From NCBI RefSeq assembly GCF_038397775.1, contig NZ_CP151650.1, forward strand, positions 2,790,001 to 2,854,000: DNA of 64,000 bases, in the 5' to 3' direction. Shown piece by piece: positions 1 through 64,000 of this stretch. The position numbers and the translations under genes are program-made. The stretch comes from Pseudomonas sp. RC10. GTDB lineage: Bacteria > Pseudomonadota > Gammaproteobacteria > Pseudomonadales > Pseudomonadaceae. Each line of letters begins with the position of its first letter. The stretch's first letter is position 1. The notes under the pieces were generated by a model that worked only from the letters and a program-made list of their open reading frames with translations, had not been told where the DNA came from and did no database searches.

Positions 1-1
1 T

Positions 2-46
2 CGCGAGCAATACCTGAAAAACCCCGGCCCGCTGGTTCAGCCCTAA
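2..46 (+). CDS. 3' end of an upstream gene (partial)
   Basis: An open frame runs in from the window edge and stops at TAA (44-46), giving the C-terminal residues REQYLKNPGPLVQP. It ends 12 bases before the cytochrome c start, and the SD-like AAGGAGAG begins at its stop codon, so the two genes are probably co-transcribed. Membrane-tethered triheme cytochromes of this type usually follow a dehydrogenase catalytic subunit (molybdopterin or GMC flavoprotein). That is context only; the fragment is too short to identify. Confidence 0.6.
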   Translation, partial: REQYLKNPGPLVQP

Positions 47-58
47 GGAGAGACGACC

Positions 59-1420
59 ATGAAAAAGCTTCTCTCAAGCCTGTTCGTCATTGCTGTGGTC
101 GCGTTGGGTGTGGTGCTGGGCGTTGCCTTCTGGCCAACGTCTACCCCAAAACTGGCCGCCGATACGTCCACCGATCAAGCCGCGCTGATCGAGAAAGGCC
201 GCTACCTGGCCGATGCCGGTGATTGCACGGCGTGCCACACGGCCAAAGGCGGCAAGCCATTCGCCGGCGGCCTGCCGATTGCGTCACCGATCGGTACGCT
301 GTACAGCAGCAACATCACCCCCGACAAAGCCTCCGGCATTGGCAGTTACACGCTGGACGACTTCGACCGCGCGCTGCGCCATGGCATCGCCGCCAATGGC
401 AACAGCCTGTACCCGGCCATGCCGTATCCGGCTTACGCGCGAACCAGCGATGACGACGTGCGGGCGCTGTACGCGTACTTCATGCACGGTGTCGCGCCGG
501 TCTATGCAGAAAACCGCGCCAACGACGTGCCCTGGCCGTTGTCGATGCGCTGGCCGCTGGCGGTGTGGCGCAAGGTCTTCGCACCCGCCCCGCAAGACGT
601 GGCGTTCAACCCGGCGCGGTATCAGGATCCGCAAGTGGCGCGCGGCGCCTATCTGGTGCAAGGGCTGGGGCATTGCGGCAGTTGCCACACGCCACGGGCG
701 CTGACCCTGCAGGAGAAGGCGCTGGATGAATCCGGCGACGCCTTCCTGTCGGGTGGGCCAGTGATTGATGGCTGGCTGGCCGTGAACCTGCGTGGCAATC
801 CTGCGGACGGTCTGGGTAATTGGAGCGCCGATGACATCGTGGCCACCCTGCGCAGCGCGCGCAGCGAGACCCACGCGGTACTCGGCGGGGCGATGGGCGA
901 CGTGGTGGTGCACAGCACTCAGCACCTCAACGACCAAGACCTGAAGGCTGTGGCCGCCTACCTGAAAACCCTGCCGGGGAGTGCTCGTCAGGTGTCCACG
1001 TTCGAGGCCGACCCGTCCACTGCCAAGGCCCTGCAAGCGGGGCAAGAGGGCAGTCGTGGTGCCGAGCTGTACGTCGACAACTGCGCAGCTTGCCACCGCA
1101 CCGACGGCCAGGGTTATCAGCGGGTGTTCCCGAAAATCGCCGGCAACTCGTCGGTGCTCTCGGAAGACCCTGTGTCGATGATCCGCCTGGTGCTAGCGGG
1201 CAGCAAACTGCCAGCCACCGCCACTGCGCCTTCGGAACTGGGTATGCCCGGTTTTGCCTGGAGGATGTCGGATGAGGAAGTGGCGCAGCTGCTGACCTTC
1301 ATCCGCGGCAGCTGGGGTAACCACGCGCCTGTCGTCAACGCAGGGCAGGTGGCGCAGCTGCGGGCGACCTTGCCCGAGACGTCGCCGGCGGTGGACCGTA
1401 CGGACATAGCCAAGCCGTAA
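59..1420 (+). CDS. Triheme cytochrome c subunit of a periplasmic dehydrogenase
   Basis: The 453-residue protein has an N-terminal hydrophobic segment (about residues 4-25) that acts as signal or anchor, followed by three c-type heme motifs: CTACH (C56, C59, H60), CGSCH (C206, C209, H210) and CAACH (C342, C345, H346). Three heme domains in about 450 residues is the layout of the cytochrome subunit of membrane-bound alcohol, gluconate and molybdopterin aldehyde dehydrogenases, which passes electrons to ubiquinone or a terminal oxidase. A good SD (AAGGAGAG) precedes ATG 59. The catalytic partner should be the gene cut by the window edge, so the substrate cannot be named. Confidence 0.88.
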   Translation: MKKLLSSLFVIAVVALGVVLGVAFWPTSTPKLAADTSTDQAALIEKGRYLADAGDCTACHTAKGGKPFAGGLPIASPIGTLYSSNITPDKASGIGSYTLDDFDRALRHGIAANGNSLYPAMPYPAYARTSDDDVRALYAYFMHGVAPVYAENRANDVPWPLSMRWPLAVWRKVFAPAPQDVAFNPARYQDPQVARGAYLVQGLGHCGSCHTPRALTLQEKALDESGDAFLSGGPVIDGWLAVNLRGNPADGLGNWSADDIVATLRSARSETHAVLGGAMGDVVVHSTQHLNDQDLKAVAAYLKTLPGSARQVSTFEADPSTAKALQAGQEGSRGAELYVDNCAACHRTDGQGYQRVFPKIAGNSSVLSEDPVSMIRLVLAGSKLPATATAPSELGMPGFAWRMSDEEVAQLLTFIRGSWGNHAPVVNAGQVAQLRATLPETSPAVDRTDIAKP

Positions 1421-1524
1421 CCACGTGAAGCGATCATCCGGACGCTGCAACGGTGTCTGGACGGTCGCATCGCGAATACATTAGCTCTCACAGGTTTGCG
1501 CGCGATTTCGCCATGCGATCTACC

Positions 1525-1552
1525 CTGTGGGAGCGAATTCATTCGCAAACGG
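1525..1552. repeat. Single REP half-site
   Basis: CTGTGGGAGCGAATTCATTCGC matches one arm of the GAATTCATTCGC class of REP doublets seen complete at 20535, 24382 and 24557. Here no inverted partner is present nearby, so this is an orphan half. It lies in the 171-base gap between the convergent cytochrome c and SDR genes. Confidence 0.6.
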
Positions 1553-1591
1553 TTTTTCAGGCGAAATCAATGGCACGGACGAGCCATGGCA

Positions 1592-2425
1592 TCAGATATC
1601 CGTCGACTTGGTCACCGCTTCCCACGCCGTGATCTCAGCCTGCAGCTGTTCCAACTTGTCCCGCACCAGCTTCAACGCATCGCTGCCCAGCAACAAATGC
1701 GCGGGCGGGGCGTCGCTGGCGATCAGCGTCAGGATCGCGTTCGCGGCCTTGACCGGATCACCCGGTTGCTTGCCGCTGCGCTCTTCCCGGGCCTTGCGGA
1801 TCGGGTTGAAAGACTCATCGTAATCGGCGATCTGCCGGGGCGAGCGCTGCATCGAGCGACCGGCCCAGTCGGTGCGGAAACCGCCCGGTGCGACGGCGGT
1901 CACGAATACGTTGAAGGGCTTCAATTCCTTGCCCAGCGTCTCGGAAATGCCTTCCAGCGCGAACTTGCTGCCGTGGTAGAACGAGATCCCCGGCATGGTG
2001 ATGAAGCCGCCCATGGACGTGATGTTGATGATGTGCCCGCTGCGGCGCTGGCGGAACAGCGGGACGAAGGCTTTGGTGATCGCCACGGCGCCGAACACGT
2101 TGACGTCGAACTGGTGACGCATTTCCTCCAGCGTCGACTCCTCGAACACGCCTTCGTGGCCGTAGCCTGCGTTGTTGACCAGCACGTCCACCGGGCCAAA
2201 GGCCTTGTCGACATCGTTGACCACACTGTCGATGGCGGCGAATTCAGTCACGTCCAGCAGCACGCCGTGGGCGCGGCCAGGGGCCTGGGCTTCGAAGTTT
2301 TCGATGGCGTCCTGATTGCGCAGCGTGCCGATGACCTTGTGTCCCGCCGCCAGTGCCTGAGCGGCCAGTGCCTTGCCGAAACCTGTGCTGACGCCGGTGA
2401 TGAACAGGGTTTTTGTCGAACTCAT
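1592..2425 (-). CDS. Short-chain dehydrogenase/reductase (classical SDR)
   Basis: A 277-residue classical SDR oxidoreductase using NAD(P)(H). The N-terminal Rossmann motif reads TGVSTGFGKAL (the TGxxxGxG pattern), NNAGYGHEG is the NNAG motif, and the catalytic Ser-Tyr-Lys set is visible as ITSMGG followed by FYHGSKFALEG. I place the start at ATG 2425 (MSSTKTLF), because GAGAGGG lies upstream and the open frame beyond it shows no conserved sequence. The substrate cannot be read from the sequence; proteins of this look are usually annotated as oxidoreductases acting on small carbonyls. It stands alone, with REP-like sequence on both sides. Confidence 0.85.
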   Translation of the reverse strand: MSSTKTLFITGVSTGFGKALAAQALAAGHKVIGTLRNQDAIENFEAQAPGRAHGVLLDVTEFAAIDSVVNDVDKAFGPVDVLVNNAGYGHEGVFEESTLEEMRHQFDVNVFGAVAITKAFVPLFRQRRSGHIINITSMGGFITMPGISFYHGSKFALEGISETLGKELKPFNVFVTAVAPGGFRTDWAGRSMQRSPRQIADYDESFNPIRKAREERSGKQPGDPVKAANAILTLIASDAPPAHLLLGSDALKLVRDKLEQLQAEITAWEAVTKSTDI

Positions 2426-2559
2426 AGCGTTTCCCTCTCGAAGCGTGTTGCGGTTACTGAAAGTCCCCATGGTAGGAACAGCAGACCGAAACCCGCTCAC
2501 CCAGTTCTACGCGATGATTGCCTGATTCTGCCGTGGCTATCGACAACGCCACACGCCCT

Positions 2560-2663
2560 CTGTGGGAGCGAATTTAGTCGCGAATGGATTCAGGCGGTGG
2601 AGACGGGTGGCGTGAACCGGCCCTTCCTCGGATTGCCGCCCAACATGAAGTCGCTCCCACAGG
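2560..2663. repeat. Degenerate REP doublet
   Basis: TGTGGGAGCGAATTTAGTCGCGA at the left end and GAAGTCGCTCCCACAG at the right end face each other across about 65 bases. The arms are shorter and less alike than in the other doublets of the window, so this is a decayed or chimeric copy. It fills most of the gap between the SDR and MFS genes. Confidence 0.55.
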
Positions 2664-2689
2664 TTCTGTGCCGGTTGCCTGATCGGGGC

Positions 2690-4096
2690 TCAGACCCGAG
2701 GATTCGCCGTGTTTTTAGTCACCAACCGCAACCCGCTGGCAATACTGCCCACCGCCGCGAACCCCGCACCAATGCTCAACGCCAGCACCGGCCCGTGGGC
2801 GTTGGAAATGCCGAAACTCAACGCCACCAACGCCGCGCCGGTGGCTTGCCCGATCAAACGGGCGGTGGCGATGGTGCCGCTGGCACCGCTGGAGCGTTCC
2901 TTCGGCGCGCTGGTCATCAGGGCTTTCTGGTTCGGCGCCTGGAAGAACCCGAAACCGATGCCGCACAGAATCATCCGCACGATGATCGAGATCACGCTGG
3001 CGTCGGCCGGCATGGTCGCCAGGGAAATCATGCCGACGCAGAGCATCGCCAGCCCGATCCCGCCCAACAGCCCCGGCGGATAACGGTCCGACATACGCCC
3101 GGCAAACGGCGCGATCATCGCCACCACCACCGACCACGGCGTCATCAGAAACCCGGTCTGCACCGGGTCGCGGCCCAGCGTGGTTTCAAAAAAGAACGGC
3201 AGCGACACGAACGCCAGGCCTTGGGTTGCGAACGAACAGAAGGCTGTCAGCGCCGAGAGGGCGAACATCGGGCGTTTCAACAGATCCAGCGGAAACATCG
3301 GCGCCGGATGCCCGGCCTCGCGCTTGAGCATCGCCGCGCCGCCCACCAGAAAGATCGCCAGCGCAATCAACACGCTGCTCATCGACCCCAATTGCGCTGC
3401 CTGGCTCAAGGCGAAAATCAGGGCGCCGAAGGTGATGACGTTGAGGATTGCAGTCACGCGGTCGAAGGTCAGGCTGCCGGGTTTGGTCACCGGCAACGAA
3501 TTCCAGGCGAACACCAGCGCGAAAATACCGATAGGCAAGTTGATCGCGAACAGCCACGGCCAATGGGCCACCGACAACACCAGCGAGGCGATGGTCGGGC
3601 CGATGGAGAACGACGTGCCGACCACCAGCGCGTTCATCCCCAGCCCGCGCCCGAGGCGTTCGGCGGGGAAGATCGAGCTGATCAGCCCGGCGTTGACGCT
3701 CATGATCGCGCTGGCGCCGATGCCTTGCAGCACGCGGGCGACGGTCAGGGTCGGCAACGACCAGGAAAAGGTGCACAACGCCGACGACACCACGAACAGA
3801 ATCAGGCCGCCGAGGTACACCTTGCGCTGACCCAGCACTCCGCCCAACGCCGCGAAGGGCAGCAGCGTTGCCACCGCCGCCAATTGGTAGGCGTTGATGA
3901 TCCACACCGACGCGGCGGGGGAAGCGTTGAGGTCGGCGGCAATGGCCGGCAGGGCGGTGTTGGCGATGGCCGTATCGAGGGTGGCGAGGGCGATGGACAG
4001 CAGAATCGCCACCATGCCGCGAAATTCTCGAGACGTGAGTTTATCGCTGACGCGCGGCGGATTTTGAGGGGCGGGCTGAGGGACAGGTTGGACCAT
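2690..4096 (-). CDS. MFS transporter, DHA2-type drug exporter
   Basis: A 468-residue, highly hydrophobic protein with the pattern of 14-helix drug:H+ antiporters (EmrB/QacA group). Visible motifs are LDTAIANTALPAIAADL in the first helix (the family's LDxTIVNVALP signature) and the antiporter motif C-like MNALVVGTSFSIGP in helix 5. It probably exports hydrophobic compounds across the inner membrane. ATG 4096 (MVQPVPQ) is chosen over the upstream codon at 4129 because GGAG lies 11 bases before it and the extra residues look like non-coding sequence. No membrane-fusion or outer-membrane partner lies beside it. The substrate is unknown. Confidence 0.85.
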   Translation of the reverse strand: MVQPVPQPAPQNPPRVSDKLTSREFRGMVAILLSIALATLDTAIANTALPAIAADLNASPAASVWIINAYQLAAVATLLPFAALGGVLGQRKVYLGGLILFVVSSALCTFSWSLPTLTVARVLQGIGASAIMSVNAGLISSIFPAERLGRGLGMNALVVGTSFSIGPTIASLVLSVAHWPWLFAINLPIGIFALVFAWNSLPVTKPGSLTFDRVTAILNVITFGALIFALSQAAQLGSMSSVLIALAIFLVGGAAMLKREAGHPAPMFPLDLLKRPMFALSALTAFCSFATQGLAFVSLPFFFETTLGRDPVQTGFLMTPWSVVVAMIAPFAGRMSDRYPPGLLGGIGLAMLCVGMISLATMPADASVISIIVRMILCGIGFGFFQAPNQKALMTSAPKERSSGASGTIATARLIGQATGAALVALSFGISNAHGPVLALSIGAGFAAVGSIASGLRLVTKNTANPRV

Positions 4097-4268
4097 TATC
4101 GACAACGCTCCGGGAAAAAGTGCAAGCAAGGCTGCATACGCAACCAGAAGCGTGATGGTGCCGGTTTGTTAGGGGGCTATGCAATGGACAGAGCGCAGGA
4201 ATTGAAGCGGATTATTGGATGATTCAAAGGAGGGGGTAAGCGATCTCCTACGCGGGATCACGATCACC

Positions 4269-4358
4269 TGTAGGAGCCGGCTTGCTGGCGAAGGCGGTGG
4301 GTCAGACACGAGCAGGGTGCCTGATACACCGTCTTCGCCAGCAAGCCGGCTCCTACAA
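4269..4358. repeat. REP doublet, GCCGGCTTGCTGGCGAA class
   Basis: Left arm TGTAGGAGCCGGCTTGCTGG and right arm CCAGCAAGCCGGCTCCTACA form an inverted pair of about 90 bp. The class matters because the IS110 element at 21.5 kb interrupts another copy, and this intact copy shows what the uninterrupted right arm looks like. Confidence 0.9.
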
Positions 4359-4374
4359 CGATTTGTGGTGTGGA

Positions 4375-4656
4375 TTAACCCCCGGGCGTATCGATGTCCC
4401 GATCCGTCTCACCCGTTTGCGACTCGTCCTTGGTCTTGTCCGGCGACTCGTGCTCTTCCGGCTCGAAGTCCGGGGTGAAGCTGTTCTCGCCTGAACGGTT
4501 GCCGTTGTTCTCCTGGCTTTGCGCGCCGTTGTTGCTCTGGCTTTGCGACCCTCCCGACGCCGGTGGCTTGTCCTGACCCATGTGATTGTCAGGGGTGTCC
4601 GGGTCGATGGCCGGGTCGTTGCGGTCGTTGGTTTGACGCGTGTCTTGGGTAGCCAT
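4375..4656 (-). CDS. Small acidic, probably disordered protein of unknown function
   Basis: A 93-residue protein starting MATQDTRQTNDRND, with GAGG seven to eight bases before ATG 4656. It has no hydrophobic segment and is dominated by D, E, N, Q, S, G and P, including a middle stretch of Q/N/S repeats (SQSQSNNGAQSQENNGN) and an acidic tail (EPEEHESPDKTKDESQ). This composition predicts a soluble, intrinsically disordered protein. I recognise no family. It is monocistronic, with a REP doublet beyond its stop and the GntR gene upstream in the same direction. Confidence 0.65.
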   Translation of the reverse strand: MATQDTRQTNDRNDPAIDPDTPDNHMGQDKPPASGGSQSQSNNGAQSQENNGNRSGENSFTPDFEPEEHESPDKTKDESQTGETDRDIDTPGG

Positions 4657-4746
4657 ATGCACCTCTTCTTGATACCGGATTCTCCGGGGCTTACCGATAT
4701 CGAGGGCATTGCGAGGCTGGCGTTCGATGAATCTGCCGAGCGGTTG

Positions 4747-5487
4747 TCAGCTGTCGCGGTAAGCGCCAGTCACGGGCAGGCGGCTGCCGAGGCGATAGCG
4801 GGATGAGGGGTGAGCGAGGCGCACGTAGGTGACGACGCGGCCGTTGTTCCAGGTGCGGCGGATCAACACCAGACAGGGTTCGTCGGCCTCGATTTGCAGG
4901 TGCTTGAGCTCGTCGGGAGAGGGGTGGCTGGCCTCGACGATGTGCTCCATTTCGTCCGGCTGGATGATTTTCAGCAGGTAGCGCGCCGACTGCAAGGTGT
5001 CGCCGAACGGCTGTTGCAGGAACTCCGGTGCGCTCTGCGGATTGACGTAGCGGTCTTCCAGCTGGACCGCCACGTCGTCTTCATAGTGCACGCACAGCAG
5101 ATGAAACACCGACGCGCCGGTGGGCAACGACAGCGCTGACGCAATAGGCATCGACGCCGATTCCCGCGCCAGGTGCAGCACGTGGCAACGATAGCGGTGG
5201 CCCCGGGCGAGGATTTCGTCGGCGATGTTGGTGATGTGCAGCAGGTTTGACTGCGGTTTGCTCTCGGCGACGAACGTACCGACCCCGGAGATTCGCAGCA
5301 GACGGCCTTCTTCGGTCAGCTCGCGCAGCGCCCGGTTGACCGTCATGCGCGACATGCCCAGCTCCAGCACCAGCCGGTTCTCCGACGGGATCAGGTCGCC
5401 CGGTTTCCATTCCCCGGACACCAGCTTGCCCTGCACGAAATCCTTGGCCTGGCGATACAGGGCCTGGGGTGCGGGTTTGTCCATCAT
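4747..5487 (-). CDS. GntR-family (HutC subfamily) transcriptional regulator
   Basis: 246 residues: an N-terminal winged helix (about residues 8-75) with PSENRLVLELGMSR and the recognition helix MTVNRALRELTEEG, then a UTRA effector-binding domain (about 95-240). It closely resembles the histidine-utilisation repressor HutC, but no hut genes are near. Instead it is the last gene behind a polar amino-acid type ABC importer. HutC-subfamily regulators bind GTxTAxAC palindromes, and three such sites lie at promoters of this cluster (8999, 11609, 11905). I infer that it is the local repressor and that its ligand is the transported compound or a catabolite. A REP doublet separates it from the ATPase gene. 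Confidence 0.88.
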   Translation of the reverse strand: MMDKPAPQALYRQAKDFVQGKLVSGEWKPGDLIPSENRLVLELGMSRMTVNRALRELTEEGRLLRISGVGTFVAESKPQSNLLHITNIADEILARGHRYRCHVLHLARESASMPIASALSLPTGASVFHLLCVHYEDDVAVQLEDRYVNPQSAPEFLQQPFGDTLQSARYLLKIIQPDEMEHIVEASHPSPDELKHLQIEADEPCLVLIRRTWNNGRVVTYVRLAHPSSRYRLGSRLPVTGAYRDS

Positions 5488-5501
5488 TGACCTCCCAGGA
5501 C

Positions 5502-5590
5502 CTGTAGGAGTGAGCTTGCTCGCGATGAAGATTTACCTGTCAACGCATGCGTCTCACACACCTCTATCGCGAGCAAGCTCATTCCTACAG
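5502..5590. repeat. REP doublet, GTGAGCTTGCTCGCGAT class
   Basis: Left arm CTGTAGGAGTGAGCTTGCTC faces right arm GAGCAAGCTCATTCCTACAG. It sits between the ABC ATPase and the GntR gene, where it could stabilise or attenuate the operon transcript. Confidence 0.9.
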
Positions 5591-5617
5591 GATTCGCGTG
5601 TATTCAGATCGACCCGT

Positions 5618-6442
5618 CTACGATTTTCCGTCCTGCCAAAACGCGTTGCGGTCCAGATAATTCTGCAAAAACTGCTGCAACCTCGGCTGTTCGGCGTTGT
5701 GGAAGATCTGCTGCGGTGTACCCCGAGCGACCACTTCGCCTTGATCGAGGAAGATCACCGAATCCGCCACCTGCGCGGCAAAGCCCATTTCGTGGGTCAC
5801 CACGACCATGGTCATGCCTTCTTTGGCGAGGGTCTTCATCACCTGCAGCACTTCGCCCACCAGTTCCGGGTCCAGCGCCGAGGTCGGCTCATCGAACAGC
5901 ATGATGTGCGGCTCCATCGCCAGCGCCCGGGCAATCGCCACGCGCTGCTGCTGACCGCCCGACAACTGCGCCGGGTAGGCCGTGGCCTTGTGCGCCAGCC
6001 CGACCTTATCCAGCATCGCCATGCCGCGTTTGTTCGCTTCATCGGCGGACAATTTACGCACCCGGCGCAGGGCCTCGCAGACGTTGCCGATGGCGGTCAT
6101 GTGCGGCCACAGGTTGAATTGCTGGAACACCATGCCGACGTTGCGGCGCACCTGATTGATCTGCGATTGCGGCGCGCGGCGACGGCCCTTGTCGGTGTCC
6201 TGCCAGCCGAGCAGCTGACCTTCGATGTGAATCGAGCCTTCGTCGTACTCCTCAAGGAACGCCATGCTGCGCAACAGCGTGCTCTTGCCGGAGCCGGACG
6301 GGCCGATCAGGCACACCACTTCCGAGCGCTGCACCTGCAAATCGATGCCCTTGAGCACACGCAGGGTGCCGAAGCTTTTGCCGACCTTGTTCAGCGTCAG
6401 AATGGTGGGCTGCTCGCCGGGTGGGCTTGCCGAAGTCTTCAT
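5618..6442 (-). CDS. Polar amino-acid type ABC transporter, ATP-binding protein
   Basis: 274 residues of the GlnQ/HisP ATPase family. Walker A is GPSGSGKST (about residues 47-55), followed by Q-loop QQFNLWPH, signature LSGGQQQR, Walker [13 protein letters not shown] and switch histidine THEMG. It powers import by the two permeases encoded just upstream. Two starts are possible. ATG 6442 has a good SD (AAGGTG) and gives the usual family length. ATG 6508 overlaps the permease stop as ATGA but has no SD and would add 22 residues. I prefer 6442. Confidence 0.92.
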
Positions 6443-6504
6443 GCGTTCACCTTGTTTCTCGCGTGTATTGTCGGACACGGCGCCGCTGGGAATCAGGAGG
6501 CTGT

Positions 6505-7176
6505 TCATCGTGGTTGCTTGTTCATGAAGCGGCCGACACGGCTTTCCAGGAACATGCCCAGCCGCGAGCACAGTTCCACCAGAATCAGGTAGCCGATGCA
6601 CAGCATCAGCAGGGTTTCGACGAAAGCGAAGGTCTCCGAACCGATGCCGGTCAGGACCATCGTCAGCTCCGGAATGGTGATGATCGACAGTACGGCGGTC
6701 TCCTTGCACAGCACGGTGATCATGTTGATCAGCGCCGGAAGGATGATCACCAGCATCTGCGGCACCTGAATCCGCCAGATGCATTGCAGGCGGGTGATGC
6801 CCAGGCAATCCGCTGCTTCCAGTTGACCGCGGGCGACCGAATCGAAACCGGAGCGGAAGATTTCGGCGAAATACACGCTGCCGTACACGCCCAGACCGAG
6901 GATACCCGCCGGGATCGGATCGAGGCTCAGGCCGAACGACGGGCCGCCGTAATAAACGAGGAACAACTGCACCAGAAACGGCGTGCTGCGGATCAGTTCG
7001 ATGAACACCCGCAGCGGGGCGCGCACCAGGTTGTTGCCGAAGATTTGCGCGACGGCGATCAGCATGCCCAGCACGATGCCGAGCACCACGCCGCTGCTCC
7101 AGGTGCCGAGGGTGACCAGAAAGCCCGAACCAATGTCGTCCAGGTGATCGGTGATGATTTGCGGGTCGAAGATCAT
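6505..7176 (-). CDS. Polar amino-acid type ABC transporter, permease 2
   Basis: 223 residues from ATG 7176 ([11 protein letters not shown]), which overlaps the stop of the first permease as ATGA, so translation is probably coupled. Several hydrophobic helices are clear, and the EAA-like loop for ATPase contact is present around [19 protein letters not shown]. It belongs to the HisM/GlnP permease family and should form a heterodimer with the product of 7173-7832 in the inner membrane. Confidence 0.9.
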
Positions 7177-7832
7177 GCGCCTTGCTCCTTCAACCGGCGT
7201 TCCAGCACGCCGCCAAAATACGCCAGCGGGATGTTGATCAGGCAATAGAAGCCCGCGAGCATTAGGTAATCCTGCACGAACATGTAGTCGCTGGCGGCGA
7301 GGTTTTGCGCGGTGCGGGTCAGGTCAGCCAGGCCAACCACCGACACCAGCGACGAGGCCTTGATCAGCAGGATCATTTCGTTGACCAGCGCGGGCAGGGT
7401 CAGGCGCACGGCCTGGGGCACGCGGATGCGCACCAGCATCTGGCTGGCGCTCAGGCCCAGCAGACCGGCGGCTTCCAGTTGGCCGCCCGGAATGGCCAGG
7501 AATCCACCCCGCAGAATTTCAGCGGTATAGGCGCCTGCCGCCAGCGACAGGCCGATCACGGCGGCCACGGTGGGCGAGACGTTGGGCAGGCCGACGCGGG
7601 GCAGGAAGTAATAAATGAACAGCAATTGCACCAGCAGCGGAATGCCGCGGAACACGAAAATATAGGCCCCGCCCAAACGACGGAACAGGGGAATCGGCGA
7701 CAGGCGCAACGCCCCGACGACCACGCCAATGACGAAGCCGATCGCCAGCGCGGCGATGGACACCTGCAACGTCACCCACAGGGCGCCGAGCAATAAAGGT
7801 GCGTTCTGTTGCAGCAAGGGCCAATCAAACAC
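7173..7832 (-). CDS. Polar amino-acid type ABC transporter, permease 1
   Basis: 219 residues beginning [15 protein letters not shown], with four to five predicted membrane helices and the conserved EAA loop [20 protein letters not shown]. HisM/HisQ family. It is followed by permease 2 with an ATGA overlap. Upstream, a REP doublet (7915-8005) separates it from the gene for the binding protein, an arrangement often seen where the binding protein is needed in excess over the permeases. Confidence 0.9.
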
Positions 7833-7914
7833 GGTGTGACTCCAGCTGTGGATCGGTGCTTATGGAAAATCTCGGCAGTCAGATCGCGCTCAATCTTGAC
7901 CACTGCTAAAAACA

Positions 7915-8005
7915 CTGTAGGAGTGAGCTTGCTCGCGATAGCAGCGGGTAAAACACATCATCGGCTATAACCAAGCTCCGATCGCGAGCAAGCTCACTCC
8001 TACAG
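7915..8005. repeat. REP doublet, GTGAGCTTGCTCGCGAT class
   Basis: Left arm CTGTAGGAGTGAGCTTGCTC and right arm GAGCAAGCTCACTCCTACAG form an inverted pair. It lies inside the ABC operon between binding protein and permease genes, where it could act as a stabilising 3' hairpin for the upstream message. Confidence 0.9.
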
Positions 8006-8046
8006 AGAGGTGCGTCCTTCCCGCGAAAATGGAACGACGCCAAGGC

Positions 8047-8898
8047 TTACCAGGTCGGTTCGAAATCACCCTTCGGCACGTCCATCTCGGCGCCCAGCCA
8101 TTTTTTCTGCAGGGCAGCCAGGCGGCCGTCGTCGTGCATTTTGTTCACGGCGGCATCGAGCGCGGCGATCAGGCTGTCGGCATCGGCGTCCTTGCGGCCC
8201 AGGTAGGCGAAATAGGATTTCTTGCCGAACGGCGGCTGCACCACTTTGTACAGATTGGCTTTCTGGGCGGCGACGAACGAGATGTTCGGCAGCGAGTTGG
8301 CCACCGCGACAATACGCTTGGCGGCGAGGTCGGCGTAGGCCTGGTTGTTGTCGACGTATTCGCGAATGGTGACCTTCTCTGGCAGCGTCGCGGCGAAGGT
8401 TTTCAACTCTTCCAGTTGCGCCGAGCCTTTGCCTGCCCCGACGGTCTTGCCCGCGATGTCTTCAGGCTTCTTGATGCTGTCGTCCTTGGCGCCGACCATC
8501 AGCGCCACGGTCGCTTCGGCAATCGGCGAGACGAAGTGGTAGCGCTCTTTGCGCGCCTTGGTCACGATGATCGGACCGGCCACGACGTCGAATTTCTTCG
8601 CCTCCAGGCCCGGCAGCACGCTTGGCCATGGCAGGTCGAGGAACTTGATCTTGACCCCCAGTTCCTTGCCCAGCTCGGCGAACAGCTCGGCGTTCAGACC
8701 CTGCTGTTTGCCTGCTTCGAGAAAGTCGAACGGGGCGAACTGCATTTCCGTACCGACCACCAGCTCACCGGCTTTCTTCACATCGGCCAGTTGGTCGGCG
8801 TGGGCGGCCAGAGGCAACAGGGCGAGTGCCACTGCCATGCTCAGGTTTTTAACTGTCTTGCTGAACACGTGTGTACCGAAGCGGGAATCGAGTTGCAT
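8047..8898 (-). CDS. ABC transporter periplasmic substrate-binding protein (SBP_bac_3)
   Basis: 283 residues. A signal peptide ends at about LLPLAAHA/DQLAD, and the mature part has family-3 binding protein features (VVGTEMQFAPFDF near the N-terminus, GLNAELFAELGKELGV, and DVVAGPIIVT in the hinge region). Family 3 proteins bind polar amino acids and related carboxylates. ATG 8898 is chosen because GAGGAG lies eight bases upstream. It is the first gene of the importer operon, and a GTCTATAC operator-like palindrome (8999-9006) lies about 100 bases before it. The neighbouring enzymes suggest a 2-hydroxy or amino acid ligand; that is inference. Confidence 0.9.
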   Translation of the reverse strand: MQLDSRFGTHVFSKTVKNLSMAVALALLPLAAHADQLADVKKAGELVVGTEMQFAPFDFLEAGKQQGLNAELFAELGKELGVKIKFLDLPWPSVLPGLEAKKFDVVAGPIIVTKARKERYHFVSPIAEATVALMVGAKDDSIKKPEDIAGKTVGAGKGSAQLEELKTFAATLPEKVTIREYVDNNQAYADLAAKRIVAVANSLPNISFVAAQKANLYKVVQPPFGKKSYFAYLGRKDADADSLIAALDAAVNKMHDDGRLAALQKKWLGAEMDVPKGDFEPTW

Positions 8899-8998
8899 GG
8901 GGTCACTCCTCATTCATCAGATGCAGTGTGGTGTCGTCGTGATCGGGGTCAGGTGGAACGGTTGTGTGATGTGAATGTGCAGTTAGCGTGCCATACCG

Positions 8999-9006
8999 GT
9001 CTATAC
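8999..9006. promoter_or_regulatory. Candidate HutC-type operator before the ABC importer operon
   Basis: GTCTATAC fits the GTxTAxAC core bound by HutC-subfamily GntR regulators. It lies 101 bases upstream of the binding-protein start and just past the end of the FAD dehydrogenase gene. The flanks (CCG and AAC) are less symmetric than in the two sites at 11.6 and 11.9 kb. Confidence 0.6.
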
Positions 9007-9020
9007 AACCCGCACAGCGT

Positions 9021-10397
9021 TTAACCGAAGATTTTTCCCGGATTCAAAATGCCGTTGGGGTCAAAGCTGCGCTTGAGCTCGGCCATGGTTTGCAACGCTT
9101 CGGCGCTCACGGAGTGGTGCAGAAACTCGCGCTTGAGCAGGCCGATGCCATGCTCCGCCGACACCGCGCCGCCCAGTTGGCCCACGGCGCGGTACACAAG
9201 GTCTTCGATTTCAAAGACCGGCGCGGGCTGGGGCAGGCTGTTCAGGTCCACCGTGAGGTGCAGGTTGCTGTCACCGATGTGGCCGAAATACACGCTGTGA
9301 TTGCCCGGCCAACTCAGGTCCAGACGCTGGCGACACAGGTCGGCGAATTCACCGATCTGGCCGATGGGCAGGCTGATGTCGAAGTTCAGCGGCGCCAGGC
9401 GCACCGGGAATTCGCCGGTGGCTTCGCGAATCTTCCACAGGCTGCGGGCCTGGGCCTGCGAGCTGGCGAGGATCGCATCCACCACTTCACCGGCCTCAAG
9501 GGCCGCGTTCAACGTCTGTTCCAGCACCTCGGCACTGGCCGATGATTCCAGCAGCACGTACAGCGGATGATGATCGGGCATCGGCGCGACGGGGTTTTCA
9601 AGCCATGACACGCCCATGCGGTAGAAGTCCTGCCACATCAATTCGTAGGCTTGCGGTGTCCCGGCGCTGCGCTGCACACGACGCAAAAAGGCGACGGCGC
9701 TGGCGTAGTCGGGCAGGGCGCACAACAGCGTGGTGCTGTGGCCGGGTTGCGGCGCCATTTTCAGCACGGCGCGGGTGATCACCCCAAGGGTGCCTTCGCT
9801 GCCGATGAAGCACTGTTTCAGGTCATAACCGCAGTTGTTCTTGATCATCTTGTTCATCAGGTTCAACACGCGACCGTCGGCCAGCACCACTTCCAGGCCG
9901 AGCACCAGATCGCGGGTCATGCCGTAGCGAATCACCGCGTTGCCGCCGGCATTGGTCGCGATGTTGCCGCCGATCTGACACGAACCCCGCGCACCCAGAT
10001 CCAGCGGAAACAGATAGCCCGCGTCGGCGACGGCCTGTTGAATCGCCTGTAATGTGGTGCCCGCTTTCACGGTCACGGTGGCCGCCGCTTCGTCGATCTC
10101 TTCGATGCCTTGCAAGCGATCCAGCGACAGCGCGATGTCGGCGGGACGTGGGACCGCGCCGCCCGCCAGGCCGGTCATGCCGCCTTGGGGCACCACCGAT
10201 TGGCGCGCCGCGTTGCAGATGCGCAGGGCCGTGGCGACTTGCTCGGTGTCCGTGGGCAGGATCAAGGCCGCCGGACAGGCGGGTGCGTGACGGGTCCAGT
10301 CGGTGTGATGACGCGGGCTGATGGCGTCGCCGGTCAGCACCTGGGCATCACCCAGCGCGGCGCGTAGTTCTTTGAGGGTGTGTTGCACGTCACTCAT
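9021..10397 (-). CDS. FAD-linked D-2-hydroxyacid dehydrogenase-like oxidase
   Basis: 458 residues of the GlcD/D-lactate dehydrogenase/D-2-hydroxyglutarate dehydrogenase family. The N-terminal PCMH FAD domain shows VVPQGGMTGLAGGAV and GARGSCQIGGNIATNAGG. The C-terminal domain carries the metal-binding HIGDSNLH and SAEHGIGLLKR and ends in FDPNGILNPGKIF. Such enzymes oxidise D-2-hydroxyacids to 2-oxoacids and pass electrons to the respiratory chain. It begins four bases after the FMN oxidase stop, so the two are one transcript. The pairing suggests that both enantiomers of one hydroxyacid are oxidised; the exact substrate is unknown. Confidence 0.88.
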   Translation of the reverse strand: MSDVQHTLKELRAALGDAQVLTGDAISPRHHTDWTRHAPACPAALILPTDTEQVATALRICNAARQSVVPQGGMTGLAGGAVPRPADIALSLDRLQGIEEIDEAAATVTVKAGTTLQAIQQAVADAGYLFPLDLGARGSCQIGGNIATNAGGNAVIRYGMTRDLVLGLEVVLADGRVLNLMNKMIKNNCGYDLKQCFIGSEGTLGVITRAVLKMAPQPGHSTTLLCALPDYASAVAFLRRVQRSAGTPQAYELMWQDFYRMGVSWLENPVAPMPDHHPLYVLLESSASAEVLEQTLNAALEAGEVVDAILASSQAQARSLWKIREATGEFPVRLAPLNFDISLPIGQIGEFADLCRQRLDLSWPGNHSVYFGHIGDSNLHLTVDLNSLPQPAPVFEIEDLVYRAVGQLGGAVSAEHGIGLLKREFLHHSVSAEALQTMAELKRSFDPNGILNPGKIFG

Positions 10398-10401
10398 AGG
10401 G

Positions 10402-11589
10402 TCAACTCACGGAAAAGGTCGCGTCAGCCTTCGGGCTCACACGCAATTGATTCAGGTCGGGCTGGCCGAGCAGGGTCAGGGCCAGGTGCAGTTCCCGGCT
10501 CAGCAGGTCCAGCGCATGCCCGGCACCGGCCTGACCGCCTACCGCCACGCCATACAACGTGGCGCGGCCCAGCAGCACGGCATCGGCGCCCAACGCGCAG
10601 GCCTTGAGAATGTCGGTGCCGCGACGAATGCCGCTGTCCAGCAGGATGCTCAACTTGCCCTTGGCCACGTCCGCGATGGCGGGCAGGCAATCGAGGCTGG
10701 CGGGCACGCCGTCCAGCTGTCGGCCGCCGTGGTTGGTAACGACAATGCCGTCCAGCCCCAGCTGCACGGCCTGCTCGGCGTCCTGCGGGTGCATCACGCC
10801 CTTGAGCAGCAGACGATGAGGCCAGCGGTCGCGCAGGCGGGCGAGGAAGTCCCAGCTCAGCTGATTCTCCATCTTCGCGCCGATGAAATGCGCGGCCCCT
10901 GCGGCATTGCGCTGATCGGCGGGCAGGTAGCGGTCGAGGTTGGCCATGCTTGGCATGCCGTGGGGCCAGAGGGTTTGCCGGACCCAGCGCGGGCGGCGCA
11001 ACACGTCGAGCTTGTTGCGCAGGCTCAACTGGCGCGGCCGGGAGAAATTGCGTTTGTCCCATTCGCGATTGCCCAGCAGCACGGCGTCGGTGGTCAGCAG
11101 CAGCGTGCGACAGCCCACGGCGTCGGCCCGTGCGAGCAAGTCTTCCTGCACTTGCGGGTCGCTCATGGCGTAGAGCTGAAACCACAGGTTGACGTCCGGG
11201 ACGGCCGCGACAATCTGCTCCAGCGAGCTGGTCGACACGGTGCTGAGGGTGAACGGCAGGCCGCGCTCGGTGGCGGCCCGGGCCAAGTGAATGTCGGCGT
11301 CGCGGTGCAGCATGCCGTTGTAGCCGGTGGGGGCGATCACCATCGGCATCGGTTGTTCGCGGCCGAACAGGGTGCGGCGTGTGTCGGGCGTCTTCCACGG
11401 CACCAGCGTGCGCGGCAACAGACTGACGTCCGCGAAGGCCTGACGGTTACGGGCCAGGGTCAGCTCTTCTTCAGCGCCGCCGTTGAGGTATTCCCACGCG
11501 AAATGCGGCAGCCGCCGACGGGCCATGTCGGCCAGTTCGGCAATGCTGTGCGCGCGCAGGCAATCGGAACCGGTGTGATAACGACGCAT
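10402..11589 (-). CDS. FMN-dependent L-2-hydroxyacid oxidase/dehydrogenase (LldD family)
   Basis: 395 residues from ATG 11589 (MRRYHTGSDC), with AAGGA before it. Family marks are YLNGGAEEE and APTGYNGMLH near the N-terminus, LKGVMHPQDA, the catalytic histidine motif VTNHGGRQLDG, and the FMN phosphate region LDSGIRRGTDILKA followed by LGRATLYG. Members oxidise L-lactate, glycolate, mandelate or other L-2-hydroxyacids. It is the first gene of a two-gene unit with the FAD dehydrogenase, and a 16-bp near-palindrome (11605-11620) overlaps its probable promoter. Substrate specificity cannot be read by eye. Confidence 0.9.
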   Translation of the reverse strand: MRRYHTGSDCLRAHSIAELADMARRRLPHFAWEYLNGGAEEELTLARNRQAFADVSLLPRTLVPWKTPDTRRTLFGREQPMPMVIAPTGYNGMLHRDADIHLARAATERGLPFTLSTVSTSSLEQIVAAVPDVNLWFQLYAMSDPQVQEDLLARADAVGCRTLLLTTDAVLLGNREWDKRNFSRPRQLSLRNKLDVLRRPRWVRQTLWPHGMPSMANLDRYLPADQRNAAGAAHFIGAKMENQLSWDFLARLRDRWPHRLLLKGVMHPQDAEQAVQLGLDGIVVTNHGGRQLDGVPASLDCLPAIADVAKGKLSILLDSGIRRGTDILKACALGADAVLLGRATLYGVAVGGQAGAGHALDLLSRELHLALTLLGQPDLNQLRVSPKADATFSVS

Positions 11590-11604
11590 GGGAGTCCTTG
11601 GACG

Positions 11605-11620
11605 AGCTGTATAGACAGCT
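11605..11620. promoter_or_regulatory. Candidate HutC-type operator before the FMN oxidase gene
   Basis: AGCTGTATAGACAGCT is symmetric at 14 of 16 positions and carries the GTxTAxAC core (GTATAGAC, 11609-11616). It lies 16-31 bases upstream of the FMN oxidase start, a position suited to repression. Confidence 0.72.
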
Positions 11621-11776
11621 GAGGCAAGATGCAGGCCAGTTGAGATTAGCCAGCGCCCCTCCCGTGGCAGGGCCGTTCGGTTCAGACGAGGTGAGAAAGG
11701 TGTCACCAAAAGTTGCACCGAATGGGCCTGGCGTGCCCGCTGTTGGGGCGTTGCGAAACCGGCCACGTCACAGACG

Positions 11777-11864
11777 GTAGGAGCGCGCTTGCCCGCGATG
11801 GTGGTGTGTCAGAGATCGATGTGGTGTCTGATCCCTCCATTCGCGGGCAAGCGCGCTCCTACAA
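11777..11864. repeat. REP doublet, GCGCGCTTGCCCGCGA class
   Basis: Left arm GTAGGAGCGCGCTTGCCCGC faces right arm GCGGGCAAGCGCGCTCCTAC. It occupies the middle of the 353-base divergent gap between the FMN oxidase and the oxygenase gene, between the two operator-like sites. Confidence 0.9.
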
Positions 11865-11902
11865 ACCCTGCATTCGGCGCGCGGCATACAAAATGCTTCC
11901 TC

Positions 11903-11914
11903 CTGTCTATACAG
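11903..11914. promoter_or_regulatory. Candidate HutC-type operator before the oxygenase gene
   Basis: CTGTCTATACAG carries the GTxTAxAC core (GTCTATAC, 11905-11912) with matching CT/AG flanks. It lies about 30 bases before the ATG at 11943, where a bound protein would block the promoter or early elongation. Confidence 0.72.
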
Positions 11915-11942
11915 CCCTATTTCCCCCTTCACAGGAGCCCCC

Positions 11943-12902
11943 ATGACTGTCACTGCCAATCTCCCGCTGATCGACATGGCCGGTGTACACGAAGGCGACG
12001 AGGCCGCGCTGCATCGGGCCGGCGAGGCCATTCGCAAGGCCTGTAGCGAAACCGGGTTTTTTTACATCATTAACCACGGAGTGCCGCAAGCGGTGATCGA
12101 TGCGGCGATGGCGGCGGCGAAAACCTTCTTTGCCTTCCCGCCCGAAGTGAAGCGCCAGGTGGCGGTGAACAAACGCCATCGCGGCTGGCACGCGTTGGGC
12201 GGGGCGTTGATGTACGAGGCGACCAAGCCGGATTTCAAGGAATTCTTCAGCATGGGGCTGGAGCTGCCGGAAGACGATCCGTGCGTCCTGGCGGGGGAGG
12301 CGCTGCGCGGGCCGAACCAGTGGCCGGATTTCATGCCGGAACTGCGCTTGGCGCTGGACGCCTATTACGAGGCGATGGGTCGGGCGGGGGCGGATTTGTT
12401 GCGAGCGGTGGCGGTGGGGCTGGGCATCGAGCCGGAGTTTTTTTCGCCGAAATACGGCAAGCGTTTGCAGCGCACGCAGATGGTGTATTACCCGCCGCAT
12501 CCCCCGATGGCAGAGTCCGATCAGTTCGGCGTCGCGCCGCACACCGATTACGGGTGCATCACGTTGTTGTATCAGGACAACAGCGGCGGGTTGCAAGTGC
12601 GTGAATTGTCCACTGACAGCTGGATCGATGCGACGCCGATCGAAGGCAGCCTGGTGGTGAACGTGGGGGATCTGTTGGCGCGCTGGTCCAACGACCGCTT
12701 CCGCTCGACGTTGCACCGGGTCATCAATAAGTCCGGGCATGAACGGTATTCGATTGCGACGTTTTACGACCCGACGTTCAGTGCGGTGGTCGATCCCTGT
12801 GATTTGGGCGTGGACACCGGGTCATACCCTCCGGTGACAGCCGGGGCCTATATATTGAAGCGGATCGATGATTCGATGGCCTACCGAAAAAAGGCGCAAT
12901 AA
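11943..12902 (+). CDS. 2-oxoglutarate/Fe(II)-type oxygenase, isopenicillin N synthase family
   Basis: 319 residues: N-terminal DIOX_N region (LPLIDMAGVHEGD, ETGFFYIINHGVP) and a C-terminal double-stranded beta-helix with the iron facial triad H200-x-D202 (APHTDYG) and H258 (STLHRV), plus the RYSI motif that usually holds the co-substrate carboxylate. Bacterial relatives are variously annotated as 2-oxobutyrate oxidase or ethylene-forming-like enzymes. It is divergent from the hydroxyacid oxidase pair and carries the same operator type, so I infer that it acts on the same pathway, perhaps on the 2-oxoacid product. A strong SD (AGGAG) precedes ATG 11943. Confidence 0.88.
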   Translation: MTVTANLPLIDMAGVHEGDEAALHRAGEAIRKACSETGFFYIINHGVPQAVIDAAMAAAKTFFAFPPEVKRQVAVNKRHRGWHALGGALMYEATKPDFKEFFSMGLELPEDDPCVLAGEALRGPNQWPDFMPELRLALDAYYEAMGRAGADLLRAVAVGLGIEPEFFSPKYGKRLQRTQMVYYPPHPPMAESDQFGVAPHTDYGCITLLYQDNSGGLQVRELSTDSWIDATPIEGSLVVNVGDLLARWSNDRFRSTLHRVINKSGHERYSIATFYDPTFSAVVDPCDLGVDTGSYPPVTAGAYILKRIDDSMAYRKKAQ

Positions 12903-12912
12903 CGCCTTTTCA
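12887..12912. terminator. Rho-independent terminator spanning the oxygenase stop codon
   Basis: AAAAGGCG (12889-12896) and CGCCTTTT (12903-12910) form an eight-base stem around the loop CAATAA, whose last three bases are the TAA stop. The T-tract sits in the 3' arm, and an A-tract on the other side would allow function in both directions. Confidence 0.7.
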
Positions 12913-12997
12913 TTAAGGCGAAGCCCCATACCCGCCTCACTGCCGCACGCGCGGCGCACGAGCCACTGCTGACGGGCCTCGATCCCGTCTGCGCATG

Positions 12998-13020
12998 ACT
13001 CTTTACGCTTTCTTTATGGG
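12998..13020 (+). promoter_or_regulatory. Possible KdpE-binding region upstream of kdpF
   Basis: ACTCTTTACGC and TTTCTTTATGGG form two imperfect CTTTA direct repeats about one helical turn apart, roughly 90 bases before kdpF. The T-rich then G-rich layout resembles the KdpE site of enterobacteria. This is a resemblance by eye only. Confidence 0.3.
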
Positions 13021-13107
13021 TTTGGCGCCCCGTCGATCTCGTTCCTTTACACCCTCCGATCCGACAATTCCCTCACACGGCAATCGCCGTATGACGGAGA
13101 GTTTTTC

Positions 13108-13203
13108 ATGAGCGTTCTGGATGGGGTGTCTCTGCTGTTGGCGGCAGGGTTGTTCGTGTATTTGCTGGTGGCGCTGCTGCGTGCCGGCCGGGTCGAGGAG
13201 TGA
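13108..13203 (+). CDS. kdpF: Potassium-transporting ATPase small subunit KdpF
   Basis: A 31-residue single-helix membrane peptide (MSVLDGVSLLLAAGLFVYLL at its start, ending RAGRVEE). Length, hydrophobicity and position directly before kdpA identify KdpF, the lipid-like stabiliser of the KdpFABC complex. Its TGA overlaps a GTG in the kdpA frame, and its last codons (GAGGAG) supply the SD for kdpA, so translation is tightly coupled. A strong SD (CGGAGAG) precedes ATG 13108. Confidence 0.9.
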   Translation: MSVLDGVSLLLAAGLFVYLLVALLRAGRVEE

Positions 13204-13208
13204 CGGCC

Positions 13209-14903
13209 ATGCACGGGTATGACTATCTGCTGATTCTGGCGTTCTTCGCGCTGGTGCTGTTGCCCGCGCCGCTGTTGGGCCGCTTCTATTACAAGGTCAT
13301 GGAAGGCAAGCGCACGTGGCTGAGCCCGGTGATGGGGCCGGTGGAGCGTGTGTGTTATCGCCTGTCCGGCGTCGATCCCACGGTCGAGCAAAACTGGAAA
13401 ACCTACACACTGGCCCTGCTGGCGTTCAACCTGGCGGGCTTTGTCGTGCTGTTCGCGATTTTGCTGTTCCAGGGCGCGCTGCCCCTCAATCCGCAAGGCC
13501 TGCCGGGGATGGAGTGGTCGTTGGCGTTCAACACGGCAATGAGTTTCGTCACCAACACCAACTGGCAGAGCTACAGCGGCGAATCGTCCCTGAGCTACCT
13601 GAGCCAGATGGCGGGCCTGACGGTGCAGAACTTTGTCAGCGCCGCCACCGGCATTGCCGTGCTGGTTGCGTTCTGTCGCGGGATCGCCCGTCGCTCGACG
13701 CAGCACCTCGGCAACTTCTGGACCGACATGACCCGCGCCACGCTCTACGGCCTGCTGCCGCTGTGCATCGTGCTGGCGCTGTTTCTGGTCTGGCAGGGCG
13801 TGCCGCAAACCTTCGCCCATTACGTCGATGCCGTGACGCTGCAAGGCGCCGACCAGACAATTCCCCTCGGCCCGGCCGCCAGCCAGATCGCGATCAAGCA
13901 ACTGGGCACCAACGGCGGCGGCTTCTTCGGCGTCAACTCCGCGCACCCGTTCGAGAACCCCACCGCGTGGAGCAACCTGTTCGAGATGGCATCGATCATT
14001 TTGATCCCGGTGGCGCTGGTGTTCACCTTCGGCCATTACGTCAAAGACCTGCGCCAGAGCCGCGCCATTCTGGCCTGCATGCTGGTGCTGTTCCTGATCG
14101 GCGGGGCCACGGCGTTGTGGGCCGAATACCAACCCAACCCGACGCTGAACCTGGCCTCGGTCGAGCAGACCGCGCCGATGGAAGGCAAGGAAACCCGCTT
14201 CGGCACCACCGCCACCGTGCTGTGGGCAACCACCACGACGGCGGCCTCCAATGGTTCGGTCAACGGCATGCACGACAGCCTCAACCCGCTGACCGGCATG
14301 ATCGCGCTGGCCAACATGATGGTCGGCGAAGTGATCTTCGGCGGCGTCGGCGCAGGCTTGTACGGGATGCTGCTGAACGTGCTGATCGCCGTGTTTCTCG
14401 CCGGATTGATGATTGGCCGCACGCCGGAATACCTCGGCAAGAAATTGCAGGCCCGAGAAGTGAAACTGCTGGTGGCGACCCTGATCGTCATGCCCGTCGG
14501 TGTGCTGGTGTTCGGTGCGCTGGCGGCGTCGTTGCCCGGCCCTGCGGGAGCGGTGAGCAACCCCGGCGCCCACGGCTTCAGCCAGCTGCTGTACACCTAC
14601 ACCTCGGCCACGGCGAACAACGGTTCGGCGTTCGGCGGGTTCAGCGCCAACACCCTGTTCCACAACCTGATGCTCAGCCTGTCGATGTTCATTGGCCGCT
14701 TCGGCTACATCCTGCCGGTGCTGGCGCTGGCCGGTAGCCTGGCGGCGAAAAAGACCGCGCCCCTTGGACTGAACAGCTTCCCGACCCACGGCCCGCTGTT
14801 CGTCACCCTGTTGACCGTGACCATTTTGCTGGTGGGGGGCCTGACGTTCCTGCCGACCCTGGCGTTGGGACCGATTGCCGAACACTTGAGTCTGGGCTTC
14901 TGA
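13209..14903 (+). CDS. kdpA: Potassium-transporting ATPase K+-channel subunit KdpA
   Basis: 564 residues from ATG 13209 ([13 protein letters not shown]), the usual KdpA length, with about ten helices and four selectivity-loop regions ([30 protein letters not shown], and [14 protein letters not shown] near the C-terminus). It forms the K+ entry pathway of the high-affinity KdpFABC pump in the inner membrane. A GTG at 13200 in frame overlaps the kdpF stop, but the ATG fits the conserved N-terminus and the GAGGAG spacing better. kdpB follows after 10 bases. Confidence 0.97.
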
Positions 14904-14913
14904 GGACCGAATC

Positions 14914-16974
14914 ATGAACATGCATGCGCCTGTGACAAAGAACCCCGAGCACACCGCCGAACCTGCGAAAACCGCCATCGCCGCCTTGTGGCGTCCGGCG
15001 CTGGTTCAGGCCTTCGTCAAACTTGACCCGCGCCAGCTGCAACGTGCGCCGGTGATGCTGGTGGTCGAGCTGACCGCGATCCTCACCACCATCCTGTGCC
15101 TGATCCCCAACCCGGCCGTGCCGACCTTCGTCGCGGTGCAGATTGCGGTGTGGCTGTGGTTCACCGTGCTGTTCGCCAACTTCGCCGAGGCCTTGGCCGA
15201 AGGCCGTGGCAAGGCCAGGGCGGACAGCCTGAAAGCCGGGAGCGAAGGCCTGAAAGCCCGCCTGCAAGGGGCGAACGGCGCGTTTATCACGGTCAACGCC
15301 AGCACCTTGCGCAAGGGCGACGTGGTGCGCGTCGAAGCGGGGGAGCTGATTCCCGGCGACGGCGAGGTCATCGAAGGCATCGCGGCGGTCAACGAAGCGG
15401 CGATCACCGGTGAGTCTGCGCCGGTGATTCGCGAGTCCGGCGGCGACCGTTCCGCTGTCACCGGCAACACCCGGCTGGTCTCGGACTGGCTGCTGGTGCG
15501 CATCAGCGCCAACCCCGGCGAGTCAACGCTGGACCGCATGATCGCGTTGGTGGAAGGCGCCAAACGCCAGAAAACCCCCAACGAAGTCGCACTGGACATC
15601 CTGCTGATCGGCCTGACCCTGATCTTTCTGCTCGTGGTCGTGACCCTGCAACCCTTCGCCCATTTCGCCGGGGGCAGCCTGCCGTTGGTGTTTCTGGTGG
15701 CGCTGCTGGTAACGCTGATTCCCACCACCATTGGCGGCTTGCTGTCGGCCATCGGCATCGCGGGGATGGACCGATTGGTGCGCCTGAACGTCATCGCCAA
15801 ATCCGGCCGGGCCGTGGAAGCGGCGGGGGACGTGCACGTGTTGCTGCTGGACAAGACCGGCACCATCACCTTCGGTAATCGTCGCTGCGCAGCGGTCTAT
15901 GCGGCGCCCGGCGTGAGCGGCAAGGAGCTGAGCGAAGGCACGCTGCTGGCCTCGCTGGCCGACGACACTGCCGAGGGCAAGTCGATTGTCGAGTACCTGC
16001 GGGGCCTGCACCCGATGGCCGAGCCAGCACCGAGCCAGTTGACCGCCGTGCCGTTCAGCGCTGAAACGCGGCTGTCCGGGGTGGACTTCAACGGCCGCGT
16101 GTACCGCAAAGGCGCTGTCGATTCGCTGCTGACATTCATTGGCCGTGACCGCGCCGACTTGCCGCAAAGCTTGGCGCGGGAGATCGACAAGATCGCCAAG
16201 ACCGGGGGCACGCCGCTGCTGGTATCGGTGGATCACACGCTGCTGGGCGCGATTCACCTCAAGGACGTGGTCAAGCCAGGCATCCGCGAGCGTTTCGACG
16301 AGCTGCGCAAACTGGGGATTCGCACGGTCATGGTCACCGGCGACAACCCGTTGACCGCCGCCGCCATTGCTGCTGAAGCGGGGGTAGACGACGTGCTGGC
16401 CGAGGCCACGCCGGAGAAAAAACTGGAGCGCATTCGTCAGGAACAGAACGACGGGCGTCTGGTGGCGATGTGCGGCGACGGCGCCAACGACGCCCCGGCG
16501 CTGGCCCAGGCGGACGTCGGCATGGCGATGAACGACGGCACCCAGGCGGCGCGGGAAGCGGCCAACATGGTCGATCTGGACAGCGACCCCACCAAGCTGC
16601 TGGACGTGGTGCAAGTGGGCAAGGAATTGCTGGTCACCCGAGGTGCGCTGACCACGTTCTCCATCGCCAACGACGTGGCCAAATACTTCGCAATCCTGCC
16701 CGCGCTGTTCGCGGCGATCTACCCACAATTAGGCGTGCTCAACATCATGGGTTTGGCGAGCCCGCAGAGCGCGATTTTGTCGGCCATCGTGTTCAACGCG
16801 CTGATCATCGTGGTGCTGATTCCGCTGGCCTTGCGCGGGGTGCGGGTGCAGGCGGCGAGTGCGGCGCACCTGCTGCGTCGCAACCTGTTGATCTATGGAT
16901 TGGGTGGGATTCTCGTGCCGTTCGTGGGGATCAAGGCGATCGACCTGCTGTTGACCGGTCTGCATCTGGTGTAA
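14914..16974 (+). CDS. kdpB: Potassium-transporting P-type ATPase subunit KdpB
   Basis: 686 residues. The actuator TGES motif ([11 protein letters not shown]), phosphorylation motif DKTGT (Asp313), the nucleotide domain, the KDxxK-like LKDVVKPG and the hinge [16 protein letters not shown] are all present, as expected of a complete P1A-type ATPase. It hydrolyses ATP to drive K+ uptake through KdpA. It sits between kdpA (10 bases) and kdpC in the standard order. No defect is visible. Confidence 0.97.
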
Positions 16975-17041
16975 GCGCTGTTTTTCGGCGGCGGAGTTGG
17001 CGTGTCCTGCCTCGTCGCGACCCGATTTGATTGAGGAATGA

Positions 17042-17602
17042 ATGATGTTGACTATAGTGCGTCCCGCTGTGAGCCTGATCGTGCTGATGACCCTGATCAC
17101 CGGCGTGGCTTATCCGCTGGTGGTGACGGGCGTTGCGCAAGTGGCGTTCCCGGAACAGGCCAACGGCAGCCTGGTGTATGACGATCAGGACAAGGTGCGC
17201 GGCTCGGAATTGATCGCGCAGAATTTTACCGGCGAAGAATGGTTTCACCCGCGTCCGTCGGCCGGGGCTTATGCCACGGTGGCGAGCGGCGCGAGTAACC
17301 TGGCCCCGAGCAATCCTGCGCTGGCGACCCGGATCAGTGATGATGCGGCGAAAGAACAGGTGGAGGGGCAGGGGCCGGTGCCGTTGAACCTGCTGACCAC
17401 GTCGGGCAGCGGTCTCGACCCTCATCTGTCCCCAGCCGCTGCCGATTATCAAGTGACGCGGGTGGCGGCGGCGCGGCATGTGTCTCGGGAGACCGTGCAG
17501 CGGCTGGTTGTCGCCAACACCGAAAGCCCGTTGATTGGCCCGGCGGTGGTGAATGTGCTGGCGTTGAACCAGCGTTTGGGTGAGCTGCGGGTTGGCCAGT
17601 AG
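17042..17602 (+). CDS. kdpC: Potassium-transporting ATPase subunit KdpC
   Basis: 186 residues with one N-terminal helix ([20 protein letters not shown]) and a periplasmic domain containing [24 protein letters not shown] and NVLALN near the end, all KdpC hallmarks. It is the assembly and affinity subunit of the pump. Two adjacent ATGs (17042, 17045) follow GAGGA; either may be used. A REP doublet separates it from kdpD. Confidence 0.95.
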
Positions 17603-17623
17603 CTGGATGCGTCCGCCCTTCTC

Positions 17624-17712
17624 CTGTAGGAGTGAGCTTGCTCGCGATGGCGATGTATCTGTAGGAATTGCAATGACGGCACGACGCATCGCGAGCAAGC
17701 TCACTCCTACAG
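17624..17712. repeat. REP doublet, GTGAGCTTGCTCGCGAT class
   Basis: Left arm CTGTAGGAGTGAGCTTGCTC faces GAGCAAGCTCACTCCTACAG. It marks the boundary between the structural kdpFABC genes and the regulatory kdpDE genes, so it could reduce read-through or protect the upstream message. Confidence 0.9.
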
Positions 17713-17796
17713 GGTATGCGTACGGCGAAAGCGATCAGGCGTAGCAAGATACAGGGACAAAACGTGAACCGCGTTATTACATCAGGACAACCCCCC

Positions 17797-20454
17797 GTGA
17801 ACTCAGACACCCGCGCCGATGCCTTGCTGGCCACGCTTCCTCGGGATGACCGTGGCCGCTTGAAGGTGTTTCTCGGCGCTGCTCCCGGCGTGGGCAAGAC
17901 CTTCGCCATGTTGCAGGCCGCGCACACGCAACTGCGCCAAGGGGTGTCGTTGTTGGCCGGAGTGGTCGAAACCCATGGCCGCGCCGAAACCGAAGCGCTG
18001 CTCGGCGGCCTGCCACAACTGCCCATGCTGCGCTCGGAATACCGGGGCGTGGTGCTGGAAGAAATGGACCTCGACGGCCTGCTCGCGGCCCGGCCAAAGC
18101 TGGTGCTGGTGGATGAACTGGCCCACAGCAACGCGCCGGGCAGCCGCCACGCCAAACGCTGGCAGGACATTCAAGAGCTGCTATCGGCGGGGATCGACGT
18201 CTACACCACGGTCAACGTGCAACACCTCGAAAGCCTCAATGATCAGGTGCGCGGCATCACGGGCGTGCAGGTCCGCGAAACCCTGCCGGACTGGGTGCTG
18301 CAGGAAGCCTACGAATTGGTGCTGATCGACCTGCCGCCGCGAGAACTGCTGGAGCGGCTGCGCGACGGCAAGGTCTACGTGCCGGAGCAGGCGCGGGCCG
18401 CCATCGACGCGTTCTTCACCCAGACCAACCTCACCGCCCTGCGCGAACTGGCGATGCAAACCGCAGCGGCCCAGGTCGATAACGATCTGGCGCTGGGTTA
18501 TCGGCAATTGGGCCAGTCGGCGCCTGCCGTTCGTGGACGCTTGCTGGTGGGGGTCGATGGCGATGCCCAGGCCGAGCGTCTCGTGCGACACGCCAGCCGC
18601 GTGGCTCAGCGCAGGCATCTGCCGTGGACGCTGGTGCACGTCGACAATGGCCGGTTTTTCGACGAACTGGCGCGCAGCCGCCTGCAAAGCGCGCAGCAGC
18701 TGGTGGAACGGTTGGGCGGCGAAGTCGTGGTCCTGCGGGCCCCGGAGGTGGCGAAAACCCTGATCCAGCACGCCGCCGAACGCCGCGCCAGTCTGGTGCT
18801 GGTGGGGCAGTCGCGGCCTTTATTGCGTCGGCGGGTGTTCGGCGGTGGGCTGGCGTCGCGTCTGCTGCGTAACGCCCACGGCCTGGAAATCAACGTGCTC
18901 GACAGCGAAGCACGTCCGGATCAGCCGCACTCCACCACGCCCCGCACGCTTAGCGGATTCGACTATCTGTTGGCCGTGCTGGCGACGATCTGCGCCAGTG
19001 CGCTGGCCTGGGCGGTGTCCAGTGTCTTGGCCTTGCCGAACATCTCACTGGTGTTTCTCGCAGCGGTGTTGCTGGTGGCGGTGCGCAGCACCGTGGGCCC
19101 GGCGATGGTTTGTTCGGTGCTGTCGTTTCTGGCCTATGACTTTCTGTTCATCCCGCCGAATTTCTCCCTGAGCATTCAGCGCGAAGAAGACGTGCTGACC
19201 CTGCTGTTCTTCCTGATGATGGCCGCGCTGACCGGCAATCTCGCCGCCCGCCAGCGTCGCCAATTGCAGGCGTTGCGCGACACCCAGGAAGAGACCAGCG
19301 AGTTGCTCGACCTGTCGAAACGCCTCACCGCTGCGACCGACCGGCAAGCCGTGCTCAGCGCCGCCGACCATCACCTGGCGGGCTGGAAAGAGCTGAGCGT
19401 CTGCATGCTCGACCGGGACGGTGATCAAGGCTGGAAGGTCGAGGTCGGCGGCGCGCTGGAGTTTTCCGAGTTCGAACGCGCCGCCGCCGACTGGGCCTGG
19501 CAACACGGCCAGCCCGCAGGCCGAGGCACCGGCACGCTGCCGTCGGGTGAGTGGTGGTGGCTGCCGTTGTGGGTCGATGAGGCGCCGCTGGCGCTGCTCG
19601 GCGTTCGGGCGCGTCCGGGGCAGACGTTCAGCGCCCAGCGTCGGCGATTGTTGACGGCGTTGAGTCAGCCGCTCGGGCAAGCCTTGGCCCGTGCGCGACT
19701 GGCCGAAGACCTGGAAGCCGCGCGTCTTCACGGCGAAACCGAACAATTGCGCAGCGCCTTGCTGGCCTCGGTGTCCCACGACCTGCGCACCCCGCTGACC
19801 GCGATGCGCGGCAGCATCGACAGCCTGTTGGCGCTGGGCGAGGCGATTCCGATGAACGACCGCCGCGAGCTGTTGGAAGGCACTCGCGACGAGGCCGAGC
19901 GGCTGGACCGCTACATCCAGAACCTGCTGGACATGACCCGACTGGGCCACGGCGCGCTGAAACTGGCGCGGGACTGGGTCTCGCCGGGAGACATCGTCGG
20001 CAGCACCCTCAACCGCTTGCGTGCGGTGCTGGCGCCGTTGCAGGTCAGCACGGAACTCTCCGCCGAACTGCCGCTGCTGTACGTGCACGCGGCGCTGATC
20101 GAACAAGCGCTGATCAACGTGGTGGAAAACGCCGCGCGCTTCTCGCCGAGCCAGGGCCGCCTGCAGATTCGGGTCGCCGCGTCGAGCGATGAGCTGACCT
20201 TTGCGGTCAGCGACGAAGGGCCGGGGATTCCGGAAGCCGAGCGGGCGAAGATTTTCGACATGTTCTACACCGCCGCCCGGGGGGATCGCGGCGGGCAGGG
20301 CACCGGGCTGGGGCTGGCTATCTGTCAGGGCATGGTCGGTGCCCATGGCGGGCGGATCAGCGTCGGCGAGGGCATCGACGGACGCGGCACCTGCATCTCG
20401 CTGCACCTGCCGTTGCAGGCCCAGCCGCAGGCGGACGTGGAGCAGGTTGTTTGA
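17797..20454 (+). CDS. kdpD: Osmosensitive K+ channel sensor histidine kinase KdpD
   Basis: 885 residues from GTG 17797 (MNSDTRADALLATLPRD). The KdpD N-terminal domain has Walker A GAAPGVGKT (about 27-35) and a DELAHSN Walker B region. A USP-like domain follows, then four membrane helices around residues 385-490, a GAF-like stretch, a HisKA box SVSHDLRTPLTAM (His661) and a HATPase domain (NVVENAARF, DEGPGIPEAE, GTGLGLAICQGM). It senses K+ limitation and phosphorylates KdpE. Upstream in-frame starts at 17764 (GTG) and 17716 (ATG) exist; 17797 gives the usual N-terminus. The true start is the least certain point. Confidence 0.94.
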   Translation: MNSDTRADALLATLPRDDRGRLKVFLGAAPGVGKTFAMLQAAHTQLRQGVSLLAGVVETHGRAETEALLGGLPQLPMLRSEYRGVVLEEMDLDGLLAARPKLVLVDELAHSNAPGSRHAKRWQDIQELLSAGIDVYTTVNVQHLESLNDQVRGITGVQVRETLPDWVLQEAYELVLIDLPPRELLERLRDGKVYVPEQARAAIDAFFTQTNLTALRELAMQTAAAQVDNDLALGYRQLGQSAPAVRGRLLVGVDGDAQAERLVRHASRVAQRRHLPWTLVHVDNGRFFDELARSRLQSAQQLVERLGGEVVVLRAPEVAKTLIQHAAERRASLVLVGQSRPLLRRRVFGGGLASRLLRNAHGLEINVLDSEARPDQPHSTTPRTLSGFDYLLAVLATICASALAWAVSSVLALPNISLVFLAAVLLVAVRSTVGPAMVCSVLSFLAYDFLFIPPNFSLSIQREEDVLTLLFFLMMAALTGNLAARQRRQLQALRDTQEETSELLDLSKRLTAATDRQAVLSAADHHLAGWKELSVCMLDRDGDQGWKVEVGGALEFSEFERAAADWAWQHGQPAGRGTGTLPSGEWWWLPLWVDEAPLALLGVRARPGQTFSAQRRRLLTALSQPLGQALARARLAEDLEAARLHGETEQLRSALLASVSHDLRTPLTAMRGSIDSLLALGEAIPMNDRRELLEGTRDEAERLDRYIQNLLDMTRLGHGALKLARDWVSPGDIVGSTLNRLRAVLAPLQVSTELSAELPLLYVHAALIEQALINVVENAARFSPSQGRLQIRVAASSDELTFAVSDEGPGIPEAERAKIFDMFYTAARGDRGGQGTGLGLAICQGMVGAHGGRISVGEGIDGRGTCISLHLPLQAQPQADVEQVV

Positions 20455-20534
20455 GCCGGCAATGGGTTACGCTTGTTGGCGACAACACGCCCACATACGT
20501 GGAATGGACGGGCTTGTCGGCATGGCACATGAGT

Positions 20535-20626
20535 CTGTAGGAGCGAATTCATTCGCGAGAGGCCGGTACATTCGATACAAATGGGTCGTCTGTGGAGCCG
20601 TCTCGCGAATGAATTCGCTCCTACAG
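20535..20626. repeat. REP doublet, GCGAATTCATTCGCGA class
   Basis: CTGTAGGAGCGAATTCATTC on the left and GAATGAATTCGCTCCTACAG on the right form a near-perfect inverted pair. It lies between kdpD and kdpE and so splits a two-component pair that is usually overlapping or nearly so. Confidence 0.9.
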
Positions 20627-20673
20627 GGTCGTGCTCTGCTACAGGCCAAGGGTGACAACGTGACAGGAAAACC

Positions 20674-21363
20674 ATGAGCCAGACCGCAACCATTCTGGTG
20701 ATCGACGACGAACCGCAGATCCGCAAATTCCTGCGCATCAGCCTCGCCTCACAAGGCTACACCGTGATCGAAGCCGGAACCGGCACCGAAGGCCTCACCC
20801 AGGCGGCGCTGAACAAGCCGGATCTGCTGGTGCTCGACCTCGGTTTGCCGGACATCGACGGACAAGACGTGCTGAGCCAGTTTCGCGAATGGTCGACCGT
20901 GCCGGTGCTGGTGCTGTCCGTGCGCGCCAGCGAGGCTGAAAAGGTCCGCGCGCTCGACGCCGGGGCCAACGATTACGTGACCAAACCGTTCGGAATTCAG
21001 GAGTTTCTGGCGCGGATTCGCGCATTGTTGCGGCAGGCACCGGACACCGGGCAGGCCGACTCGGCGCTGGTGATCGGCCAGCTGACCGTGGACCTTGCGT
21101 ATCGGCGGGTGCTCCTGGACGGCAACGAAGTCGCTCTGACCAAAAAGGAATACGCGGTGTTGGCACAACTCGCGCGGCATCCGGGGCGGGTCATCACCCA
21201 GCAGCAATTGCTCAAGGACATCTGGGGCCCGACCCATGTGGAAGACACCCATTACCTGCGCATCGTCGTCGGGCACTTGAGGCAGAAACTGGCGGATGAC
21301 CCCGCTGCACCCCGGTTCATCCTGACCGAGGCGGGGGTGGGGTATCGGTTGGTGGGGGGCTAA
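20674..21363 (+). CDS. kdpE: Two-component response regulator KdpE
   Basis: 229 residues. The receiver domain carries the acidic pair DDE (11-13), the phospho-acceptor Asp55 (LVLDLGLPD) and Lys in KPFG, followed by an OmpR/PhoB-type winged helix (LTKKEYAVLAQLARHPG, YLRIVVGHLRQKL). It activates kdpFABC under K+ limitation. It is separated from kdpD by 219 bases that hold a REP doublet, wider than usual. Confidence 0.94.
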   Translation: MSQTATILVIDDEPQIRKFLRISLASQGYTVIEAGTGTEGLTQAALNKPDLLVLDLGLPDIDGQDVLSQFREWSTVPVLVLSVRASEAEKVRALDAGANDYVTKPFGIQEFLARIRALLRQAPDTGQADSALVIGQLTVDLAYRRVLLDGNEVALTKKEYAVLAQLARHPGRVITQQQLLKDIWGPTHVEDTHYLRIVVGHLRQKLADDPAAPRFILTEAGVGYRLVGG

Positions 21364-21423
21364 TGTTTGCTCGGGACCGCACCCTTTTCGTGGAGGCCAC
21401 TCAGGTTCCGGACATGACCTTGG

Positions 21424-21508
21424 ACTGTGGGAGCCGGCTTGCTGGCGAATGCGGTGGACCGGTCAGAGATAAATGGGCTGACCGAACGCTTTCGCCAGCA
21501 AGCCGGCT
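21424..21508. repeat. REP doublet interrupted by the IS110 element (left part)
   Basis: The left arm CTGTGGGAGCCGGCTTGCTG and the first part of the right arm, TTCGCCAGCAAGCCGGCT, are present. The sequence then switches to TGTATGTTTAG instead of the expected CCTACA. The missing end of the arm, CCTACAAGGG, lies at 22681-22690 beyond the transposase gene. Compare the intact copy at 4269-4358. Confidence 0.88.
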
Positions 21509-21519
21509 TGTATGTTTAG

Positions 21520-21705
21520 ACTTGATGGGGTGGGAGGGACGGAAAGCCGAATCTGACTCTAGCCAGTACAGACCGTTGGGAGACTTCCAGCCCCACCCTG
21601 TCACCTACAAGCGCCGATATGGAATGCATCGGCCTGGACCGACGATAGAAGCAAGCCAGCGCTTACGGTGAACCCCCAGCAAGCTCTTCAACCCTAACTC
21701 GGAGG
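21520..21705 (+). ncRNA. Candidate bridge RNA of the IS110 element
   Basis: The leader before the transposase can fold into two successive stem-enclosed loops. GGGTGGG (21528-21534) pairs with CCCACCC (21592-21598), and AAGCGC (21609-21614) pairs with GCGCTT (21659-21664), with an inner hairpin CCGAT/ATCGG (21614-21632). Loop 1 contains AAGCCG (21544-21549), identical to the left target flank, and TTGGGAG (21576-21582), which can pair with the right target CTCCTAA-like sequence with wobble. Loop 2 contains ATAGAA (21645-21650), identical to the left donor flank at 22672-22677. This two-loop guide layout is that of IS621 bridge RNAs. The exact ends and guides are inferred. Confidence 0.55.
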
Positions 21706-21712
21706 GTGTGAC

Positions 21713-22675
21713 ATGGCAATCCTTGATGCAGCGGCGATTGTGGGTGTCGATGTGGCGATGGCGGAACTTGTCACCGCTCAGCGTGGTGTGGATAAAACTC
21801 ATTGTTTGGTCAATGAGCGAACTTCGATTCACCACTGGCTCAAGACATTGCCTCAAGGCAGTGCCATCGCCCTCGAGGCGACCAATACCTACCATCTGGA
21901 CCTAGTGGAAATGGCCCATGACATGGGGCACCTGGTGTTTGTCGTCGATGCGGCACGCGTAAGCAAATATCGAGAAAGTCTGGGCAAGCGCGCCAAAACA
22001 GATGCGTGCGATGCACATCTGCTGGCTCGCTATCTGGAAAAGGAAGGTGACGAGCTGCGTCAGTGGAGCCCGCCACCCCAGTTGCACACCCAGCTCAAGC
22101 ATCTGCTGCATCGCAGGGCCTCGCTGGTCAATAGCCAGACGTCACTGCGCCAAGGCTGGAAGGATGAAAAAGACCTCAGGAAGGGGTTCGAGAAGTTGAT
22201 GCGTCGCTTCAGCCATCTGATCAAAGATATCGAGAAACAGCTCAAGCAAGTGCTGATCAAGTCCGGTGAAATGGATCAGGTCAAACGTTGCCAGGGCATC
22301 GAAGGCGTCGGGTTCCTGACCGCCACAGCGCTGTTTGCGGCATTCCTTCGAGGCGAATTCAAAAACGTAGATGCGTACATCGCCTATCTGGGGCTGGATT
22401 TGCGGGTGTCGGATTCCGGGAACAAATCCGGTCGCCGCCGGCTAAGCAAGAAAGGCGACCCCGAGGTACGCCGGCTAGGCTACAACGCTTCAATGGCCGC
22501 CTGCCGATCGGCGACATGGAAACCGTATTACGAGAAGAAAATAGGCGAGGGGAAAGCCAGAACTGAAGCGTTGACGATATTGAGCAGGAAGCTCGCAGGG
22601 GTGGCCTTCTCGCTGATGAAGAAACGGGAAGAGTACGACTCTACGAAACGTTTGGGGGTTGCCCCCCAAACATAG
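21713..22675 (+). CDS. IS110-family transposase (DEDD recombinase)
   Basis: 320 residues. The N-terminal RuvC-like DEDD site is visible as D13 (GVDVA), E55 (ALEATNTY), D97 and D100 (KTDACDAHLL). A helical middle (about 115-190) leads to the C-terminal Transposase_20 domain with QGIEGVGFLTATAL, a conserved Ser in SDSGNKSG (S235 or S239) and LSKKGDPEVRRLGYNA. The frame is complete and all expected catalytic residues are present. IS110 recombinases act with an RNA encoded in the element. SD GGAGG precedes ATG 21713. Confidence 0.93.
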   Translation: MAILDAAAIVGVDVAMAELVTAQRGVDKTHCLVNERTSIHHWLKTLPQGSAIALEATNTYHLDLVEMAHDMGHLVFVVDAARVSKYRESLGKRAKTDACDAHLLARYLEKEGDELRQWSPPPQLHTQLKHLLHRRASLVNSQTSLRQGWKDEKDLRKGFEKLMRRFSHLIKDIEKQLKQVLIKSGEMDQVKRCQGIEGVGFLTATALFAAFLRGEFKNVDAYIAYLGLDLRVSDSGNKSGRRRLSKKGDPEVRRLGYNASMAACRSATWKPYYEKKIGEGKARTEALTILSRKLAGVAFSLMKKREEYDSTKRLGVAPQT

Positions 22676-22728
22676 AATCTCCTACAAGGGATCGGGGGTG
22701 CAGGCCAAATCCTCTTCCATCGCTGAAC

Positions 22729-22765
22729 CTGTGGGAGATGCCGGAGGTTATGTCGGCACGGGCCG
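22729..22765. repeat. REP half-site, GATGCCGGAGG class
   Basis: CTGTGGGAGATGCCGGAGGT followed by a diverged TATGTCGGC resembles one arm of the repeats in the 37.5-38.5 kb array. The inverted partner is not obvious. It lies between the IS element and the patatin gene. Confidence 0.5.
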
Positions 22766-22804
22766 CGATCGGGCGAAGGCGGTGCATCAGTCTCACCCTT
22801 GCTC

Positions 22805-23866
22805 TCAATGCTCCCGCTCATACCGATCCAGCGTATCCCGCGCAATCTCCCGTCCCAGTGCGATCAGCTCCGGGGCCTTGTAGAACTCGAAAAACCGGCA
22901 CACGCGCTTGGGCACGTTGATCAGGATGTCTGGCGGATACCCGGCGATCTTGTACTGCGCCAGGGACGTCTGCATTACCTCGAAACTCTGGTTGATCAAA
23001 TCGAGCAGGGACGCAGGCCCGACGTTGTCGATGATCACCGAGCCGCTGGCCGACTTCGGAGCGCCCGGTTCGGTCGGCGCGGCGGCGGGTTGCTGGCCTT
23101 GGGGATCAGCAGCGTCGGCGTCGTGTTGGCCCAGCCAGGAGTCGGGCAGGGTGGCCGCCGTGGTCTTGAGGCTGTCCTGTTCCAGACGCAACACATCGCC
23201 CGCCGCCACGTCCATTTTGCGGCGAAACGGCAGGTGCGAGCCGATGGAGTTGATCAGGGCGTCGAAGCGTTTCTTCACGGCTGGCGGGCGTTCGATCACC
23301 GGCAAGTGGTACTGCTTCTGGTTGGTGGAGTTGAGGTTGACCGCCACGATAAGGTCGCAGTGGCTGGACACCACCGGCACGATGGGCAGCGGATTGAGCA
23401 GGCCGCCGTCCACCAGCGTGCGATTGCCCTGAACCACCGGGGTGAACAGGCTGGGAATCGCCGCCGAGGCACGCATGGCCGAGTGCAGGTTGCCTTCCTG
23501 GAACCAGATTTCCTGTTGGTTGGTGAGGTCCGTGGCCACGGCGGTGTAGGGAATACGCAGGTCTTCGATGTTGATCTCGCCGACGATCTCCCGAATCTGC
23601 CCGAAGACTTTTTCCCCGCGAATCGCCCCCAGCCGAAAGCTCACGTCCACCAGCCGCAGCACGTCGAGGTAATCCAGGCTCTCGATCCAGGCTTTGTATT
23701 CCGGCAGTTTGCCCGCTGCGTAAATCCCCCCGATCACCGCGCCCATCGAGCAACCCGCGATGCAGGCGATGTCGTAGCCGCGCCGCTCCAGTTCTTCGAT
23801 CACCCCGATGTGTGCATAGCCTCTGGCGCCCCCGGACCCCAAGACCAGCGCGATTCTTTTTTTCAT
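22805..23866 (-). CDS. Patatin-like phospholipase (RssA/YchK-like)
   Basis: 353 residues. The glycine-rich oxyanion motif GSGGARGYAH (10-19), the serine lipase motif GCSMG (Ser40) and the catalytic Asp in DGG (Asp153) form the patatin Ser-Asp dyad. Such proteins hydrolyse acyl chains from lipids. No signal peptide is visible, so it is probably cytoplasmic or peripheral. A Gln/Pro/Ala-rich linker (about residues 245-280) precedes a C-terminal part not seen in short RssA proteins. Its in vivo substrate is unknown. Confidence 0.87.
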   Translation of the reverse strand: MKKRIALVLGSGGARGYAHIGVIEELERRGYDIACIAGCSMGAVIGGIYAAGKLPEYKAWIESLDYLDVLRLVDVSFRLGAIRGEKVFGQIREIVGEINIEDLRIPYTAVATDLTNQQEIWFQEGNLHSAMRASAAIPSLFTPVVQGNRTLVDGGLLNPLPIVPVVSSHCDLIVAVNLNSTNQKQYHLPVIERPPAVKKRFDALINSIGSHLPFRRKMDVAAGDVLRLEQDSLKTTAATLPDSWLGQHDADAADPQGQQPAAAPTEPGAPKSASGSVIIDNVGPASLLDLINQSFEVMQTSLAQYKIAGYPPDILINVPKRVCRFFEFYKAPELIALGREIARDTLDRYEREH

Positions 23867-24055
23867 TCGCAGGCTCCCCGTTTCAGTGGCTCTACCCTAC
23901 GCCCAAGGGTGCTGTTTTTCATCCGGCGCGTGTATAACCGCTACGACAAAAAACAACGGCCCTGCGACCTGTCGTTATGGCACTTTTACATCGCCGCATC
24001 GTCAAACCCGCATCGTTGATTCCATTGTTGACTTTCCACCCTTGAGGAACACCCG

Positions 24056-24334
24056 ATGAAAGCCTGGATCTGCCTGCCACTGCTCGCCCTTGTTCTCACA
24101 GGCTGCGCGGGGAAAACCGCTTATCGCGACAGTTGCGCCACCAACCTGGACGCCGCCTGGCACGAACTGGACCTCGCCAAAGCCGAAGGTTTTGCCGGGA
24201 CCGTCAGCTACTCCAAAGCGCTTTCGCTGTTGACCGGCGCCAAGACCCAGCAACAGTTCGAAGCGTTCGAAGGCTGCAATGAGAAAGCCGAGAAGGCGCG
24301 TTTCTACATCCGCGAGTCCCGCGCCGGGCGATAA
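24056..24334 (+). CDS. Small predicted lipoprotein
   Basis: 92 residues. A signal peptide ends in the lipobox LTGC/A (Cys17), so the mature protein should be lipidated and lodged in a membrane. The rest is a short helical protein with three further cysteines (SCATN, EGCNE) and charged helices (KAEKARFYIRESR). SD GAGGAA lies before ATG 24056. I do not recognise a functional family. It is monocistronic, with REP doublets downstream. Confidence 0.75.
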   Translation: MKAWICLPLLALVLTGCAGKTAYRDSCATNLDAAWHELDLAKAEGFAGTVSYSKALSLLTGAKTQQQFEAFEGCNEKAEKARFYIRESRAGR

Positions 24335-24381
24335 GCCTCGCTGTCGGCTGATGCGCCGGTATTAGCGGACACGCACATCCC

Positions 24382-24471
24382 CTGTGGGAGCGAATTCATT
24401 CGCGAAAGGATTTGGCCGGCCCTCATCTGTGCCAGACGTACCGCCTTCGCGAATGAATTTGCTCCTACAGA
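24382..24471. repeat. REP doublet, GCGAATTCATTCGCGA class
   Basis: CTGTGGGAGCGAATTCATTC on the left and GAATGAATTTGCTCCTACAG on the right form the inverted pair. The right arm has one substitution (TTTG for TTCG) relative to the perfect class. Confidence 0.9.
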
Positions 24472-24556
24472 GAGGGCCAAAGGGAGATGCATCCGCGAAT
24501 CCCGCGCCGGGCGTTGATGCTTTCCTGCCAATGCCGAATGATTCGGGGCCGGTGAT

Positions 24557-24648
24557 CTGTAGGAGCGAATTCATTCGCGAGACACGGGGACAGACGATAG
24601 AAACCTGTCGAACGTACTGGCCTCTCGCGAATGAATTCGCTCCTACAG
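24557..24648. repeat. REP doublet, GCGAATTCATTCGCGA class
   Basis: CTGTAGGAGCGAATTCATTC and GAATGAATTCGCTCCTACAG form a near-perfect inverted pair 86 bases after the previous doublet, so the two stand in direct tandem with a non-repeated linker. Confidence 0.9.
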
Positions 24649-24828
24649 GTCCCGGCCAGGCCTGAAAATCTCGCGTCAGAACGCCTGTCCCCGCATCCTC
24701 CTCATAAATCCTCCCGATTCCCCTCATCCGCTCTGGCGAAAAGGCCTACGCTGACTTTAAAGTGGCTGCACGTCTGGCATCTGCTGCAGTCCTATTAGCC
24801 AAGAGCTGTCGCCTGGGGAGGCTTTCCG

Positions 24829-25746
24829 ATGGGCAGAAAACTGGATGCGTGTCTCAACGCAATCAATGAAGTGGTGTTGGGCAAGGAGCCTCAAGTCCGT
24901 CTGGCCCTGACCTGTCTGTTGGGCGGCGGTCATCTGCTGATCGAAGATTTGCCCGGCATGGGCAAGACCACCCTGAGCCACACGCTGGCGCGGGTGCTAG
25001 GGTTGAGCTTTCAGCGGATTCAATTCACCTCCGACCTGTTGCCGGGAGACATCCTCGGCACGTCGATTTTCGACCGGGAAACAGGGCAGTTCACCTTCCA
25101 TCCCGGGCCGATCTTCGCCGAACTGGTGCTGGCGGACGAGATCAACCGCGCCACGCCGAAAAGCCAGAGCGCGTTGCTCGAAGCCATGGAAGAGGGGCAG
25201 GTGACCATCGAAGGCGCCACCCGGTTGCTGCCTGATCCGTTTTTTGTCATCGCCACGCAAAACCCGTTCAGCCAGGGTGGCACCTTCGCGTTGCCCGAGT
25301 CGCAACTGGATCGCTTTCTGATGCGACTGTCGTTGGGCTATCCGGCGCGCTCGGCTGAAAAAGCGTTGCTGCTGGGCGAATCGCGGCGGGAACTGCTGCC
25401 GCGCATCGAGCCGATTCTCGACCACACTGAACTGGTGACCTTGCAAGCGGAAGCCCGTCGGGTGCGAGCCAGCGACGCGCTGGTGGATTACGTGTTGCGG
25501 TTGGTGGACGCCACCCGCAGTCAGCCGCAGTTCGCCTACGGCCTGTCGCCCCGGGCGAGCCTGGCGATCCTCTCGGCGGCGCGTGCGTGGGCACTGCTGA
25601 TCGGGCGCGATTACGTGATACCGGAAGACGTTCAAGCGATCCTGCCCGCAGTGATCGGTCATCGCCTGCGCGACCGCAGCGACCCGACCGGGCATGGCGG
25701 CGGGGCGTTGGTTCAATGGCTGCTGCGTGAGGTGCCGGTGCTTTGA
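24829..25746 (+). CDS. MoxR-family AAA+ ATPase
   Basis: 305 residues. Walker A EDLPGMGKTT (about 39-48), Walker B LVLADEINRA (about residue 103), and the family's FVIATQNPFSQGGTF and LPESQLDRFLMRL motifs are all present. MoxR ATPases work as chaperone-like remodelling factors with proteins encoded next door, here DUF58 and a transglutaminase-like protein. Its TGA overlaps the ATG of the DUF58 gene (TGATG at 25744-25748). No target is known from the sequence. Confidence 0.92.
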   Translation: MGRKLDACLNAINEVVLGKEPQVRLALTCLLGGGHLLIEDLPGMGKTTLSHTLARVLGLSFQRIQFTSDLLPGDILGTSIFDRETGQFTFHPGPIFAELVLADEINRATPKSQSALLEAMEEGQVTIEGATRLLPDPFFVIATQNPFSQGGTFALPESQLDRFLMRLSLGYPARSAEKALLLGESRRELLPRIEPILDHTELVTLQAEARRVRASDALVDYVLRLVDATRSQPQFAYGLSPRASLAILSAARAWALLIGRDYVIPEDVQAILPAVIGHRLRDRSDPTGHGGGALVQWLLREVPVL

Positions 25747-26699
25747 TGCCCCAATTCAAGCCGTTCTGGCAGCGCTGGGTGGGCCGTCGCATCCCCCCGG
25801 CTTCGCGGATCGAGCTGAATCACCGTCAAATCTTCATCCTGCCGACCCGGGCGGGGGGCACGTTCATGCTCGTGCTGTTTCTGCTGCTGTTGGTGTCGAT
25901 CAACTACCAGAACAGCCTCGCCTACGGCCTGACGTTCCTGATGTCGTCGGTGGGCATCCTCGGCATTCTCCATACCTACCGCAATTTCAGCGGGCTGGTG
26001 CTTAGCGCGACCCATGCCCGTTCGGTGTTTGTCGGCGAGCCGGTCCAGTTGCGTCTGCGTCTGGAGAGCGCGTCCAACGGTCATCAGGCTATCGCCTTGG
26101 GCTGGGACACCGAAAAACTGGAGCAAACCGATGTCGAGCCTGAACAGCAGGTGGAGGTGGCGCTGACCTTGCCCGCGCTCAATCGCGGCTGGTTGCGGGC
26201 ACCGCGTCTGCGGGTCGAGAGCGTGTTTCCGCTGGGTATCTTCCGTGCCTGGAGCTGGCTGGACCTGGAGCAGACGGTGTTGATTTACCCGCGCCCGGTG
26301 GCGGGCAGTCTGCCGTTGCTGCAAGGGGTTCAGCCCCACGCCGACGACGATGGCCAGGCGACCCAGGGGCAGGGCGTTGATGATTATCAAGGCTTGCGCC
26401 CTTGGCAGCCGGGGGATTCCATGCGTCGCATGCACTGGAAAGCCTGGTCGCGGGGGCAAGGGTTGATGGTCAAGGAATTCACTGACCTGAGCGGCCACGA
26501 CCTGTGCCTGGACTTCATGGCCTTGGGCGGCGACATCGAAGAACGCCTGTCGCGGCTGTGCTATTGGGTGCTGGAGTTGTCCCACCGACAGCAGCCGTTC
26601 GCCCTTCGCTTGCCGGGTTTTCTGTCGGCGGTGGACAGCGGCGACGCTCACCGCGAGGCCTGCCTGCGGCAATTGGCGCTGTACGGGGTGCGGGCATGA
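25746..26699 (+). CDS. DUF58 domain membrane protein
   Basis: 317 residues with two adjacent N-terminal helices (about residues 35-80, including FMLVLFLLLLVSINYQ), then a soluble part with the DUF58 signature GVDDYQGLRPWQPGDSMRRM and the motif HWKAWSRGQGLMVKEF. DUF58 proteins are regular partners of MoxR ATPases and transglutaminase-like proteins; a vWA-like fold is proposed for them. ATG 25746 overlaps the MoxR stop. Confidence 0.9.
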   Translation: MPQFKPFWQRWVGRRIPPASRIELNHRQIFILPTRAGGTFMLVLFLLLLVSINYQNSLAYGLTFLMSSVGILGILHTYRNFSGLVLSATHARSVFVGEPVQLRLRLESASNGHQAIALGWDTEKLEQTDVEPEQQVEVALTLPALNRGWLRAPRLRVESVFPLGIFRAWSWLDLEQTVLIYPRPVAGSLPLLQGVQPHADDDGQATQGQGVDDYQGLRPWQPGDSMRRMHWKAWSRGQGLMVKEFTDLSGHDLCLDFMALGGDIEERLSRLCYWVLELSHRQQPFALRLPGFLSAVDSGDAHREACLRQLALYGVRA

Positions 26700-26724
26700 A
26701 ACCGAGCCTCAAGGTGGCGCAGGC

Positions 26725-28728
26725 ATGACCTCCGCCAACCTTGCCCAGCCGATTCCCCGGGTCAGCCTCAACTGGCTGCTGATCGCTCAGGCCCTGGTCA
26801 TCGTGCCGTTTTCGATGCACATCCCTATCGCCTTAGTGGTGCTGTGGCTGGTGTGCAGTTTCTGGCGCATCCAGATTTTTCGCATGCGTGTGCGGATGCC
26901 TGGTACCTGGATCAAATCCGGGCTGCTGGTGGGCACGGCGGGCGGGATTTTTCTGGCGCGGGGCAGTCTGGTCGGGCTCGACGCTGGCGCCGCGCTGCTG
27001 ATCGCCGCGTTCATCCTCAAGATGCTGGAAATGCAGACCCGGCGAGACGCGCTGGTGCTGATCTTTCTCGGCTTTTTTTGCGTGGCGGTGGGCTACCTGT
27101 TCGAAGACGCGCTGCTCTGGGGCCTGTTTACGCTGCTGCCAGTGGCAACCCTGTTGGCGGGGCTGATCGGCCTGCAGCAGTCCAGCCTGTCCAGCAAACC
27201 GGCGGGCACCCTGAAACTGGCGGGCAAACTGCTGTTGCAGGCAGTGCCACTGATGTTGCTGCTGTTTCTGTTCTTTCCCCGTCTTGACCCCCTGTGGTCC
27301 CTGCCGCAGCCCAGCAACAAGGGGCTGACAGGGCTTTCTGACACGATGGCGCCGGGGGACGTGGCCGAGCTGAGCCGGTCGGCGGCGCTGGTGTTTCGCG
27401 CCAGTTTCGAAGGGCCGGTTCCACCGCGCAATCAGCAGTATTGGCGCGGCCTGACCTTGGAGCAGTTCGACGGGCGTCGCTGGTCGCAATCGTCCCGCGC
27501 GCTGGTGCCCGATGCGCCTGACTGGCGGAAGACCGGTGAAAAAGTCAGCTACAGCGTGGTCATGGAACCCAGCGGCAAGCCGTGGCTGATGACCCTGGAC
27601 GTCGGCGAAACCGACCTTGTCGGTGCGCGACAGATGAGCGATTTCCGCTGGCAGCGTCGGCGGCCCATTGAGCAGTCGGTGCTGTACAGCGTCAACGCAT
27701 GGCCCGCTGCGGTGCGGGAAACCAGCCTCAGTGACGGAGCGCGCTCCCAGGATTTGCAACTGCCCGCCAAAGGCAATCCTGAGGCCCGGGAATGGGCGGC
27801 GGACATGCACCGGCGCCACCCCAAGCCTGACGCGCTGGTAGAGAGCCTGCTGGCGTACTTCACCGAACAGCCGTTCCGCTACACCCTGAAACCGCCGACC
27901 CTCGGGCCGAACGGCATCGATGATTTCCTGTTCGGCAGCCGCGCCGGGTTCTGTGAGCACTACGCGGGGGCCATGACCTTCGTGCTGCGGGCAGCGGGCA
28001 TTCCCGCGCGGGTGGTCGCGGGCTATCAGGGCGGAGAGCTGAACCCGGACGGCAATTACATCAGCGTGCGCCAGTTCGATGCCCACGCCTGGGTCGAGTA
28101 TTGGCAGGCGGGTGTCGGCTGGCGCAGCGTCGACCCGACCGCCGCCGTGTCACCGGCCCGGATCGAACAGGGGCTGGAAGCGGCACTTGGCGATGATGAA
28201 GCGTTTCTTGCAGATTCGCCGATGTCAGTGCTGCGTTACCGTCACCTGGCCTGGATCAATTCGATTCGCTTGAGTTGGGATAACCTCAACTACGGCTGGC
28301 AGCGCTGGGTGCTGGGGTATCAGGGGCAGCAGCAATTGCAGGTGCTGGGCCGTTGGTTTTCGGGCTTTCAGGCGCCGGTGTTCGCGGGCGGCGCGGTGGT
28401 CATTCTCGGGCTGCTGGCGCTGTGGCTGTTCAAGCCGTGGCGGCGGGAGAGCGATTCGCAGCTGCGCCTGTTCAACAGGTTCGAACGTCTGTTGGCGCGG
28501 CACGGTCTAAAACGTCAGCCGGGGGAAGGGGCTCGGGCCTTCGCATCCCGCGCCGCCCAGCGCTTCCCGAATCATGCCGAGGCCATCGAAGGGTTCGCTC
28601 AGGAATTCGAAGCCCAGCGTTATGCCGGTGTGTCCGGTTCGGTGGGGCACCTGCGTCGGCGTCTCAAACACTTGCGTCGCCGTTTGCCCTGGCGCTTGTC
28701 AGCGGTCAAAGACAAGCCGTCGTCATGA
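26725..28728 (+). CDS. tgpA: TgpA-like transglutaminase-fold membrane protein
   Basis: 667 residues: an N-terminal DUF3488 region with about six helices (to residue ~195), a periplasmic transglutaminase core with the Cys-His-Asp triad C410 (SRAGFCEHYAG), H454 (FDAHAWVEY) and D470 (SVDPTAA), one helix near 555-575 and a C-terminal cytoplasmic DUF4129-like tail. The same MoxR-DUF58-TgpA order occurs in P. aeruginosa, where TgpA is reported as important for growth. The acceptor protein is unknown. Confidence 0.88.
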   Translation: MTSANLAQPIPRVSLNWLLIAQALVIVPFSMHIPIALVVLWLVCSFWRIQIFRMRVRMPGTWIKSGLLVGTAGGIFLARGSLVGLDAGAALLIAAFILKMLEMQTRRDALVLIFLGFFCVAVGYLFEDALLWGLFTLLPVATLLAGLIGLQQSSLSSKPAGTLKLAGKLLLQAVPLMLLLFLFFPRLDPLWSLPQPSNKGLTGLSDTMAPGDVAELSRSAALVFRASFEGPVPPRNQQYWRGLTLEQFDGRRWSQSSRALVPDAPDWRKTGEKVSYSVVMEPSGKPWLMTLDVGETDLVGARQMSDFRWQRRRPIEQSVLYSVNAWPAAVRETSLSDGARSQDLQLPAKGNPEAREWAADMHRRHPKPDALVESLLAYFTEQPFRYTLKPPTLGPNGIDDFLFGSRAGFCEHYAGAMTFVLRAAGIPARVVAGYQGGELNPDGNYISVRQFDAHAWVEYWQAGVGWRSVDPTAAVSPARIEQGLEAALGDDEAFLADSPMSVLRYRHLAWINSIRLSWDNLNYGWQRWVLGYQGQQQLQVLGRWFSGFQAPVFAGGAVVILGLLALWLFKPWRRESDSQLRLFNRFERLLARHGLKRQPGEGARAFASRAAQRFPNHAEAIEGFAQEFEAQRYAGVSGSVGHLRRRLKHLRRRLPWRLSAVKDKPSS

Positions 28729-28746
28729 AAAACCAAGGAGTGTTCA

Positions 28747-29526
28747 ATGTCTGCCATGGTCGATCACCTGATCGCCGAGATTCTCAGTCTCAATGTCAAG
28801 CTGCTGGCATGCCATGCCAGGTTGGCCGCGTCCACCGACAGCGAAGCGCTGCATGACCTGCGCACCACGGTTCGGCGTCTGCGCAGTGTGCTGCGGCCTT
28901 TGCGCGGGTTGCCCGGATTGGACCAGGTCGAAGAAGCCGCCAAGGGTGTCGGTGCCCTGACCACGCCGCTGCGTGACATGCAGGTGCTGGCCGCGTTTTT
29001 GGTGGAGCAGGGCCAGGGTCAGGCGGCGCTCAAACGCACGACGTTTCTGAACACCGCCTGCCCTCAGGTCGCAACGTCTCCGGAATTGAACCGGCTGTTC
29101 GGGGTGCTCGATCAACTGCCCGCGTTCCTGCGCGCCCAACAGCGTCACGGGTTGCTCAAGAAACTGCGCCAGCGCATTGAAAAGCGCATGGACAAACAGT
29201 GGAAGAAACTGCGCGAAGCCATGGCCGACCCGGCTCACGATCGGCATCGTCTGCGGCTGTTGATCAAGCGCGTGCGTTACGCCGCCGAAGCCTACCCCGA
29301 ACTCAGTCACCAACCCGACGGCATGCAGAAACGCTTGAAGTCGGCGCAAGGGGCGCTGGGCGACTGGCACGATCACCTGCAATGGCTCGCCCAGGCGGAA
29401 CATCAGGACGACCTTTCGCCCTGTGTGGCGGGCTGGGAATTGGGCATCCTGCGTGCCGAAGAGAAGTCGGATAAGGCATTGGACAAGCTCGCCCACGCTT
29501 GCTTTGGCGATGCCCCGAGGCATTGA
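28747..29526 (+). CDS. CHAD domain protein
   Basis: 259 residues, almost all helical and rich in conserved histidines and arginines (EALHDLRTTVRRLRSVLRPL, RHRLRLLIKRVRYAAEAYPE, ALGDWHDHLQWL). This is the CHAD pattern, a histidine alpha-helical domain that binds polyphosphate in characterised members. No CYTH domain is fused or adjacent. It begins 18 bases after tgpA with an AAGGAG SD, so it is probably transcribed with the MoxR group. Confidence 0.87.
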   Translation: MSAMVDHLIAEILSLNVKLLACHARLAASTDSEALHDLRTTVRRLRSVLRPLRGLPGLDQVEEAAKGVGALTTPLRDMQVLAAFLVEQGQGQAALKRTTFLNTACPQVATSPELNRLFGVLDQLPAFLRAQQRHGLLKKLRQRIEKRMDKQWKKLREAMADPAHDRHRLRLLIKRVRYAAEAYPELSHQPDGMQKRLKSAQGALGDWHDHLQWLAQAEHQDDLSPCVAGWELGILRAEEKSDKALDKLAHACFGDAPRH

Positions 29527-29625
29527 TCCCGATCAGGCCGCAGAATTGGCAGTTATGAGCGCTGTTCGGGAAGCAGCGTCTCGCTAAGATCCGGGCATGT
29601 TTCCAGTGAACCCCACGGAGTGCCC

Positions 29626-30420
29626 ATGACCTTTTCCGAACTGCTCGACGCCGTTCGCGCCCACCCGCAGGCCGTGACGATTCCGGCGTCCTGGTCCCAG
29701 GGGCGCTCCTGTTTTGGCGGCTTGATGGCGGCACTGCAATTCGAGGCCATGCGCGCCAAAGTGCCCGCCGACCGCCCGGTGCGTTCGCTGGCCATCTGTT
29801 TTGTCGGCCCTCCCGCCATTGATGTGCCGATCTCGTTCGAGGTGGAAATCCTGCGCGAAGGCAAGGCGGTCAGTCAGGTGCTGGGGCGGGCGGTGCAGAA
29901 CGGCGAGACGGTGACCTTGATTCAAGGCAGCTTCGGCGCGCCTCGGGAGTCATCGATTGCCGTCGCGGCCGAGCCTGCGCCCACGTTGAAACCCGTGGAG
30001 GACGTATCGCCGTTCCCGTTCATTGCGGGCGTGATGCCGGAATATTTGAAATTCATCGAGATGCGTTGGGCGCTGGGCGGCTTTCCGTACAGCGGCACGC
30101 CATCGCCAGCGATTGGCGGGTATGCGCGGTTGCGGGACGTGAAGGACGAGCCGTTGACCGAGGCCCATCTGCTGGCGCTGGTCGACACCTGGCCGCCTGC
30201 GGTCCTGCCGCACCTGAGCAAACCGGCACCGGGCAGTTCGTTGACCTGGACGATTGAATTCGTGCAACCGCTACCGGCCCTGACCACCCATGACTGGACG
30301 CACTACAAGGCGGTGATCGAGCACGCGCGGGATGGTTACGGCCATGTGGCCGCCGGGTTGTGGACGCCGAGCGGGGAGTTGGTCGCGATCAGCCGTCAGA
30401 CGGTGACCGTGTTTGGCTGA
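29626..30420 (+). CDS. Acyl-CoA thioesterase, TesB-like double hot-dog
   Basis: 264 residues with two hot-dog halves. The first contains QGRSCFGGLMAALQFEAM and the second contains SLTWTIEFVQPLP and YGHVAAGLWTPSGELVAIS, as in acyl-CoA thioesterase II/TesB-like proteins that hydrolyse acyl-CoA. ATG 29626 has GGAG at good spacing; a GTG at 29620 would add two residues. It is separated from the CHAD gene by 99 bases and is convergent with the small membrane gene. Confidence 0.8.
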   Translation: MTFSELLDAVRAHPQAVTIPASWSQGRSCFGGLMAALQFEAMRAKVPADRPVRSLAICFVGPPAIDVPISFEVEILREGKAVSQVLGRAVQNGETVTLIQGSFGAPRESSIAVAAEPAPTLKPVEDVSPFPFIAGVMPEYLKFIEMRWALGGFPYSGTPSPAIGGYARLRDVKDEPLTEAHLLALVDTWPPAVLPHLSKPAPGSSLTWTIEFVQPLPALTTHDWTHYKAVIEHARDGYGHVAAGLWTPSGELVAISRQTVTVFG

Positions 30421-30452
30421 TGGACAAGTGGGGAGGGAGCATCCCGAGACCG

Positions 30453-30674
30453 TTACTGGCCTCGGGTTTTGATCGCCTGCGCGGCAATGAGCCCCAGAAT
30501 GCCGATGCCCGCCGAGGCGATGCTGGCGCTCAGCGCACCGTCGAGCAGCAACAGGCCCGAGACGATCGACAGCGGAAACGCCAGAGACGACAGCACCAGA
30601 TTCGACGACAGCCCGGACTTATGGGCGCTGGAGAAGAACTCTTCAAGGTGCAGGTTTGCAATGAATTTGGGCAT
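30453..30674 (-). CDS. Small two-helix membrane protein of unknown function
   Basis: 73 residues (MPKFIANLHLEEFFSSAHKS at the start) with two hydrophobic segments (about 24-42 and 46-66), the second a Gly/Ala/Ile-rich helix (ASIASAGIGILGLIAAQAI). SD GAGGT lies seven bases before ATG 30674. The longer open frame upstream crosses a REP doublet and is not credible as coding. No family is recognised. Confidence 0.65.
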   Translation of the reverse strand: MPKFIANLHLEEFFSSAHKSGLSSNLVLSSLAFPLSIVSGLLLLDGALSASIASAGIGILGLIAAQAIKTRGQ

Positions 30675-30993
30675 GACGTTGACCTCACAAAGCCTAATAA
30701 GAACCGTTTTCGATGGGTTCAGAATAGGCCCGTGATCGCACGGCGGCGAATCGAGGTTTGCTATGGGCGTCATAGGTGGAATGGAGGAAAGCAATCGACC
30801 CCACGCAGCCTTGTAGGAGCGCGCTTGCCCGCAAAGGCGGTGTGCCTGTGATGGATGATGCGCCTGACGCAGCGCTTTCGCGGGCAAGCGCGCTCCTACA
30901 GTCGTGTGTCGACCACCCGTTCGGGTTCCACCCAAAAAACCTCCGGCGTCTTCCACAGGGAGTGGGTTGAACCTTGCAAATGTGCTCGGCGGG
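30675..30993. other. 319-base gap holding a REP doublet and a REP half
   Basis: Besides the doublet at 30812-30900, a half-site of the array class (CTCCGGCGTCTTCCACAGG) lies at 30940-30958. The first 100 bases must hold the promoter of the small membrane gene. No gene is seen. Confidence 0.6.
30812..30900. repeat. REP doublet, GCGCGCTTGCCCGCGA class
   Basis: TGTAGGAGCGCGCTTGCCCG and CGGGCAAGCGCGCTCCTACA form an inverted pair, the second copy of the class found at 11777. Confidence 0.9.
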
Positions 30994-32313
30994 TCAACCC
31001 CGCAATTTCAGCTGCCCGATCGCCGTATTCAATTCCCCCGCCAGGGTCGCCAGTTCATCACTGGTATTCGCTGAATCCACCGTCTGGCGCACGGTGCGTT
31101 CGGTGACGTCGCGGATGCTGACCACTGCCCGGTTCATCTCTTCCGCCACCTGACTCTGCTGCTGCGCCGCAACGGCAATCTGCGTGTTGCTTTCACGCAT
31201 CTGGGCGACGGCATCGGCAATGGCCGTCAGGGCCTCACCGGCTTCCTGAGCGTGCTGCACACAGTCATCGGCCTTGTACGAACTCTCCTGCATGAAATCC
31301 ACCGCATCGCGGGTGCCTGCCTGCAACGCGGCGACCATGGTGGTGATTTCGTCGGTGGAGGTCTGCACGCGCTTGGCGAGGTTGCGCACTTCGTCGGCGA
31401 CCACCGCAAAACCCCGCCCCATTTCCCCGGCCCGGGCCGCTTCGATGGCGGCGTTGAGGGCCAAAAGGTTGGTCTGCTCGGCGATGCTGTGGATCACGTT
31501 GACCACGCCGTTGATCTTCTGGCTGTCTTCGGCCAGGCGCTGAATCATTCCTGCTGTTTGCTGTACGCCGCTGGACAGCCCGGCAATCGAACTCTGCACC
31601 CGGTCCACCACGGCCTTGCCGCTGCCTGCCAGGGCGTCGGCGCTTTGCGATTGGTCGCGGGTGGCGTTGGCATGTTGGGCGATGTGATAGACCGTGGCGG
31701 TCATTTCGTTGATCGCCGTGGCGACCTGGTCGGTTTCGCTTTGCTGACCGAGCATGCCTTCGCGCACATCGCTCATGCCGGTCGCCAAGTGCACCGCGCC
31801 CTGATCCAGCCGCGCCGCCGACTGCGCGACAGTGCCGACGATGCGCTGATAACCGGCCTGCATGGCGTTGAACGCCTTGGCCATTTGCCCGACTTCGTCT
31901 TCGCCCATGAGGGGCACACGCGCCGACAGATCGCCGGTGCGCTCGACGTGCAGCATCACGTCTTTGAGAGTGTTGAGGTGGGTCAGGAGAAAACGGATCA
32001 ACAACTGCGACGCGCTGAGCATGGCGAGCATCAGCACCAGCACGGCCACCGCGTATTCGGTGAAATGTTCGGCCAGCAGGTCGTTGAGTCCCGGGACGAC
32101 GGGGAGCGGCGGGGGCGTGGGCGTCGGCTGCCCGGCAGGCCACGCGGCCAACAACTGCGCCTGAGCCTGGGCCGCGACCCTGGCATCCTCGGCGCGGCTG
32201 TGCTGCTCCAGGTTCAGTGCGTAAAGCACCAACAGCAAGGTGGTGATGAACGCGACGGCGTTGACCGCCCAAAATTTGTATTTCAGCGAGATGTTGCTCA
32301 ACCAGCGGCCCAT
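30994..32313 (-). CDS. Methyl-accepting chemotaxis protein with short periplasmic loop
   Basis: 439 residues from ATG 32313 ([13 protein letters not shown]). Helix 1 is at about 12-32, a periplasmic loop of only about 55 residues rich in Gln, Ala and Pro follows, and helix 2 is at about 88-110. A HAMP domain comes next ([20 protein letters not shown]) and then a long signalling coiled coil with the conserved tip [20 protein letters not shown] and [16 protein letters not shown]. It signals to CheA/CheW. The loop is far too small for dCache or 4HB ligand domains, so it may sense membrane, redox or energy state, or use a partner protein. Confidence 0.92.
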
Positions 32314-32446
32314 GAGGAAGCTCTTCTGTGATCGCACGTGATAAGGCAAGGTGCCACCAGTGTTTCAGCTGTGCATGACAGACGTGTTGATCTGTATCAA
32401 TTTCCCGAATCGCTGGGACTCGCAATGTTTTCGTGCGACGCCGAAC

Positions 32447-32556
32447 GTGTGGGAGCAGCCGGAGGTTACGACGGCCGCGAATGCGTTGGATCAGCACAGG
32501 ATGAGGCGCCTGATACTCCGCTTCGCTGCCGTCGTAACCTCCGGCGTCTCCCACAG
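32447..32556. repeat. REP doublet, GCCGGAGGTTACGACGGC class
   Basis: TGTGGGAGCAGCCGGAGGTT and AACCTCCGGCGTCTCCCACA face each other, with CGACGGC and GCCGTCG inside the arms. This is the same class as the units of the array at 37.5-38.5 kb but isolated, with no 149-bp linker. Confidence 0.88.
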
Positions 32557-32606
32557 AAATCGGGCGCGACGTAGGCTTCGTGGTGGGCGCGGATGGCGAC
32601 CCTCGA

Positions 32607-33410
32607 TCACATCACAGGCAGCGAAAAGAACGCACGCGCACAGGCGGTGGTGTGGGCAGCGAGGTCTTCCGGGGTTTCGCCCCGGTGCAACGCCACTTCC
32701 CGCAGCACTTCCGGCAGGTACGCCGGTTCGTTGCGGCCGTTTTTCGGTTTGGGCCGCAGGGTGCGCGGCAGCAGATATGGCGCGTCGCTTTCCAGCATCA
32801 GGCGGCCTTGCGGAATTTCGCGCACCAGCGGGTGCAGGTGGGTGCCCCGGCGTTCGTCGCAGATCCACCCGGTGATGCCGATGTACAGGTCCATGTCCAG
32901 ATAATTGAACAGCGCGCGTTTTTCGCCGGTGAAGCAATGCACCACCGCGCCGGGCAAGTGATCGCGATACTCGCGCAAGATCGCCAGCAACCGTTCGTCG
33001 GCATTACGCTCATGAAGAAAGACCGGCATGTTCAAGGCCACGGCCAGCGCCAGATGGGCTTCCAGTACCTTTTCCTGTTGCGGGCGTGGGGAGAAGTCAC
33101 GGTTGAAATCGAGCCCGCATTCACCCACCGCGCACACCGAACTTTCTTTCAGGAGGCCGTGCAACTGTTTTTCAGTGTCCAGTGTCCAATCGCTCGCCGA
33201 ATGGGGGTGAACCCCGGCGGTGCTGAACAATCGCTGGCCGCTTTCGTCCAGTTGGCGACACATCTGCAAGGCCTGTTCGCTGCCCTCGACGCTGGTACCG
33301 GTGAGGATCAATTGGTCCACGTGGGCGGCGTAGGCGCGGTCGAGAACGTCGCGTTCCTTACCCGCAAAACTGGGATTCACAAGATTGACGCCGATATCAA
33401 TTAGTTGCAT
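32607..33410 (-). CDS. tatD: TatD-family metal-dependent DNase
   Basis: 267 residues, near identical in layout to E. coli TatD: DIGVNL at the N-terminus (TatD proper lacks the HxH of its paralogues), [57 protein letters not shown] and [13 protein letters not shown]. It is a 3'-5' exonuclease with roles in DNA repair and fragmentation. No tatABC genes are adjacent. A large nested palindrome lies immediately before its start. Confidence 0.93.
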
Positions 33411-33424
33411 GGTTCATCCTCAGC

Positions 33425-33563
33425 GAGACGGTGTAAAAACTGCTGCGCTCGGCGATGCTGCGTTAAAAACGGGTTCGGAATGCTCATTTAGGGGCCTAAA
33501 CTCCGCTTCCTCACCCGTTTTTGCCTTGCCTAGCCTTCGCTCGCGACGTTTTTACAGCGTCTC
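33425..33563. repeat. 139-bp nested palindromic element before tatD
   Basis: Three inverted pairs share one axis. The outermost is GAGACG-GT-GTAAAAAC (33425-33440) with GTTTTTAC-AG-CGTCTC (33548-33563). The middle pair is AAAAACGGGT (33465-33474) with ACCCGTTTTT (33513-33522). The centre is TTTAGG-GG-CCTAAA (33487-33500). The whole would fold as one long interrupted hairpin. It is unlike the REP classes in this window and fills the gap between tatD and the transglycosylase gene. Confidence 0.8.
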
Positions 33564-33737
33564 GAGGAGGCCGAGAAGAATACCAGAGCGATTGAAGCCA
33601 TAAAAAATCAAGCAGCCTCAACTGCTTGGCATGATTAGAACCCTGTGATGTTGCCAGCTCAGGCGCACGCCTGAAGCGAACGCAGCTGCCTGACACAGAC
33701 TTCAAGCCCGTTTTTTCGGCATTTTCCCGGAGCGTCA

Positions 33738-35168
33738 ATGATCCGAGCCTCATTCATTTCGCTGTGCCTGCTGCTCATCAGCCATCCGGCATCCGCCCAG
33801 GCCTCGACCCGCCCGGCAGGGCCACCGGTCATCGTCAAGAAAACCCAGATTCGCGACCTGTCGGCCATTCGCAGCAGCAAAGTCCTGCGCGTCCTCGTCA
33901 ATCAGAGCCGCAACAGCTCCGGTGAAGTGCAGGGTGAGCCGATTGGCGTCGAATACCGCCGCCTGCAAGCCTTCGAAAAATACCTCAACGGCCACGCCCG
34001 CGACGGCCAGAAAGTCTCGATCAAACTGATCCCCAAAGCCAAGGACCAACTGCTCGCTGCGCTGCAACGTGGCGACGGGGACATGGTGGCCCCTGGCGAA
34101 CTGCTCGACGCCAGTGCTGCCCATTACGTCGATGCCACTGAACCGGTGGTGAGCCATGTGCCGCTGGTCGTGGTCGGTGTGCGGGGCGAGCGGGTGTTCA
34201 AGCGCCCAGAGCAACTGTCCGGCCGGACGGTCATGCTGACCAATGGCAGCGCCGCCGACGAAGCCCTCGTGCAACTGAACCAGAAGCTGGCCTTGCGCAA
34301 ACTGCCGCCGGTGAAAATCGAATGGGTCGATCCCAGCCTTGCCGTCGAAGACGTGCTGGAAATGGTGCAGGCCGGAATCTACCACCTGACCGTGGTCGAA
34401 CAGCCGATTGCCGAGCGCTGGGCGCGGGTGATGCCCAAACTGCGTGTCGATCGTGGGCTGTCGCTGAGCGATCCGGGGGACATGAGTTGGTTCGTGCGCA
34501 AGGACGCGGTGATGCTCCACGCCACGGTGGACCGTTTCCTCGAAACCTACGAACCGCCCGCCAATCAAGACGCTGCGTTCCAGAAGGCTTACAAGGATTT
34601 GTATCGCGTTCACTATCCGCTGGCCCGTGAAGACCGCCAGCGACTGGAAAAACTGCGTCCGACCCTGCAACGCCACGCCGATGCGCAGAAAATGGACTGG
34701 CTGGACCTGGCAGCGCTGGCGTTCAAGGAGTCTCAGCTCAACCCGAGCGCCAAGGGCGGCAGCGGCGCGACGGGTTTGCTGCAAATCACCCCGTCGGCGG
34801 CGCAACGGGTCGGCGTGGGCAATATCCACGACGTCGATGGCAACGTGCAGGCCGCGAGCAAGTATTTGGCGATGATTCGTCACAAGTTCTTTGCCAGCCC
34901 GAAGATCAACGAACGCGAGCGCATGGCATTTACCCTGGCCGCCTACAACCTGGGTCCGGAGCGGGTTCAAGCGATGCGCACCGAAGCGAAGCGTCAGGGC
35001 CTGAACCCCAATCAGTGGTTCTTTCAGGTGGAGCGGGTAGCGATGGAGCAGGTGGGGATGAACGTGGTCACCTACGTCAACAGCGTGAACAAGTACTACC
35101 TCGCTTACGATCAGGAACGCAGTTCGCTGGAGAGCCCTTCGCCGCGCAAGGTGGCGATCCGCGAATGA
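33738..35168 (+). CDS. MltF-like membrane-bound lytic transglycosylase
   Basis: 476 residues. A signal peptide (to about SHPASA/Q) leads to an SBP_bac_3-type domain (about 50-295) and a C-terminal SLT domain with catalytic Glu331 (ALAFKESQLNP), GATGLLQITPSAA and LAAYNLGPERV. MltF enzymes cleave the MurNAc-GlcNAc bond of peptidoglycan to give 1,6-anhydroMurNAc, and the binding domain modulates them. No lipobox Cys is seen in the signal region, so it may be anchored only by its N-terminal helix or be soluble in the periplasm. Confidence 0.9.
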   Translation: MIRASFISLCLLLISHPASAQASTRPAGPPVIVKKTQIRDLSAIRSSKVLRVLVNQSRNSSGEVQGEPIGVEYRRLQAFEKYLNGHARDGQKVSIKLIPKAKDQLLAALQRGDGDMVAPGELLDASAAHYVDATEPVVSHVPLVVVGVRGERVFKRPEQLSGRTVMLTNGSAADEALVQLNQKLALRKLPPVKIEWVDPSLAVEDVLEMVQAGIYHLTVVEQPIAERWARVMPKLRVDRGLSLSDPGDMSWFVRKDAVMLHATVDRFLETYEPPANQDAAFQKAYKDLYRVHYPLAREDRQRLEKLRPTLQRHADAQKMDWLDLAALAFKESQLNPSAKGGSGATGLLQITPSAAQRVGVGNIHDVDGNVQAASKYLAMIRHKFFASPKINERERMAFTLAAYNLGPERVQAMRTEAKRQGLNPNQWFFQVERVAMEQVGMNVVTYVNSVNKYYLAYDQERSSLESPSPRKVAIRE

Positions 35169-35376
35169 ATGTTCCCGAAACAATCGACAAACCCTGACAC
35201 ACTCAATTGACAATCCCCGTGCGGCTTCTCTAGGATGCCGCTCATGCGCCGATTTAAACAGCTACTTGCGGGGCGCCGGGTGTCGTGAACAACGATACCG
35301 AAATACCGCTAAAGCGCTGGTTCGGTGTTGCCTCTCACCGCTGCCCAGCGGAACACTGAGGCCGAGAAACGACACT

Positions 35377-35694
35377 ATGAGCAGTAATTCCAGCCCCCGC
35401 CCCCTCGTTCGTCTGGCGCCCATCGGCAGCCAGTTCAGCCGTCGCAATCCGAAAATCCTGCTGGGCGGTTCTCACCAGCCCACGCTGTTGCGCTACCTCG
35501 ATGGCTGGCCCCGTCGCCAGCACGGCCCCCACGCCTTTCTCATTCAATTCATAGACCTTCACGACACCCTTGAGCGGTTTGGCAATGACCAGTTCGACCT
35601 GGCCGTCGTTCAGTCGCCGACCGCCGAAGACGCCGACGGGGTGATCCGCCATCTGACGCGCATTGCACGGCAAGGGCTGATCACTCGCACCTGA
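35377..35694 (+). CDS. Hypothetical 105-residue protein
   Basis: The frame from ATG 35377 (MSSNSSPRPLVRLAPIG) shows ordered sequence such as KILLGGSHQPTLLRYLDGW and QFDLAVVQSPTAEDADGVI, reminiscent of the beta-alpha pattern of a Rossmann or methyltransferase-like fold. It is too short to complete one and lacks a glycine-rich SAM loop. No strong SD is visible. It could be a small real gene or the remnant of a longer one. It is convergent with the MDR gene downstream. Confidence 0.4.
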   Translation: MSSNSSPRPLVRLAPIGSQFSRRNPKILLGGSHQPTLLRYLDGWPRRQHGPHAFLIQFIDLHDTLERFGNDQFDLAVVQSPTAEDADGVIRHLTRIARQGLITRT

Positions 35695-35741
35695 ATCAGC
35701 CGCTGAGGGCGGTATTGGCTACGGCTGCATGCCGGAACGCT

Positions 35742-36758
35742 TTACCGCACCCGCAACACTACACGGCCCCTCACTGGGTCCTCGTCCAGATGGTTGTGCG
35801 CCTTGCCGAACTGTTCGAACGGCCAGGTGCGATGAATGTCAGGCTTGAGCTGCCCGTTGACGGTCAGTTCATTGATGACCTCCAGAGCGCGTTTCATCGC
35901 CGCGCTGTCCTGTTCGATCCCCAACTCCGCTTTACCGGTGAAGTTTTCCAGGCAGTGCACGAAGAAGCGCATGTTCTTCTTGAACGCCTGCAGGGCCGGG
36001 AACGGCGTGCGGTTGCCACCGCGCAGGCCGTACAGCACCAGGCTGCCCCGAGGCGCAAGAACGTCACCGAGCATCGACATCTGCATGCCGCCAAAACCGT
36101 CAAACACGGCTTCGATGCCTTGGCCCTGGGTCAGGGCGTCGATGCGCAGACAGATGTCGTCCTCATCGGTCACGATCACCCGCTCCGCGCCGTTGGCGAG
36201 CAGGTATTCGCGGTCTTCGGCGTGCTGAGTGGCCGCAATCACCCGCAGGCCGAGCGCCTTGCCCAACTGTACGAACGCGATGCCCGGGCTGTAGGCGGCA
36301 TCAGTGACCAGCACGGTCTGACCCGCCTGAACATGGGCCAGGTCGACAAGGGCGAAGTAGGCCAGCAGCATGGGCGTGTAGTGAACGCTGGCTTCCACCG
36401 GCGTCAATACGTCGGGGTAGCGGACCAGAGCGTTGCGCGGCACCAGCACGTGGTCGCCACACACCGGGTAGTCGTTGGCGCTCATCGCCTTGAAGCTGGC
36501 GACCTTGTCGCCGACTTTCAGATCGGTGACGTCCGGGCCTACAGCCTCGACGATACCGGCCATTTCGCTGCCAATGCCCGCAGGCAGTTGAACGGGGGCG
36601 AGGGCCAGGTTCTGCCGCCACAACACATCGTCCCAGCTGATGCCGATGGCTTCGGCACGAACCAGCACTTCCTGTGGACCGGGTGACCGGTCAGGCTGCT
36701 CCTCGCAACTGAGCACATCGGCTTTGCCGAAGCGATGAAATTTGATGGCGCGGGACAT
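35742..36758 (-). CDS. Zinc-free MDR family oxidoreductase (quinone oxidoreductase-like)
   Basis: 338 residues of the medium-chain dehydrogenase/reductase superfamily. It has the GroES-like N-terminal domain (GIGSEMAGIVEAVGPDVTDL) and an NAD(P)-binding domain (VLVTDAAYSPGIAFVQLGKA in place of the more usual AAAGGVG). The catalytic and structural zinc cysteines are absent, as in quinone oxidoreductases and enoyl reductases. ATG 36758 (MSRAIKF) has GAGG at good spacing. Substrate unknown; a role against reactive carbonyls or quinones is typical. Confidence 0.85.
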   Translation of the reverse strand: MSRAIKFHRFGKADVLSCEEQPDRSPGPQEVLVRAEAIGISWDDVLWRQNLALAPVQLPAGIGSEMAGIVEAVGPDVTDLKVGDKVASFKAMSANDYPVCGDHVLVPRNALVRYPDVLTPVEASVHYTPMLLAYFALVDLAHVQAGQTVLVTDAAYSPGIAFVQLGKALGLRVIAATQHAEDREYLLANGAERVIVTDEDDICLRIDALTQGQGIEAVFDGFGGMQMSMLGDVLAPRGSLVLYGLRGGNRTPFPALQAFKKNMRFFVHCLENFTGKAELGIEQDSAAMKRALEVINELTVNGQLKPDIHRTWPFEQFGKAHNHLDEDPVRGRVVLRVR

Positions 36759-36969
36759 TTCCAACCTCGACTCATGTGATTAGGGTTGTAATGACTTTAC
36801 GGAGGTAGGGCTTTATCGACTATTTCTGTCTGTCGATACCGGACATGCCCGTTATCAATTGGGGTTTTTGGAACTCTCGGCACCGGCGTCCACATAACGT
36901 GTTTTTCGCGGCGCCCATCGCGACGTTCTTTCATCGTTCAACCACAGCAACAGGAATCAGGAACCGGCC

Positions 36970-37440
36970 ATGTCGTGTGATCTTCGCTTCAAACAGGCGT
37001 GCGAGCAGTTGGGTTATGACTTCGAGGGCGAGATCAAGATCGGCGGCAATTACGTGCCGTTGGTGCGCCATGAGGACCAGCTGTACATCAGTGGGCAGAT
37101 TCCTCGGGTCGGCGATACCGTCATGGTGACCGGGCGCGCGGGGGGCGATGTCACCCTGGAACAGGCGCAGTTGGGTGCGAAGATCAGCGCCCTGCGCGCC
37201 ATCGCATTGTTGCAGCGCAGCCTGGGCAGCCTCGACCAGGTTAAACGGGTGCTGCGCATGACCCTGTTCGTGCAGTGCACCGACAGTTTCACCCAGCAGA
37301 GTGAAGTGGCGGACGGCGCCTCTGAGTTGCTGTTCTTCGTGTTCGGCGAGGCGGGGGCTCACACGCGCAGTTCGGTGGGGGTGTACCAATTGCCGAAGAA
37401 CGCGACGGTGGAAATGGATTTGATTGCGGTGGCGGGGTAG
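36970..37440 (+). CDS. RidA-family protein (YjgF/YER057c, longer subfamily)
   Basis: 156 residues with the chorismate-mutase-like fold signature. LYISGQIPRVGD and the C-terminal GEAGAHTRSSVGVYQLPKNA place it in the COG0251 group, and the Arg in HTRSS is the position RidA uses to contact the imine substrate. At about 155 residues it belongs to the longer Rid subfamilies, whose imine deaminase activity is not always proven. It stands upstream of a large repeat array with no operon partner. Confidence 0.85.
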   Translation: MSCDLRFKQACEQLGYDFEGEIKIGGNYVPLVRHEDQLYISGQIPRVGDTVMVTGRAGGDVTLEQAQLGAKISALRAIALLQRSLGSLDQVKRVLRMTLFVQCTDSFTQQSEVADGASELLFFVFGEAGAHTRSSVGVYQLPKNATVEMDLIAVAG

Positions 37441-37537
37441 CGAAATTCACCTTAGCTTCCTGTGGCGTGCCCGGATGTCGGCGCATGAACCCCATCCCCC
37501 GCGCCGCCAGGGGCACTATCCCAGCACGCCGCATACC

Positions 37538-38543
37538 TTGTGGGAGACGCCGGAAATACGACGGCAGCGACAGCGTCGTGTCAGGGTTGAATGCATTCGC
37601 TGACACACCGCCTTCGCGGCCGTCGCACAGCTCCGGCTGCTCCCACAGGTTTTGTGCCAGGCCCCACTTCCGTAGCGACGGAGATTCTGTAGGAGACGCC
37701 GGAGGTACGACGGCTGCGACAGCGTCGGGTCAGGGTTGAATGCATTCGCTGACACACCGCCTTCGCGGCCGTCGCACAGCTCCGGCTGCTCCCACAGGTT
37801 TTGTGCCAGGCACCACTTCCGTAGCGACGGAGATTCTGTAGGAGACGCCGGAGGTACGACGGCAGCGACAGCGTCGGGTCAGGGTTGAATGCATTCGCTG
37901 ACACACCGCCTTCGCGGCCGTCGCACAGCTCCGGCTGCTCCCACAGGTTTTGTGCCAGGCCCCACTTCCGTAGCGACGGAGATTCTGTAGGAGACGCCGG
38001 AGGTACGACGGCAGCGACAGCGTCGTGTCAGGGTTGAATGCATCCGCTGACACACCGCCTTCGCGGCCGTCGCACAGCTCCGGCTGCTCCCACAGGTTTT
38101 GTGGCAGGCACCACTTTCGTAGCGACGGAGATTCTGTAGGAGACGCCGGAGGTACGACGGCAGCGACAGCGTCGGGTCAGGGTTGAATGCATTCGCTGAC
38201 ACACCGCCTTCGCGGCCGTCGCACAGCTCCGGCAGCTCCCACAGGTTTTGTGCCAGGCCCCAATTACGTAGCGACGGAGATACTGTGGGAGACGCCGGAG
38301 GTACGACGGCAGCGACAGCGTCGGGTCAGGGTTGAATGCATTCGCTGACACACCGCCTTCGCGGCCGTCGCACAGCTCCGGCTGCTCCCACAGGTTTTGT
38401 GCCAGGCACCACTTTCGTAGCGACGGAGATTCTGTAGGAGACGCCGGAGGTACGACGGCAGCGACAGCGTCGTGTCAGGGTTGAATGCATTCGCTGACAC
38501 ACCGCCTTCGCGGTCGTCGCACAGCTCCGGCTGCTCCCACAGG
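37538..38543. repeat. Tandem array of seven REP doublets, period 149 bp
   Basis: The unit GGAGACGCCGGA begins at 37543, 37692, 37841, 37990, 38139, 38288 and 38437, exactly 149 bases apart each time. Each unit has a left arm (GGAG-CGCCGGAG-CGACGGC), about 55 bases of centre (TGAATGCATTCGCTGACAC), an inverted right arm (GCCGTCGCACAGCTCCGGCT, then GCTCCCACAG) and, except in the last, a linker of about 42 bases (TTTTGTGCCAGGC, GTAGCGACGGAGATTCTG). Copies differ by scattered substitutions. No gene lies within it. Confidence 0.95.
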
Positions 38544-38602
38544 TGCGGTGTTGGTCGCAGACTTTGAGCCACCCCCGCTGCGGCGTGCCCGGTTCCGGCT
38601 TT

Positions 38603-39505
38603 TCATTTCCCCCACGCCGCCAGGGCGCTCTCGACGAAATGCCTGACCTTGGGCAGTCGGTAGCGGTCCTGGGGGTACATCAGCCACATCGGGCGGCTCG
38701 GTGGCGTGTAGGCCTGCAATAACGGAATCAGGGTGCCGGCCTTCAAATCCTCGCTGATCAGCACGTCCGGCAGCATCGCCACGCCCATGCCCGCCAAGGC
38801 CGCCTGACGCAGGGCGGGGGAGCTGTTGACGATCATCGGGCCGGACACCGGAATTTCCATCACGCCTTCAGGCCCTGTCAGCTTCCACAGCTTGTCGGCG
38901 GCGCGCCAGTCGTCGCCTGCGGGGTAGGCGAACGCCAGGCAGTTGTGATCGCGCAGGTCGTCTGCCGTGTGCGGCGTGCCCCGGCGGTTCAGGTAATCCT
39001 GCGACGCGCAGATGGTCAGGGTGTAGTCGCGCAGGGGGCGGGCGATCAAGGCCGATGACTCGGGGACGCCCAAGCGGATCGCGGCGTCAAACCCGTGCTC
39101 GACCAGGTCCATCAATTGGTTGCTCAGCACCAGTTCCACCTTGATTTCCGGGTAGCGCTGGGTGAACGCACTGAGCATCGGCGACAGCCGTTCAGCGCCA
39201 AACGCCGGGGCTGCCGTGAGGCGCAACGTGCCGCTGGGCTGGGTCTGCACGTGTTCGGCCATGCGCTCGGAGTCATTGACCAGCCCCAGCACCTCGACAC
39301 AACGGCGGTAATACTGAATGCCGAATTCCGTCAGGTTCTGGCGACGGGTCGTACGCTGCAACAGGCTCACGCCCAGACGTTGCTCCAGCGCCTTGAGGTG
39401 ATTGCCTACCATTGTCGTCGACATTTCGCACTGGCGGGCGGCCGCGGTCATGCTGCCGGTCTCCACCACTTTCACGAACACGGTCATCGCCTGGAACACG
39501 TCCAT
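38603..39505 (-). CDS. LysR-family transcriptional regulator
   Basis: 300 residues from ATG 39505 ([15 protein letters not shown]), with AGGA upstream. The N-terminal winged helix is clear ([36 protein letters not shown]), followed by a LysR substrate domain ([21 protein letters not shown]). It is divergent from the ArgD-like aminotransferase across 99 bases, the standard arrangement of a LysR regulator and its target. Its effector is unknown. Downstream lies the REP array. Confidence 0.92.
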
Positions 39506-39604
39506 TATCAAGTCCTGCTTAAAAGTCACTCAAGAATGTCGATCTTTATACAGGAAAACGGGTTAACGATACTGGCGTCACACACCACTGCTGGAGCGAA
39601 ACCC

Positions 39605-40789
39605 ATGACCGCCGCCTGCCTGATGAACACTTACAAATCGATGCCCTTGAGTTTCGTCAGAGGCGAAGGCGCGCAACTCTGGGACGACACCGGTCGCCAA
39701 TACCTCGATGCCGTGGCGGGCGTCGCCGTGACCAACGTCGGCCACAGCCATCCGCAGATCGTCGCAGCCATCACCGAGCAGGCGGGTTTGCTGCTGCACA
39801 CCTCCAACCATTACCGCATCGACTGGCAGCAGCAACTGGCGGCCAGACTGACGCAGCTTGCCGGGCTGGATCAGGCGTTCTTCAACAATTCCGGCGCCGA
39901 GGCCAATGAAACGGCGCTCAAACTGGCGCGGCTGTATGGCTGGGCCAAGGGCATCGAGCAACCGCTGGTGCTGGTGATGGACAACGCGTTTCATGGCCGC
40001 ACGCTCGGGACGTTATCGGCCAGTGACAACGGTGCGGCGCGGCTGGGGTATCAGCCGATGTCCGGGGAATTCATCAAGGTGCCGTTCGGCGACATGGGCG
40101 CGATCAAACAGGCCGCCGCGATTTACGGCGAACGGATCGTCGCAGTGATGCTGGAGCCGGTGCAAGGCGAGGGCGGCGTGGCCGTGCCGCCGCCGGGGTA
40201 TTTGAAAGCCGTGCGCGCCCATTGCACGCAGAACGCCTGGCTGATGATCCTCGACGAAATCCAGACCGGCATCGGGCGCACCGGGCGCTGGTTCGCGTAC
40301 CAACACGACGGCATCGTTCCGGATGTCGTGACACTGGCGAAAGCGCTGGGCAATGGCATCCCCATTGGCGCCTGCCTTGCCACCACGGCTGTGGCCCGGC
40401 TGTTCACCCCTGGCAGCCACGGCAGCACCTTCGGCGGCAACCCGATGGCGTGCCGGGTCGGCTGCACGGTGCTGGACATCATCGAACGCGAAGGCCTGCT
40501 GAACAACGCGGCCGGGCAGGGCGAACGGCTGCTGACCCTGCTGCGCGATGCCTTGGCCGGGCACCCGAATGTGGTGCAGGTGCGCGGGATGGGGTTGATG
40601 GTGGGGATCGAGTTGAAGGCGCCGGTGCGGGATCTGTGCCTGATGGTGGCGCAGGAATATGGCGTGTTGATCAACGTGACGCGGGGCCAGACCATTCGGT
40701 TGCTGCCGCCGTTGATCATTGATGACGGGGATGTGGAGCGGATCGTGGCGGCTATGCTGGGAGTGTTGGGTGGAACGGGCAGGGATTGA
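39605..40789 (+). CDS. Acetylornithine aminotransferase-like class III aminotransferase
   Basis: 394 residues from ATG 39605 ([17 protein letters not shown]), with GGAG upstream. It is a PLP-dependent fold-type I, class III enzyme with [44 protein letters not shown] and the PLP lysine in [13 protein letters not shown], all close to ArgD. It transfers an amino group between N-acetylornithine-like substrates and 2-oxoglutarate. Because it stands alone under a divergent LysR regulator rather than in an arginine operon, it is likely a paralogue for another omega-amino substrate. Confidence 0.88.
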
Positions 40790-40841
40790 TGTTGTTTTCG
40801 TCTGGCGAGGTGTGTCAGGCAGACCGTGTGCACAGGGTTTG

Positions 40842-40885
40842 CTGTCGCTTCGCGACAGATCGCGAGCAAGCTTGCTCCCACGGCC
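40842..40885. repeat. Two short palindromes in the convergent gap
   Basis: CTGTCGC-TTC-GCGACAG (40842-40858) is a perfect seven-base hairpin, followed by the perfect palindrome GAGCAAGCTTGCTC (40864-40877) running into a REP-like CCCACGG. They lie between the convergent aminotransferase and peptidase genes and may end transcription in both directions, although no T-tract follows. Confidence 0.6.
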
Positions 40886-41027
40886 TCCGGCCAGAAGCAG
40901 GAGCCATGGCCGCGTCGTGCCCAGCTTCTGCCGAAAGCGTGGGACTGCCGGGGTGGCACCCCACCTTGCTTGCGATCTGCCGGGAACCGGCAGCAGGACC
41001 GGATACCTCGATTGCATCAGGCAGACC

Positions 41028-42266
41028 TTACTTCTCCGCCGACAACGTCATGATCATCGCCGCCGACAGGTACAGCCTCGGGGCGATGCTGGTCAGGTCG
41101 GAATACTCGTCATCCGCATGTAGCCCGGCGCCGACGACGCCCAAGGTTTCCAGCACGGCAGGCTTCTGGTTGTCCGGGACGTAGGCGTAACCGGCATCGG
41201 TGCCAAAGCGCATGGCGATGGGTTCGATGGAGCGACCGATCTTGCCGTACAGCGTCTGTGCGGTTTTGGCGAGGTCTTCGCTGGCGGGGTTTTTCACCAG
41301 GGGTGGACGGCCCTTTTCGAGGCGGAAGGTGACCTCGGTCCCGTCGATCAGCTTGTCTTTCACGATGCGTTCACCGTCGGCCTGCACCCGGTCCGATTCA
41401 CTCAGGTCCGAATAACGCATGTCACCCTCGGCCGAGGCGCTGGAAGGAATAATGTTGCGCTTTTCGCCACCCTTGATCAGCGTCCAGTTCACGGTCGTGC
41501 CCTTGGCCGGGTCGCCCAGGTCCTTGAGTTGAACCAGCTGGTGGGCCAACTCCATCGCCGCGTTGCGGCCCGCTTCAGGCGCCGATCCTGCGTGGGACGA
41601 CTTGCCCTTGACGTCGACGAACACCCCGTTGATGCCGTTGGTGGCGACGGTCACGGCGTCTTTGTCCGGCGGCTCGTACGAGAACACGTAGTCGTGCTTG
41701 CGCGCGAGGTCGGCGATCAGTTTTTTCGAGCCTGCCGAGCCGGTTTCTTCATCGGGGTTAAACAGCACGGTAATCGTGCCGAAACCTTTGAATTTTTGAT
41801 CTTGCAGCAGTTTCAGCGTGTGCAAGACCATCGCCACGCCACCCTTGGCATCCGCCACGCCCGGACCGTAGGCCCGGTCGCCATCGATGCGGAACGGGCG
41901 CTTGGCGGCAGTGCCCGGGCCGAACACGGTGTCGTAGTGAATCATCAGCAGAAAAGTCTTGTTGCCGGTGCCTTTGATTGTGCCGACGATGTTGTCCCCG
42001 GCAGACGGGGTGGCTGGCGTCGTCTCGACCGTGGCGCCCAGCGACTTGAGCCGGTCCACCAAGACCGCGCTGACGGTTTTCAGCCCCGGCGCCTGGCCGG
42101 TGCCAGTGTCGATGTCCACCAATTGCTTGACGGTGGCCAGGTAAGGCTTCTGTTCAGCTTCGGCTTTTTTCAGCAGTTGATCGGGCGGCAGGTCGGCCGC
42201 GAAGGCCATGGAGCAAAGCAGCGAGGCGGCCACGGCGGTCGCCAGGGAAGTACGTCGAACGAGCAT
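41028..42266 (-). CDS. Secreted M20-family peptidase (glutamate carboxypeptidase-like)
   Basis: 412 residues. A signal peptide ends around SMAFA/ADLP. The metal-binding residues of M20 are present: LLMIHYDTVFGPG (His-x-Asp), GVADAKGG (Asp), NPDEETGS (Glu pair) and the C-terminal GAGLHADDEY. Closest in appearance to carboxypeptidase G2, a periplasmic zinc enzyme removing C-terminal glutamate from N-acyl compounds such as folates. ATG 42266 has GAGGGA upstream. True specificity is not visible. Confidence 0.9.
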   Translation of the reverse strand: MLVRRTSLATAVAASLLCSMAFAADLPPDQLLKKAEAEQKPYLATVKQLVDIDTGTGQAPGLKTVSAVLVDRLKSLGATVETTPATPSAGDNIVGTIKGTGNKTFLLMIHYDTVFGPGTAAKRPFRIDGDRAYGPGVADAKGGVAMVLHTLKLLQDQKFKGFGTITVLFNPDEETGSAGSKKLIADLARKHDYVFSYEPPDKDAVTVATNGINGVFVDVKGKSSHAGSAPEAGRNAAMELAHQLVQLKDLGDPAKGTTVNWTLIKGGEKRNIIPSSASAEGDMRYSDLSESDRVQADGERIVKDKLIDGTEVTFRLEKGRPPLVKNPASEDLAKTAQTLYGKIGRSIEPIAMRFGTDAGYAYVPDNQKPAVLETLGVVGAGLHADDEYSDLTSIAPRLYLSAAMIMTLSAEK

Positions 42267-42435
42267 GCTGGATCCCTCAGATGATGTGCGAGTCTCGTAG
42301 GGTCTGATCACCCGTGGTTCGGCATTGTTCCCCTCGAATGAATGGGTGAGCCGTGAAGAGGCGTGTACGACGCGCTTTCCCACACCGATCCCCGTAGAAT
42401 CCCACCTCGGCACGTGAGTTTTCGAGGTTGCAGCG

Positions 42436-44799
42436 GTGGATTTACAGCAGGGCTTTGTCCTGACCCGGCAATGGCGTGATACGGACGCGGGGACGGAGGT
42501 GGACGTCTGGTTGGCCACCGACGACGGCCCGCGTCACCTGCGCTTGCCCCTTCAAACTTCCACGGCGTTCATTCCGGAACAGCACCGGGCGAGGGCCGAG
42601 GCGGTGTTGCGGCAGGAACAGGGCGTCGAGCTCAAGCCATTGCAGCTCTGCGATTTTCGCCACCGTCCGGTGCTGGGCCTTTACACACAGCACCATCGCC
42701 AATTGATGGGGTTGGAGAAAGCGCTGCGTCAGGCCAGTGTCGACGTCTACGAAGCCGACATCCGTCCGCCCGAGCGCTACCTGATGGAGCGTTTCATCAC
42801 CGCGCCGGTGCAGTTCAGCGGCACCCCCGATGCCGACGGTATCTGGCAGAACGCGCAACTCAAACCCGATCCTCACTATCGCCCGCGCCTGAAACTGGTG
42901 TCTTTGGACATCGAAACCACCGAGCGCGGGGAGCTGTATTCCATCGGACTGGAAGGCTGCGGCGAGCGGCAGGTGTACATGCTTGGCCCGCCCAATGGCG
43001 ATGATTCCATCGTCGATTTCAAACTCGATTATTGCGACAGTCGCGCGCAGTTGCTGGAACGGCTCAATGACTGGATGGCCTTGCACGACCCCGACGCAAT
43101 TATCGGCTGGAACGTCGTGCAATTCGATTTGCGCGTGTTGCACGAACACTCCCGCCGCCTCAACGTGCCGCTGCGTCTGGGGCGTGACGGCGAGGCCATG
43201 GGCTGGCGTGAACATGGCGCGCGCAACAGCCATTTCTTCGCCTCGGCAGCGGGGCGTCTGATCATCGACGGGATCGAGGGCCTGCGCTCGGCGACCTGGA
43301 GTTTTCCGTCGTTCAGCCTGGAAAACGTGTCGCAGACCCTGCTGGGCGAAGGCAAGGCCATCGACACGCCTTACCAGCGCATGGACGAAATCAACCGCAT
43401 GTTCGCTGAGGACAAGCCCGCACTGGCGCGCTACAACCTCAAGGACTGCGAGCTGGTGACGCGGATTTTCGAAAAGACCGAGCTGCTGACATTTCTGCTC
43501 GAACGCGCCACGGTCACCGGCTTGCCTGCCGACCGCAGCGGCGGTTCAGTGGCGGCGTTCGAGCATCTTTACATGCCGTTGATGCACCGGCAGGGTTTCG
43601 TCGCGCCGAACCTCGGCGAACGCATGCCCGAAGCCAGCCCCGGCGGGTTCGTCATGGATTCTCGCCCTGGCCTGTACGAGTCGGTGCTGGTGCTGGACTA
43701 CAAGAGCCTGTACCCGTCGATCATTCGCAGTTTTCTCATCGACCCGGTGGGCCTGATCGAAGGCCTGAAACACCCTGATGACAGCAAGTCCGTGGAAGGC
43801 TTTCGCGGCGGGCGTTTTTCCCGCACCCGGCATTGCCTGCCAGCCATCGTCGCCCGGGTCGCCGAGGGCCGCGAGGTCGCCAAACGCGAGCGCAACGCGC
43901 CGCTGTCCCAAGCCCTGAAAATCATCATGAACGCTTTCTACGGCGTGCTCGGTTCCAGCGGCTGCCGCTTCTTCGACACCCGGCTCGCGTCGTCCATCAC
44001 GATGCGCGGCCATCAGATCATGCGACGGACCCGCGAACTCATCGAAGCCCAAGGCTACGAGGTGATCTACGGCGACACCGACTCGACCTTCGTCTGGCTC
44101 AAGCGGCGTCACGGTCAGGAAGAGGCGGCGCAGATCGGCAACGCGCTGGTCAAGGGCGTCAACGACTGGTGGCGCGAGCATCTGCAGGCAGAATACGGCC
44201 TGGAAAGCGCCCTTGAATTGCAATTCGAAACCCACTTCAAACGCTTTCTGATGCCGACCATTCGCGGCGCGGAAGAGGGCAGTAAAAAGCGTTACGCCGG
44301 GCTGGTCACCCGCGCCAATGGCGAAGACGAGATGGTCTACAAAGGCCTGGAGGTGGTGCGCACCGACTGGTCGCCGCTGGCCCAGACCTTCCAGAAAGAA
44401 CTCTATCTGCGCATCTTCAACAGCCGGCCGTTCGACGACTATGTGCGTGATTACGTGCGTCGCACCCTTGCCGGGGAACTGGACGACCAGTTGATCTACC
44501 GCAAACGCCTGCGCCGTCCGCTGGACGACTACGAACGCAACGTCCCACCCCACGTCCGCGCCGCCCGCCTGGCCGATGAATACAACCGTCAGCAGGGGCG
44601 CCCGTTGCAATACCAGAACCGGGGCTGGATCAGCTACGTCATCACCCTGGCCGGGCCGGAGCCGCTGGAAGTCCGCACCGCGCCGATCGACTACGACCAC
44701 TACATCACCCGGCAGCTGCAGCCGATTGCAGATGCGATTTTGCCGTTCGTGCAGGAAGATTTCGCGACGTTGATTGGGGGGCAGATGGGGTTGTTTTGA
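42436..44799 (+). CDS. polB: DNA polymerase II (family B)
   Basis: 787 residues from GTG 42436. The 3'-5' exonuclease motifs are LDIETTERG (D158, E160), [12 protein letters not shown] and YNLKDCELV. The polymerase motifs are [33 protein letters not shown] and [10 protein letters not shown] (D547, D549). All catalytic positions are intact, so this is an active proofreading polymerase of the Pol II type used in replication restart and translesion synthesis. SD GAGG lies before the GTG. I found no LexA-type CTG-N10-CAG box in the 169 bases upstream. Confidence 0.95.
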
Positions 44800-44882
44800 A
44801 CCTGGAGGGCCGTTGAAAACCAAGGTATCCGGTCTGATATGACGAGACCCACAATCAGCCCGCCTTTCATCGCCCTCAAAAA

Positions 44883-44894
44883 GCAAGCGCTTGC
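44883..44894. promoter_or_regulatory. LacI-family operator upstream of the sugar operon
   Basis: GCAAGCGCTTGC is a perfect 12-bp palindrome with the central CG of LacI/GalR operators. It lies 103 bases before the leader frame and 183 before the ATPase start, with the LacI regulator gene at the end of the same operon. Confidence 0.7.
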
Positions 44895-44996
44895 GTGAAT
44901 CGATTCAGCTGTTCTAGAGTGTTTCAACGTTATTCCCGAGCGCCACCCGAACATGAGGTGGATCGCCGATAAGAACAAGAAACCTCGGAGAGACCC

Positions 44997-45080
44997 ATGA
45001 ACAGCTTTTTGGCTGGATTTTCGCGTGTTTTCCCTGCGCTTTATGCGCTGTTTTCCCCTGTTTCAGGCACTCTCACATGA
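44997..45080 (+). CDS. 27-residue leader peptide frame coupled to the ABC ATPase
   Basis: ATG 44997 has an SD (CGGAGAG) at good spacing and opens [20 protein letters not shown], 27 residues in all, rich in Phe and aromatic or hydrophobic residues. Its TGA overlaps the ATG of the ATPase gene as ATGA (45077-45080), so ribosomes finishing it could re-initiate on the ATPase. The ATPase start itself has no clear SD. It could be a leader or attenuator peptide, a small membrane peptide, or a degraded N-terminus. Function unknown. Confidence 0.55.
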
Positions 45081-46636
45081 GTGCCGTCCTCGCTGAACAT
45101 CCCTTGCCCGTGCTGGAAATGAACGCCATTTCCAAGACCTTCAACGGCCTGCGCGTGTTGAAAAATGTCGCCCTGAAAGTCTATGCCGGTGAAGTCCATG
45201 CGCTGATGGGCGAGAACGGTGCGGGCAAGTCAACATTGATGAAAATCCTCTCGGGCGCCTATCAGGCCGATGCTGGGGGTGAGATTCGCATTGGCGGTCA
45301 GACGCTGGCGGCGTTCGATCCGCTCACTGCCAAAGCGCAAGGCATTGCGGTGATTTATCAGGAACTGAGCCTGTGCCCGAACCTCAGCGTCGCCGAAAAC
45401 ATTTATCTGGGAAGAGAACTGCGTCGCGGCTGGAGCATTGATCGCAAGGCGATGGAGGCCGGTTGCGTCGAGGTGCTGATCCGCTTGGGTGCGGATTTCA
45501 AACCTTCGACCAAGGTCAGCGTGTTGTCGATCGCCGAGCGCCAACTGGTGGAGATCGCCCGCGCCTTGCACGCCAACGCGAAGATTCTGGTAATGGACGA
45601 GCCCACCACCCCGCTGTCGTCCCGGGAGACGGACCGGCTGTTTGCGTTGATCAAACAGCTGCGGGATCAGGGGCTGGCGATCATTTACATCAGCCATCGC
45701 ATGGCGGAAATCTACGAGCTGTCGGATCGCGTGTCGGTGCTGCGCGACGGCGAGTACGTGGGCATGTTACAGCGCGACGGGCTGTCGGCGGACGTGCTGG
45801 TGAAGATGATGGTGGGCCGCGATCTGTCCGGGTTTTACAAAAAAGAACACGCGGCGTACGACCCTGGCGAAGTGGTGATGCGCGTCCGCGACATGGCCGA
45901 CGGCAAGCGGGTCAAGGCGTGCAGTTTCGACCTGCACGCGGGTGAGGTGCTGGGCATCGCCGGGTTGGTCGGGGCAGGGCGCACAGAGCTGGCACGACTG
46001 ATTTTTGCCGCCGACCCGCGCACCTCGGGCACGCTGGAAGTCGCCGGAAAACCGGTCACGGAGCTGCGCAATCCCACCGATGCCATTCGTGCGGGTGTGG
46101 TGTATCTGACTGAGGATCGCAAGGCTCAGGGCCTGTTTCTGGACATGAGCGTGCGCGACAACATCAACGTCTGCGCCTGTGTGCCCGATGCCCATGCCGG
46201 TGGCGTGCTGGATCGTGGACGCGGGGCGCAGCGGGCGGTGGAAGCGATTCGTTCGCTGTCGATTCGCGTGGCGTCGGGCAAGGTCAACGTCGGCGCGCTG
46301 TCCGGTGGCAATCAGCAGAAAGTGCTGCTGGCGCGGCTGCTGGAGGTCAAACCTCACGTGCTTATTCTCGACGAACCGACCCGTGGCGTGGACATCGGCT
46401 CGAAATCGGAGATTTACCGGATCATCAACGAACTGGCCAAGGCCGGGGTCGGCATCGTGGTGATTTCCAGCGAGCTGCCAGAGATCATCGGCACCTGTGA
46501 TCGGGTGCTGATCATGCGCGAAGGACAGTTGGTGGCGGAGGTCGGCGGCGCGTCGGGGCGAGCGATTTCTCAGGAGCGGATCATTGATCTGGCGACCGGT
46601 GGCGAGCAGGTACCGGGTATCACAGCCACCGCGTGA
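45077..46636 (+). CDS. Sugar ABC transporter ATP-binding protein (RbsA/XylG-like)
   Basis: 519 residues with two ABC cassettes. Cassette 1 has Walker [10 protein letters not shown], signature-region [15 protein letters not shown] and Walker [14 protein letters not shown]. Cassette 2 has a degenerate Walker A (GLVGAGRTE) with intact [15 protein letters not shown] and [13 protein letters not shown], exactly as in RbsA, where only one site is fully active. It energises uptake of a pentose or polyol with the permease and binding protein that follow. Translation is probably coupled to the 27-codon leader. A REP doublet follows. Confidence 0.93.
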
Positions 46637-46638
46637 CC

Positions 46639-46730
46639 TGTAGGAGTGAGCTTGCTCGCGATGACGTGGGCTCGGACGCATGAGATGTTTCGGATGTACC
46701 GGCCTCTTCGCGAGCAAGCTCACTCCTACA
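46639..46730. repeat. REP doublet, GTGAGCTTGCTCGCGAT class
   Basis: TGTAGGAGTGAGCTTGCTCG and CGAGCAAGCTCACTCCTACA form the inverted pair, lying inside the sugar operon between ATPase and permease genes. Confidence 0.9.
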
Positions 46731-46785
46731 AGGGATCTGCGCCCGCTCTAAACATTATCTACAACAATAAAAAGGAACCCAGGCC

Positions 46786-47778
46786 ATGAGTCTGCCTCTG
46801 GAGAACTCGCCCACCGTCGCCGCGATCAGCAAGCGCGAGCGGGTGCGTGAGCTGATGCGCACCATCGGCATGTTGCCGGTGTTGATCCTGCTGCTGATCG
46901 GCTTCGCGCTGATGACTGACAGCTTCATGACCCTGCAGAACCTCTCGATCATCACCCAGCAGGCGTCGGTGAACGTGGTGTTGGCGGCGGGCATGACGTT
47001 CGTGATTCTGACGGCGGGGATCGACCTGTCGGTGGGCGCCATTCTCGCGGCGTCGGCGGTGGTGGCGTTGCAGGCCTCGATGTCGCCCCAATGGGGCATG
47101 CTCGGGATTTTCGCCGGGGTCGGGTTCGGCCTGTTGCTGGGGCTGGTCAACGGCGGACTGATCGCCTTCATGCGCCTGCCTCCCTTCATCGTCACCCTCG
47201 GCGCACTGACCGCCATGCGCGGCCTGGCGCGATTGCTGGCCGACGACAAGACCGTGTTCAACCCCGATTTGCCCTTTGCCTTCATCGGCAACGATTCGGT
47301 GCTCGGCGTGCCGTGGCTGGTGATCATCGCCGTGGCCGTCATCGTGATCTCCTGGTTCATTTTGCGGCGCACGGTCATGGGCGTGCAGATCTATTCCGTG
47401 GGCGGCAACCCCGAGGCGGCGCGGCTGTCCGGGATCAAGGTGTGGAAGGTCTTGCTGTTCGTCTACGCCGTGTCCGGTGCGTTGGCGGGGCTAGGGGCGG
47501 TGATGAGTGCGTCACGCCTGTTCGCCGCCAATGGCCTGCAACTGGGGCAGTCCTACGAGTTGGACGCAATTGCAGCAGTGATCCTCGGCGGCACCAGTTT
47601 CACCGGCGGCGTTGGCACCATCGGCGGCACGTTGATCGGCGCGCTGATCATTGCAGTGTTGACCAACGGCCTGGTGCTGCTCGGCGTCTCGGACATCTGG
47701 CAATACATCATCAAAGGCATCGTGATCATCGGCGCGGTGGCGCTGGATCGTTATCGCCAGTCCGGTGCGCGGACCTGA
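46786..47778 (+). CDS. Sugar ABC transporter permease (RbsC-like)
   Basis: 330 residues with about ten helices and the family motifs GIDLSVGAILAASAVVAL and LPPFIVTLGALTAMRGLARL, together with LDAIAAVILGGTSFTGGVGT in the C-terminal half. It forms the homodimeric inner-membrane channel of the importer. It has a typical AAAGGA SD and is followed after 63 bases by the binding protein gene. Confidence 0.93.
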   Translation: MSLPLENSPTVAAISKRERVRELMRTIGMLPVLILLLIGFALMTDSFMTLQNLSIITQQASVNVVLAAGMTFVILTAGIDLSVGAILAASAVVALQASMSPQWGMLGIFAGVGFGLLLGLVNGGLIAFMRLPPFIVTLGALTAMRGLARLLADDKTVFNPDLPFAFIGNDSVLGVPWLVIIAVAVIVISWFILRRTVMGVQIYSVGGNPEAARLSGIKVWKVLLFVYAVSGALAGLGAVMSASRLFAANGLQLGQSYELDAIAAVILGGTSFTGGVGTIGGTLIGALIIAVLTNGLVLLGVSDIWQYIIKGIVIIGAVALDRYRQSGART

Positions 47779-47841
47779 TTCGTCATTCTGGCTGTACGCG
47801 TTTCATCCTTTGGCTCTGACAATAACCACAAGAGAGGCATC

Positions 47842-48783
47842 ATGAACTTTAAGCGCAAATTCCCTGCTGTCGTGTCCCTGTGCCTGGCGGCGCTGTTGTC
47901 CCAGGGCGTCGAGGCCCGCGAACTGAAATCCGTGGGCATCAGCCTGGGTTCATTGGGCAACCCGTATTTCGTGACCCTGGCCGACGGTGCCAAGGCCAAG
48001 GCGTTGGAGATCAACCCCAACGCCAAGGTCACCTCGGTGTCCGCCGATTACGACCTGAGCAAGCAGTTCTCACAGATCGATAACTTCATTGCGGCGGGGG
48101 TGGACCTGATCCTGATCAACGCCGTGGACCCGAAAGCCATCGCGTCGGCGATCAAGAAAGCCCAGGCGGCAGGTATCAAAGTCGTGGCCGTTGACGTCAG
48201 CGCCACCGGTGTGGACGCCACGGTGCAGACCGACAACGTCGAAGCGGGCAAGCTGGCCTGCCAGTTCATCGTCGACAAGCTCTCGGGCAAGGGCAACGTG
48301 ATCATCGAAAATGGCCCGCAAGTGACCGCTGTGACTGACCGCGTGACCGGCTGTAAATCGGCCTTCGCTGCGGCGCCGGACATCAAGGTGCTGTCCGACG
48401 ATCAGGACGCCAAAGGCTCCCGCGACGGCGGCTTGAACGCGATGCAGGGCTACCTCACGCGCTTCCCGAAAATCGACGGCCTGTTTGCAATCAACGACCC
48501 GCAAGCCATCGGCAGCGACCTCGCGGCCCGTCAGCTCAAACGCAGCGGCATCGTCATCACTTCCGTGGACGGCGCGCCGGACATCGAACACGCATTGAAA
48601 TCCGAATCGTCGATTCAGGCCTCCGCGAGCCAGGACCCGTGGGCCATGGCGCAGCAAGCCGTGGTCATCGGCAATGACCTGCTCAACGACAAGAAACCGG
48701 CCGAAGCCGTCACGCAACTGACGCCGAAGCTGATCACCCGTGACAACGTCGGTTCGTACACTGGCTGGTCGAGCAAGCGCTGA
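47842..48783 (+). CDS. Sugar ABC transporter periplasmic binding protein (RbsB-like)
   Basis: 313 residues with a signal peptide ending about QGVEA/REL, then the periplasmic binding fold (LGSLGNPYFVTLADGAKAKA, LILINAVDPKAIASAIKKAQ, VVAVDVSATGVDATVQTDN, FAINDPQAIGSDLAARQ, ITSVDGAPDIEHAL). RbsB-like proteins bind ribose, xylose, allose or sugar alcohols. The operon's xylulokinase suggests a ligand that is converted to xylulose. Confidence 0.92.
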   Translation: MNFKRKFPAVVSLCLAALLSQGVEARELKSVGISLGSLGNPYFVTLADGAKAKALEINPNAKVTSVSADYDLSKQFSQIDNFIAAGVDLILINAVDPKAIASAIKKAQAAGIKVVAVDVSATGVDATVQTDNVEAGKLACQFIVDKLSGKGNVIIENGPQVTAVTDRVTGCKSAFAAAPDIKVLSDDQDAKGSRDGGLNAMQGYLTRFPKIDGLFAINDPQAIGSDLAARQLKRSGIVITSVDGAPDIEHALKSESSIQASASQDPWAMAQQAVVIGNDLLNDKKPAEAVTQLTPKLITRDNVGSYTGWSSKR

Positions 48784-48800
48784 AACGGAAAGCGGAGGGA

Positions 48801-49808
48801 GTGAACGCAGTGGTCAAAATGGAGGACGTGGCGCGACGGGCGCGGGTGTCGACGTCGACGGTGTCTCACGTGCTGAACGGCACGCGCAAGGTGAGCCCGG
48901 AAACGGTGGAGGCGGTGCAGCAGGCGGTGCGGGAGTTGGGCTACATCCCCAACACCCTCGCGCGCTCGCTGGCCCGCTCGCGCACCAACACCATCGGCGT
49001 GGCGATTTCGGCGCTGTCCAACCACTACTTCAGCGAGACTGTTCACGCCATAGAGACCGAGTGTGCGCGCCACGGCATCATGATGCTGTTCGTCGACACC
49101 CACGACGACCCCGCGCAGGAATTGCGCGTGGTCAGGGCGCTGCACCATCGGCGGGTGGACGGCATCCTCCTGGCCCCCTCCAGCGATCCCGAACAGGCGG
49201 CGCTGGCCTATCTCCAGGCCAATGCCATCCCCACGGTGCTGGTGGATCGGCTCGCGGCAGACGGCTTCGATCAGGTCGGCGTGGAGAACCGCGACTCGAC
49301 GCGCGAACTGGTGACGCACCTGATCGGCCACGGTCACAGCCGCATCGCCATGATCGCCGGCCATCGCGGCCTCAGCACCACCGAGGAACGCATCGACGGT
49401 TATCGCCTTGCACTGGAGGATGCCGGTCTTGCGTTCGACGACACGCTGCTGGTGAATGGCGAATCCAACAGCGAGTCGGCGCGCAAGGCGGCTGCGGGAT
49501 TACTGGCTCTGGCCACGCCACCGACCGCGATCATGGCCGCCAACAACCTGATGACCATCGGCGCGATGCACGCCTTGCGAGACGCAAACATCGCCGTGCC
49601 CGAGCAGATGGCGTTGGTGGGTTTTGACGATTTCGACTGGGCGGATTTTTTCCTGCCACGTTTGAGTGTCATTGCGCAGCCGGTGCAAGCCTTGGGTGAG
49701 CGCGCTGTGCAACTGCTGCTGCAACGCATCGACAACCCGGAGGGCCGACGAGGCTCGGAGCGATTGGCCGCGACGTTACGCATCCGAAACTCATGTGGAT
49801 GCCCTTGA
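48801..49808 (+). CDS. LacI-family transcriptional regulator of the sugar operon
   Basis: About 335 residues: N-terminal LacI helix-turn-helix (MEDVARRARVSTSTVSHVLN, hinge NTLARSLARSRT) and a sugar-binding regulatory domain (GVAISALSNHYFSE, DGILLAPSSDPEQ). GTG 48801 is the first in-frame start but the SD GGAGGGA almost touches it. GTG 48810 or ATG 48819 would shorten the protein by three or six residues. It lies between the binding protein and kinase genes and probably binds the 44883 palindrome to control its own operon. Confidence 0.9.
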   Translation: MNAVVKMEDVARRARVSTSTVSHVLNGTRKVSPETVEAVQQAVRELGYIPNTLARSLARSRTNTIGVAISALSNHYFSETVHAIETECARHGIMMLFVDTHDDPAQELRVVRALHHRRVDGILLAPSSDPEQAALAYLQANAIPTVLVDRLAADGFDQVGVENRDSTRELVTHLIGHGHSRIAMIAGHRGLSTTEERIDGYRLALEDAGLAFDDTLLVNGESNSESARKAAAGLLALATPPTAIMAANNLMTIGAMHALRDANIAVPEQMALVGFDDFDWADFFLPRLSVIAQPVQALGERAVQLLLQRIDNPEGRRGSERLAATLRIRNSCGCP

Positions 49809-49838
49809 GCCTCTTTCGCTGACAGGAACTGAACAACG

Positions 49839-51323
49839 ATGAGTCATGCTGTTTCTCTGGGCATCGATCTGGGCACCTCGGAACTCAAGGCCGTGCTGAT
49901 GAGCGCCGAGACTGAGGTGTTGGGGCAGGCGGGGGCGCGGATCAGCGTGTCGCGCCGCCAATCCGGCTGGTCGGAGCAGAATCCTGCCGATTGGTGGCAG
50001 GCCTGCGTGACCGCGCTGGATCAACTGCGCGCCGAACAGCCCGAGGCGTGGAAACGCATCGAATGCATTGGACTGTCGGGGCAGATGCACGGCGCGGTGT
50101 TGCTCGATCAGGCAAACGAGGTGCTTTATCCCGCCATCCTCTGGGACGATTCCCGAGCGATGGCGCAAGCCGAGCAATTGAACCGCGACTTTCCCGATTA
50201 TGCCGAAGCGACCGGCAGCCTGGCGATGGCCGGGCTGACGGCGCCGAAGCTGTTGTGGCTCAAGCAGCACGAGCCCGCGTTGTTCGCCCGTATCCACTGC
50301 GTTTTGTCCCCCAAGGATTACCTGCAATTGCTGCTGACCGGCGAGCGGGTCAGCGACATGTCGGATGCGGCGGGCACTCTCTGGCTCGACGTGGCCAGGC
50401 GCGAATGGTACGCGCCGATGCTCCACGCTACCGGCTTGACCCTGGCACAGATGCCGCGCCTGCTGGAAGCCGATCAATTGTCGGGCCACCTGACGACTGA
50501 AGCGGCCTGGCAGCTCGAACTCCCCGTGAGCCTGCCCGTAGCGGCCGGGGGCGGGGACAACCCGGTTTCGGCGGTGGGCATCGGCGCCGTCAACGCCGGG
50601 GATGCGTTCGTCACCCTCGGCACCAGCGCCGCCATCGTCGCGATCACCGATCACGCAGCGGGTCATCCACCGAGCGCCGTGCACAGTTTCTGCCATGCGC
50701 TGCCGAACCGCTGGTACACCATGGGCGCGATGCTCGCGGGCGCCAGTTGTCTGCGCTGGGTGACACGCTTGCTCGGTCAGCCGGACGAACAAACGCTGCT
50801 GACGCTGGTGCAGACAGCCCTGCCAGTGGACCAGCCTGTCGCCGAAAACGCACCGCTTTTCTTGCCGTACCTGGCAGGTGAGCGCACGCCACACAATGAC
50901 CCGTTGCTGCGGGGCGGTTTCATGAACCTGGGTCACGACAGTACGCCCGCGATGCTCGGTTACGCGGTGCTGGAAGGCGTCGGTTTCGGGTTGCTGGATG
51001 CAATGAACGCCGCGCTGTCGGCAGGCGCATCGGTCAACGCCTGCGCGCTGGTGGGCGGTGGCGCGCGCAGCGAATACTGGGCGCAGTTGCTGGCCAACAT
51101 TTTGGAGCGGGAAGTCTTCACCTTGCAGGGCAGCGAATTGAGCGCGTGCATCGGGGCCGCGAAACTCGGGTTCATGGCGATCGGGCAGGGGGCCGATCTG
51201 CCACGGCAAGGTCTGCCGATCAAGGCGCGGTATCAGCCCATGCTATCGACACAACCCGTTTTGCAGGCGCGGTACAGGAAGTTTCGGGGGCTGCTGCCCG
51301 CTGCACGCGGGTTGCACGACTGA
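49839..51323 (+). CDS. xylB: Xylulokinase
   Basis: 494 residues of the FGGY kinase family. N-terminal GIDLGTSELKAVL, the xylulokinase substrate motif GLSGQMHGAVLL, ILWDDSRA, the catalytic Asp240 in GGGDNPVSAVG, and LGTSAAIV and VGGGARSEYWAQ in the second domain identify xylulokinase. It phosphorylates D-xylulose at C5 for the pentose phosphate pathway. No xylose isomerase or polyol dehydrogenase lies in this operon, so xylulose must come directly from uptake or from an enzyme encoded elsewhere. Confidence 0.93.
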   Translation: MSHAVSLGIDLGTSELKAVLMSAETEVLGQAGARISVSRRQSGWSEQNPADWWQACVTALDQLRAEQPEAWKRIECIGLSGQMHGAVLLDQANEVLYPAILWDDSRAMAQAEQLNRDFPDYAEATGSLAMAGLTAPKLLWLKQHEPALFARIHCVLSPKDYLQLLLTGERVSDMSDAAGTLWLDVARREWYAPMLHATGLTLAQMPRLLEADQLSGHLTTEAAWQLELPVSLPVAAGGGDNPVSAVGIGAVNAGDAFVTLGTSAAIVAITDHAAGHPPSAVHSFCHALPNRWYTMGAMLAGASCLRWVTRLLGQPDEQTLLTLVQTALPVDQPVAENAPLFLPYLAGERTPHNDPLLRGGFMNLGHDSTPAMLGYAVLEGVGFGLLDAMNAALSAGASVNACALVGGGARSEYWAQLLANILEREVFTLQGSELSACIGAAKLGFMAIGQGADLPRQGLPIKARYQPMLSTQPVLQARYRKFRGLLPAARGLHD

Positions 51324-51334
51324 AAAACGGCGGA

Positions 51335-51361
51335 CCAGAGCGCTCTGGTGGCTTTTTTTTT
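51335..51361 (+). terminator. Rho-independent terminator of the sugar operon
   Basis: CCAGAGCGCTCTGG (51335-51348) is a perfect palindrome followed by TGGC and nine T residues, 12 bases after the xylB stop codon. Confidence 0.88.
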
Positions 51362-51557
51362 GGAACCCGTTCAGCGGGGCGGTCGTGAAAGAAGGCCAAA
51401 AGGCCGTGCCGTCAGTGGGAGAAGACCGCTGAATGTGCCTTGCCAAGGCCTTCGAGGCGGTGCACGGTCCGCGATTCGAGTCATCAAACGAGTGCACCGC
51501 GATGACCATGGTTCCATTGCGGAGCGGGGCGTGGGCAATTTCGCAGAAGAAGGTGGG

Positions 51558-52055
51558 TCATCGACGATCCATTGAAAACCCTCCACCTCCTCGCACGGCC
51601 ATGTAAAGCGCGAGAAACGCCATCAACACCGGGTATTCGATGCCCCGGTCGACCCACGGCCAGGTTGGCCCCAACGCAAGGCTGATGCCGACCATTTCCA
51701 TCGCCACGATCAGCGCCACCGGTCGAGTCCACCAGCCGACAGCGAGCATGATGGCGCCCAGCGTTTCCAGCAGCATGACAAGGAACGCCAGTTCTTGGGC
51801 GAATGGCAGCCCAAGCACGTTCTCCATCAAGTTGATCGAACCCGCCATTGGATCGGCCATGGAACCATGGGAGATTCCGAGGGCTTTCGGCAGACCGTGG
51901 GTGAACAGAATCACCCCGAAGCTTGCACGCAACAGCGCGTACAGGACGGGTTCGGCGCGTGCGTAAAGCGGCGCCAAAGACGGAATCAGCAGGCGTTCCG
52001 GGTCGAGGCCCGCGTGCGGGCGGCGCGACCGGTTTTCAGGTGTCGAGGTGTTCAT
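51558..52055 (-). CDS. DoxX family membrane protein
   Basis: 165 residues from ATG 52055 (MNTSTPENRSRR), with AAGGAG upstream. After a hydrophilic N-terminus it has four helices of the DoxX type (LLRASFGVILFTHGLPKALG, FLVMLLETLGAIMLAVGWW, ALIVAMEMVGISLALG, and a last one before MAVRGGGG). DoxX proteins are linked to quinone- or thiol-related redox functions in the inner membrane. Its start lies inside the end of the ABM-protein gene, so the two are translationally linked. Confidence 0.87.
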   Translation of the reverse strand: MNTSTPENRSRRPHAGLDPERLLIPSLAPLYARAEPVLYALLRASFGVILFTHGLPKALGISHGSMADPMAGSINLMENVLGLPFAQELAFLVMLLETLGAIMLAVGWWTRPVALIVAMEMVGISLALGPTWPWVDRGIEYPVLMAFLALYMAVRGGGGFSMDRR

Positions 52056-52365
52056 GGTCACAGCTCCTTGCTGTTGCGGAGGATGGAAATGAACTGGCGG
52101 TGACCTTGCTCACCGACTCTGCGCCCAGCAGGTTGATCAGTTCGCCTAGGGCAGGGTGGTGGAAGTGGCGCTCCATGGCCTGCGTGGATTCCCAAAGGCC
52201 GGTGATGATCCAGAGACCGCTTCGTCCAGGGTTGTGCAGCGCCTGATAGGTGATGCACCCCGGCGCGTCGAGCATGAGGGTCGCGAGCGACGAGAGCTGC
52301 GACGCGCACGACGAGGCGGCAAGGTGTCGGGTGTGAACCTCGATAATGCTGATCGCTTCTGTCAC
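52036..52365 (-). CDS. ABM-domain monooxygenase-like protein
   Basis: A 109-residue antibiotic biosynthesis monooxygenase fold protein: MLDAPGCITYQALHNPGRSG, WIITGLWESTQAMERHFHHP are the strand-helix-strand core. Such small dimeric proteins oxidise quinols or detoxify reactive aromatic compounds without a cofactor. I prefer GTG 52365 (MTEAISIIEV) because AGGA lies nine bases before it; ATG 52380 has no SD. Its 3' end overlaps the DoxX start by 20 bases, and the SDR gene lies just upstream in the same operon. Confidence 0.75.
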   Translation of the reverse strand: MTEAISIIEVHTRHLAASSCASQLSSLATLMLDAPGCITYQALHNPGRSGLWIITGLWESTQAMERHFHHPALGELINLLGAESVSKVTASSFPSSATARSCDHEHLDT

Positions 52366-52389
52366 GGGGGCATTCCTCATGGGATCGTC

Positions 52390-53130
52390 TCAGGCGAAGC
52401 CGCCGTTGGCGCGCAGCACTTGCGAATTGATCCAGCCGCCGTCCGGGCCTGCCAGAAAGGCCACCGCACAGGCGATGTCTTCCGGTGTGCCAAGGCGTTC
52501 CAGCGGGGCCAGTTGCGCGATGTGCTGAATCTGCTCCGGGGTTTTGCCATCAAGGAACAGATCGGTGCCGACAGGGCCGGGGGCCACGGCGTTGACGGTG
52601 ATGCGACGACCGCGCAGCTCATTCGCGAGCACGTGGACCAGCCCTTCGACACCGGCCTTGGAGGCGATGTACGGACCGTAAGCCGGGAACGATTTGGCGA
52701 TCACGCTGGTGGACAACGCAATGATGCGGCCGCCGTCTTCGACATGAGCGGCAGCCTGGGCCAGCACTAGAAACGCGCCGCGCAAATTGGTTGCGATCAC
52801 CTTGTCAAAGTCAGCGAGGCTGGCTTCGCTGATGGTCGCCATCGGCATGACGCCAGCGCTGTTGACCACCACATCGATCCTGCCGAACGCGTCTTTGGCG
52901 GCGCCGAACAAGGCGGCGACTTCGTCCGGCTGACCGACGTCGGCCTGCACTGCGATGGCTTTTCCGCCTGCCGCCTCGATGGTCGCGACCGTTTCCTGCG
53001 CCTTGGTAGCGTTGTGGGTGAAGTTGACCACCACGGCGAACCCGTCGGCGGCCAGGCGAGTGGCGATGGCTTGGCCGATGCCACGGGAACCACCGGTGAC
53101 GATGGCGGTGTGCACAATCTTGTCGGTCAT
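52390..53130 (-). CDS. SDR family NAD(P)-dependent oxidoreductase
   Basis: 246 residues of the classical SDR type, close to 3-oxoacyl-ACP reductase-like proteins: AIVTGGSRGIGQAIATRLAA, VVNSAGVMPMAT, the catalytic Ser in IIALSTSVIAK and the Tyr-x3-Lys in YGPYIASKAG, and a C-terminal GGWINSQVLRANGGFA. It is the first gene of a three-gene unit with the ABM and DoxX proteins, divergent from a LysR regulator. I infer a response to quinones or other electrophiles for the set. Confidence 0.9.
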   Translation of the reverse strand: MTDKIVHTAIVTGGSRGIGQAIATRLAADGFAVVVNFTHNATKAQETVATIEAAGGKAIAVQADVGQPDEVAALFGAAKDAFGRIDVVVNSAGVMPMATISEASLADFDKVIATNLRGAFLVLAQAAAHVEDGGRIIALSTSVIAKSFPAYGPYIASKAGVEGLVHVLANELRGRRITVNAVAPGPVGTDLFLDGKTPEQIQHIAQLAPLERLGTPEDIACAVAFLAGPDGGWINSQVLRANGGFA

Positions 53131-53252
53131 GAAGAACTCCAGTCATTCGAGTGGGTGGGCATGTACGCCCTGTGATGCCCATGGTGCTTGTTTGCGGCTG
53201 CCGGATAAATATGTCTAGATTGGCAACACTATTCAGCCGGGGACAACAATGC

Positions 53253-54182
53253 ATGGACCGTTTCGACTCGCTTCAGCTGTTCACCCGCATCGTCGAGCTG
53301 AGCAGTTTCAGCCGGGCGGCGGCGGTGCTGAACATCCCCCGCGCAACCGCGACCCACGCGATCAAGGCACTTGAGAACAGGCTGGGCATCCGCTTGCTGG
53401 AACGCACCACGCGACACGTGCGCCCGACCGTCGACGGACAGGCGTTCTACGAGCGCTGCGTGTTTGTGCTGAGCGAGCTGGACGACGCCGAGTCATCGCT
53501 GCGCCACGTCGCTTCGAATCCGCAAGGCGTGTTGCGGGTGGACATGCATGGCACGCACGCCACCAAAATCGTGCTGCCGAGAATCGACGAATTCAGGGCG
53601 CGCTACCCTGGCATCGAACTGACCGCCAGCGGGGGAGACCGGCTGGTCGATCTGGTCCAGGAAGGGGTGGATTGCGTCGTGCGCGCTGGCACCCCTCGCG
53701 ACTCGACGCTGGTCGCTCGACCGCTGGCCGTGATGCCACAAATCATCTGCGCCAGCCCGGACTACCTGAAGCGGTTCGGCACTCCCCGGACGCCGGACGA
53801 CCTGGCGACCCAACAGGTCGTCAAATTCTTCTCCAGCACCGGGACGTCGAGTTTCCCTCTGGAGCTGATCATCGACGGCCAGATCCGCCCGTTCGACCTC
53901 GACGGCTGGATGGCGGTCAACGACGCGGAAAGCTACGTGGTCTGTGCACTGCGCGGATGCGGCTTGATTCAGGTGCCGCGTTACCACATTGAGGAGGCGT
54001 TGAATGATGGGCGACTGGTCGAGGTCTTGCGTGATTGCCAAAGCCCGGGCCTGTCGGTGTCCGCGATGTACCCGCACCACAGGCATCTGTCGCCGAGGGT
54101 GCGGGTGTTTATCGACTGGTTGAGCGAGGTGTACCGCGACCGGTTTGGGACGTTGTCGGGGGATTATCGGAAGGCGACGTGA
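53253..54182 (+). CDS. LysR-family regulator, divergent from the SDR operon
   Basis: 309 residues from ATG 53253 (MDRFDSLQLFTRIVELSSFS). The winged helix shows AAVLNIPRATATHAIKALEN and RLLERTTRHVRPT, and a LysR substrate domain follows (GVLRVDMHGTHATK, DCVVRAG). It shares 122 bases of promoter region with the SDR-ABM-DoxX unit and is the obvious candidate regulator. CrgA-like LysR proteins of this form often respond to aldehydes or quinones. Confidence 0.92.
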   Translation: MDRFDSLQLFTRIVELSSFSRAAAVLNIPRATATHAIKALENRLGIRLLERTTRHVRPTVDGQAFYERCVFVLSELDDAESSLRHVASNPQGVLRVDMHGTHATKIVLPRIDEFRARYPGIELTASGGDRLVDLVQEGVDCVVRAGTPRDSTLVARPLAVMPQIICASPDYLKRFGTPRTPDDLATQQVVKFFSSTGTSSFPLELIIDGQIRPFDLDGWMAVNDAESYVVCALRGCGLIQVPRYHIEEALNDGRLVEVLRDCQSPGLSVSAMYPHHRHLSPRVRVFIDWLSEVYRDRFGTLSGDYRKAT

Positions 54183-54263
54183 GTCGCTCGGCGTTGGCGC
54201 GGGGGATTGCTGCTGGCGTGCCGTTGTTGCAACCTCGTCGTTCATTTATCTACGAGGTGGGGC

Positions 54264-55115
54264 ATGGACTGGAGCGACATGCGGATCTTCCTGGCGATTG
54301 CCCGCAGCGGCTCGCTGGGTGGCGCTGCCCGGCAGTTGGGGGTGAGTCATCCGACGGTCGGGCGTCGGTTGCAGGTGCTTGAGCAGACCAGTGGGCAGCC
54401 ATTTTTTCTGCGGACTGCGCAAGGGCTGGTCCTCACCGACAGCGGTGAGCGAATTCTCGGTCTGGCGCAAGACATGGAACACAGCGCGCTGGCCATCGAA
54501 CGTCGTCTGGCAGGAGACAGCGATCAGCCGGAAGGGCTGTTGCGCATCTCATCGGCCGACTGGTTCGCTTGTCATGTGTTGTCACCGGTCCTGAGCGAAC
54601 TGGTGCGTCGGTATCCATTGATCGTTCCCGAAGTCATTGCCGGGCATCGACTGTTCGACCTTGCCCGGCGGGATGCCGACATCGCCTTCCGCATCGTGCC
54701 CTTCACCGAACCCGACGTCGTGCACCGCAAGTTGACAACCTTGCCATACGGACTCTATGCCGCTGTGCATGCGCCGGCGCCCCACCCGGAGGGCGAAGGT
54801 GTGGGCCTGATCCTCATGAGCGTCGCCCAGGCTCACTACCCGGACGTGCTCTGGCTTCAGCAGCGCTATCCGCAGGCGCGCACCGTGTTCACCAGCAGCA
54901 GCCGGACCGTCCAGGCGCAGATGTGCGCGATGGGCCATGGGATTGCCGTATTGCCACGCGTCCTGGGCGATTCGGTGCCGGGACTGCGACTGCTGGATGG
55001 GCACGAGCCCCCGCCGGGTCGGGACATCTGGATGGGGTATCACCAGGACATGCGCCAGATGGACCGCCTGCGAGCGCTGGCCGACCTTGCGTCGAGCATG
55101 ATCGGCTCGGGTTAG
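54264..55115 (+). CDS. LysR-family regulator, short form
   Basis: 283 residues from ATG 54264 (MDWSDMRIFLAIARSGSLGG), with GAGGTGG upstream. The HTH is SLGGAARQLGVSHPTVGRRL. The effector domain (LLRISSADWFACHVLSPVLS, DIAFRIVPFT) is compact. It follows the previous LysR gene by 81 bases and is convergent with the MFS gene, so its target may be either that transporter or genes elsewhere. Confidence 0.9.
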   Translation: MDWSDMRIFLAIARSGSLGGAARQLGVSHPTVGRRLQVLEQTSGQPFFLRTAQGLVLTDSGERILGLAQDMEHSALAIERRLAGDSDQPEGLLRISSADWFACHVLSPVLSELVRRYPLIVPEVIAGHRLFDLARRDADIAFRIVPFTEPDVVHRKLTTLPYGLYAAVHAPAPHPEGEGVGLILMSVAQAHYPDVLWLQQRYPQARTVFTSSSRTVQAQMCAMGHGIAVLPRVLGDSVPGLRLLDGHEPPPGRDIWMGYHQDMRQMDRLRALADLASSMIGSG

Positions 55116-55129
55116 AGCGTCCATGCCCT

Positions 55130-56584
55130 TCAGGACGAGCGAACCCCTGACACCTCCGATGCCAGGGTCGACTCCCGCGCCAGGGTCAGGCTCAGCGCAG
55201 CACCGACCGCCAGGCAAGCCGCGATGCACAGCACCGAAATCGTAAACGCGTGAGTGATGTTGGCCGCGGTTGTCTGGTCTCCCAGCAAGGTATAAAAAAC
55301 GCCGCCGATCAATGCGACGCTCAGCGATGTGCTGATCTGCAACGTGGCGCTGGTGATGCCCGCAATCATCCCGGAATACGCCGGTGCGACCCGGCTGGTC
55401 ACCATGCGCATCAAGGTCGGCAAGGCCAGCCCTTGTCCAAAGCCGATCAAGAAAAGAATGGCGGCCAGCGACGTGAGCGGCGGGGCGAGGGCAGGTGGCG
55501 TCACTGAAACGAGCCAGCCCAGCCATAGAAACCCCGCCACTTCCAGTGCCATGCCCACGGGATTCACGTAGCCGCCAAGGACGCGTCTGAGTTGAGGGAC
55601 CGACAGGGGGCCCAGCAGGAATCCTGCGCCAAATGGCAGGAAAATCAGCCCGGCTTGCAGCGCGGTCATTCGTAGCGCGCCTTGCATGTACATCGAGAAC
55701 AGCAGGAAAAATACCCCGATGGCATAGAAGCACAGCGCGACCAGTAGCGCTCGGCCCAGGCCGGGTGCTTTCAGGGCGGCGGGCGCGAGGATGGGGGTTC
55801 CGCCAGCACGGTGCAGCTGGCTTTCGTAACGCCAGAACACGACTGCCAGCACGGCAGCGGCGGCGAGCGACAACCATGCCCATAGAGGCCATCCCGCCTC
55901 ACGGCCTTCAATCAACGGCACGACGAGGGCGGTCAGGCTCAACATCGACAATGCTGTGCCTACCAGATCCAGCTTGCTGGCGTGCCGGGCGCGGGTTTCC
56001 TTGAGCAGAGGGACACCGAACGCAATGACCAGCAAAGCGATCGGCAGGTTGACCAGGAAAATCGCCCGCCACCCCATGCCCAACACGTCGACCGCAATCA
56101 AAACGCCGCCCAGCGCTTGACCGATCACAGACGCCAGCCCAAACACCGCTCCGTACATGCTCAATGCCAATGGCCTTTCCGACGCCGGGAAAATGGCCTG
56201 TACCGAAGCAAGCGCCTGAGGCGCCATCACGGCAGCAGTGACGCCTTGCAAGGCGCGTCCGAGGATGAGGACCCAGGGCGACGCCGCCAGGCCGCAGATC
56301 AAGGATGCGGCAGCGAAGCCCAGCAGGCCAAGAAAGAACATCCGCCCGCGACCGTACAGATCACCGAGCCGGCCGCCGGTAATCAGCGTCACGGCGTAGA
56401 GCGTTGCATAGGAAGAGATCACGAGCTGCTCGGCAGAGGACCCGGTACCCAGATCTCCCTGTATCGAGGGCAGCGCGACATTCACGATGAAGAAGTCCAG
56501 GGGGGGCAGAAATGCGCCGACGAGCAAGATGGCGAACATCACCCAGCGCCGTGGCTCGGACACTTCGGCTTCAATTTGAGACAT
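55130..56584 (-). CDS. MFS transporter, DHA2 type
   Basis: 484 residues from ATG 56584 (MSQIEAEVSEPRRW), with AGGA upstream. It has fourteen helices, the LPPLDFFIVNVALPSIQGDL helix-1 motif, the loop 2-3 motif GGRLGDLYGRGRMF and motif C-like FGLASVIGQALGGVLI. It should be a proton-driven exporter of hydrophobic compounds. It is divergent from the NTF2-like gene across a 280-base gap. Confidence 0.88.
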   Translation of the reverse strand: MSQIEAEVSEPRRWVMFAILLVGAFLPPLDFFIVNVALPSIQGDLGTGSSAEQLVISSYATLYAVTLITGGRLGDLYGRGRMFFLGLLGFAAASLICGLAASPWVLILGRALQGVTAAVMAPQALASVQAIFPASERPLALSMYGAVFGLASVIGQALGGVLIAVDVLGMGWRAIFLVNLPIALLVIAFGVPLLKETRARHASKLDLVGTALSMLSLTALVVPLIEGREAGWPLWAWLSLAAAAVLAVVFWRYESQLHRAGGTPILAPAALKAPGLGRALLVALCFYAIGVFFLLFSMYMQGALRMTALQAGLIFLPFGAGFLLGPLSVPQLRRVLGGYVNPVGMALEVAGFLWLGWLVSVTPPALAPPLTSLAAILFLIGFGQGLALPTLMRMVTSRVAPAYSGMIAGITSATLQISTSLSVALIGGVFYTLLGDQTTAANITHAFTISVLCIAACLAVGAALSLTLARESTLASEVSGVRSS

Positions 56585-56864
56585 GACAGGCATCCTGTGT
56601 GGCCACTCAGGTTTCACGGCGAACGAGCGACGTCGATTGAAAAACAGGCTCGGTCGAGCAGGTTTTTCGCCGACTCGGGTCAAGCCGATTGCCGCCGATT
56701 TTGAAGATCACTCGCCGTTTTTGCGCCTTACAAAACTGCACGGCCGTCGTTCATTCGTGGCAGTGCCGCTCCGCTCCAGGGATGTTCACCATGGGCGTGT
56801 CGTTCCAAACGACCGTTTATTAATGTGGATCAATCAGGGGCATTCAGCCCCACAGGAGAACACC

Positions 56865-57359
56865 ATGGACATCGAAACCCTGAGCGCTCGACTCGACGCA
56901 CTGGAAAGCCGCGCCGCGATCGATCGACTCATCAGCGCTTACTCGAACGCATTCGACCGCATCGATGCGAGGCTCTTGAAGGACATCTGGCACCTCGACG
57001 CCAGCCTCGATCTACCGGGGTTCGGCACCGCGACGGGCCGTGATGGAATCCTCGCCATGGCTGAAAACAGCTGGCGCCAGATGCCCCACATGCACCACTG
57101 GATGGCCAATCCTCTGATCGAGATCGCAGGGGACAGCGCGACAGGCACCGTCGCCGCGGACTGCCTGTTTCATGACGTCGACAAAGGCCCGGTGCAAGTC
57201 AGCGGGCTCTATCACGACCGGTTCGAACGCCGGGCAGGGAAATGGGCGTTCGTGTCCAGGCGGTTCGAGCTTCACTTCCTGACCCCATTGAACGACTGGC
57301 AGCCCATTGCAGGCGTGGAGTCATTTGCAACGCTGCCACCAGAGCCACCGCAGGGTTGA
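56865..57359 (+). CDS. SnoaL/NTF2-like protein
   Basis: 164 residues from ATG 56865 (MDIETLSARLDALESRAAID), with AGGAG upstream. The first helix and the pattern AAIDRLISAYSNAFDRIDAR, WHLDASLDLPGFG, MHHWMANPLIEI and YHDRFERRAGKWAFVSRRFE place it in the NTF2-like fold (SnoaL_4 group), whose members include dehydratases, isomerases and hydrolases of aromatic or polyketide compounds. The pairing with a divergent exporter hints at handling of a small aromatic compound. Function is not established. Confidence 0.82.
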   Translation: MDIETLSARLDALESRAAIDRLISAYSNAFDRIDARLLKDIWHLDASLDLPGFGTATGRDGILAMAENSWRQMPHMHHWMANPLIEIAGDSATGTVAADCLFHDVDKGPVQVSGLYHDRFERRAGKWAFVSRRFELHFLTPLNDWQPIAGVESFATLPPEPPQG

Positions 57360-57400
57360 GCGCGGCATGCGGTCCGGTGCCGTGTCATTCAAGCGCGAGC

Positions 57401-57664
57401 TCAATGCACCGCCCAAGACCGCGGCGCAGGCGTATGGGAAAACTTCGAAATCCCTTTCACCCAGAATCGCCGGTGAGAGGTCTGGTCCGGTGGTAGCAGC
57501 GGCTGGCTGGACCATTGATGCTGACGTTTCGATTCTTCGCGGTAGGCCTTCCACTCCATCGCTTCTGCCGTGTCTTTGGCCGCGCGCTCGTCATCGAACC
57601 AGCCCAAAACGGAAACTTCGCCCTGATCGCGGCCGTGTTCTACCAGCAGATAAATGTCGTACAT
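57401..57664 (-). CDS. Hypothetical 87-residue soluble protein
   Basis: MYDIYLLVEHGRDQGEVSVL begins a compact basic-acidic protein with an Ala/Glu-rich helix (DDERAAKDTAEAMEWKAYRE) and an aromatic C-terminal part (FWVKGISKFSH). SD AAAGG lies before ATG 57664. There is no signal peptide or membrane segment. Codon use fits its neighbours. It is monocistronic and the family is unrecognised. It ends 41 bases from the NTF2-like gene, convergent with it. Confidence 0.6.
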   Translation of the reverse strand: MYDIYLLVEHGRDQGEVSVLGWFDDERAAKDTAEAMEWKAYREESKRQHQWSSQPLLPPDQTSHRRFWVKGISKFSHTPAPRSWAVH

Positions 57665-57812
57665 GCCTGTGCCTTTCGTTCATCAAGTCCGGCCCGGTGT
57701 TCGGGCTCTACTGATGGCTTATCGACAGTTGACCGAAAAAATTGAGTGCTGCGTGATGGGGCGCTGACCGGCGGCGCCGTGTGCCAGAGCGCCGCGAGGG
57801 TCGACGTCGAGG

Positions 57813-58223
57813 TTACTGCGGCAGTGGCGTCAGCACCTCGCCGTTGTCGTCCAGCAGGATGAACACCAGCAATTTCGCCGGTTGTGTGGCACTGGCGTTG
57901 CGCGATTCGTAATGTTTCGATCCAGCGGGTTCGTACCAGGTTTGCCCTGCCTTGTAGGTGATCGCCTTGCCGTCGTTGACCCGTGAAACGACTTCGCCTT
58001 CGAGCACATAGGCAATGGCGCTGCCAGTGTGGCTATGGGGAATGGACGCCTGGCCGGGCGTGTAATCGACGGTCAGGACCATGGCCTTTTTGCCCGGCGC
58101 GTTGAGCATCGGGTGATTTTCCAGGATCGTGATTTTTTCGTGTGTGTCGTCGTGGGCTTGCGCGTTGAAGGACAGCGACAGGGAAAGCGCGAGGCAGGAG
58201 AGGGTGGCGGCCAGCAGTTTCAT
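57813..58223 (-). CDS. Secreted cupin-domain protein
   Basis: 136 residues from ATG 58223 (MKLLAATLSCLALSLSLSF). The signal peptide ends at about NAQA/HDDTHEK. The cupin motif 1 reads IPHSHTGSAIAYVLEGEVVSR, giving two of the metal-binding histidines and a glutamate, and motif 2 contains PAGSKHYESRN. It is a small periplasmic cupin of unknown ligand, perhaps binding a metal or small aromatic compound. SD GGAG lies upstream. Confidence 0.85.
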   Translation of the reverse strand: MKLLAATLSCLALSLSLSFNAQAHDDTHEKITILENHPMLNAPGKKAMVLTVDYTPGQASIPHSHTGSAIAYVLEGEVVSRVNDGKAITYKAGQTWYEPAGSKHYESRNASATQPAKLLVFILLDDNGEVLTPLPQ

Positions 58224-58330
58224 GAAGGGTGCTCCGAAAAGGGGTGACAGGTGACACGCTATGCCTCGCGTGCCACCGGTCACACTGCCAATCCGGGGAA
58301 AGATCAGGGGGCCAATTGCAGTGCCCCGTT

Positions 58331-59665
58331 TTAGAGGACAGAAATGGGGTAGTCGACGATCAGGCGAAATTCGTTCTGATCCCCCTCGGCCTGATCGGCG
58401 TTGCCGCGATGCCAGGCCTGGCGGATGCGGAATGACAGATCCTTCGCCGGGCCGTCCTGAATCACGTATTTGGCTTCCAGGTTGGTCTCGTGATGTTTGC
58501 CGTCCTCACCGTAGCCATAGGCGCGGTAGGGGCTGTCGGCGGCCATTTTGGTGCCGTCGATGTCGCGGCCGTTAATGTAACGCGCCATGAAACTCAAGCC
58601 GGGCACGCCATACGTCGCCATCGACAAGTCATACCGGGCTTGCCACGATTTCTCGCCCGGGCCGTTGAAGTCTGAATACTGCACGGAGTTGGCGAGGAAG
58701 ATCGAGTCGCCAGTGGTGCCCGGGCCGTTGTCGCCGAAAGACACGTAGTCGAACGGCTCGTCGCCATGGACTTTCTGGTAGGCGAGGGTGAAGGTGTGTC
58801 CCGCCAGAAAACTGTAGGCGGCCGCCAGCGACCAGGTGGTGTTATTGATTTCGCCAGCCTTGGCCTGACCTTCGTCGTTGGTGCGGTAGAGGTTGAAGTC
58901 AAAGGTCACCGACTGATCGCTGGGCATCGCCAGCACGTAGTTGGCGTTGGCGTAGTACTGACGCCAGACGTCTTCGAATTCGGAACCGTATAACTGAACG
59001 GACAAGCTGTCGTTGATCGCGTACTTGCCACCGACGAAATCGACGCTGCTCGTGGTCACCCCGGCATAACTGGCGTACAGCTCGCCGCTAGAGCTGGTGT
59101 GCTGCGGCCCGTTGCCTGCGGTGAAGTGGCCGCCTTCAAGGTCAAGCCCTTGTATCTCGCTGCTTTGCAGGCTGAAACCGGTGGCGGTCTGCGGGAACAG
59201 CCGGGTGCCGCCTGCCGCAAAAACCGGCGCGGTGGGCTGCATCGTGCCCCACTTGAGTTCGGTCTTGGAGATGCGCGCTTTGATTGCACCGCCAGCGGTG
59301 GCGAATTCGTCTTCAGGGTTGCCGCTGCTGTCGACCGGAATATTGCCCGTGCCGGAGTGGCCCGCGCCGCCGTCGAGTTTCAGGCCGTACCAGCCGTAGG
59401 CATCGACGCCGAAACCGACCGTGCCGGGCGTGAAACCGGAGCTGAAGTTGGCCATGGCCGCCTGGGACCAGTCCCGACGATCCCCGGCACCGCTCTTGCC
59501 ATCCCGGTTGAAGTAATAGTTGCGCAACAGCACGTTGAGTTTGGCGTCCTCGACGAAGGCCTTGGCATCGGCCTGGTCACTGACAAACGCCTCGGCGGCT
59601 TCCACCGATTGGACATATCCCGCTGAAACCGCCAGTGCGATCAAGCTCAGACTTAGCATTCTCAT
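58331..59665 (-). CDS. OprD-family outer-membrane porin
   Basis: 444 residues from ATG 59665 (MRMLSLSLIALAVSAGYVQS). Signal peptide ends near VEA/AEA. The OprD family N-terminus VEDAKLNVLLRNYYFNRDGK is clear, and the protein continues as repeated amphipathic beta strands and ends in the OprD-type IVDYPISVL. It forms a specific channel for small carboxylate or basic amino-acid-like solutes. The nearest genes (cupin, ABM) do not fix the substrate, although aromatic acids would fit. Confidence 0.92.
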   Translation of the reverse strand: MRMLSLSLIALAVSAGYVQSVEAAEAFVSDQADAKAFVEDAKLNVLLRNYYFNRDGKSGAGDRRDWSQAAMANFSSGFTPGTVGFGVDAYGWYGLKLDGGAGHSGTGNIPVDSSGNPEDEFATAGGAIKARISKTELKWGTMQPTAPVFAAGGTRLFPQTATGFSLQSSEIQGLDLEGGHFTAGNGPQHTSSSGELYASYAGVTTSSVDFVGGKYAINDSLSVQLYGSEFEDVWRQYYANANYVLAMPSDQSVTFDFNLYRTNDEGQAKAGEINNTTWSLAAAYSFLAGHTFTLAYQKVHGDEPFDYVSFGDNGPGTTGDSIFLANSVQYSDFNGPGEKSWQARYDLSMATYGVPGLSFMARYINGRDIDGTKMAADSPYRAYGYGEDGKHHETNLEAKYVIQDGPAKDLSFRIRQAWHRGNADQAEGDQNEFRLIVDYPISVL

Positions 59666-59891
59666 AATGGCATGACCTCTCAATTTCCTGAGGCAACGTG
59701 CTATCACGGTGTGCGTGTGATAGCGCCCACTTGCCTGCAAGAGCAGAAGCGTAATCCGGCTTTTTGAGTTCGCCACTTTCCGCGCGCAATCAGCCCCTCC
59801 ACAGGCAGTTTTTCTGACGATTGGTTTAGTTAACAGGCAATTAAGCGGGGTCGTTAAAGTGTTTGTTCAAGGGGAATTACTGCCCGGACGC

Positions 59892-60206
59892 TCAACGGCT
59901 TGTTGGAAAGTTGCAATGTTCAGCGTCGCTCTCAAACGCCACCTGACGCACGAAGCAGTTGCTTAGCAAGCCGTTCAAGCCTTCATTGCTCGGTTTGGCG
60001 AAGTGGGCGGCCATGACTTCGCAGGACGGCCAGCGCACGTCGATGATCCACAGATCCTGGTCTGCTTCGTCGCGGTTGAGGGTGCTGCTCAGGCAGCCGG
60101 ACACGGAAGGGAGGTTTTTGACGACACTGGCCAGGTACTCGCCCAGTTCTTGAGAGCGGCCATGAGCGGCGTGAATCCGAACGGTGTTGCAGGTTTCCAG
60201 GGTCAT
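59892..60206 (-). CDS. ABM-domain monooxygenase-like protein, second copy
   Basis: 104 residues from ATG 60206 (MTLETCNTVRIHAAHGRSQE), with GGAGA upstream. ELGEYLASVVKNLPSVSGCL, DLWIIDVRWPSCEVMAAHFA are the ABM core. It is of the same small class as the protein at 52036 but quite different in sequence. It lies upstream of the OprD gene in the same direction, with a 226-base gap. Confidence 0.8.
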   Translation of the reverse strand: MTLETCNTVRIHAAHGRSQELGEYLASVVKNLPSVSGCLSSTLNRDEADQDLWIIDVRWPSCEVMAAHFAKPSNEGLNGLLSNCFVRQVAFESDAEHCNFPTSR

Positions 60207-60354
60207 GCGAATGTCTCCGTCACAAACGATATCGTCTTTCAACGGAGCCATATTAGTGGGGGACGGCGCAAATGCCAGTGGCCAATTGGAGGATTGGGCG
60301 GGAGGCCAATGCTGTGGGAGGGAGGTAAGGTCCTGAGGGAGTGTCAGAAACGGC

Positions 60355-60380
60355 GGGGGAGCGAATCATCTCGCTCCCCC
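60355..60380. other. Strong GC hairpin in the intergenic region
   Basis: GGGGGAGCGA (60355-60364) and TCGCTCCCCC (60371-60380) make a perfect ten-base stem with loop ATCATC. No T-tract follows on either strand. It lies 95 bases past the end of the Gly/Ser-rich protein gene in its own reading direction and may act as its transcript-end structure. Confidence 0.6.
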
Positions 60381-60474
60381 TTACTGCGATTCAAGACTGC
60401 TCATAGACAGTCGCAACAGCGCGCACAGCTTGGGGCTTACAGCTCGCCACTCAAGGCTGGCAGCTCGCTGCCCT

Positions 60475-60795
60475 TTATTTGCTACCGCTGGAGCCGCCGG
60501 TGCCGCCCGCGCCACCGCCGCTGCCGCCCATGCCGCTGCCATTGCTCATGCCGCCGCCCTGGCCAGCGGCGCCATTACCGTCCGAGCTGCCCATGCCTTT
60601 GGTGCCTGGGGTGGAACTGTTGCCGGCTTTCGGCGTGCCGTCTGTATTAGGGCCAGCGCTGCTATTACGTGGGCCGGTGGTGCTGGAGTTGGTATCAACC
60701 GGATTGGTCGGGCCGGTGGACCCTGCAAACGCAGAACCGGTTGCGATCGCCATCAGGCTGGCAAGGGTCAGAGCCGTCAGTTTTTTCATGATCAT
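60475..60795 (-). CDS. Gly/Ser/Thr-rich secreted small protein
   Basis: 106 residues from ATG 60795 (MIMKKLTALTLASLMAIATG), with AAGGG upstream; ATG 60789 is an alternative. The signal peptide ends at SAFA/GST. The mature part is Gly, Ser, Thr, Asn and Pro only in long stretches (SNGSGMGGSGGGAGGTGGSS), with no charged core, so it should be unstructured in the periplasm or outside. A perfect hairpin GGCAGCTCGCTGCC (60459-60472) lies just beyond the stop. Function unknown. Confidence 0.75.
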   Translation of the reverse strand: MIMKKLTALTLASLMAIATGSAFAGSTGPTNPVDTNSSTTGPRNSSAGPNTDGTPKAGNSSTPGTKGMGSSDGNGAAGQGGGMSNGSGMGGSGGGAGGTGGSSGSK

Positions 60796-60972
60796 GATGT
60801 GAATCCCTTTCTGTTGTGGATACACATTGGTCTGGTAGCCGTTCGTAGACGTGCCGTGGTCCCGACGAACGGTCATTTCGAGCGGTCTGAAAAACCTGGA
60901 AACACCTTTACGACTTCATCGCAACGTTCTGTTGACCCATCGCACGCAAGACCGACATCAACACCGGTCATC

Positions 60973-60990
60973 CTGACACCGTTTTGTCAT
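60973..60990 (+). promoter_or_regulatory. PhoB-box-like sequence, distal
   Basis: CTGACAC-CGTT-TTGTCAT resembles the pho box CTGTCAT-N4-CTGTCAT. The second repeat matches at six of seven positions, the first at five. It lies 268 bases before pstS. Confidence 0.45.
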
Positions 60991-61166
60991 CTTCACGCCG
61001 AAAACACGGGGTTTCAGAGCCGTTATCGAGCCGATTGTGGCGCATTGATATTAATTTCTAAAACGTGGACAACCCGGTTGGGAGTCAATGAATTCGGGGG
61101 TTTTGTTTTAACAGGGTGTAGGAAATAACCTACAAAATCGCCTCGATTCAAGGGTATGTCCCAAGA

Positions 61167-61184
61167 CTGTCATCAAACAGAAAT
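61167..61184 (+). promoter_or_regulatory. PhoB-box-like sequence, proximal
   Basis: CTGTCAT-CAAA-CAGAAAT has a perfect first pho repeat and a weaker second one at the right 11-base spacing. It lies 73 bases before the pstS start, where PhoB boxes replace the -35 region of pst promoters. Confidence 0.6.
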
Positions 61185-61257
61185 GTTTCGGGTTTTAAAT
61201 CTGCATCGGGTCTTCAACTGCGACCACACATACACATTCTCTTGCTGAGGTATTGCC

Positions 61258-62274
61258 GTGAATCTGCTGACAAAAACACGCCTGTCACTCCTGCTGGCTT
61301 CGATGGCCTTGTCCGGAATGGCACACGCTACGGACGTCACTGGTGCTGGTTCGAGCTTCGTGTTCCCAGTCATCTCGAAATGGGCGACCGAGTACAGCGC
61401 AAAGTCCGGCAACAAAGTTAACTACCAGTCGATCGGTTCCGGCGGCGGTATCGCACAAATCAAGGCAGCCACCGTTGACTTCGGTGCTTCCGACGCCCCC
61501 CTGAAAGCCGAAGACCTGCAGGCTGCTGGCCTGGGTCAGTTCCCAAGCGTGATCGGCGGTATCGTTCCAGTCATCAACGTTGAAGGCATCGAAACCGGCA
61601 AGCTGGAACTGAGCGGCAAAGTTTTGGCTGACATCTTCCAGGGCAAGATCACCAAGTGGAACGATCCAGCCATCGTTGCGCTGAACAAAGGCGTGAAACT
61701 GCCAGAAACCGCGATCACCGTGGTTCACCGTTCGGACGGTTCGGGTACTTCGTTCAACTTCACCAACTACCTGAGCAAAGTCAGCCCGGACTGGAAAGCC
61801 GGTCCTGGCGAAGGTTCGGCTGTTCAGTGGCCAGTCGGTGTGGGTGGCAAGGGTAACGAAGGTGTGGCTGCTTACGTGAAGCAGATCAAGGGTTCGATCG
61901 GCTACGTGGAATTCGCCTACGCCAAGACCAACAACATTTCCTACGTCAAGCTGGAAAACGCTGCTGGCAAAACGGTCGAGCCTAGCGCCAAAGCGTTCGC
62001 CGCTGCCGCTGCTACTGCTGACTGGGCAAGCGCCAAGGACTTCAACCTGATCATGACCAACGCCCCGGGCGCTGAGGCATGGCCAATCACTGCCACCACC
62101 TGGATCATCATGTACAAGCAGCCGAAGAAGGCTGAAGAAAGCAAAGCCGCTTTCGACTTCTTCAAGTGGTCTCTGGAAAGCGGTCAGGCTCAAGCCGAGT
62201 CGCTGGACTACGTTCCACTGCCTAAAGAGCTGGTCAGCAAGATCGAAACCTACTGGAAAGCCGAGTTCAAGTAA
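61258..62274 (+). CDS. pstS: Phosphate ABC transporter binding protein PstS
   Basis: 338 residues from GTG 61258, with GAGG eight bases upstream. Signal peptide MNLLTKTRLSLLLASMALSG ends at AHA/T. Phosphate-binding motifs are DVTGAGSSFVFPVISKWATE, SIGSGGGIAQIKA, DFGASDAPL and HRSDGSGTSFNFTNYL. It captures inorganic phosphate in the periplasm for PstCAB. Expression under PhoB control is expected from the boxes upstream. A 28-bp palindrome follows, before pstC. Confidence 0.95.
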   Translation: MNLLTKTRLSLLLASMALSGMAHATDVTGAGSSFVFPVISKWATEYSAKSGNKVNYQSIGSGGGIAQIKAATVDFGASDAPLKAEDLQAAGLGQFPSVIGGIVPVINVEGIETGKLELSGKVLADIFQGKITKWNDPAIVALNKGVKLPETAITVVHRSDGSGTSFNFTNYLSKVSPDWKAGPGEGSAVQWPVGVGGKGNEGVAAYVKQIKGSIGYVEFAYAKTNNISYVKLENAAGKTVEPSAKAFAAAAATADWASAKDFNLIMTNAPGAEAWPITATTWIIMYKQPKKAEESKAAFDFFKWSLESGQAQAESLDYVPLPKELVSKIETYWKAEFK

Positions 62275-62297
62275 GAACTCGACGTTATCCGGCTAAC

Positions 62298-62325
62298 CCC
62301 TGTCACCGAGCGCTCGGTGACAGGG
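62298..62325. other. 28-bp perfect palindrome between pstS and pstC
   Basis: CCCTGTCACCGAGC (62298-62311) is followed by its exact complement GCTCGGTGACAGGG (62312-62325), then TTTCC. It can form a 12-14 bp stem in the mRNA. With only three T residues it is a weak terminator; it fits a stabilising or attenuating hairpin that raises PstS over PstCA. Confidence 0.8.
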
Positions 62326-62347
62326 TTTCCTTGCGAGTGGACCCACC

Positions 62348-63343
62348 ATGACTGAGAACACCCAATATATGTCCGCTGTGATTCCGGATGCTGAATCCGA
62401 GAGCGAAAAACGCGCGGCCCGCGATCACCGACACGACGCCTGGTTCCGGCGCACGATGCTGGGAGCGGCTCTGTTGGTGCTGCTGTTGCTGGCGAGCATC
62501 GCTGGCTCGACGCTCTGGGGCGGTGCCCTGGCGTTTAAAACCTTTGGCTTCGAATTTCTTACCAGTACCGAATGGGACCCGGTCGCCGGTCATTTCGGCG
62601 CATTAGTGCCAATCTACGGCACGCTGGTCACCTCTTTCCTCGCGCTGCTGATCGCCGTTCCGGTGAGTTTCGGCATCGCGATTTTTCTGACTGAAGTGGC
62701 GCCGCCCTGGCTGCGCACACCGATTGCTTCCGCTGTCGAGTTGCTGGCGGGCATCCCCTCCATCATCTACGGCATGTGGGGCCTGTTCGTCTTCGGCCCC
62801 TTCATGGCGGCCTACCTGGCGCCCTGGATCAACGACAACCTCGGCGCATTGCCGCTGATCGGTCCGGTCTTCCAAGGCCCGCCGCTCGGCATCGGCATGC
62901 TCACCGCCGGTATCGTGCTGGCGATCATGATCACGCCGTTCATTACCTCCGTCATGACGGAAGTGTTCCGCAGCGTGCCAGTGGCCCTGAAAGAGTCGGC
63001 CTACGCACTGGGCGGCACGACTTGGGAAGTGGTCTGGGACATCGTCCTGCCCTACACCCGCTCGGCGGTGGTCGGCGGCGTCTTTCTGGGGCTGGGTCGC
63101 GCACTGGGTGAAACCATGGCCGTGACGTTCGTACTGGGTAACGCCCACCAGTTCTCCGCATCACTGATGATGCCAAGCAGTTCGATTGCGTCTGTGATCG
63201 CCAACGAATTCAGTGAGGCGTACACCGACCTGCATCGCTCGTCGCTGATCGCCCTGGGCTTCTTGCTGTTCGTTGTTACGTTCATCGTGCTGGCCATTGC
63301 CCGCCTGATGCTGTCCCGTCTGTCGCGCAAGGAGGGCCTATGA
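62348..63343 (+). CDS. pstC: Phosphate ABC transporter permease PstC
   Basis: 331 residues: a hydrophilic N-terminus (about 35 residues), then six helices with the family motifs LLIAVPVSFGIAIFLTEVAP, ELLAGIPSIIYGMWGLFVFG, and the EAA loop KESAYALGGTTWEVVWDIVL. It forms the phosphate channel with PstA. It overlaps pstA by ATGA. Confidence 0.94.
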   Translation: MTENTQYMSAVIPDAESESEKRAARDHRHDAWFRRTMLGAALLVLLLLASIAGSTLWGGALAFKTFGFEFLTSTEWDPVAGHFGALVPIYGTLVTSFLALLIAVPVSFGIAIFLTEVAPPWLRTPIASAVELLAGIPSIIYGMWGLFVFGPFMAAYLAPWINDNLGALPLIGPVFQGPPLGIGMLTAGIVLAIMITPFITSVMTEVFRSVPVALKESAYALGGTTWEVVWDIVLPYTRSAVVGGVFLGLGRALGETMAVTFVLGNAHQFSASLMMPSSSIASVIANEFSEAYTDLHRSSLIALGFLLFVVTFIVLAIARLMLSRLSRKEGL

Positions 63344-64000
63344 GTAAGGTCGACAACGAAAACCTGTATCGGATGCGGGCTTTCAAAAACAAGCTGGCGA
63401 TGGTCCTGAGTTGCGGCGCGACCGTGTTCGGTCTGCTGTGGCTGGTGTGGATTCTGATCACCACCCTGGTCAACGGTTTCCAGGCGCTGAACCTGCGCCT
63501 GTTCACCGAAATGACCCCGCCGCCAGGCGCTGAGGGCGGTCTGGCCAACGCGTTCTACGGCAGCTTCCTGATGTCCGGCATCGGTCTGTTGATCGGCACC
63601 CCTATCGGCCTGATGGCCGGTATCTGGCTGGCGGAATTCGCGCGCCACACCAAGCTGGGCAACGCCGTTCGCTTCATCAACGACATCTTGCTGTCGGCGC
63701 CGTCGATCGTACTCGGTCTGTTTGTCTACACCGCCGTGATCCTGCCGATCAGTGCCGTGACCGACCACCGCATAGGCTTTTCGGCCTTCGCCGGTGCGCT
63801 CGCTCTGGCGTTGCTGGTGATTCCGGTCGTGGTGCGTACCACCGACGAAATGCTGCAACTGCAACCGGCGACCATGCGTGAAGCGGCGCTGGCCCTTGGC
63901 GTTCCGCAGTGGAAACTGACCCTGCAGATCGTCCTGCGTGCCGCCCGTGCCGGTGTCATCACCGGTATCTTGCTGGCCCTGGCGCGCATCACCGGCGAGA
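63340..64000 (+). CDS. pstA: Phosphate ABC transporter permease PstA (partial, runs off window)
   Basis: ATG 63340 overlaps the pstC stop as ATGA. The visible 220 residues contain helix 1 (GATVFGLLWLVWILITTLVN), LIGTPIGLMAGIWLAEFARH, NDILLSAPSIVLGLFVYTAV and the EAA loop REAALALGVPQWKLTLQIVL of PstA. The C-terminus lies beyond the window, where pstB and phoU would be expected. Confidence 0.93.
   Translation, partial: MSKVDNENLYRMRAFKNKLAMVLSCGATVFGLLWLVWILITTLVNGFQALNLRLFTEMTPPPGAEGGLANAFYGSFLMSGIGLLIGTPIGLMAGIWLAEFARHTKLGNAVRFINDILLSAPSIVLGLFVYTAVILPISAVTDHRIGFSAFAGALALALLVIPVVVRTTDEMLQLQPATMREAALALGVPQWKLTLQIVLRAARAGVITGILLALARITGE

Follow-up and report, generated by a model that had tools for sequence, protein, structure and literature searches.

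The IS110-family element found at positions 21509-22680 (+ strand, 1,172 bp) of the window, by which the whole 64,000-nucleotide stretch of DNA analyzed here is meant, is very probably an autonomous insertion sequence, the leader of which would give rise to a bridge RNA that directs the recombinase to a CT dinucleotide within one class of REP arms. This reading draws on the exact limits of the element and of its identical genomic copies, on their single target position, on a co-varying RNA structure, on the covariation of guides and targets among relatives, and on the choice of sites within individual hosts, all of these being comparisons of sequence. The features on which the argument depends are the following.

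21426-21508 (no strand assigned): interrupted REP doublet, made up of an intact inverted arm and the left-hand part of the split one, up to AGCAAGCCGG plus CT
21426-21441 (minus strand): intact partner arm of the same REP doublet
21507-21508 (+): left copy of the CT core dinucleotide
21509-22680 (+): IS110-family element, with six identical genomic copies
21509-21684 (+): putative bridge RNA region, matched over its full length by a held-out covariance model of 36 relatives (143.4 bits)
21521-21524 with 21680-21683 (+): outer stem, CTTG with CAAG
21544-21549 (+): left target guide AAGCCG, equal to the target top strand left of the core
21552-21572 (+): hairpin within the target-binding loop (TCTGACT ... 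AGTACAGA)
21576-21582 (+): right target guide TTGGGAG, the complement of CTCCCA in the right half of the target
21611-21614 with 21659-21662 (+): donor-binding stem-loop, GCGC with GCGC
21645-21650 (+): candidate left donor guide ATAGAA, equal to the element right end at 22672-22677
21652-21655 (+): right donor guide candidate CAAG, complementary to the core CT plus TG of the left end
21713-22675 (+): IS110 recombinase of 320 aa, with DEDD RuvC-like and Transposase_20 domains
22671-22680 (+): right end CATAGAAT with the right copy of the CT core (22679-22680)
22681-22690 (+): right half of the split REP arm (CCTACAAGGG)
Target form for the element: GCAAGCCGGCTCCCACA

The element, its ends and its recombinase

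The left flank ends in CGCCAGCAAGCCGG-CT (to 21508), the element itself closes with CATAGAAT-CT, and CCTACAAGGG follows from 22681. When joined, the flanks give AGCAAGCCGGCTCCTACAA, which over that length is identical to the intact arm at 4269-4358, as had been claimed in a sequence-only reading of this DNA, and the observation made there, of an element inserted in a REP with CT at both edges and a candidate bridge RNA, is confirmed. The layout comprises a leader of 204 bases (21509-21712, the length given in that reading as well), the coding sequence at 21713-22675, and five bases from there to the right end, with the tnp stop codon (22673-22675) falling within the donor end at 22672-22677. 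A long non-coding left end and a short right end of this kind are characteristic of the IS110 group. The long non-coding stretch that follows tnp in the IS1111 group is absent here.

The genome, a single contig of 6.71 Mb, holds six copies of the element, each of 1,172 bases and identical to the letter, and all six occupy one and the same REP position with the CT core at both junctions, the core dinucleotide on either side and the single type of target site (6/6 copies) being further traits of the IS110 group. The target shared by the copies is GCAAGCCGG-CT-CC(C/T)ACA, with CCCACA in five of them and CCTACA in the window's copy; sites unrelated to REP arms, which would have spoken against the earlier proposal, are used by none. 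A blastn search of the plasmid collection with E up to 1e-5 gave no match to the element, and among 194 genomes taken as relatives a match at E up to 1e-120 occurs in the window's own genome alone.

The recombinase has the DEDD RuvC-like domain and the C-terminal Transposase_20 domain with a conserved Ser that are expected of the IS110 group (PF01548 at residues 26-145 and PF02371 at 194-273), and it scores 155.2 bits, above the cut-off of 140, with the NCBIfam model "IS110 family RNA-guided transposase". Only two PDB sequences match it at E up to 0.001, those of ISCro4 (1.2e-25) and IS621 (5.2e-25, phmmer). Residues D13, E55, D97, D100, and S235, the catalytic positions by analogy with IS621, are invariant in all 23 aligned recombinase sequences. 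The nearest protein is 97% identical, and the next closest (P0002-P0013) come from short contigs, except for P0011, a partial sequence from Pseudomonas sp. NPDC090202. Judged by those relatives that carry a name, the host is probably a Pseudomonas.

Predicted structure of the leader RNA

Taken alone, the leader folds no better than shuffled sequences (z -0.66, with 45/200 shuffles as good), and its structure therefore rests on comparison with relatives. Covariation was counted over 37 distinct leaders including that of this element (alignment A2) and over four helices, namely the outer stem together with the G/C run inside it, the target-loop hairpin, the closing stem of the donor loop, and the inner stem of the donor loop. 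Across these helices 98.2% of cells pair, and compensatory changes are found in 8 of the 22 counted pairs, in 25 cells; none of 500 shuffles reaches these values of pairing, pairs and cells, while the count of further pair types was equalled by 61/500. Sliding the partners by 1-3 columns lowers the pairing to 26-44% and leaves 0-2 compensatory pairs. The target-loop hairpin at 21552-21572 has compensatory changes in four of its seven pairs, and the outer stem has one pair with a compensatory change, in 2/37 sequences. Two sets of pairs were kept out of the count: those proposed by RNAalifold between columns 109-111 and 127-129 (right guide and 3' stem strand), because they use guide bases, and those of the outer strands of the target-loop stem, where the alignment is ambiguous.

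As the structure had been derived in part from the same 37 sequences, a held-out covariance model was added, built from the 36 rows without the window's element. The leader is its sole match up to E 10 in the 64 kb, at 143.4 bits, and the model also finds the other five copies. An Rfam search of 21000-23000 yielded nothing credible, one sub-threshold miRNA match being located on the REP palindrome. The predicted leader RNA has the two internal loops and the conserved structure that are the mark of a bridge RNA. Both of the stem-loops described in the sequence-only reading are present, and its expectation that the stems co-vary among homologues holds; what it had not listed is the outer stem (21521-21524/21680-21683), which encloses them both.

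A scan of 21400-22800 found no sigma-70-type promoter, the scan for promoters and terminators being uninformative. If the ends of the element are joined, an 8/12 promoter match (TTGCCC-18-TATGTT) spans the junction, and the integrated left junction scores as high; measured against the consensus, the putative promoter at the junction is weak, and it does not stand out.

Guides of this element

The left guide AAGCCG corresponds to six of the seven target bases before the core, with the mismatch adjoining the core, and the right guide TTGGGAG pairs with the right half of the target, a pairing that includes one G-T wobble in the window's own copy, where the right half reads CTCCTA. The two segments had already been assigned to the two sides of the target, which stands, with the correction that each fits over some six bases only and that the mismatch and the wobble have to be allowed for. 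In most relatives the left guide lies in one register, whereas here the match is one base nearer the hairpin (6/7, against 4/7 in the usual register), and the right guide contains an additional T, absent from every other row of alignment A2, so that each target guide pairs over about six bases rather than seven. This is weaker than in many relatives (6/7 on the left here versus 7/7 in 12/32 guide windows, and about six on the right). Given that the element still has six identical and correctly placed copies, it appears that such slipped guides are tolerated, or were at the time when the element spread.

The level of chance agreement was gauged by scoring the guide loops, in whatever register, against all 6,314 CT sites on both strands of the window. 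For the C form of the target, which five of the six copies have, the scores are 6 and 6, a level reached by 4/6,314 sites including the intact arm at 21433; the T form, that of the window's copy, scores 6 and 5 with the wobble uncounted, which is reached by 25/6,314 sites, the intact arms at 4276, 4350, and 21433 among them. In the donor loop, ATAGAA (21645-21650) does equal 22672-22677, as had been pointed out before, and together with CAAG it fits the ends of the element, bearing in mind that the locus parser itself demanded a fixed right end.

Guide-target covariation among relatives

Relatives were drawn from 80 loci of named genomes (the best 80 of 134 relatives) and from 398 genomes of the genus, 53 of which had a match and supplied 80 stretches. 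Out of 195 loci examined, 183 were parsed, two of these being without flanks; where the 12 unparsed loci were looked at, L106 and L181 excepted, they proved to be cut contigs or to lack the left end. Because the genome sets overlap, the remaining 181 loci collapse by flank to 150 distinct insertions, with 37 guide pairs.

For 32 distinct guide windows, the left guide agrees with the seven bases before the core of its own target at 6.06 of 7 positions (best of three registers, counts ignoring shared ancestry), as compared with 4.24 (sd 0.16) for shuffled assignments and 0/20,000 shuffles as good. In one fixed register the values are 5.78 and 3.79, again with 0/20,000, and the same result (0/20,000 each) is obtained when the windows are roughly divided, without recourse to a tree, into two sets of 16 according to their first two letters. 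Over the 150 insertions, the left guide matches 7 bases in 69, 6 in 57, 5 in 20, and 4 in 4. On the other side of the core, where the right flanks of the relatives' insertions, among those listed, read CC[C/T]AC, the right-guide letter facing the third base is A in seven guide pairs, all seven with T targets, and G in 30, of which 29 are with C and one with T (Fisher 7.8e-7 for A versus G, ancestry ignored). The left and right guides are thus complementary to opposite strands of the target and co-vary with it, as is required of a bridge RNA, and the proposal that the loop-1 guides follow the target flanks from insertion to insertion is upheld, the choice within hosts agreeing with it.

Choice of sites within host genomes

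The problem of shared ancestry was reduced by setting the sites used against those that the host genome itself provides. In 33 genomes of the Pseudomonas group, five classes of REP left arm were counted, and likewise the right halves of C and T type; 32 of the 33 have intact REP sites of the counted classes, with a maximum of 1,979 in a single genome. At most three copies per host (six for this genome) were taken as insertions, and 14/82 were left out, being in none of the five counted classes or in a host with fewer than 20 counted sites. The guides of the other 68 match their targets at 6.235 bases, versus 5.847 expected from the host pools (sd 0.071, 0/20,000), and the best-matching class is used by 50/68, with 33.1 expected. 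Elements with G-type right guides account for 73 C and 4 T insertions of 77, where 59.6 C would be expected (0/20,000). With its own guide each element contributes to an excess of 26.4 matched bases; when guides were swapped between families, the excess was 1.7 (sd 5.0, 0/5,000). By host, the excess is positive in 25/30 and negative in 5/30, and in five hosts (G128, G139, G205, G290, and G364) none of the one or two counted insertions is in the best-matching class.

For the genome of the window, the five-class pool (AAGCCGG at 118/128 sites) understated the choice available, and the pool was therefore recounted without preset classes over 800 kb in 40 spaced stretches (L203-L242). Among the 197 sampled sites ending CTCC[C/T]ACA, the bases before the core are GAATTCG in 70, AAGCTCA in 40, AAGCGCG in 12, AAATTCG in 10, and AAGCCGG in nine, and it is in this last class, 9/197 of the sample, that all six insertions are found, an outcome expected at about 1e-8 for independent random draws. 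The left guide is matched at 6 or 7 of 7 bases by 10/197 sampled sites, and one of the 197 matches it at 7/7, better than the class used. The exact 16-mer CAAGCCGGCTCCYACA has 118 intact occurrences in the genome, 43 of them with C, and none when read backwards. Five of the six insertions are at C sites, compared with C in 49/136 counted sites (P 0.025, or 0.035 for a narrower pool), which is no more than suggestive of a preference of this element for C sites.

These results bear on a model in which the recombinase reads the REP palindrome or hairpin by protein-DNA contact alone and the likeness of the leader to the target is coincidental. Such a model would accommodate the fact that the targets, here and in many relatives, are palindromic repeat arms with a nearly constant right half, but it is very improbable, as the GAATTCG, AAGCTCA, and AAGCGCG sites (70, 40, and 12 of 197) share that right half, also occur in the window as inverted pairs with a spacing of about 72-77 bases, and are nevertheless used by 0/6 insertions, and as the choice across hosts tracks each element's own guide and not a swapped one. 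Protein-only recognition is thus largely contradicted by the guide swaps and by the site count of this genome. A still slimmer chance attaches to the view that the leader serves chiefly for regulation, as a 5' UTR with an antisense RNA, and not as a guide. The model for this is ISPpu9 (Asr9), a REP-targeting IS110 element described as having a tnp 5' UTR that is structured and 244 nt long, along with an antisense sRNA of ~180 nt (PMC8450116). Regulation and guiding can coexist, so the two compete only if regulation is taken as the sole function, and regulation does not predict that the letters of loop 1 should track the DNA flanks over 37 guide pairs. Finally, spread of the six copies by homologous recombination or segmental duplication between REPs instead of transposition, to which the letter-identical copies, the abundance of REPs, and the doublet spacers to the left of L002 and L005 (mutually inverted, as one would expect of repeats) might point, can practically be dismissed, given that the right flanks differ past CC(C/T)ACA and the left flanks past the REP doublet, that L003 has no partner arm within 90 bases to its left, and that both junctions are exact to the base in 6/6 copies. 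An RNA guide with a class of Pseudomonas REPs as its natural target, the proposal of the sequence-only reading, is in turn supported by the covariation of the stems, the REP-arm sites, the covariation of guides with targets, and the choice within hosts.

Other REP-associated sequences and related elements

In the 800-kb sample, sites of the classes AAGCTCA (40/40) and AAGCGCG (12/12) occur exclusively with T and those of CCGGCGT (7/7) exclusively with C; in a tandem array of the window, CCGGCGT is mostly with T. This array (37539-38544) consists of 6.8 copies of a 149-bp unit with 96% match and is made up of REP-like units with CTCC[C/T]ACA ends on both strands. Outside the window, the same genome has a second IS110 element in seven copies (L007-L013), with 28% protein identity to the first, the site of which, GCAAGCC(A/G)GCTC-CT-AC, is REP-like and overlapping, with the core three bases to the right. 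The leader of this second element holds CAGCTCCT, which equals the left target plus core at its CCAGCTC sites, and the covariance model of the first element gives no match to it. Among the relatives, those of Pseudomonas sp. KNUC1026 (L058-L061, L077, and L093) are 1,371 bp long, about 200 above most others, the extra length seemingly 3' of tnp, and their left guide AGCCGCC matches the target at 7/7. Four further loci (L103, L107, L113, and L114, from G100, G254, G216, and G011, respectively) have one in-frame stop each within the aligned range.

Proposed mechanism of targeting

In the published IS110 scheme (PMC11208160, PMC11187229), the element leaves as a circle and its joined ends drive the guide RNA, which pairs with these ends through its donor loop and with the target through its target loop before recombination at the core brings about insertion. 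Applied to the present element, this would mean that transcription of the leader yields a bridge RNA of ~165-175 nt, in which an outer stem encloses one loop for the target and another for the donor, and that the recombinase holds the joined ends of the excised circle via the donor loop, with the target loop choosing the genomic site. The left guide AAGCCG would pair with the bottom strand left of the CT core; pairing of the right guide, TTGGGAG, would be with the top strand and extend rightwards from the core. Recombination at CT would then insert the element into the REP arm GCAAGCCGG-CT-CC(C/T)ACA. Transcription, the length of the RNA, formation of the circle, and catalysis are assumed here by analogy with IS621 and relatives, and the targeting half of the mechanism appears strongly supported for this element by the comparisons described above.

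Hosts with many near-identical REP sites and elements with differing guides amount to a natural experiment on target choice. Their REP sites differ by one or a few bases, and choice can be related to what each genome has available, a comparison that sidesteps most of the ancestry problem. The relatives offer guides that have been reprogrammed in nature while the RNA scaffolds stayed similar, and the mismatches and wobbles that they accept provide natural tolerance data to set beside the IS621 screens. It seems rather likely, if well short of certain, that REP-targeting IS110 elements can serve in this way as a natural, genome-scale assay of bridge-RNA specificity, in which the left guide picks the class among sites with shared right halves, the right guide tells C from a G-T wobble, and even the slipped guides of the present element have led to 6/6 insertions in one class.

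Comparison with known systems

The mechanism as such is already published, with REP-targeting IS110 elements of Pseudomonas described in 2006 and bridge RNAs and seekRNAs in 2024, neither of which the sequence-only reading mentions as published, and the element itself is a further example; what is added is the within-host guide test. Among the papers listed in a literature search, none appears from its title and the opening of its abstract to make a within-host comparison of REP classes; most subscription papers and preprints fall outside that search, so that this is weak evidence. Guide-target covariation is given for 5,511 pairs (PMC11208160), and natural reprogramming between related elements is also reported (PMC11187229).

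The known elements nearest in habit are those of Pseudomonas. ISPpu9 and ISPpu10 have seven of seven copies each in REPs, with 2-bp direct repeats, according to Tobes and Pareja 2006 (PMC1525189), and for ISPpu10 of Pseudomonas putida KT2440 a bridge RNA with target and donor guides was predicted (Extended Data Fig. 10c of PMC11208160). The present element thus shares with ISPpu10 the insertion into REPs and a predicted bridge RNA (PMC1525189, PMC11208160), and a protein labelled ISPpu10 by one source (P0025) is 55% identical to its recombinase, a figure that does not refer to the reference ISPpu10. ISPpu9, which is likened by description, is an IS110 element in Pseudomonas REPs with a structured leader and small RNAs (PMC1525189, PMC8450116). 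Its sRNAs are described in PMC8450116. A second sRNA lies downstream of tnp in 5/7 of its copies; in the present element only five bases separate the stop from the end.

IS1111-type seekRNA elements such as ISPa11 resemble it as RNA-guided DEDD transposase systems that target Pseudomonas REPs, but differ (PMC11187229) in that their long non-coding region follows tnp and that they have subterminal repeats of 11-13 bp, whereas the long region lies upstream here. IS621 of E. coli (PMC11208160) likewise has a DEDD plus Ser recombinase, a leader RNA with target and donor loops, a CT core, and a REP target. It is nonetheless a remote relative by protein (5.2e-25) with a different REP and different guides, and in contrast to IS621 the left guide of the present element matches six bases, with the mismatch beside the core.
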